Source of the DNA: a virus
Length of the DNA: 25,023 nt
Direction: 5' to 3' (one strand)
Virus record (IMG/VR): IMGVR_UViG_3300043570_001508
Coordinates: 1-25,023 of that record
Part shown: positions 1 to 25,023 of the stretch, piece by piece
Layout of the letters: every line of letters starts with the position of its first letter
Numbering within the stretch: the stretch's first letter is position 1
The notes under the pieces: model-generated
What the model was told of the DNA's origin: nothing
Database searches by the model: none
What the model saw: the letters and a program-made list of their open reading frames with translations, nothing else
Position numbers and translations under genes: made by a program

Positions 1-273
1 TCCTGCAGTATAAGTACCGTGAGTACATAAAGTGTATTTCGTGTGAAGTCTTCCTTCTTCCGCCCATTTTACTAAGTCTGATTCCAATGGAATTTCAGCT
101 TGTAAATTTCTTAGAAGTGATCCGATTGATCTATTACCATATCGAGCAAACTCCTCTTCGTGGATATCTGGCATGTATTGTGCCGAGAAATCGAAGTTTG
201 TAAGGTAATTACTTGGTAGTGCTACTGGTGTAGAACTAGGGGTTAATGAAAACCCAGGTACGTTTAATCCCAT
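1..273 (-). CDS. major capsid protein, N-terminal part (runs off the window)
   Basis: A minus-strand reading frame starts with ATG at 271-273 and stays open to the window edge, giving 91 residues beginning MGLNVPGFSLTPSS. It lies 22 bases downstream of the acidic scaffold-like gene, the usual scaffold-then-capsid order. The stretch SDLVKWAEEGRLHTKYTL resembles the N-terminal region of capsid proteins of crAss-like and related Bacteroidota phages. The leader is A/T-rich with a long A run in the mRNA and no Shine-Dalgarno sequence. The identification rests on position and this N-terminal resemblance only; most of the protein, including any HK97-fold core, is outside the window. Confidence 0.6.
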   Translation of the reverse strand, partial: MGLNVPGFSLTPSSTPVALPSNYLTNFDFSAQYMPDIHEEEFARYGNRSIGSLLRNLQAEIPLESDLVKWAEEGRLHTKYTLCTHGTYTAG

Positions 274-295
274 TTTTCTTTTTTTTTATTTATTA

Positions 296-1393
296 CTATT
301 CATATTTAGCTCCGTTGCTACTGGGATTGTAGGACTCAACTTTAATACCTGAATTATTAGCTTGTGACTGACTCGCTCCTCTTGTCATGTCTATATTTTT
401 AGATTCTTTTTCAAAACTTCCTACCTGATCTGATTTACCTTGCTCATAGAAGAACTTAGCAAATTTTTCAGGATCGTTAGCCACAGCTAATGCTCTATGG
501 TATTCTCCAGCGTTACTTAAATTCCCATCATTGTCTAAGAACTTCCCAATGAATTTACTTAGATCTGATTGTTGTTCCTTTAATGCATTAACGTCTCCAG
601 GTTTATATACTATGTCCTGATTTTCTCCAATCTTGAATCCGAAACCTTCGAATTTATCTGAGAACAGTTCATTAGTTTTCTTACTGAAAATATTAGAACG
701 CTTTTGTTGATCAGCCTGCAATTCCATGCTAGCAGTCTTTTCTTGCAAATAAGCATTATACGACTCTTTCTCTTCTTGAGGAATAAAGCTTTCTCTCGTC
801 TCAAGAGGTGCTTTGTACTTTTCCTTTAATCCGTTGAAATAGTCCTTTGCAATTGCAATTTCTTTTTTTTGTTTTATACCCTTTAGTCTGATCTCTGAGT
901 CTGAGTCAATGTCTTCGTCTGAAACAAATTCATTTAACATATACTCAATGTCATCATTATCCAACTCTGGATTAAGCTGCTTGTAGTATTCCGCAAGCAA
1001 TACATTCGGGTTTTCTTTGTCAAAGTCTCGATTGACTTTCATGTAATCGTCTAGTCCTCTTCCTGTTTCTTTTTTAAACTTGTAGAAACTTGCTACATCC
1101 TCAGGAAGCTCTTCCTGGTTTTGTTCTGCTTTAGTTTCAAATAAAGCTTCTAAAGAATCGGCTTCCCGACCAAACTTATTTTTAATATATTCTAACGCAC
1201 TATTGTCGTCTATTTCAAACTTTACTTCGTCTTGTGTCTGATTATCAGTGCTAGTATCAGAACTATCATTATCGACATCATTACTTTCATTTGTATCAAC
1301 TGCATCATTCGTATCTGTAGTTTCGTTAGACGTCTCCGTTTGACTTACTATGTCGTTACCTTGGTCATCGACTTTTGTTACCTTGATTTCCAT
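296..1393 (-). CDS. acidic scaffold-like / capsid assembly protein
   Basis: This 365-residue protein has a low-complexity Asp/Asn/Ser/Thr-rich N-terminus (about residues 8-55), followed by charged, Glu/Lys-rich, probably helical segments and a Ser/Asn-rich C-terminus. No enzymatic motif is visible. It is encoded immediately upstream of the putative major capsid gene. Acidic, helical and partly disordered proteins in this position are commonly scaffolds or prohead-core proteins, so scaffolding is the inferred role. A clear TAAATTTG promoter box (1419-1426) lies about 25 bases before the start codon, so scaffold and capsid probably form their own strongly transcribed unit. It could instead be an internal cargo protein. 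Confidence 0.55.
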   Translation of the reverse strand: MEIKVTKVDDQGNDIVSQTETSNETTDTNDAVDTNESNDVDNDSSDTSTDNQTQDEVKFEIDDNSALEYIKNKFGREADSLEALFETKAEQNQEELPEDVASFYKFKKETGRGLDDYMKVNRDFDKENPNVLLAEYYKQLNPELDNDDIEYMLNEFVSDEDIDSDSEIRLKGIKQKKEIAIAKDYFNGLKEKYKAPLETRESFIPQEEKESYNAYLQEKTASMELQADQQKRSNIFSKKTNELFSDKFEGFGFKIGENQDIVYKPGDVNALKEQQSDLSKFIGKFLDNDGNLSNAGEYHRALAVANDPEKFAKFFYEQGKSDQVGSFEKESKNIDMTRGASQSQANNSGIKVESYNPSSNGAKYE

Positions 1394-1418
1394 TCTATTA
1401 TATTTAGTTTAATTTTTA

Positions 1419-1426
1419 CAAATTTA
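1419..1426 (-). promoter_or_regulatory. -7 box of Bacteroidota-type promoter for scaffold/capsid unit
   Basis: On the minus strand the sequence reads TAAATTTG, a full match to the Bacteroidota primary-sigma consensus TAnnTTTG. It lies 25 bases upstream of the scaffold-like start codon in a short intergenic gap. No convincing TTTG -33 element is seen 19-21 bases upstream. Confidence 0.55.
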
Positions 1427-1464
1427 ACATTATTTTTTGAATTAGAAAAATAGTTAATCTATTA

Positions 1465-2490
1465 TTAAAAATACTCTAATATTATTCTAAACTTATAAGT
1501 TTTAGTTAAAGCAGAAGCAGGTATAAAAAATCCAAAAGTATAATAATAATTTGAAAAAGATCCTCCAGTTCCTATTTGACTATTTAAAATAGCTACAGGT
1601 GATGAATGAATACCATATAATGTATATGTATCTCCAATAGCTTCATTAGGATTAGCAGTTAGTGTTCCTACACCATTTTTTAATTCTGTATAAGAATCAG
1701 GATCACTTTGAAATTGAAATGCATCTCTTTGACCTTGTACTACTGTAGATGCTCCTGTTTTATAAGCAGTAATAAATGCTACTTGTAAATTAGTTACAGT
1801 TGGTACATCAATATCTACAATATTACTATAGCATTTAATTCTTGATACTGTTGTTGGATTACTTTCACTTTTCCATTCTCCTGTTAATGTTATACTCCCA
1901 GAAGATAGTCCTACTCCAGAACTTGATCCCAACCCAGCTTGTGTTACACCATACCTATTTGTAGCAGTCCCAGTTGTATGTGATATGGAAAAATCACCAA
2001 GAACTAATTGATTAATAGCAGGAGTTAACCATGTCCATTCTCCTGGAAGTGGATTCTCTATACATATAAATGTATATGGTTTTCCGTCAGCAGGTATTAC
2101 CGCAGGTGTATCTATTGGATAATTATTTATTCTTCCTCCTATATTAGATGGATATATATATATAGGTAATGCAGAGTTATTTATTATAATTGAATTATAT
2201 CCTGTTGTTGGTTGAGGTAATTTACATGCATAATTTGTTAATGAAGAAATTGTAAATACATTTACTCCATAATTTAATATAGCAGTTGTAGATGATGTAG
2301 TATTATTTGCTGATAAATCTTTAAATACAGGTCTATATCCTCCTTCATCATCTGATAATGATGGTATTTGAAATGAATCCCTTATAGCTTGTAATCTAAA
2401 ATTCATAGTACTCAAATCAGAACTTTTTGTACCTATTACAAAATCTGTTAAAGAAGGAGTAGTTTCTTGTTCATAATTATTTATCTTCAT
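1465..2490 (-). CDS. virion fibre or decoration protein
   Basis: This 341-residue protein is rich in Ser, Thr, Asn, Gly and aromatic residues with alternating hydrophobic patterns, as in beta-structured phage appendage proteins. Its N-terminus (MKINNYEQETTPSLTDFVIG) resembles short N-terminal anchor segments, 'TPSLTD..IGT', that recur in fibre and decoration proteins of Bacteroidota phages. The C-terminus (RIILEYF) ends in a beta strand. It sits between the portal-linked basic genes and the scaffold/capsid genes, so a head-associated fibre is plausible. No catalytic motif is visible. A tail fibre is the alternative. Confidence 0.5.
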   Translation of the reverse strand: MKINNYEQETTPSLTDFVIGTKSSDLSTMNFRLQAIRDSFQIPSLSDDEGGYRPVFKDLSANNTTSSTTAILNYGVNVFTISSLTNYACKLPQPTTGYNSIIINNSALPIYIYPSNIGGRINNYPIDTPAVIPADGKPYTFICIENPLPGEWTWLTPAINQLVLGDFSISHTTGTATNRYGVTQAGLGSSSGVGLSSGSITLTGEWKSESNPTTVSRIKCYSNIVDIDVPTVTNLQVAFITAYKTGASTVVQGQRDAFQFQSDPDSYTELKNGVGTLTANPNEAIGDTYTLYGIHSSPVAILNSQIGTGGSFSNYYYTFGFFIPASALTKTYKFRIILEYF

Positions 2491-2507
2491 AATTATTATA
2501 TTATCTA

Positions 2508-2867
2508 TTATTTTTTATTAATAATTTTTAAAGCTCCTTTATATGCTATAAAACCCCCAAGTGGACCTAAAGCTTTTTTACCTAGACTTTTTAAAGCTGC
2601 TTTTCTTTCGGCAGGAGTTTTCTTTACTTTATCTGTTGGTTTTTTATATTTATTTACTTCTCTAATTTTGTTCACTGGAGAACTACCAACACCTTTAGCT
2701 TTGAATACTGCCTTTCTAACAGTTCCATCATTTCTATAGATTGTTTTTTTAACTCCTGATACTTGAGATTCTTTTCCGTCAACTTCTACTCCGAAAGTTC
2801 CTCTACTTACAACTCTTTTTTGTGGTGTTGCACTTTTTGCAACAGCTGATTTTCTTGGTTTTAACAT
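2508..2867 (-). CDS. small basic protein of the structural cluster, function unknown
   Basis: 119 residues, very rich in Lys and Arg (for example MLKPRKSAVAKSATPQKR), with a short Gly/Leu/Ala segment near the C-terminus (about residues 98-113, GPLGGFIAYKGAL) that could be weakly membrane-associated. No known domain is recognised. It is five bases downstream of another basic gene and follows the portal gene, so it is probably a late product. A DNA-binding or internal virion role is possible but not shown. Confidence 0.6.
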   Translation of the reverse strand: MLKPRKSAVAKSATPQKRVVSRGTFGVEVDGKESQVSGVKKTIYRNDGTVRKAVFKAKGVGSSPVNKIREVNKYKKPTDKVKKTPAERKAALKSLGKKALGPLGGFIAYKGALKIINKK

Positions 2868-2872
2868 AACTT

Positions 2873-3115
2873 TTATTTTTTACAATTTCCACTAACTCCA
2901 TTAACTCCTCTACAATTGTTTTTATTAAAAACTTTAACCATTTTTGATTGGTGTTTTTGTTTTTTATAATTAAAACCTTTTGCTTTTTTCTTGCCTCTAT
3001 CACCTATGCTTTCAACTACACTAGGAGTAGATGGTGAATTTTTGATACTTAATACTGATTTAAATCTCTGAGCTCCTAAGCTTTGAGCTGGAGTTAATTT
3101 TTCATTCATAGCCAT
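2873..3115 (-). CDS. small basic protein downstream of portal, function unknown
   Basis: 80 residues with a moderately polar N-terminus and a strongly basic C-terminal half (GKKKAKGFNYKKQKHQSK) ending in two Cys within about 15 residues. It starts 15 bases after the portal stop codon and is followed after five bases by another basic protein, so the three are probably co-transcribed. A second ATG (residue 3) is an alternative start. No family is recognised. Confidence 0.6.
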   Translation of the reverse strand: MAMNEKLTPAQSLGAQRFKSVLSIKNSPSTPSVVESIGDRGKKKAKGFNYKKQKHQSKMVKVFNKNNCRGVNGVSGNCKK

Positions 3116-3130
3116 AACTTTTCTTTTTAT

Positions 3131-5563
3131 TTATCTTGGGTTAAAAGAACTCAAATCAAATCCATCAAGTGAATCTTCATTGCTTTCAAAATCTATTGGA
3201 GCAGTGTTATTTTTACGTTGATCAATTAGTTTAGATTGTCTACTAGCTTCTTGATCTACTCGTTTATTTTTAGCTTCCTCCTTTTTATCATCTCTTTGCA
3301 TTAGTTTCTGATCATCAATACCTTTTAATTGCATTTGATAATTAAACTCTAATTCCATTAATACTTTCTTACTTTCAACTTCAGCATTCATCTTAGCAAT
3401 ATCAGCTTGAGATTGTGCTTGAATAACAGCAATCTTTGTCTGAGACATAGCTTGCATTTCAGCTGCCTTAGCTTCTGCCGCTGCTTGTTGAGACTGCATA
3501 TTAGTTTGCATTTGATACTGAGCTTTCTGTTGTTCAGACTCTTGTAATGCTTTAGCTTTTTTCTTACGTTTTAATTTAAGTAATTCATTCGCAAGTTTCA
3601 AGTTTTTAATATGTCTTAAATCAATTGCATCTTCAAGATCTATTTGTCCTTGACTTAATGCCATTTGAATATTAGCTTCTAATTGTGCTTTCTGTTCCTC
3701 ATCTGGTTCTAATTCAATGAACATACCAAAAGAGTACAGATATAAATCTTTAATATCATTAAGAATAGCAACATTATATTTTCCTATCTGCATAGCAAAC
3801 TCTTCCTTGAAATCAGAATATTCAAGTATGTCTGATATTCTTAAAGAAAGTCCATAAGCTAAATCTTTAGATATTCTTAACCCTGCTCTTAATATATGAT
3901 TTGTAGCTGTATTACTACTTAACGCAGCCATTTTCTGAACACCTACTAAAGCATCTGGGTTAGGAGTTGATCCATCTCTTGCTTCGTTTATGCCAATACA
4001 ATCTCTAATCATATTTAGATTATACTGATAATCACCAATCAATGCATTCATTTTTGATTGACCACTATTCGAAGTAAGCTCTTGTATTGGTATCCTAGCG
4101 TTATTAAACTCTCCATCAACAGTTTGACTTCTACCAATAACACTACCTGTCTGAAAGTAAAGCTTCAATGCTTCCTCTGGTCCATAAGCTGCTCCAGTAC
4201 CTAAGTCTACCTCATTCAATCCATCAGCATCAATAAATACACCATCAGGCACAATTCTTGACTTAACCTGTTGCATCTTCAATCCAGTAAGCTGTAATTG
4301 ATTTGCAAAAGGAATCATTCGTTTAGTACTTGACTCTATAATCCCCTTGTACATTCTAGGAGCATTAAACACATAATTCGCTACAACTCTTTGACTAGCT
4401 GCTTTAGGACGAACCATATTTTTAAGCAATTCCCATCTTACAATAATATTACTCCCTAGGATAAGAGCTCCATCATACCAAACGTCAATTACGTTATCTA
4501 CTCTTTCAAATAGATCAGCATCTTCTTTTGGAGGATTAAACTTCCCATCTTTTCTTATTACTTTAGATCCACCATTATCAAGTTTTTTCTTCTTGTAAAC
4601 GTGTCTGCTTTCTGTCTTATAATTAAAGTAAAGTATGTTAACTACTTCGTTATTAAAAGCAGAATCGTTAATGTTGTTATAAGCAGGAAAATGATTAATC
4701 CACGCTGCTCCAATTCGTTTAGCTTCATTTAATTGGTCGTCTGTAAGGTTAGGATTTATTTTTCTTAGTTCAGTATAATGAACTTGTTTTACTTCTCCAA
4801 AATAAAAGCAATCATGAAAGTCATCCATTTCTGTATAACTCCACACACAACTTGCTGGATCTACATATTCAACTATAGCTCCTGATTTTGTATTAAATGA
4901 ATGTTTAGCTCCACCAATTCCTAGTACTGCTAAATCATAATTTATCTTTGGTTTAATATGATCTGAATAATTACTTCCTGAAAGTATTGAATCAATCGCT
5001 GTTTCTTCTGCTATTTCAATTGATGGTTTGTATTTCAATTGCATATACAAAGAAAGCTCTTCTTCTGTCTCTGGAATATCATCCTGAGGAACGCTATTTA
5101 TATCAACTCCAAATTGTTCTTTTGTCTGAGCTAAGAAAGATTTTGCATTCATATCAACCTCAACCATGTCCTGAAAGATATTTTTCTTTTCAGCAGACAT
5201 TACATCTTGAGATTCAACTTTTATCTTATACAAACGGTCATTCATTCCGTTAACTAAAACATCAACGAATTTTGGCATGATAGGAATAATACTCCAATCT
5301 AAATTAAGATGAGACATATCTCCATTTACAGCCAATAAGTTTTTATACTGTTGGATTGATTGCTCTCCCCTAGCATACAATCTAGTATTATGGAAATCGC
5401 TATGCTGATTGTAGAATCTACAACTGCCGCCAGTCTGTCTAAACCATTCACTTTCAATAGCTCTTCCAACACTTAACCCATAAGCTTCTGTTTTTTTCTC
5501 TTCGTCAGATGCTTGTTGATTGGGAAAGGATAAATTTTGTATGTTAATAATTGGTTTCTCCAT
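3131..5563 (-). CDS. portal protein
   Basis: This 810-residue protein should form the dodecameric DNA channel at the capsid vertex that docks the terminase. The first ~560 residues resemble the portal family of crAss-like and related Bacteroidota phages. Features include an N-terminal aromatic region with WFRQTGGSCRFYNQHSDFH, a segment KFVDVLVNGMNDRLYKI, and a central region with the DPASCVW and NYVFNAPRMYKG motifs. From about residue 660 it becomes a long Gln/Ala/Lys/Glu-rich coiled coil, the extended portal barrel. The stop of the terminase gene and this ATG share one base (TAATG), so translation is probably coupled. The length is normal for this portal type. Confidence 0.85.
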   Translation of the reverse strand: MEKPIINIQNLSFPNQQASDEEKKTEAYGLSVGRAIESEWFRQTGGSCRFYNQHSDFHNTRLYARGEQSIQQYKNLLAVNGDMSHLNLDWSIIPIMPKFVDVLVNGMNDRLYKIKVESQDVMSAEKKNIFQDMVEVDMNAKSFLAQTKEQFGVDINSVPQDDIPETEEELSLYMQLKYKPSIEIAEETAIDSILSGSNYSDHIKPKINYDLAVLGIGGAKHSFNTKSGAIVEYVDPASCVWSYTEMDDFHDCFYFGEVKQVHYTELRKINPNLTDDQLNEAKRIGAAWINHFPAYNNINDSAFNNEVVNILYFNYKTESRHVYKKKKLDNGGSKVIRKDGKFNPPKEDADLFERVDNVIDVWYDGALILGSNIIVRWELLKNMVRPKAASQRVVANYVFNAPRMYKGIIESSTKRMIPFANQLQLTGLKMQQVKSRIVPDGVFIDADGLNEVDLGTGAAYGPEEALKLYFQTGSVIGRSQTVDGEFNNARIPIQELTSNSGQSKMNALIGDYQYNLNMIRDCIGINEARDGSTPNPDALVGVQKMAALSSNTATNHILRAGLRISKDLAYGLSLRISDILEYSDFKEEFAMQIGKYNVAILNDIKDLYLYSFGMFIELEPDEEQKAQLEANIQMALSQGQIDLEDAIDLRHIKNLKLANELLKLKRKKKAKALQESEQQKAQYQMQTNMQSQQAAAEAKAAEMQAMSQTKIAVIQAQSQADIAKMNAEVESKKVLMELEFNYQMQLKGIDDQKLMQRDDKKEEAKNKRVDQEASRQSKLIDQRKNNTAPIDFESNEDSLDGFDLSSFNPR

Positions 5564-7794
5564 TATTTATTCAATTGACTGCTGTTTCCATCATTATTGT
5601 ATCTTGCAAATTTAATAATATTTTTCGGTTTTTTTACTTCGTTGTGAACAATATGTTTTCTTGTTGCCATAATAGCTAATCCAGAACTAATAGACGCATC
5701 ATATTTAGTACGATTATTAATATCAAACGCTGCCCAATCTTCTAATGTTCTATTGAAAAACATATCTCCCATACTACCAATATCCCTATAATGACCAGCA
5801 TCATCTAATCCAACAAACTCCTCAACAAATGATTCTATTGCCGATGCGTGAGCCTGCTTCATATCTTCAGAACTGTTTGGTACTCCTCCTATCTCTCTCT
5901 CAGAAACAGATAAGTCAGTAAACTTTTTATCAGGTCTATTTAATGCAAACTTCCTATATCCTCTATTTTTAAAATGATATAAAAGACGAGCCTTATTATT
6001 TTCCGCAAGCATTGGCATACCATAAAACACACATGCCATAAGAACCTCCTCAAACATTATATCTGCTGTCAATGGTCTATGAATATATTCAAGGAAAAAT
6101 TGACCTACAGGAGCATTACTCATGTGCCATTTAGTTCGACCATGTAATGCTCCTTTAGATCCTCCACCTCCAACAACTCCCGATATATCGTAAGAGTCAC
6201 ATCCAAACGCACCTATGTGTTCATTTCCTGGATGAAACTGTCCGTTAATATTTACTTTATTATTTCTCATCTCCAATGGTGGAAGCCATGAAACTAAGAA
6301 TGGACCATTTTTATCTGGAGTCCATATAACTTCAGAATCTAATACTCCTTCCTTCCAATGGAAATAACCTTTTGTTAAAAACTTTTCCTTTACTAATGAA
6401 TCATTATAATCTATTTGAGAGTATATCTTAGTAAGATTAAATAACGACTGCTTTGCTTCATCTCTAAACGCATGAGACGTAGTTCTTGGATATTGTCTAT
6501 AAAATTCATTTTGAGCGTCAGCATCTCCCTTGTAAGAGTCTAACTCATTATTCCAATAAGATATAACACCTATGTCAATTAACTCTCCGTCAATGCCCTC
6601 TATTGGCTCTTTAGGATCTTCTAGAACTGGATGTCCAAACTTATCTATATATCCTTCGAAATTATGCTCCATAGGTATAAACAAAGAATACATCCCACTC
6701 TTTGTTTGACCATTCTTAGATCTTATTCTTGGGTTAGAGTCCAGATACATTTGCTTGTAGTTAGAACCTCCCTTTGCTAATGCGTTAAGGGTAGATCCCA
6801 TCATGCACTTTCCAATGATCTTAGCACCCAACCTTAAACAAGTCTTACGTACTCTCCAACCATTTAAAATATTATTAGGCTTCTCTAACTTACCTGCTTC
6901 ATCCTCTATAAGTAATATAAGCTTCTCCCCATCATAAGAGTTATCATCCGTACTAGACCAGTCAATTGTAGTGTCCAACCCTTCGTCATCATCCGTATTT
7001 TCAACACCCATATTCTTCTTCGTTATCTTAGAAGCAGGTACTCTAAATGCAAGTTCCATTTTAGGATTAGTCATACCATCTCTGATAGGACTAAAGAAGA
7101 AAGGGTAATTATTTACTATTGGAACAACCTTATCAGTGAACATCTTTTTAGCATCCCCCCCAGTCTTAGAACATATACCCAGTCTTGAATCCGAAGCTAA
7201 TGTTCCCACATTTGCAGTTTCTGAAGAAGCCATAAATGAGAATCCAGAACGTCTGTTCTTTACATAGCACATACCATAACATCTATTGTCCGCCTTACAA
7301 GCTTCCCAATAAATAAAGAAAATTCTATTTGAATCACGAAAGTCAGGAAGACCAACGTCAATCTTTGACCACTGAAGATACATATAGTGAGAACCAGTTA
7401 TGTATGTAGCAAGCCCTTGATTATTAAAGAAATGACCTAACTCCCTGTTGTCATACTCTTCATCTATAAATGGAGTCCACTTATGCTTAAAAGCATTATC
7501 CATTCTCTCCCAATCAAATATCTTTTTTAATTTAAATAACTCTTTAGGATATTCTTTTGGCTGCCAATAAGATAGTTTATCTGATAGTTTTAATGAAGCT
7601 GGTGCTAAAGGTAGTCCGATATGAAGTCCTTCTATTTCATAGATTTCACCAAGTGTGCCATCCTTTGAGATTATAACTAAATCATACGTTGAGTCATATC
7701 CATACTTCCATAATTTATTTCTATTCTTAGTATTAATTATAGCTTTATCAATATACCCAGTTACTACTCTGTATAATCTGTTATCCTCTTCCAT
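5563..7794 (-). CDS. terL: terminase large subunit (packaging ATPase and nuclease)
   Basis: 743 residues. The protein powers DNA packaging into the prohead and cuts the concatemer. An Arg-rich Walker A-like segment KNRRSGFSFMASSE lies at about 179-192, a Walker B strand KLILLIEDEAGK at 291-302 and a coupling-type motif GKCMMGSTLNAL at 328-339. The C-terminal nuclease begins with GAFGCDSYDISG at 528-539, whose Asp533/Asp536 are likely metal ligands, and a second acidic site follows near MLAENNKARLL (about 595-605). It overlaps the upstream TerS-like gene by 14 bases and the portal gene by one base, so packaging genes are translated as a unit. Confidence 0.92.
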   Translation of the reverse strand: MEEDNRLYRVVTGYIDKAIINTKNRNKLWKYGYDSTYDLVIISKDGTLGEIYEIEGLHIGLPLAPASLKLSDKLSYWQPKEYPKELFKLKKIFDWERMDNAFKHKWTPFIDEEYDNRELGHFFNNQGLATYITGSHYMYLQWSKIDVGLPDFRDSNRIFFIYWEACKADNRCYGMCYVKNRRSGFSFMASSETANVGTLASDSRLGICSKTGGDAKKMFTDKVVPIVNNYPFFFSPIRDGMTNPKMELAFRVPASKITKKNMGVENTDDDEGLDTTIDWSSTDDNSYDGEKLILLIEDEAGKLEKPNNILNGWRVRKTCLRLGAKIIGKCMMGSTLNALAKGGSNYKQMYLDSNPRIRSKNGQTKSGMYSLFIPMEHNFEGYIDKFGHPVLEDPKEPIEGIDGELIDIGVISYWNNELDSYKGDADAQNEFYRQYPRTTSHAFRDEAKQSLFNLTKIYSQIDYNDSLVKEKFLTKGYFHWKEGVLDSEVIWTPDKNGPFLVSWLPPLEMRNNKVNINGQFHPGNEHIGAFGCDSYDISGVVGGGGSKGALHGRTKWHMSNAPVGQFFLEYIHRPLTADIMFEEVLMACVFYGMPMLAENNKARLLYHFKNRGYRKFALNRPDKKFTDLSVSEREIGGVPNSSEDMKQAHASAIESFVEEFVGLDDAGHYRDIGSMGDMFFNRTLEDWAAFDINNRTKYDASISSGLAIMATRKHIVHNEVKKPKNIIKFARYNNDGNSSQLNK

Positions 7795-8080
7795 TTGGTT
7801 TAGATCTATTTTCTACAAATCTTCCTGAAGGTGCAGCAATACCTTTGTTCTTTTCTGCATCCTCCATTTTATCCTTCTCTGAAGATATTTTTTCTAACAT
7901 CTCTATAGCATCCATAAACGCTAATTTCTTTGCAGATGCAGCATTCTTCATTTTGTCAGACGATACATCAGACTCGTCATTAGTTATTATCTTCGTTTCC
8001 AATACTTTAATTAACTCGTCAACACCCTTCTCAGCTGCAACAATTAATCTAAGTCTTTTATCTTTTAAATCTTCAGACAT
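7781..8080 (-). CDS. small coiled-coil protein, candidate small terminase subunit
   Basis: 99 residues, highly charged and predicted largely helical, with a central segment DKMKNAASAKKLAFMDAIEM that looks like a coiled coil or helical hairpin and a basic C-terminal tail rich in Gly/Arg/Pro. No helix-turn-helix is obvious. It lies immediately before terL, overlapping it by 14 bases, the usual position of a DNA-recognising small terminase. That function is inferred from position and size only. Confidence 0.6.
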   Translation of the reverse strand: MSEDLKDKRLRLIVAAEKGVDELIKVLETKIITNDESDVSSDKMKNAASAKKLAFMDAIEMLEKISSEKDKMEDAEKNKGIAAPSGRFVENRSKPNGRG

Positions 8081-8631
8081 AAGTTTCTAATATTCATTCG
8101 AAATAATCTCCTTTTATCTATAAAAAATTCATACTCCATCTCTGGCTGAAATGAAATTAAATCTCCCTTCTTTATCTTACTGTCAACAGACTCTGGAATA
8201 TATTCTACCTTTCCCCACAACTCTTCATCAACTCCTAAAGTCAGAAATGCTTTCTTTTCTTTATCTATTGGAGAAATAAAACAATAAGGAAATGGAGACT
8301 CCCAATCATCTGCATCATTCTTTTTATATAAATAAAACTGTTCTTGATCTATAAGATATATATTATCCTTATATTTGGACCAGGAGCTACGTTCTTCACC
8401 TTGCATACCATAATATATTCTAAATACATTATGATGCACTACAAGTATGTCTCCTTTAGAAATAGGACCATTATAATACATTGGTACTTCTATAACTTTA
8501 GCAAATCTATTAACCGCCTTGTGATCTTCTATTGAAGAACTCGTTACTAGTTTATTATTACCAAATGTTATTACATTATCATACCTCTTATCATTTAGAG
8601 GTGATACTATAAAGTAATATGGAGATACCAT
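8065..8631 (-). CDS. tandem GroES-fold (Cpn10-like) protein in the packaging operon
   Basis: 188 residues. Both halves show the order of strands typical of co-chaperonin barrels: an N-terminal 'Y-F-I-x-P' strand, a segment ending in V-rich strands, a KGD turn, a strand ending in F, and a closing strand. The first half has ISKGDILVVHHNVFR (about 77-91) and NIYLIDQEQFYLY. The second has PYCFISPI, GKVEYIPES and IKKGDLISFQPEMEYEFFID. The second half can be lined up by eye with the 88-residue GroES-like protein at 17549-17815. No long mobile-loop signature is clear. It overlaps the downstream TerS-like gene by 16 bases. Role unknown; an assembly co-chaperone or a virion beta-barrel protein are options. 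Confidence 0.55.
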   Translation of the reverse strand: MVSPYYFIVSPLNDKRYDNVITFGNNKLVTSSSIEDHKAVNRFAKVIEVPMYYNGPISKGDILVVHHNVFRIYYGMQGEERSSWSKYKDNIYLIDQEQFYLYKKNDADDWESPFPYCFISPIDKEKKAFLTLGVDEELWGKVEYIPESVDSKIKKGDLISFQPEMEYEFFIDKRRLFRMNIRNLCLKI

Positions 8632-8846
8632 TAAAAATCTATTTTATATTCAATGACTACAGGAGTGTGAATAGATATAGTTTTCCATTTAACTTCTTCA
8701 AAGTTTTTTAAAATCCATATATCATACCCATATTCTTTATGCAATATCTGACTAATCATGTAAGTTTTATCCAACACGTCCTGACCTACTACATAATTCA
8801 TAGATTTAAAAGAATCAGGTCCTACAGATATTTTTCTTATAATCAT
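8631..8846 (-). CDS. conserved-looking small phage protein, function unknown
   Basis: 71 residues (MIIRKISVGPDSFKSMNYVV...), with a beta-rich pattern and a C-terminus VVIEYKIDF. No catalytic or membrane motif is visible. It overlaps the upstream gene by four bases (ATGA), and its stop shares one base with the next start, so it is translationally coupled within the packaging operon. The sequence resembles short proteins that recur next to terminase genes in Bacteroidota phages, but no function is known to me. Confidence 0.7.
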   Translation of the reverse strand: MIIRKISVGPDSFKSMNYVVGQDVLDKTYMISQILHKEYGYDIWILKNFEEVKWKTISIHTPVVIEYKIDF

Positions 8847-9082
8847 GATATCTCTCCAGTAGTGAGATTAACTTTTCCCTCACCGTATTTTTTATTGATT
8901 TCTCCCATTAACAATTGAACTTGTTCTTCCTTCTCTGAGAAATTCATTAATGAAAGTTGCTTTTGGGTTTTTGTACGTTCTTCAGCAATTAAGATATTTG
9001 CTAATTCGTCCTTAGAAGTGTAATACTCTTCGTGAGCTTTCGTTAATTCTACTAACTCTTCTCTTGTAATTTTCTTTGACAT
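8843..9082 (-). CDS. first gene of the packaging operon, small charged helical protein
   Basis: 79 residues from the ATG at 9080-9082 (MSKKITREELVELTKAHEEY), Glu/Lys-rich and probably helical throughout. An upstream TTG would add 12 residues but lies inside the -7 promoter region, so it cannot be the start. The leader has an A/T-rich AATTAAATTAAATACA sequence and no Shine-Dalgarno. Translation couples to the next gene through ATGA. The length and helical nature fit a small coiled-coil regulator or assembly protein; nothing more specific can be said. Confidence 0.7.
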   Translation of the reverse strand: MSKKITREELVELTKAHEEYYTSKDELANILIAEERTKTQKQLSLMNFSEKEEQVQLLMGEINKKYGEGKVNLTTGEIS

Positions 9083-9107
9083 TGTATTTAATTTAATTGA
9101 ATTTTTA

Positions 9108-9138
9108 CAAATATACAAATAACTTTATATAAAACAAA
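9108..9138 (-). promoter_or_regulatory. promoter of the packaging operon (TTTG-N19-TATATTTG)
   Basis: On the minus strand a TTTG at 9138-9135 is followed after exactly 19 bases by TATATTTG at 9115-9108, a full match to the Bacteroidota promoter consensus. The predicted start is near 9101-9104, about 20 bases before the first start codon. The -33 TTTG is the end of the U tract of the upstream terminator, so the two elements overlap. Confidence 0.75.
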
Positions 9139-9179
9139 AAACCCAGGCAGTAGTTCTTGATCAGAGAAACTTTCCTGGG
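9135..9179 (-). terminator. intrinsic terminator of the structured RNA and lysis operon
   Basis: Transcribed on the minus strand: CCCAGG (9179-9174), a 26-base loop that contains a weaker inner hairpin (GUUUCU with AGAAC), then CCTGGG (9147-9142) and a run of six or seven T. It ends both the small RNA starting near 9327 and any read-through from the lysis genes. Confidence 0.75.
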
Positions 9180-9327
9180 GGTAGTAAAGTTATAGACATC
9201 GTCATTTCCCTTACTTAGAAGTCCAAACCTGGGACGCTGTTCTTATGGGAAGCGTGTCTGGCACGTAGTTGGTTGATTACGGGTTCAACCATAAACCTTT
9301 TTAAATCCAAAACCATAAGTAAAGGAC
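9135..9327 (-). ncRNA. structured small RNA of about 190 nt with its own promoter and terminator
   Basis: This stretch has no plausible reading frame and is visibly more GC-rich than its surroundings. It has a TATATTTG promoter box ending five bases before the predicted 5' end and a clear intrinsic terminator at the 3' end. The RNA 5' end (9326-9316) can pair over 11 contiguous bases, with one G-U, with 9217-9207, closing a domain of about 100 nt. Inside are a 6-bp hairpin, GGTTGA/TCAACC (9271-9276 with 9285-9290), and a 5-bp hairpin, ACGCT/AGCGT (9234-9238 with 9251-9255). I do not recognise a known family; it is not a tRNA or an obvious tmRNA. It lies between the lysis cassette and the packaging operon. 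A cis-acting leader, a trans-acting regulator, a 6S-like RNA or a packaging RNA are all open. Confidence 0.65.
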
Positions 9328-9331
9328 GAAA

Positions 9332-9339
9332 CAAATATA
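9332..9339 (-). promoter_or_regulatory. -7 box (TATATTTG) for the structured RNA
   Basis: Minus-strand TATATTTG, a full TAnnTTTG match, lies between the lysozyme stop codon and the structured RNA. A TTTG is present at 9358-9355 but the spacer is only 15 bases, so the -33 element is uncertain. The predicted start is about 9327. Confidence 0.6.
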
Positions 9340-9343
9340 GTTA

Positions 9344-9781
9344 TTATTTCTTTACAAACAGGTCTGCTTCAGCTCTTCTACGTCTTACTAATCCTGGAAG
9401 AACTTTACCACCACCCATTATATAATGGTTAATTAACCAATCATAGATTATCTCATCTGTAGCTTTTTGATTTACTAATCTAAATAAAGCTTGTGAGCTT
9501 CCACAGTTCCAACAGAAAGAAACTAAAGCATCAAATTGGTTTTGGTTTAAAATAACCTTTATGTTTTTGATTACAGTAGCTTCATACTTAGGGAGTAGAC
9601 TTGTGAATAATTCCATTGCTTGAGGCATAGTTATCTTATCCCCCATTTTAACCTTATTACCATTTAGATAATAGGTATTTCCTGCTCCAATTGTAACCAC
9701 TCCAGCAGGACATCTATAAGCGTTTAATTTTACTCCTTCAAATTTAATAATTAAACCTTTACCTGTTTCAGAAGTCTTCAT
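9344..9781 (-). CDS. GH24-type endolysin (phage lysozyme)
   Basis: 145 residues, the usual length of T4/P21-type lysozymes that cleave the N-acetylmuramic acid to N-acetylglucosamine bond in peptidoglycan. The catalytic triad pattern E-8-(D/C)-5-T is visible: Glu15 in KFEG, Cys24 in YRCPAGV and Thr30 in TIGAGNT. The middle residue is Cys, as in the P21 type, rather than Asp. The conserved QFDALVSFCWNCG and LPGLVRRRRAEADLF segments follow. No signal or signal-anchor sequence is present, so release should depend on the holin. It is the last gene of the lysis cassette, 40 bases after the M15 peptidase gene. Confidence 0.92.
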   Translation of the reverse strand: MKTSETGKGLIIKFEGVKLNAYRCPAGVVTIGAGNTYYLNGNKVKMGDKITMPQAMELFTSLLPKYEATVIKNIKVILNQNQFDALVSFCWNCGSSQALFRLVNQKATDEIIYDWLINHYIMGGGKVLPGLVRRRRAEADLFVKK

Positions 9782-9821
9782 ATTTTATTTTAATTATAAC
9801 AGTAACTTAACATATTGATTA

Positions 9822-10280
9822 TCAACCTTTTATCTCAAAGTGCATCCAATCGTAATTCTTTTCCCTACCTAAAGAAACGAATCCGTGTTTATAAAATATG
9901 TCAATCATTTTAGCGTACTCAGGACGTGCAAATCTAGCAGTCTTATTGGTTTCTTTTAATTGGTTTCTTTGAGGGTCTAAATCAATTGCTATACCCCACG
10001 AATGACGACTAAACTCTGTACCCCCTCGCATTTTTCTATAATTGAAACAACCGCCAAACTTATCTATTCCAAGTCGTACTATTTCGGGATACGTATAAAC
10101 ACTTAGTAACTCATTAAATACATCTAAAAAGTTTTTCTTAACAAGTCTATGGCATCTCATTTTCTTAACAGGCTTACCATCATAAACCATTGGATAAGGT
10201 AAAGTAATAGTTTCTAAATAACCGACTCCACCCTCGTTTGGCTTCCCGTATATTTTAATACATTCAGCAGTTGTTATCAT
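9822..10280 (-). CDS. M15-family peptidoglycan peptidase (VanY/endolysin-like)
   Basis: 152 residues with the zinc-site pattern of M15 D-Ala-D-Ala carboxypeptidases and phage L-Ala-D-Glu endopeptidases: SRHSWGIAIDLDP, giving His93 and Asp100 as metal ligands, and DWMHFEI, giving His147 as the third ligand with an adjacent acidic residue. It should cleave the peptide moiety of peptidoglycan and work with the neighbouring GH24 lysozyme. There is no signal peptide. It lies two bases downstream of the holin gene, inside the lysis cassette. Whether it is a second endolysin or virion-borne cannot be told from sequence. Confidence 0.88.
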   Translation of the reverse strand: MITTAECIKIYGKPNEGGVGYLETITLPYPMVYDGKPVKKMRCHRLVKKNFLDVFNELLSVYTYPEIVRLGIDKFGGCFNYRKMRGGTEFSRHSWGIAIDLDPQRNQLKETNKTARFARPEYAKMIDIFYKHGFVSLGREKNYDWMHFEIKG

Positions 10281-10282
10281 AC

Positions 10283-10480
10283 TTAGATTTTAGCGAACTT
10301 AGAAACCGTTGCTGCAGTCGTTCCGATTGTAACTAATACTGCACCTACTGACGCAGTCGCAGGTAACGTAATTAACGCACCACCAACTAAACCTATCACT
10401 ATTCCTACGTGGATTAACTTCTTAAAGAAAGTCGGTGTACTTGCATTCCATCTCTTTTTTAAATCTTTCAAATTTTTCAT
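10283..10480 (-). CDS. putative holin
   Basis: 65 residues: a basic, amphipathic N-terminus (MKNLKDLKKRWNASTPTFFK) followed by two adjacent hydrophobic segments, about residues 21-41 and 43-60, separated by a Pro/Ala/Thr turn, ending in KFAKI. This pattern is common for small holin-like proteins next to endolysin genes in Bacteroidota phages. It overlaps the upstream membrane-protein gene by four bases (ATGA) and precedes the M15 peptidase by two. Its expected role is a timed inner-membrane lesion that releases the two murein hydrolases. Confidence 0.75.
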   Translation of the reverse strand: MKNLKDLKKRWNASTPTFFKKLIHVGIVIGLVGGALITLPATASVGAVLVTIGTTAATVSKFAKI

Positions 10481-10698
10481 GCTCTTTTAATTTTAAATTT
10501 ATCTGGCAATATTGCGTAATTAATTGATTTTTTATATATATATTCAGCTTGTAAATTTCCACTTTTCATCATTTGCATCTGATAACAATTTTCTAGTTTA
10601 CCTTCTAATGCTTCTACTCGTGAGTTTGTAATCCATAGCCAACAAGCTAACACTCCTGTCACTCCATACTTTTTTGTTATCTCTACGAATTCTCTCAT
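10477..10698 (-). CDS. small membrane protein of the lysis cassette (coiled coil, one TM)
   Basis: 73 residues with one membrane segment near the N-terminus (about 11-25, YGVTGVLACWLWITN), followed by a heptad-like coiled coil (SRVEALEGKLENCYQM) and a basic C-terminus. It is immediately upstream of and translationally coupled to the holin gene. Candidates are a holin accessory or antiholin, or an inner-membrane spanin; no second spanin subunit is evident nearby. Confidence 0.65.
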   Translation of the reverse strand: MREFVEITKKYGVTGVLACWLWITNSRVEALEGKLENCYQMQMMKSGNLQAEYIYKKSINYAILPDKFKIKRA

Positions 10699-10701
10699 TT
10701 C

Positions 10702-10950
10702 TTAAAAAGGGTTAATAACTGCCTTTGGCTCGTATATAATTAAATCTAAATCCTTAACCCAAAGATAATCATTATTATCACAATAATTCATTTCCTCTAT
10801 GGAAATCACCCAGTTATCATTTAAGTCCTGAATAGGATTGAAAAATGAGTCCGTAGTGTACTGTTGACCTATTATTAAATCCTTTTGTTCAATAGTCAAT
10901 AGACCTACATATGTAGTCCATTCTGCTTGTGTTATGTCTGTTAGTTTCAT
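10702..10950 (-). CDS. small protein paired with LamG adhesin, candidate fibre chaperone (copy B)
   Basis: 82 residues. Its central and C-terminal parts match the protein at 12374-12604 by eye: 'F-x-PIQD-x-ND-(W/Y)-(V/I)-IS-x-x-E-x-N', then 'KDL' and '(I/L)YEPK...F'. It overlaps the LamG adhesin stop by four bases (ATGA), so it is coupled to it. A short gene directly behind a receptor-binding protein, present twice behind two different fibre-type genes, suggests a fibre-assembly chaperone or a fibre-tip cap; this is inference. It precedes the lysis cassette by three bases. Confidence 0.65.
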   Translation of the reverse strand: MKLTDITQAEWTTYVGLLTIEQKDLIIGQQYTTDSFFNPIQDLNDNWVISIEEMNYCDNNDYLWVKDLDLIIYEPKAVINPF

Positions 10951-12365
10951 ACGTTTCTTGATAAAGTTGTTTGGAATGCTTGTACGGCTGTATAGAAATT
11001 AGCTGCTTCACCATCTGTTAGACCATCTCCAATTGAAGCGAAAGCGCATTCTTTGGTTGAGTAATATTGTAAAGGATTCCATGCACCTAAATAAACATTT
11101 AAGTTTGGATATGTAGATATGGACGCTGATACTGTACTCTTTAAAATTCCATTTTTATAACCTTTTTCTGTAAACTGGTCTAATCTGTTAAAATTATAAA
11201 AACCAAAAGAATCAGCATCTGTAAATGAAACAACTCCATTTTGACCAACTCTTCCGTAAGTAGTTCCAGCGGTTCTAATTTCAATTAATACATTATTAGA
11301 AGCGCCAAATTCAACTTCTACTCCATTACTATTAGTTCTTGAATAATAACCAATACCAATGGTTCCGTAAGGAATTGTATTCGGAAAATTTGTTAAAGCA
11401 TTGAACTTAGTATCAGCATAAGCATTAACTCCATTAGGTAAAGCGCCCGTACTTGAATGAGTCCAACCACCATTAAATGTCAATCTAAATGCAGCATCTA
11501 AATCCCTTGCATCCATAAAGTTAAATTTATGCTTTGTGCTGCTTCCACCAACCATTGGATATAAAGCCTTAATCTTAGAAGTTAAACCGTAAGTTGTTAA
11601 ATCTGTTTCTAAGGTGTTTAAAGCGCTTATGATAGTAGTATCAGTTTCTCCAGTTGCAGTTATCCATGCAGTAGTTAATGCACCGTAAGTAGGAATATAT
11701 CTCGCTTTAAATTCGTTAAAATGTGCTAAGTAGTCAGCTGCTAACATTTCAGCATTAAATATCTTCACATTACCTAATTTACCGCTGCTAAAGTTCACGC
11801 TGTTAGTCATGAATTTTAATAATGCTGAATTATTTTGTATATTGTTTTGATTACCTGACGAGCTACCGTCTAATACACCGTTAATATAAACTTTACTTTT
11901 TTGTCCTGTTTTATGTGAAAATCCAACAGCATACCAAGTGTTTGTTGATAAGATAGTAGCTCCAGTAGCTCCAGTACTTCCATAATTTTGCCAACTTAAA
12001 CGGTTTAAAACATCCACTCCAAATGTTATATATCCTTGGCCAACATCTACTAATAAATTAAAAGTAACATTATTAATAAATAAAGATGAATTAATCCAAA
12101 ACATCCCTGACATTTCTGTAACTGTGGAATATATAGGAGTAGATATATTGTCATTAACACCATCAAAAGTAAAGATACCCCCATTTGAAGCGCTATAACC
12201 CGTTCCATTTAATAGCGTACAATTATTTGCATTTACTGTTAAGTCTGTTACAGTTGTTCCACTTCCAGGATATGAAGCCACATTACCAGCATCAATAAAT
12301 AACTTTAAAGAAGCTGGGTAAGCTGGCACTACTGCGCTCTTAATTAAATGATGGTAGTAACTCAT
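10947..12365 (-). CDS. tail adhesin with LamG/concanavalin-like domain
   Basis: 472 residues. About residues 18-215 form a LamG-like jelly-roll: it opens LKLFIDAGNVASYPGSGTTV, includes FTFDGVNDNISTP, a strand with TWYAVGFSH and the turn SKVYINGVLDGSS, and ends KIFNAEMLAADYLAHFNEF. Domains of this kind bind glycans, so host-surface recognition is the likely role. The C-terminal half (about 225-472) begins with another repeat-like stretch, PTYGALTTAWITATGET, and has a second beta-rich domain. It sits in the fibre cluster between two small paralogous genes. Confidence 0.75.
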   Translation of the reverse strand: MSYYHHLIKSAVVPAYPASLKLFIDAGNVASYPGSGTTVTDLTVNANNCTLLNGTGYSASNGGIFTFDGVNDNISTPIYSTVTEMSGMFWINSSLFINNVTFNLLVDVGQGYITFGVDVLNRLSWQNYGSTGATGATILSTNTWYAVGFSHKTGQKSKVYINGVLDGSSSGNQNNIQNNSALLKFMTNSVNFSSGKLGNVKIFNAEMLAADYLAHFNEFKARYIPTYGALTTAWITATGETDTTIISALNTLETDLTTYGLTSKIKALYPMVGGSSTKHKFNFMDARDLDAAFRLTFNGGWTHSSTGALPNGVNAYADTKFNALTNFPNTIPYGTIGIGYYSRTNSNGVEVEFGASNNVLIEIRTAGTTYGRVGQNGVVSFTDADSFGFYNFNRLDQFTEKGYKNGILKSTVSASISTYPNLNVYLGAWNPLQYYSTKECAFASIGDGLTDGEAANFYTAVQAFQTTLSRNV

Positions 12366-12373
12366 AATCTAAA

Positions 12374-12604
12374 TTAAAATATTTTTGAATAAATTTTAGG
12401 TTCATATAATGAACTTACTAAATCCTTAATAAACAATAACTCAGTAGGGCAATTTTGTAAGCCACTAATTAAATTAAATTCATTTTCAGAAATAATATAA
12501 TTGTCATTTATATCTTGAATAGGGTCGAATTTAATATATTCATTTTGTGAATTAACTAAAATGTCCCTTTGTTCTTGAGTGATTATATATATATTAGTAT
12601 CCAT
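12374..12604 (-). CDS. small protein behind a fibre gene, candidate fibre chaperone (copy A)
   Basis: 76 residues, paralogous to the product of 10702-10950: both share the F-x-PIQD-x-ND core, a following IS-x-x-E-F/M-N segment, KDL and a C-terminal YEPK motif. The first 20 residues differ (TQEQRDILVNS here), as expected if each N-terminus recognises a different fibre. It follows the 150-residue fibre-tip gene by 12 bases and precedes the LamG adhesin by 8 bases. No known domain is recognised. Confidence 0.65.
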   Translation of the reverse strand: MDTNIYIITQEQRDILVNSQNEYIKFDPIQDINDNYIISENEFNLISGLQNCPTELLFIKDLVSSLYEPKIYSKIF

Positions 12605-12616
12605 AGTTATTATTAA

Positions 12617-13069
12617 TTATGCTGGCTTCACGATCCAATATTCAATCCTTGTTCCACTCACCCATTCAGCAAAGATAATATTCAAGGTCGATGTTGTGTA
12701 AGTTCCTGTACCTATTAAAACCCAACCAGCTGGGACAGTTGGTGCAACTGCCTTGTTATGGTATATCTTTTGAACTATACCAATAACAGCACCAGTTAGT
12801 GAATCTGTTAAATCAGAAGCTGAAGGACTCGCTGGAGTGTTATAAACTTGAGGAGTTGTAAATGAAATAACGCTACCAGTAGTCGCTGCAACACTAGCTC
12901 CATATATTTCTAATACTGTCCCTGTACTATCTTTATAATGAACTAACTTATCTGTTAAATCATAAAAGTAAGTTGAATTAGATACACTTGCCCAGTCAGC
13001 ACTTGATGCTGTTGTTACTGTATATTTAATTCCTACTACAGGATTTCCTGTTACTGCTACTACCGCCAT
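12617..13069 (-). CDS. fibre-tip or decoration protein
   Basis: 150 residues, beta-rich and low in charge. The N-terminal part is Val/Thr-rich, and the C-terminal part (IYHNKAVAPTVPAGWVLIGTGTYTTS...WVSGTRIEYWIVKP) resembles C-terminal domains that recur in fibre and adhesin proteins of Bacteroidota phages. It lies in the fibre cluster, two bases after the preceding small gene, and is followed by a small paralogous chaperone-like gene. The virion location is inferred from composition and context. Confidence 0.65.
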   Translation of the reverse strand: MAVVAVTGNPVVGIKYTVTTASSADWASVSNSTYFYDLTDKLVHYKDSTGTVLEIYGASVAATTGSVISFTTPQVYNTPASPSASDLTDSLTGAVIGIVQKIYHNKAVAPTVPAGWVLIGTGTYTTSTLNIIFAEWVSGTRIEYWIVKPA

Positions 13070-13071
13070 AA

Positions 13072-13239
13072 TTACTTAGTTTTAATCATATCTACACAAG
13101 CAACTAATTGAGCTTGTTCTTCAACTGTAAAATCATCCCACATTAAAACTTTAACATTATCTCCATTTAAGTCCTGTGTAATTATTCTTAAATGCTCTGT
13201 CATTTTTAACTGAGCAATAATTTGTCCTATTTCTATCAT
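13072..13239 (-). CDS. 55-residue protein following the beta-helix spike gene, unknown
   Basis: A complete short frame, ATG at 13237-13239 to TAA at 13072-13074, encodes MIEIGQIIAQLKMTEHLRII and continues with an acidic region containing MWDDFTVEEQAQLVACVD. It fills an otherwise empty gap, with 16 bases to the spike gene and two to the next gene. It is probably helical and may be a spike-associated assembly factor, by analogy with the other small genes in this cluster. It is shorter than most annotation cut-offs. Confidence 0.65.
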   Translation of the reverse strand: MIEIGQIIAQLKMTEHLRIITQDLNGDNVKVLMWDDFTVEEQAQLVACVDMIKTK

Positions 13240-13255
13240 AATTTCTATTTATTAA

Positions 13256-15007
13256 TTAATTAATTATTAAATTTCCTTGTGCGTCTGCCGTATTTGTAAT
13301 ACCTTGAACAATTCCAGCACTTGCTAAATTTACAGAACCTAACAATGTAAGACCTGAATATCTAATTGTAGGTGTACTAGCTGAAAATATCCCATAAGCC
13401 AAACTATTGGTAACATTTAAAGTGCAATTTAGAATGTAAGTTGTACCAGTTAATGTTGATAGTGCGTGACCTCCAGCGTTATTCCACTTGCTGATTATTG
13501 AACACTGTTGAATATTCCCACTTACACAATTAGAATCAACTGCTGGACTAGCCTCACCAACTATTGTAGATTGATAACAACTACCCGAACCACCAACACT
13601 TGCATAAGCACCTGTTGTACCACCTATTAAAGTACAATTATTGACAGCTTTTTTATTTAAAGATTGATTATTAACAGCAACATTTGAGCTAGATTTTATA
13701 AATGAATTAGATATACTTGAACTATCAATAAGATTTACACCAACACTTGAGGTAGCAGATATATTACATCCTTCAATATTACTACCGTTATCACCTCTAA
13801 TTGCGCAATTTGTCCCAGTGTACTTTATTGTGCAATTTATAGAATTAGCAATGTTATAAAAACCAGCATTGGTTGAACTTGAATCCATTACACAACCTAT
13901 AACATTTAATAAATTCCTACACGCTGGTGAAGTTCCCGAGTGAATTAAAATACAGTTTTTTAATACTCCAGTATTTACATTTCCAAAAGCACAATAACCA
14001 CCACTTCTAAGAATTGCACCTGACAAAGTTCCATAAGGTGAAGTTAAAACACAACCAGCATAACTATTTGTTAAAGAACCTGTCCATGTTATATCACTTG
14101 TTGATTTTTGAATATCTAAACCATAATTAGTATCTCCTGTATGTATAACGTGTAAATCATTTACACTACATGCACAAAGGACATTATTGTCTGTAAATAC
14201 GTTTATAGTGGAAAGTGTACAGTTAATTGTGTGACCGTTACCATTGATATTAATTCCGTTAGTAAGTATCAAAGATGTACCACTAGAAATAGTAATATCT
14301 GCAAACAGTTCAATAGTTTTTGCACTTATTGAAATAGCTTGTGCTAACGCTAATTGATAAGTTGCATAATAGGTGTAAACGCCGCTTGAATTTGATATTC
14401 CCCATATTCCACTAGCACCTCCTGCTGCGTCTCCAAAACTAACTACACCTGCACCATCCGTTTTTAAAACTTGACCAACCGTTCCATCAGTTGTTGGAAA
14501 ACTGTAAGCTTGATTGAATCTAATTGCTCCAGTTCCTAAAGCACGTAATCTCTCAACTCCATTAGTTCTTAGGTAAAAAGGATGATTATCAGATGTGCCC
14601 AACCAAAGCTGATCACCAGTTGATAGTATTTCATTTTTACTATTTACATATGAAGACAATAAAAGAGATCTTGTTCCAGAGATAGTTTTTATTTTTGCAG
14701 CTGTAGAATTTTTTACTCTAACCTCACCACTTCTTTCAATGATAGATTTTTTATTACTTCCAGCATCAATCGTTGTTCCTGCAACGTAAAATGGAGTAGC
14801 ATTAACCGCTGGGGCTGTATATGTTGTATAAGCACTTCCATTATATATCCAAGTACTGCCGTTCGTAGTTGAAACATATAAAGTATCTGTTAAGGCAGGT
14901 GTATTAGGATCAAAAACAACACCATCAGTTGTAGGAGTATTTTTATCTATAAATACCGTGTCAGATGGTCCTGTAGGTACATTATTTCTTCCGTCTCTTA
15001 AATCCAT
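13256..15007 (-). CDS. tail spike / fibre with right-handed beta-helix
   Basis: 583 residues. The N-terminal ~200 residues look like fibre shaft and collar repeats (TTDGVVFDPNTPALTDTLYVS; FPTTDGTVGQVLKTDGAGVV). From about residue 200 a Gly/Asn/Ser-rich region of short repeating strands, with GININGNGHTINCTLS and many 'N-C-x-I/L' turns, suggests a pectate-lyase-like parallel beta-helix. Such domains in phages often bind or cleave polysaccharide. No specific catalytic residues can be assigned from sequence. The high content of Cys on the stacked turns is notable. It starts two bases after the upstream gene and heads a group of adhesin genes. Confidence 0.7.
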   Translation of the reverse strand: MDLRDGRNNVPTGPSDTVFIDKNTPTTDGVVFDPNTPALTDTLYVSTTNGSTWIYNGSAYTTYTAPAVNATPFYVAGTTIDAGSNKKSIIERSGEVRVKNSTAAKIKTISGTRSLLLSSYVNSKNEILSTGDQLWLGTSDNHPFYLRTNGVERLRALGTGAIRFNQAYSFPTTDGTVGQVLKTDGAGVVSFGDAAGGASGIWGISNSSGVYTYYATYQLALAQAISISAKTIELFADITISSGTSLILTNGININGNGHTINCTLSTINVFTDNNVLCACSVNDLHVIHTGDTNYGLDIQKSTSDITWTGSLTNSYAGCVLTSPYGTLSGAILRSGGYCAFGNVNTGVLKNCILIHSGTSPACRNLLNVIGCVMDSSSTNAGFYNIANSINCTIKYTGTNCAIRGDNGSNIEGCNISATSSVGVNLIDSSSISNSFIKSSSNVAVNNQSLNKKAVNNCTLIGGTTGAYASVGGSGSCYQSTIVGEASPAVDSNCVSGNIQQCSIISKWNNAGGHALSTLTGTTYILNCTLNVTNSLAYGIFSASTPTIRYSGLTLLGSVNLASAGIVQGITNTADAQGNLIIN

Positions 15008-15009
15008 GA

Positions 15010-15375
15010 TTATTTACTTAAAACTAGTGAAAAAGTTCCTGTTGATCCTCCTGATACATATTGAATCTTCATATATCTAGCTGGAAATATATCATCATAA
15101 ATCATTCTGTTTACAGAAGAAGTAATGTCTATACTTGTAGATAGCGTACTGTATGGATTATATTCTCCATCTCTTGTATTACTATGTAATATAGTCAATA
15201 ATGGAGTTCCTGAGACAGCTAGTTCCCATTCAGGAATACCTAATACCCATGCTGCATTACTTGGAAACTCAATAGCTTCAGTTGTAAATGATGTTGCTGC
15301 GTTCCATAAAGTTACATCCACAATTGCTGATGCTGTAGTAACCTGTGGTATATATTCTTCTTTCTGTTTTAACAT
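15010..15375 (-). CDS. small beta-rich virion protein
   Basis: 121 residues, rich in Ser, Thr and hydrophobic residues. The end, FPARYMKIQYVSGGSTGTFSLVLSK, resembles C-terminal strands in small structural proteins of Bacteroidota phages, and the centre (LTILHSNTRDGEYNPYSTLS) looks beta-sandwich-like. A TATCTTTG promoter box lies 17 bases before its start codon, so it probably begins a separate transcript leading into the spike genes. The structural role is inferred. Confidence 0.6.
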   Translation of the reverse strand: MLKQKEEYIPQVTTASAIVDVTLWNAATSFTTEAIEFPSNAAWVLGIPEWELAVSGTPLLTILHSNTRDGEYNPYSTLSTSIDITSSVNRMIYDDIFPARYMKIQYVSGGSTGTFSLVLSK

Positions 15376-15391
15376 GATATATAATTTTATA

Positions 15392-15399
15392 CAAAGATA
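15392..15399 (-). promoter_or_regulatory. -7 box (TATCTTTG) upstream of the fibre/spike gene group
   Basis: Minus-strand TATCTTTG is a full TAnnTTTG match in the 29-base gap before the gene starting at 15375. No matching TTTG is seen 19-21 bases upstream, so it may be a weaker or activator-dependent promoter. Confidence 0.5.
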
Positions 15400-15404
15400 A
15401 CAAT

Positions 15405-15692
15405 TTATTTCTTTTTTCCTCTTGCACGAATATCTCCAGGTGAATCAGTTTTACTTCCCCTATTTGAAGAAGCCTTTTTTAATGTAAGCCCTCTCCTAGT
15501 ATGAGCAACATCCTTACCATCTCCAACCCTAGACTTTCCTAGTTTATGGTTAGATAAATTCTTTTTATTTAACTCAACTCTTTTCTTTACTTCGCTAGGT
15601 TTCTTATTGAGCTTAGCCTGATAATCTCTATGTTGCTGAGCAGCAGAGGGATTATTCTGGTAAAATAGTGCTGTCTTCCCCTTTGCTGCCAT
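15405..15692 (-). CDS. small highly basic protein, function unknown
   Basis: 95 residues with about a quarter Lys/Arg and a C-terminus SKTDSPGDIRARGKKK. The middle (PSEVKKRVELNKKNLSNHKLG) is likely helical. It overlaps the upstream small gene by 41 bases in another reading frame; the ATG start is kept because MAAKGKTALFY resembles the beginning of similar small basic phage proteins. It may bind DNA or RNA, or be packaged in the virion. No known domain. Confidence 0.65.
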   Translation of the reverse strand: MAAKGKTALFYQNNPSAAQQHRDYQAKLNKKPSEVKKRVELNKKNLSNHKLGKSRVGDGKDVAHTRRGLTLKKASSNRGSKTDSPGDIRARGKKK

Positions 15693-15852
15693 ATGGTATT
15701 AGTTTATTTAATTTTTCTTGTCGTTCCTTACATCCGCAATCAACTCCTAACGCATTCGAAGCCATAGAAAAAGCATAGGCGATACCAGTCTTTTCAGTTA
15801 AGAAAGCAACAGTATCGCCAAAGCCTTTTTGTTTTTTAATCACTTGTATCAT
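15652..15852 (-). CDS. small protein with Cys-Gly-Cys motif
   Basis: 66 residues from the ATG at 15850-15852. A GTG six bases upstream is possible, but the ATG shares one base with the stop of the upstream gene (TAATG), pointing to coupled translation. The sequence contains GFGDTVAFLTEKTGIAYAF, then DCGCKERQEKLNKLIPYG. This 'GFGDT...DCGC..R..KLN.L.PY' layout recurs in small late proteins of Bacteroidota phages; its function is not known to me. The two closely spaced Cys could bind metal. Confidence 0.65.
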   Translation of the reverse strand: MIQVIKKQKGFGDTVAFLTEKTGIAYAFSMASNALGVDCGCKERQEKLNKLIPYGSKGEDSTILPE

Positions 15853-15989
15853 TAACACATTTTCTTTTTCATGGTCATCTTTTTTTCCATAGCTCGTTGC
15901 TTCGGTCCTTCAGATTTCTCATGTTTCTTCATAGCTGATTTACTTGCGTATTTTTCACCAGTCTTTTTTTCCATTACTTTCTTTTTCAT
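15852..15989 (-). CDS. 45-residue Lys-rich protein, function unknown
   Basis: A complete short frame from ATG at 15987-15989 to TAA at 15852-15854 encodes MKKKVMEKKTGEKYASKSAM and continues with KKHEKSEGPKQRAMEKK. More than a third of the residues are Lys or Arg. Its stop and the next start overlap as TAATG, and the gene fills the gap between two other small late genes, which supports it being real. It is one of five small basic proteins in the structural region. Confidence 0.65.
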   Translation of the reverse strand: MKKKVMEKKTGEKYASKSAMKKHEKSEGPKQRAMEKKMTMKKKMC

Positions 15990-16014
15990 AATATATATTT
16001 TAACGATTTACTTT

Positions 16015-16287
16015 TCAGCAGTTCCATTTACGAAGTGCAAGAGTTTTTCTTGTTGGTTCTCCATTTGGTTTTTTAGCAGCACCTGGCATCCCTGACATTC
16101 TAGCGCAAAAACTTTTTCTTCGATTGGCATCTTTACTTCCTGCTTTTAGTTTAGAAGGCTTAGTCGTAACTGCCATTTTTAGCTTGCTGCCAGTATTAGC
16201 TTTTCTATATGACGCAATTCCCTTAGCGTTCAAACCGCCAGATTTACTCTTGCCTTCGGCTCTTTGCCAAGCTGCTGTCTTTGCCAT
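16015..16287 (-). CDS. DUF6321-like small basic protein
   Basis: 90 residues with the layout 'WQR-EGK-x-x-GGLN-x-KG-x-x-SY' (residues 7-27), a Lys-rich middle, then 'RRKSFCARMSGM' and 'GEPTRKTLALRKW-x-C'. This pattern corresponds to the DUF6321 family of short phage proteins, recognised from memory and not searched. The function of the family is unknown to me. It is 17 bases downstream of the beta-rich structural gene and belongs to the same leftward operon. Confidence 0.7.
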   Translation of the reverse strand: MAKTAAWQRAEGKSKSGGLNAKGIASYRKANTGSKLKMAVTTKPSKLKAGSKDANRRKSFCARMSGMPGAAKKPNGEPTRKTLALRKWNC

Positions 16288-16304
16288 AACTATTTCTTTA
16301 CTAA

Positions 16305-16973
16305 TTAGTATATTTTTTGTAATGTAAAGTTATATGATCGAATAGTATTTCCTGCATTACCTGTATTAAACATAACAGTAATAACTAATTCATTATTTAT
16401 TGTTGTATCAAATGTAGTAGTATTAATAGTGCTTAATACATATCCTTCAAATTGAGTTCCTCCATTTCTAATATATGAAAATAAACCACCTGATGAAATT
16501 GATGCAACACCTGCAGCTCCTAATGTTCTAACTGTAAAGTATAAATTTAATATCCAAGATTTATTAGTTGCTGCAGCTAGTGACACTACACCTGTGTCAG
16601 CAAGAATTGCACCTGCTACTGTTTTTACATGAATATGTATTGTTGCTGAACTTACACATGAAATTATTCCATCTAATGCTGCAGTAAAAGAATCACCAAT
16701 TGAAAAAGCATTTGCTGGAACTGATAAAGTGCCTACTCCTGTACCTACAATACTTTGTTCTGCAATACCTGTTACAATTGGTCCAGTTGCTGTTTGAGCA
16801 TATAAACCATAACTTTTTGGTGGGATATTTGTATCAGACCATACTCCGTCATCTCGTAAGAAGTTACTACCATCTCTTACCCCAGTTCCTAAATTCTGAG
16901 GATGTATAGTCTCAATTCTTCCAAACGGAATTATCTTGCCTAATACTTTTTTTAATGGTCTTCCGAAAATCAT
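16305..16973 (-). CDS. beta-rich structural protein, first gene of the appendage operon
   Basis: 222 residues with a short basic N-terminus (GRPLKKVLGKIIPFGRIET), a linker containing FLRDDGVWSD that is typical of fibre proteins, and a Gly/Ser/Thr-rich domain of alternating strands likely to form a jelly roll (about 70-222, ending FTLQKIY). It is likely a decoration or fibre component. The -7 promoter box ends only five bases before its ATG, so the transcript may be leaderless. It diverges from the plus-strand regulator-like gene at 17011. Confidence 0.6.
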   Translation of the reverse strand: MIFGRPLKKVLGKIIPFGRIETIHPQNLGTGVRDGSNFLRDDGVWSDTNIPPKSYGLYAQTATGPIVTGIAEQSIVGTGVGTLSVPANAFSIGDSFTAALDGIISCVSSATIHIHVKTVAGAILADTGVVSLAAATNKSWILNLYFTVRTLGAAGVASISSGGLFSYIRNGGTQFEGYVLSTINTTTFDTTINNELVITVMFNTGNAGNTIRSYNFTLQKIY

Positions 16974-16985
16974 ATTTGCAAATAT
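16972..16985. promoter_or_regulatory. perfect 14-bp palindrome, candidate operator of the divergent promoters
   Basis: ATATTTGCAAATAT is a perfect inverted repeat. It overlaps the minus-strand -7 box, the start codon of the leftward structural gene and the TTTG -33 element of the rightward promoter. A dimeric regulator bound here would block both directions. The adjacent winged-helix-like protein is a natural candidate. Confidence 0.45.
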
Positions 16986-17006
16986 AGTAAATAATATTTA
17001 GATTTG
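16975..17006 (+). promoter_or_regulatory. plus-strand promoter (TTTG-N20-TAGATTTG) of the regulator-like gene
   Basis: TTTG at 16975-16978 and TAGATTTG at 16999-17006 are separated by 20 bases, a full match to the Bacteroidota consensus. The box ends only four bases before the ATG at 17011, so the mRNA would have almost no leader. Confidence 0.7.
16979..16986 (-). promoter_or_regulatory. -7 box (TATATTTG) of the leftward appendage operon
   Basis: Minus-strand TATATTTG lies five bases upstream of the ATG at 16973 and inside the spacer of the plus-strand promoter, so the two promoters are interleaved. No TTTG is found 19-21 bases further upstream. Confidence 0.55.
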
Positions 17007-17010
17007 TTAT

Positions 17011-17610
17011 ATGGAGAGTAAAAAAGAACTTACGCTTAAAGAGAAAAATGCTATAATAAAAGCAAATACAAAAGCGAAAAAACTGAAACAAAAAGGTGTT
17101 CGTGTAACAACTCAAACTGATAACAGAGTGCAAAGGATGCCTATCATAAATGACAATCTTAAATACTTCAGAGTCATAAAGTATTATACACAACGTAAGT
17201 ATAATATCAAAGGACCTGAACTAGATATGCTACTCTTCCTATACTCTGAACCTCTGTTCATGAAGTCAGACTTTTCTAGGTTCAGCGAAATATTCCCATG
17301 GGATAGAAACCGATTTAAGAAAATGGTGGAAGATAATTGGATTCATATATGGAGAAAAGGAATAGGTAAAGAAGCTGACCTGTACGAAATTACCAGGTCA
17401 GCTAAAGTATTAGTCAGTGCCCTCTATAAACAGTTAGAAGGATCAAGACCGTTATCTGTATCTCCAAAATATAATCCAATGTTCGGTGATGAAAAAAGTT
17501 TTGCTGATAAAATGTATGTCAGAGCTATCGAAAATATGAACAAAGATATTATAGAATTAAAGCGACATCTCGTTCCAAGATCAAGCGAAAAACTTGGTCG
17601 GAAATCGTAA
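17011..17610 (+). CDS. winged-helix-like regulator candidate, lone plus-strand gene in the late arm
   Basis: 199 residues. The N-terminus is very Lys-rich (MESKKELTLKEKNAIIKANT), followed by a segment NDNLKYFRVIKYYTQRKYNI and a helical region with PELDMLLFLYSE, FSEIFPWDRNRFKKMVEDNW and IHIWRKG...LYEITRSAKVLVSALYKQL. The last part looks like the recognition helix and wing of a MarR/PadR-type winged helix; this is an assignment by pattern only. It is transcribed against all neighbours from a near-leaderless promoter, and its 3' end overlaps the GroES gene on the other strand by 62 bases. It probably controls the divergent structural operon or itself. Confidence 0.6.
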   Translation: MESKKELTLKEKNAIIKANTKAKKLKQKGVRVTTQTDNRVQRMPIINDNLKYFRVIKYYTQRKYNIKGPELDMLLFLYSEPLFMKSDFSRFSEIFPWDRNRFKKMVEDNWIHIWRKGIGKEADLYEITRSAKVLVSALYKQLEGSRPLSVSPKYNPMFGDEKSFADKMYVRAIENMNKDIIELKRHLVPRSSEKLGRKS

Positions 17611-17815
17611 TGTTATGCCCTTGAATACTATCAAAGACGATTAACGATCCCTCCTTCAAGTCATAACCAACTGTATTGCCCACTTTTACTACGTGGGCAT
17701 TTTTCCATTTATCAGCAGAAATCTTTGCATCAGTAAACTGAAATGTTCCTTTTACTCGCTCAGTCTTCTCAACTGGTACTTCCTTAATCAATATGTAGTT
17801 TCCAATTGCTTCCAT
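17549..17815 (-). CDS. GroES-like co-chaperonin
   Basis: 88 residues, close to the 90-100 usual for Cpn10. The fold order is visible: MEAIGNYILIKEVP as the first strand, a mobile-loop region with KGTFQFTD (about 22-30), a central NAHVVKVGNTVGYDLKEGSLIVF and a closing strand IQGHNITISDQVFRLILERDVALIL. It should cap the GroEL ring encoded directly upstream; its ATG shares one base with the GroEL stop (TAATG), so the two are made together. The C-terminal 62 bases of the gene lie opposite the plus-strand regulator gene, and a plus-strand terminator lies within it. Confidence 0.85.
   Translation of the reverse strand: MEAIGNYILIKEVPVEKTERVKGTFQFTDAKISADKWKNAHVVKVGNTVGYDLKEGSLIVFDSIQGHNITISDQVFRLILERDVALIL
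17678..17704 (+). terminator. intrinsic terminator of the regulator-like gene, embedded in GroES
   Basis: On the plus strand GCCCAC (17678-17683), a nine-base loop and GTGGGC (17693-17698) are followed by ATTTTT. The hairpin starts 67 bases after the stop codon at 17610 and lies wholly within the GroES coding sequence on the other strand. Confidence 0.65.
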
Positions 17816-19389
17816 TACTCTCTAATATTTGATACAACGGCTGCAGTACTCATGATTGTACCTGCAACACTAATTGAATTTTTTAATGCGTTACGTGTGA
17901 CCTTTGTCGCATCGATTATTCCCATCTCATCCATCATACCGAACTCTTTAGTTTTAGAGTTATAGCCAAATCCATTTAGAGGGCTATTATCGACCTTAAA
18001 TTCTATTTCTGAAGGATCAACACCTATGTTAGTTATTATCTTCGTAAATGGAGCGTAAAGTGCCCAACTTAGTATATCAAGAGCTGCTGCTTGATTAATA
18101 TTATCAGGTAAATGTGTTATATCTCTAAGTGCGTTAATCAATGCTACTCCACCACCTGGCAAAATACCTTCCTCCATTGCGGACTTTACAGCAAAAACTG
18201 AGTCTTCAACCCTATCATAGATTTCCTTCTGCTCAATATCACTATTTGCACCTACAAAAATCACCCCAACTCCTCCAGAGATACAAGCAATTCTTTCGCT
18301 AACATTCTTTCTATCTACAAATGAAGTACTGTTTTTTAGTAAATCCTTAAGATCTGAAATATGAGCAGGAACTTTATCTTCAATTCCTTCCATGTCACGA
18401 ACTACAACTGTATAGTCTTTGCTAACTACAATCTTTTTAGCCAATCCCAAATCATCAATAGTGATTCCTTCAAGATTATCTCCAGTCTTCTCGTTGTAGA
18501 ACGTAGCATTTAATGCAATACCTAAGTCAGACATTAAATCATCTTTCAAATATCCGAATCCAGGGGGGATTATATTACAACACTTAAGTCCGTTCTCACG
18601 AATATTTTTGTTTAGTGTAAACAAAGCTTCTGGTGCAAACGTTCCAATAATAAGTATCGACTTATTCACCGACATAATGTGCTGAAGCAGAGGCACTAAT
18701 ACATTAATATCTTTAATCTCTGAGTCAGTTACTAAAATATATGCATCCTCCAACACGCACTCCTGAGTCTTATGATTATTAATCATCACGTTACTCACCC
18801 AACCACGTTCTATCTTGATTCCAGAAGTTACTCTAGTATGAATCTCAGATGATGATGAATCTTCTATCGTCACGTGTTTAACTTTACTGTAAACATCAGC
18901 TACCAATTTTCCTAACTTCGGATCGTTATTTGCTGATATAGTAGCGATATTTAGCAACCTTTTCTTTGTCAGTTTTAATGAAGCTCGCTTTAACGCTGAA
19001 TCAAGCTCTGCAGCATATTCATTTAAGTGTAGAATAATTTCACTCATATTGTACTTAGAATTTTCAAATGATTCAGAAGCTTCTAAGATAGCATTTACCA
19101 AGCATACAGTAGTAGTAGTTCCATCACCTGCAGCGGTTGCTGATCGTTCAGCTGCGGACTTAACCATTTGAATAGCTAAGTTCTCTACCGAGTCCATGAC
19201 ATTTATAGATTTTGCTACGCTGACACCGTCCTTAGATATCTTGAATCCTCCAACTATACTAGGATCTTCAATTAATACAGTCGAACCTCCTGGACCTAGT
19301 GTTGAACACACCGCATCAGAAATAATTTTTATTCCTGACTTTAATTTTGCACGAGCATCTGCTCCGAAATCAATTTTTTTTGCAATCAT
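17815..19389 (-). CDS. phage-encoded GroEL-like chaperonin
   Basis: 524 residues, slightly shorter than the usual ~548 and lacking the C-terminal Gly-Gly-Met tail. The equatorial ATPase motifs are intact: LGPGG near residue 31, SKDGVSVA with Asp54 (equivalent of GroEL Asp52), AGDGTTTT at 87-94 with Asp89 (Asp87), and DRVEDSVFAV with Asp396 (Asp398), followed by EEGILPGGG. The intermediate and apical regions are recognisable but divergent (RGWVSNVMINN; PPGFGYLKDDLMSDL). It should form a folding ring with the adjacent GroES-like protein for viral proteins. The promoter box TACATTTG precedes it by about 22 bases, giving an independent operon. Confidence 0.93.
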   Translation of the reverse strand: MIAKKIDFGADARAKLKSGIKIISDAVCSTLGPGGSTVLIEDPSIVGGFKISKDGVSVAKSINVMDSVENLAIQMVKSAAERSATAAGDGTTTTVCLVNAILEASESFENSKYNMSEIILHLNEYAAELDSALKRASLKLTKKRLLNIATISANNDPKLGKLVADVYSKVKHVTIEDSSSSEIHTRVTSGIKIERGWVSNVMINNHKTQECVLEDAYILVTDSEIKDINVLVPLLQHIMSVNKSILIIGTFAPEALFTLNKNIRENGLKCCNIIPPGFGYLKDDLMSDLGIALNATFYNEKTGDNLEGITIDDLGLAKKIVVSKDYTVVVRDMEGIEDKVPAHISDLKDLLKNSTSFVDRKNVSERIACISGGVGVIFVGANSDIEQKEIYDRVEDSVFAVKSAMEEGILPGGGVALINALRDITHLPDNINQAAALDILSWALYAPFTKIITNIGVDPSEIEFKVDNSPLNGFGYNSKTKEFGMMDEMGIIDATKVTRNALKNSISVAGTIMSTAAVVSNIRE

Positions 19390-19411
19390 TTTATTTAATT
19401 TAAATTTGATA

Positions 19412-19442
19412 CAAATGTAATGTTTATTAACTAATCTTCAAT
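19412..19442 (-). promoter_or_regulatory. promoter of the groEL-groES operon (ATTG-N19-TACATTTG)
   Basis: Minus-strand TACATTTG at 19419-19412 matches TAnnTTTG. ATTG at 19442-19439 lies 19 bases upstream, a 3-of-4 match to the -33 TTTG. The predicted start is near 19406, giving a short A/T-rich leader (AAATTTAAATTAAATAAA). Confidence 0.6.
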
Positions 19443-19627
19443 CTTCTCTTAAACTTTAGTTTCTTAATTCTCTTTTTATTCGGTCTTGAAAACTTTTCGT
19501 AATTGCTGAAGTTAGATCTAGTGATCCTATCAGACTGTCCATTAGTGAAGATTATATTCTCTTCGTGAACATTATTAACCGATCCACAAGACACGAATAA
19601 AAAAGAAATTAAAAAAGCTATTCTCAT
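19427..19627 (-). CDS. small lipoprotein-like protein
   Basis: 66 residues. The N-terminus MRIAFLISFLFVSCGSV has a short positive start, a hydrophobic core and a Cys at position 14 preceded by FVS, close to a lipobox, so export and lipid attachment are likely. The rest is polar, then strongly basic at the C-terminus (KKRIKKLKFKRRLKIS). It overlaps the upstream DUF3310 gene by four bases (ATGA). Phage lipoproteins can act in superinfection exclusion, but there is no direct evidence for that here. Confidence 0.6.
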   Translation of the reverse strand: MRIAFLISFLFVSCGSVNNVHEENIIFTNGQSDRITRSNFSNYEKFSRPNKKRIKKLKFKRRLKIS

Positions 19628-19959
19628 TTCTTCAACTCAGAGATTCTTCTTTGTAAATAAACCAAAGCCTTCTCCAAGTCTTCAACCTCCTTGCTTGCAT
19701 CCTTCTTACCTGCTCTGGCAATATACTTAATTACGTTTCCAAGGTAGAAATCTTTGTCTAACTTCCAGGCTTCCAGTACGTTAAACACTTCGTATGGGTT
19801 ACTAGCACCCCCGTAGTGTTCTGGTCTTAACTCAGAAACCTTAGAAGCAGTAGTATAGTCATAAATAACTGTGCTAGGCTTTTTAGGAAGTTCATTAATC
19901 GGAAGATCAAAACCAATATTATTTGACTTATACTCATCACATAGTTTTTTCTTGCTCAT
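19624..19959 (-). CDS. DUF3310-family protein
   Basis: 111 residues from the ATG at 19957-19959 (MSKKKLCDEYKS). An in-frame ATG 36 bases upstream would overlap the preceding gene by 26 bases and add an unconserved basic stretch, so the later start is preferred; it also has an AAGAAATAAT leader. The conserved block is 'RPEHYGGASNPYEVFNVLEAW', then 'F.LGNVIKYIARAGKKD...EDLEKALVYLQRRI', as in DUF3310 proteins common in phage nucleotide-metabolism regions. The biochemical role is not established to my knowledge. It is in an early/middle operon. Confidence 0.88.
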   Translation of the reverse strand: MSKKKLCDEYKSNNIGFDLPINELPKKPSTVIYDYTTASKVSELRPEHYGGASNPYEVFNVLEAWKLDKDFYLGNVIKYIARAGKKDASKEVEDLEKALVYLQRRISELKK

Positions 19960-19969
19960 ATTATTTCTT

Positions 19970-20167
19970 TTAGTTTTCTTCACTGCATTTTTCATTTACA
20001 TAATCCCTCAAGTCACACATCGATTCGATAAACTTTAATCTGAGTTCATGAAATCTATCATCTTTAATCTCATTGAAGTTGCTATAGAACTCAAAACAAT
20101 AGTCGATCCCGTCTTGGTCCATATGATATTGAACCGCATTCCACTTATCAATTTCTTCGTAATTCAT
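19970..20167 (-). CDS. small acidic phage protein, function unknown
   Basis: 65 residues: MNYEEIDKWNAVQYHMDQDG at the start, a central acidic/aromatic region with CFEFYSNFNEIKDDRFH, and a helical end. Its form is similar to short proteins seen beside DUF3310 genes in Bacteroidota phages. It is one base downstream of the next-upstream gene and 10 bases before the DUF3310 start. No motif gives a function. Confidence 0.7.
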   Translation of the reverse strand: MNYEEIDKWNAVQYHMDQDGIDYCFEFYSNFNEIKDDRFHELRLKFIESMCDLRDYVNEKCSEEN

Positions 20168-20168
20168 A

Positions 20169-20750
20169 TTAGTCTTTATTAAATTCGTTTGTATTAAAGC
20201 TTAGCATCCCATCAACCAACTCTGCATACTCGCAATCGATGATTATCTTAGATCCAGTTAAGTCATTATCATTCAAGTACTTAATCAATGGCTTAACCAA
20301 TGCAGCAAATTCCTTAAATCCATAGCTTCCTTCTTCAGAATTACTATCATTACTTACTGGAGTGTTAAAGCTAGTGTCGAAGTCTTTACTCTTGTCATAG
20401 GCTGCTTCTTTCAACTCTCTGACCATGTCCAACAGAAAGTCATTCTTTGCGTCATCGTTATCGAAGTTCAATATCTTTCTCATAACTCCCTCCAATAAAA
20501 TTAACGATTCGTCAATGCTTAAGTTCGTATCATTGTCCTTGTCAAAGTTTTTTGATAGCTTAGAGTTTTTAGTAATTCTCTCTGCCCATTTTTTATCAGT
20601 TGGACTATAGATCAAATTATCATCGCAGTAAATAAATCCTGCATTCGATGCTTCGATATCTCCAAGAGAGACTAAAACCTTGTCCTCAACTAAAGATCTG
20701 AAAACTGTGCCGCTAATGAAGTTGATTTTTGCTATCTGTAAGTTTGTCAT
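20169..20750 (-). CDS. acidic protein of unknown function
   Basis: 193 residues, strongly acidic with many Asp/Asn. The N-terminal ~70 residues look like a beta-structured domain (FISGTVFRSLVEDKVLVSLG; AGFIYCDDNLIYSPTDKKW), the middle is helical, and residues about 125-145 are a Ser/Asn/Asp-rich linker. The C-terminal part ends in strands. It follows the AP2 gene by five bases and belongs to the same leftward operon. No known family is recognised. Confidence 0.7.
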   Translation of the reverse strand: MTNLQIAKINFISGTVFRSLVEDKVLVSLGDIEASNAGFIYCDDNLIYSPTDKKWAERITKNSKLSKNFDKDNDTNLSIDESLILLEGVMRKILNFDNDDAKNDFLLDMVRELKEAAYDKSKDFDTSFNTPVSNDSNSEEGSYGFKEFAALVKPLIKYLNDNDLTGSKIIIDCEYAELVDGMLSFNTNEFNKD

Positions 20751-20755
20751 TTTGT

Positions 20756-21052
20756 TTATTTGTTTAAGTTAATGTAATCGTTTGCTATTTCTAAAAATGT
20801 TTTATCAGATCCTGATCTACTAAAGTATTCAAATGCTTCAGCTAATCTCTCAACTGGCTTAGAATATTTTTCAACTATCTCGCCCTTGTGCTCATAGTAA
20901 AATAAATCTAAACTAGTCTTAGCATCTTCTTGAGTTATGAATGTCCCCAAATAAGTCTCCTTGCTATTGAACATGAATCTTACAACCCATAAGTTTTTTG
21001 TCTTGTCAAAGTAAATCCCTTTTACCCTTTCGTTCGTTTGTTGTTCTTTCAT
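20756..21052 (-). CDS. AP2-domain DNA-binding protein, first gene of the leftward arm
   Basis: 98 residues from the ATG at 21050-21052 (MKEQQTNERVKGIYFDKTKN). The open frame extends further upstream but that part translates the terminator hairpin, so it is excluded. An AP2-type DNA-binding domain is visible: 'KGIYFDKTKNLWVVRFM', then 'KETYLGTFITQEDAKTSLDLFYYEHKGE' (about 11-57), with the typical YLG-x-F turn and a following helix. In phages AP2 domains are often attached to HNH endonucleases; here it stands alone, so a transcription or replication regulator is more likely. It lies next to the control region behind a complex leader. Confidence 0.75.
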   Translation of the reverse strand: MKEQQTNERVKGIYFDKTKNLWVVRFMFNSKETYLGTFITQEDAKTSLDLFYYEHKGEIVEKYSKPVERLAEAFEYFSRSGSDKTFLEIANDYINLNK

Positions 21053-21070
21053 AACTGCATTTATTAATTT

Positions 21071-21119
21071 AAAAAAAAACGAGTGACTTCGGTAATGCAG
21101 TACCTCGGTCAACTCGTTA
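21071..21119 (-). terminator. intrinsic terminator in the leader of the AP2 gene
   Basis: On the minus strand AACGAGT (21118-21112) and GAC (21110-21108) pair with GTC (21087-21085) and ACTCGTT (21084-21078). An inner GGTA/TACC stem (21104-21101 with 21094-21091) holds the loop CTGCAT, and a run of nine T follows. About 14 base pairs in total. It lies between the promoter and the AP2 start codon, so it would act as an attenuator. Confidence 0.7.
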
Positions 21120-21144
21120 AAATTCTTTTAGCCCTGCATGGCAT
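21109..21144 (-). other. possible 11-codon leader peptide before the attenuator
   Basis: A short frame starts at ATG 21144-21142 and reads MPCRAKRILTS, with its stop codon inside the first arm of the terminator hairpin. Ribosomes reaching the stop would cover that arm. There is no Shine-Dalgarno to support initiation, and such a frame can occur by chance, so the call is weak. Confidence 0.2.
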
Positions 21145-21151
21145 ATGAGTG

Positions 21152-21182
21152 CAAATATACAAATACTTTTTTAATTAGCAAG
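21152..21182 (-). promoter_or_regulatory. promoter of the AP2 operon (CTTG-N19-TATATTTG)
   Basis: Minus-strand TATATTTG at 21159-21152 is a full -7 match, and CTTG at 21182-21179 lies 19 bases upstream, 3 of 4 to TTTG. The predicted start is near 21147, giving a leader of about 95 nt that contains the terminator. Confidence 0.6.
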
Positions 21183-21345
21183 AAAAAAAAAGAAAGTTTC
21201 ATCACTAGAAAAAAACTAGGAGAGGAGGAACTTCCATCGTAAGTCAAAGATAAAAAATTATCGGCAGCAAAGTTAAAATAGTGCCAAAGTATAGGTAGTC
21301 AATTTTTACTTTTTATTTTGAGCTGAGAGGAGGAAAATGATGAAA

Positions 21346-21659
21346 TGCTGAGATGTCAACTTTTTCGCTCTATTATGGATTTTTTTTATTTAGGGGTATT
21401 TTTACATATATATACCCCTTTTTATCTCTTTTTTTATTTATTACCTTTTTGACCTTAAAAGAGAGCACTATAACATTCTAAGAATTTTAAAAAAGTTAAT
21501 TTGTTGATTTGTAAATAATTACACCGTGGAGATTTTTTAAACATGCACTAACAACTAAGCATTTCCTCAGCATTTCTTGACACAACTCAGCACAGATTCG
21601 ACTCAGACAGTTTTAAAGTCGTGCTGAGTTATGTTGAGTTGTGCTCAGACAGTGCTGAG
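21346..21659. repeat. TGCTGAG / CTCAGCA repeats
   Basis: The heptamer TGCTGAG occurs on the plus strand at 21346, 21622 and 21653, and in reverse at 21566 and 21586, with near copies at 21632 (TGTTGAG) and 21601 (ACTCAGACAG). CACAACTCAGCAC (21581-21593) forms a long imperfect inverted repeat with GTGCTGAGTTATGTTGAGTTGTG. Candidate protein-binding sites or iterons. Confidence 0.6.
21392..21425 (+). terminator. plus-strand terminator-like hairpin in the control region
   Basis: AGGGGTAT (21392-21399) pairs perfectly with ATACCCCT (21412-21419), and TTTTTATC follows. No gene lies upstream on this strand between 17704 and here, so it either ends an unrecognised plus-strand RNA or insulates the region. 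Confidence 0.5.
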
Positions 21660-21660
21660 T

Positions 21661-21819
21661 TGGGAGTGACGTTTTGAAAGTTTACCACCGTATTTTAGAT
21701 GGTGAGATACATGTGAAATTTAGGTAATAGCGTCCATTTGGCGACTGATCATCGAAAGGGAAAGTGAATCGTTTTGAGGGTGGGGGGTGCCGTTTTGGAA
21801 ATTTCCCGCCAGATTTTTT
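21661..21819 (+). repeat. two diverged direct repeats of about 38 bp
   Basis: The stretch starting TGGGAGTGACGTTTTGAAAG at 21661 and the stretch starting TGGGGGGTGCCGTTTTGGAA at 21781 align over about 38 bases, both continuing TTT-(A/C)CC-(A/G)CC-(G/A)-(T/G)ATTTT. They are 120 bp apart. Confidence 0.45.
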
Positions 21820-21856
21820 GCCTTTTTGTGGTGGGTGGGGGGCGGTGGTGGTGGTG
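21776..21856 (+). repeat. G-rich block with quadruplex potential
   Basis: Two G-rich tracts on the plus strand, GAGGGTGGGGGGTG (21776-21789) and GTGGGTGGGGGGCGGTGG (about 21831-21848) continuing into GGT repeats, stand out in a genome of about one-third GC. Several runs of two or more G at short spacing could form a two- or three-layer quadruplex. Confidence 0.5.
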
Positions 21857-21970
21857 TACGTTTGTCCTTTCGTCGGTGCATACCTCCGCCCTTTGTCGCG
21901 TCCCGTCCTTGCATACCTTCGCGCGTATTGAATACCGTACGCCCTTACTTACTTGCATAGTGAACTATAG

Positions 21971-21994
21971 TACTTACTTACTTACTTACTTACT
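21971..21994 (+). repeat. TACT tetranucleotide repeat, six copies
   Basis: Six perfect tandem TACT units, with a shorter run of the same phase at 21945-21954. A related (ACTA)n run lies at 22334-22351. Such tracts are prone to slippage. Confidence 0.8.
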
Positions 21995-22011
21995 TCGCTA
22001 TGTACATTGAT

Positions 22012-22140
22012 CAACTATCTTTTTAGTTGGTATGTTGTCGTCCTGTCATTCGGTCAACTATCTTTTTAGTTCATATATCGGTCGATCGATCCAACTATCT
22101 TTTTAGTTTGTAGGTTATTCATCCAACTATATTTTTAGTT
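22012..22140 (+). repeat. four palindromic iterons CAACTATCTTTTTAGTT
   Basis: The 17-mer CAACTATCTTTTTAGTT is present at 22012, 22055 and 22092, and with one change (CAACTATATTTTTAGTT) at 22124. Starts are 43, 37 and 32 bases apart, so the spacing shrinks. Each copy has AACTA/TAGTT arms around a six-base T-rich centre. The intervening sequences differ. Likely binding sites for an initiator or regulator, or hairpin-forming sites. Confidence 0.8.
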
Positions 22141-22585
22141 TGATAGTTTACCAGGAAATCGGCTTTTTAAATTTTTGGCCGTATTGTTTAATCATTCAAG
22201 CATATATATATTAGTTTGTTTATTTGTTTATTCGTTAACTAAATTCCTTTGTATTGTTCGTTCGTTTGTTATTGGTGTGTTATATCTGTTTATCATCTCA
22301 CTATCTAAAATCTATTATCTAACTGAATAACCTACTAACTAACTAACTAACAATTAACTGTTTATGTTTATCGTCTTATTATCTGTATTAATTACGTCAT
22401 ATATTTTCAACTAATTTTACAGTAATTAGCCACTTAACTACCTGATTGTTAACTATTTGACTTTTTTACTTTCATTTTTTGCTTATTTGTTCACTTTTGT
22501 ACAAATTAATTCATTTTTTATTTCGTTGATTTTCAACGCTTTACGATTTATTTTCATTTTTTTTTACATTTTCTTTGTTTTTTTT

Positions 22586-22616
22586 ATTGTCTATCAATTA
22601 AGTATACGTATCTTTG
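22586..22616 (+). promoter_or_regulatory. promoter of the rightward small-gene module (ATTG-N19-TATCTTTG)
   Basis: ATTG at 22586-22589 and TATCTTTG at 22609-22616 are 19 bases apart, the same arrangement as the groEL promoter. The predicted start is about 22621, where a GTAGC/GCTAC hairpin (22621-22636) begins, giving a leader of about 200 nt. Confidence 0.55.
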
Positions 22617-22654
22617 TTGTGTAGCAAACGAGCTACTTAATAAAACACACTAAG

Positions 22655-22666
22655 CGACAATTGTCG
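22655..22666. promoter_or_regulatory. 12-bp perfect palindrome CGACAATTGTCG
   Basis: A perfect inverted repeat within the leader of the rightward module, about 35 bases after the predicted transcription start. A candidate operator. Confidence 0.35.
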
Positions 22667-22689
22667 GGGTGTACAGAAATGTAAAGTTC

Positions 22690-22718
22690 TTTGACGTATA
22701 GAAAAAAATTGATATTAT
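22690..22718 (+). promoter_or_regulatory. possible second promoter of the rightward module
   Basis: TTTGACG at 22690-22696 followed after 16 bases by TATTAT (22713-22718) resembles a general -35/-10 promoter (TTGACG-N16-TATTAT). It is only a partial match to the Bacteroidota consensus. Confidence 0.3.
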
Positions 22719-22762
22719 CCGCTACGATGGAATCGGTATGGGAGGGATAAACAAATAAACAA

Positions 22763-22790
22763 GTATGTAGATTGGTGACGGTCTACATAC
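22763..22790 (+). promoter_or_regulatory. 9-bp perfect hairpin in the leader of the first rightward gene
   Basis: GTATGTAGA (22763-22771) and TCTACATAC (22782-22790) form a perfect stem around a ten-base loop, with no T run after it, so it is not a terminator. It lies 34 bases before the preferred start codon. Likely an RNA-stability element or protein-binding site. Confidence 0.5.
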
Positions 22791-22824
22791 TACTAAAATG
22801 AATAATAATTTAAATTTAATTAAT

Positions 22825-23085
22825 ATGAATGTAGCTTTTATTTGTAAAGGGTTAAGTACTCAGTTTTACGACAAATTAGAAAACTTAGAAACATTAGAAC
22901 AAAAATACCAACTATTAAAAACTTGCCAAAATGGGGGTTTAAATATAGTTAGTTGTATTGGTAGTCATGGGCTACTAAGTGAACAAATGTATTTTAATAT
23001 TAGAATCAAAAACGGTGCAAAGTTTACCGAAATGAAACAATCAAAAGGAACTAGTAAAAAAACAATAACTTTTAAATTTAATTAA
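22825..23085 (+). CDS. first gene of the rightward module, unknown protein
   Basis: 86 residues from the ATG at 22825 (MNVAFICKGLSTQFYDKLEN). An in-frame ATG at 22798 would add nine residues of mostly Asn/Leu, but that stretch is the AAATTTAATTAA leader that precedes two other starts in this module, so the later ATG is preferred. The middle is helical (KLENLETLEQKYQLLKT) and the C-terminal half beta-rich and basic. No family is recognised. The position behind the leader region suggests early expression. Confidence 0.6.
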   Translation: MNVAFICKGLSTQFYDKLENLETLEQKYQLLKTCQNGGLNIVSCIGSHGLLSEQMYFNIRIKNGAKFTEMKQSKGTSKKTITFKFN

Positions 23086-23086
23086 G

Positions 23087-23170
23087 ATGAAAACGAACGA
23101 AATAGGAGCTTTAATAAGCGTGGGTGTAATGGCGGTTTTAACCGTTATAATGATAATTTTAAACAAATAA
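23087..23170 (+). CDS. 27-residue single-pass membrane peptide
   Basis: ATG at 23087, one base after the preceding stop, to TAA at 23168-23170. The sequence MKTNEIGALISVGVMAVLTV continues with IMIILNK and has one membrane segment from about residue 7 to 25. The AAATTTAATTAAG leader directly before the start supports translation. Possible targets or roles cannot be told. Confidence 0.5.
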   Translation: MKTNEIGALISVGVMAVLTVIMIILNK

Positions 23171-23198
23171 GTAAGTAAACAACTAATAAAACAACAAT

Positions 23199-23495
23199 AT
23201 GAAAACTTTAGATATCAATTCAAAAACATGGTTCGACAAAATTAATGGAAATAGTTATTTTGCAAGTAAGTTAATAATAGACTACGGGACAGAAAAAGAA
23301 AAGACTATAAAACTACCTTTTCAATACGGCTACGAAAGTCAAGACGAAAGCGAAGCAAAAGCGGTACTAACTGAAAATAATTTAATTAGTGCCGATTACG
23401 GGCAAAGTTTAAAAACATATTGCGAAGATAACGGAATTATATTCCGCCATAGCATGCAGAAAAACTGTAAAAAATCAGAACTAAAAAACATATGA
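23199..23495 (+). CDS. small phage protein of unknown function
   Basis: 98 residues. The first half contains 'KTWFDKINGNSYFASKLIIDYG' and 'IKLPFQYGYES', a pattern that recurs in short proteins of Bacteroidota phages; the C-terminus is basic with two Cys. Its stop overlaps the next start (ATGA at 23492-23495), so the two are coupled. No catalytic motif is visible. Confidence 0.7.
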   Translation: MKTLDINSKTWFDKINGNSYFASKLIIDYGTEKEKTIKLPFQYGYESQDESEAKAVLTENNLISADYGQSLKTYCEDNGIIFRHSMQKNCKKSELKNI

Positions 23496-23659
23496 ATATG
23501 AACACACTAGATAAATTCTTAATTGTCACACAATTTAATAGGGGTGACAATTACCCAACTAGAAAGGAACTAGATAAACAAATTAAAATAAATAAATGTA
23601 GTATTGATCTAAAAATAGAGGTATACACGTACTTTCTATATGACGATGAAACAATTTAA
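23492..23659 (+). CDS. 55-residue protein, unknown
   Basis: Starts with ATG at 23492 inside the end of the previous gene and stops with TAA at 23657-23659. The sequence MNMNTLDKFLIVTQFNRGDN is followed by a charged helical part and an aromatic end (YTYFLYDDETI). A second ATG two codons on (23498) is an alternative start. The tight overlap supports it being real. Confidence 0.6.
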   Translation: MNMNTLDKFLIVTQFNRGDNYPTRKELDKQIKINKCSIDLKIEVYTYFLYDDETI

Positions 23660-23671
23660 TAAATAGAAATT

Positions 23672-23797
23672 ATGGCGTATATAATAGTAATGTTAATGGT
23701 AATAGGAATTTTTAAATTTATTGTATTCACATGGGAGGATAACGATAGAAGTAAAAAAGCAAGAAGAAGATTCTTGCAAGAATTAAAAAGAAAATAA
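23672..23797 (+). CDS. 41-residue membrane peptide with basic tail
   Basis: ATG at 23672 to TAA at 23795-23797. A hydrophobic segment, MAYIIVMLMVIGIFKFIVFTW (about 1-21), is followed by a charged, Arg/Lys-rich tail that should stay in the cytoplasm. It carries the AATAGAANNTATG leader shared with other starts in this module. Function unknown. Confidence 0.55.
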   Translation: MAYIIVMLMVIGIFKFIVFTWEDNDRSKKARRRFLQELKRK

Positions 23798-23828
23798 AAA
23801 GAAAATAAATAAATTAAATTTAATTAAG

Positions 23829-24131
23829 ATGAGAAAAATAACAAGTGAATCAGTAAATGCGTTTTTGAATGCAAAGGAATTTAAAAAAAGTAATATGTCG
23901 GTTACTGTTTTACCGAATGTAACAATATTAAAATTATATGGTAATGAAATAGCTTACCTATATAACGATCCACAAAAAACGCTATCGATCACAGATGCAG
24001 GATGGGAAACAGTAACAACAAAGGAACGATTAAACGGAATCCCGAACGTAAAAATATCACAAATTAAGGGTAAATGGCACTTAAACGGTGTCGAATGGGA
24101 TGGAAAATTAATAGATGTAAACAATAAATAA
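23829..24131 (+). CDS. 100-residue protein, unknown
   Basis: Begins MRKITSESVNAFLNAKEFKK and continues with a beta-rich region (VTVLPNVTILKLYGNEIAYLY; KISQIKGKWHLNGVEWDGKLI). The pattern of short strands and aromatic residues suggests a compact beta fold. It is preceded by AAATTTAATTAAG, the same leader as the 27-residue peptide. No family is recognised. Confidence 0.7.
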   Translation: MRKITSESVNAFLNAKEFKKSNMSVTVLPNVTILKLYGNEIAYLYNDPQKTLSITDAGWETVTTKERLNGIPNVKISQIKGKWHLNGVEWDGKLIDVNNK

Positions 24132-24140
24132 ATAGAAACC

Positions 24141-24365
24141 ATGATAACTGAAAAAGAAAGAACCGAATTAATAAATTGCAAGGCATTGAGAGAACTTGCA
24201 ATAAATAATATAAAACAATATTGTATCCTTACTGGCGAAAGTGAGGATACAATTAAGAACCAATTGTTTATTTGGGCGGATGAATATAATATAAAAAGTC
24301 CTGCAGAGGTATATTCTGAATTTTATAATCTTAGTTGTAAACTAAATTCACAATCACTAAAATAA
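24141..24365 (+). CDS. 74-residue helical protein, unknown
   Basis: Starts MITEKERTELINCKALRELA, mostly helical, with an amphipathic pattern throughout and two Cys. It lies nine bases after the previous stop and has the AATAGAAACCATG leader of the module. Function unknown. Confidence 0.65.
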   Translation: MITEKERTELINCKALRELAINNIKQYCILTGESEDTIKNQLFIWADEYNIKSPAEVYSEFYNLSCKLNSQSLK

Positions 24366-24372
24366 ACTTAAC

Positions 24373-24519
24373 ATGAAACCAACTGACGAATTAAAAGACT
24401 TGTTCAAGGAACTAATTGCTATAGATACGTTAAACTATAAGCGTAGAGATTGGGCGATAATAAAGTATAAGGGTATGTATCCCTTCAATCAATTTAAATT
24501 AATAGACTTAATAAAATAG
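24373..24519 (+). CDS. 48-residue protein, unknown
   Basis: ATG at 24373 to TAG at 24517-24519. Begins MKPTDELKDLFKELIAIDTL, then a basic/aromatic patch (NYKRRDWAIIKYKG), and ends KLIDLIK. Seven bases separate it from the upstream gene and five from the downstream one. It is probably a real small gene of the cassette. Confidence 0.55.
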   Translation: MKPTDELKDLFKELIAIDTLNYKRRDWAIIKYKGMYPFNQFKLIDLIK

Positions 24520-24524
24520 AACTT

Positions 24525-24884
24525 ATGGGAAGATATTATAATGGCGATATAAACGGAAAGTTTTGGTTCGCGGTACAATCAAGTGAAGCTCCGAGCAGAT
24601 TTGGAGGTCAAATATATGAACCTGCATATATTGAATATCATTTTGATGAAGATCATTTGGATGAAGTAAAAAAAGAAATAGATGCAATTGAATTAAAACT
24701 AGGGAATAATAAAAAAGTACTTGATGATTTTTTTAAAGATAAAAATGGTTACAATGATGAACAATTAAAAGATATAGGAATAACTAGAGAGATGCTAGTT
24801 GACTATGCAGATTTAGGATTGGGAATAAAAATAAAAGAACGATTGGAAGAGCACGGAAGTTGTGAATTTCAAGCAGAAATATAA
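24525..24884 (+). CDS. small phage protein, unknown
   Basis: 119 residues beginning MGRYYNGDINGKFWFAVQSS, a start pattern that recurs in small proteins of Bacteroidota phages and plasmids. The aromatic N-terminal part is probably beta, the central part is a charged helix (DEVKKEIDAIELKLGNNKKV), and the C-terminus is acidic. The leader is AATAGAACTTATG. No function is known to me. Confidence 0.7.
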   Translation: MGRYYNGDINGKFWFAVQSSEAPSRFGGQIYEPAYIEYHFDEDHLDEVKKEIDAIELKLGNNKKVLDDFFKDKNGYNDEQLKDIGITREMLVDYADLGLGIKIKERLEEHGSCEFQAEI

Positions 24885-24896
24885 AAAATAGAACTT

Positions 24897-25023
24897 ATGA
24901 AAAAGATAAATTTAGACAAACATGTATGGGAAGGGTGGACAGTTCAGTGTTTTATTAATGAACTAGAGCCAAGTTTTAATCAAATAATGAGAGGGGATTC
25001 TTGGTCATCCCCTTTCAAGTCGA
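24897..25023 (+). CDS. phage protein, N-terminal part (runs off the window)
   Basis: ATG at 24897 with the same AATAGAACTTATG leader as the preceding gene; 42 codons are present. The sequence KKINLDKHVWEGWTVQCFIN followed by NQIMRGDSWSSPFK resembles short uncharacterised proteins of Bacteroidota phages. The rest lies outside the window. Confidence 0.6.
   Translation, partial: MKKINLDKHVWEGWTVQCFINELEPSFNQIMRGDSWSSPFKS

Follow-up and report, generated by a model that had tools for sequence, protein, structure and literature searches.

The 25,023-nt stretch of DNA analysed here (the window) contains a segment, positions 9119–9343, that is flanked by a lysozyme-like gene and by the small genes preceding terL and has no open reading frame (ORF) of 60 aa or more. 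The non-coding nature ascribed to it in an earlier, sequence-only reading was thus borne out. The window represents part of an elemovirus-like podophage genome, and its terminase shares 62% identity with that of MW202828 and 42% with those of Flavobacterium elemo phages; 80 related loci were retrieved from IMG/VR. The lysozyme-like gene (145 aa; 9344–9781, minus strand) lies immediately upstream of the segment, and its relatives, 69–79% identical, mark the recombining cassette. Elsewhere in the window, reading of 17549–19389 suggests a GroEL-like gene of 524 aa with a small GroES-like gene behind it, a pair likewise annotated in elemo phages. The leftward and rightward gene blocks are separated by a 1.7-kb stretch without convincing genes (21112–22797), possibly an origin or control region; it contains four spaced inverted repeats resembling (C)AACTATCTTTTTAGTT (about 22015–22145) as well as TTAC units in a row.

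The segment is read on the minus strand. A TATATTTG box, which resembles a Bacteroidota-type -7 promoter element, was read directly at 9339–9332, in keeping with the promoter proposed earlier for the segment; it occupies the same place in the related contigs L086 and L113. No clear -33 box matching it was seen in the window. A second TATATTTG box, also read directly, is located at 9115–9108 (minus strand), upstream of the gene of 79–91 aa that belongs to the terL operon; in L086 and L092, too, this block comes after the terminator. The intrinsic terminator announced by the same reading is convincing. It spans 9179–9136 (minus strand, read directly) and consists of a CCCAGG/CCUGGG hairpin (9179–9142) with a 26-nt loop, because of which a simple terminator scan missed it, followed by TTTTTTG. 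The stem is retained in L091 as CCCAAGG/CCTTGGG, both arms having changed together. As expected from that reading, which knew of no matching RNA family, the segment had no match in Rfam at gathering score; an RT-9 match on the opposite strand at a permissive threshold (E = 0.82) was weak and was taken as chance. The computed fold of the whole 221-nt segment was only modestly better than those of its shuffles (z = -1.8; 8 of 200).

The two modules of the segment

The segment is identical in contig 3300042297_000074. Contig L086 (3300010885_015520) contains only its first part, followed by a terminator hairpin of its own, while four contigs (L091–L094) contain only the second part, located after an M15 peptidase gene and upstream of a lysozyme gene; L113 (3300042465_004521) contains both. 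Since the two parts occur alone and joined in close relatives, the segment is a chimera of a module A, its first third (9329–9269), and a module B that includes the terminator (9270–9136, minus strand). Module B, which is RNA-like, is 93–96% identical in L091–L094 and is fused to A in the window/L109 and in L113. Searches with blastn found module B in no phage or plasmid record, and relaxed patterns run on phages, plasmids and IMG/VR found it only in the same phage group. Two candidate explanations for B were rejected: a search of its opposite strand for an RNA resembling A, made with R1, the covariance model of module A, and filters off, found none, and its antisense match to the A loop was hardly beyond chance (UAAGUAA appeared in 1.4% of shuffles, and the whole duplex in 103 of 2000).

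The sequence-only reading had envisaged one RNA held together by an 11-bp long-range helix. The complementarity is real: positions 9316–9326 in module A and 9207–9217 in module B (minus strand) can form 11 pairs, one of them G-U, and the helix is included in the minimum-energy fold of the whole segment. It joins A to B, is hardly beyond chance (shuffling B 2000 times equalled the complementarity in 103 cases), and is not conserved. It is absent wherever a single module is present, as in L086 (A without B) and L091–L094 (B without A), and its formation would break the helices of module A supported by covariation, including P1 (see below). Both of its arms are invariant in the only phages containing both modules, which therefore offer no compensatory changes. 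The proposal of a free-standing structured RNA gene with a promoter-like box and a terminator is supported, with strong evidence for module A, but as two modules rather than one fold.

The comparison made earlier with a packaging RNA or 6S RNA found no support either. No such RNA precedes terL in the relatives of the terminase of the window, and module A is found next to genes that have nothing to do with packaging. No relationship to phi29 pRNA was found, there being no match in the Rfam library and no conservation with packaging genes; nor was one found to 6S RNA (a long hairpin with a central bubble), which gave no Rfam match and from which both the computed fold and the covariation model differ. 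The gap next to terL in the relatives was tried as a site for the RNA and discarded, as it holds, by reading, a small conserved peptide gene instead. This gene, for a conserved basic peptide of ∼40 aa (...RPG(V)HAKSKTSKLKSSKNY...), lies after the lysis genes in L003 (4183–4336), L022 (4145–4303) and L024 (3282–3440).

Fold and distribution of module A

Module A consists of a hairpin, P1, followed by a second hairpin, P2, with an H-type pseudoknot. In the window (9329–9269, minus strand), P1 spans 9327–9305, with outer pairs GUCCU/UGGAU (9327–9323/9309–9305), inner pairs ACU/GGU (9320–9318/9314–9312) and a UAU loop. P2 spans 9290–9271, with arms GGUUGA/UCAACC (9290–9285/9276–9271) and loop ACCCGUAA. 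The 5′ strand of the pseudoknot, GGU (9297–9295), pairs with ACC at 9284–9282. The window thus contains P1, P2 and the pseudoknot with the conserved loops of the family, and scored 72.4 bits with model R1 and 59.8 bits with model R2.

The pairing is supported by covariation. The outer pairs of P1 covary in the phage copies, and its inner ACU/AGU becomes GCC/GGC in GC-rich relatives. The stem of P2 is GGUUGA/UCAACC in the window, CGCUGA/UCAGCG in Bacillus phage KLEB27-3 and CCGUUG/CAACGG in L086. In the pseudoknot, a single pair out of three varies, C-G standing in place of U-A in 10 of the 29 sequences. Before the GC-rich relatives were added, 89% of the cells were paired and the covariation score was 0.66, versus 0.25 for shuffled alignments. 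With them included (29 sequences from cognate and orphan loci), 96% of the cells were paired, 15 of the 20 pairs had changed on both sides, and the score, which includes the pseudoknot pair, was 0.57, versus 0.24 when shuffled and at most 0.11 when slid. A set of 44 distinct rows, of which two were cognate and the others lacked a neighbouring DUF3800 gene, gave 0.55 versus 0.21. The pattern used for collecting IMG/VR sequences fixed the loop letters and two P2 letters, no P1 pairs and few P2 pairs; the invariance of the loops is therefore no evidence, and only the paired columns count.

A blastn match in KLEB27-3 and a pattern match in the GC-richer phage L110 led to SPbeta, phi3T, Paenibacillus phages and clostridia. 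A gapped pattern retrieved 53 IMG/VR contigs, all but one of which exceeded 46 bits with R1. Phage contigs with module A number more than 50 (SPbeta/phi3T, Bacillus and Paenibacillus phages, tRNA clusters), and clostridia have it as well. A terminator is frequently found immediately to one side of it, and it is likewise frequent inside tRNA clusters; in L141 (5493–5556) and L162 (9950–10013) it is located directly 3′ of a tRNA gene. In KLEB27-3 it lies in a long non-coding gap, with no DUF3800 gene over the cut-off.

Association of module A with PDC-M04

In two clostridia, module A adjoins a DUF3800 gene and a gene for a partner protein of ∼150 aa. PADLOC names these proteins PDC-M04A and PDC-M04B, respectively (E = 1e-56 to 1e-71), the components of a predicted anti-phage defence system. 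An independent test of this association started from DUF3800 relatives gathered from IMG/VR by protein search alone, 19 of 23 having the partner (four of these 19 lay in contigs already found through the RNA; 15 were new). Model R1, built before the 19 loci were fetched, matched at the 3′-end of the partner gene in 18 of them (seven weakly). Model R2, which was trained on some of the loci counted, matched there in all 19. None of the four DUF3800 loci lacking the partner had module A. Searches for the partner (p150) in clostridia and plasmids identified L196, L197 and the Phyllobacterium plasmid L198, and the RNA adjoins the gene in all three. The PDC-M04 pair of L198 is inside a type I restriction operon, and that of L196 lies, by reading, next to an HsdS-like gene. 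Tandem double copies of module A were observed beside PDC-M04 genes in L197 (1257–1449) and L218 (5799–5985). In the GC-rich relatives, module A is on the strand opposite to the partner gene.

The system appears infrequently in hosts. In Bacillota searches, PDC-M04B was found in none of 398 genomes with the PADLOC model, in one of 391 in the class of G003 and in four of 207 in its family. PDC-M04 is thus rare and the host-side statistics are thin; these searches covered Bacillota and clostridia, while the likely hosts of the window phage are Bacteroidota. DUF3800 has an RNase H fold (PMC10910872). The partner yielded a confident AlphaFold model (pLDDT 88) with no significant PDB match, RelE-, BrnT- and HigB-type toxins being among the insignificant top matches. 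Pfam PBECR2 matched two of eight partner members, weakly (best E = 0.002), which gives no more than a hint that the partner may be a BECR-type RNase. The paper library searched gave nothing useful on PDC-M04, DUF3800 RNA or SPbeta non-coding RNA, and to our knowledge PADLOC describes only the proteins of PDC-M04.

Profiles of DUF3800 and of the partner both gave no match in the window, and its module A is therefore called an orphan copy. Most phage copies are in the same situation: among 30 phage records carrying module A, 26 had no DUF3800 above the cut-off. Some prophages (L157, L171, L175 and L179) keep the complete pair beside it. Since the orphan copies covary, they are under selection. 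That module A has a conserved fold, is tied to PDC-M04, stands as an orphan in phages and is part of a chimeric A–B segment can, taken jointly, be stated with high confidence.

Possible roles and comparison with known RNAs

These observations suggest, without proving it, that phages use orphan module A to switch PDC-M04 defence off. Transcription of module A by the phage, whether started at a host-type promoter or reached through read-through, would yield a short RNA ending at a terminator. This RNA would imitate the cognate RNA, occupy the DUF3800 and partner proteins of the host and keep them inactive. It would be an antitoxin mimic if the cognate RNA restrains the proteins, or a decoy if the cognate RNA is an active cofactor. 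Module B, fused behind it, would then form the second unit of the cassette and might target a different system. We assign this reading as a whole (an orphan PDC-M04 RNA acting as decoy or antitoxin mimic, with B as a second cassette module) a probability of about 45%. Mimicry by solitary phage copies of a host immune RNA, which has been shown for CRISPR repeats, is the most economical explanation. Counter-defence functions are usually early; against the decoy reading, module A in the window follows late lysis genes, a position that its own promoter-like box, if active, would reconcile with early expression.

An alternative, unlikely but the best of the remaining ones, is that phage module A does not block the host DUF3800 and partner proteins but recruits them to the advantage of the phage, perhaps in competition with another phage. 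The same associations are expected, and prophages with the whole system exist; the present evidence does not separate blocking from recruitment in any way. A little less likely still, module A might be a general phage element (an antiterminator of the HK022 put kind, an RNA stabiliser or an sRNA) that PDC-M04 also adopted. Its frequent position beside terminators and its presence in tRNA clusters would agree with this, but its contact with the partner gene in 19 of 19 PDC-M04B loci argues against it, and the opposite orientation in GC-rich relatives misfits a cis-acting element. It is improbable that orphan copies are remnants or spare parts of a lost PDC-M04 with no present role: the four prophages with the complete pair would fit, but copies without the genes keep their pairing through double changes across very different phages, which weakens the idea, and KLEB27-3-type phages carry module A in a long non-coding gap with no DUF3800 over the cut-off. 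Least likely by far is a single 193-nt packaging or 6S-like RNA shaped by the 11-bp helix, which has been refuted as far as a conserved structure is concerned. Only the presence of that helix in the minimum-energy fold is in its favour; against it, A and B are found apart, the helix would disrupt the covarying P1, the terL relatives lack the RNA, Rfam gave no match, and the regular partner of module A is the DUF3800/PDC-M04 gene pair.

To PDC-M04, a candidate defence system known only by its proteins, these results add an RNA part whose pseudoknot fold is well supported. They also make several phage RNAs, among them that of the Bacillus subtilis model prophage SPbeta, candidate RNA inhibitors. 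Module A resembles the Rfam families DUF3800-I to -XI, and especially DUF3800-VIII (RF03075), which are short structured RNAs located 3′ of a DUF3800 gene, with orphan copies elsewhere. None of these families matched it at gathering score, and even at the permissive limit of E = 10 no DUF3800 family did. DUF3800-VIII lies at the 3′-end of a single DUF3800 gene of ∼280 aa in six of 11 Bacillota genomes, the rest having none nearby, whereas module A goes with the two-gene PDC-M04 form. The DUF3800-VIII RNA directly follows module A in SPbeta, BUCT082 and L144. The two lie in this order within the 1.7-kb yonN–yonK gap, which has no annotated gene, in SPbeta and its kin (L123, 2994–3120; L128; L144). 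By analogy, the A–B arrangement of the window suggests that phages may string together RNA modules of such systems. A DUF3800-VIII copy without a DUF3800 gene was also observed in a prophage (L232, around 1501–1567), beside a gene that reads as a terminase small subunit.

With PDC-M04 as defined by PADLOC, module A shares its loci, as it adjoined the gene pair in every PDC-M04 locus checked; neither gene accompanies it in the window or for most phage copies. Phage RNA mimics (pseudo-ToxI) are known for type III toxin-antitoxin systems, which module A resembles in being a pseudoknot RNA paired with a small protein, possibly an RNase. It differs from them in having no tandem repeat array and an additional DUF3800 protein, and the RNase fold of the partner is weakly indicated. 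A parallel in terms of strategy is that of the Racr (RNA anti-CRISPRs), solitary phage copies of the repeat RNA of host CRISPR (PMC10651486). Module A likewise occurs alone in phages as the RNA of a candidate immune system, though the proposed target is a DUF3800 system rather than CRISPR-Cas, and the inhibition is inferred. That phages of several bacterial phyla use solitary RNAs of DUF3800 systems, in some cases joined to a second, unrelated RNA module, as a Racr-like counter-defence outside CRISPR is a tentative proposal, to which we give slightly less than even odds; if the orphan RNAs do inhibit, RNA mimicry as counter-defence would not be special to CRISPR.
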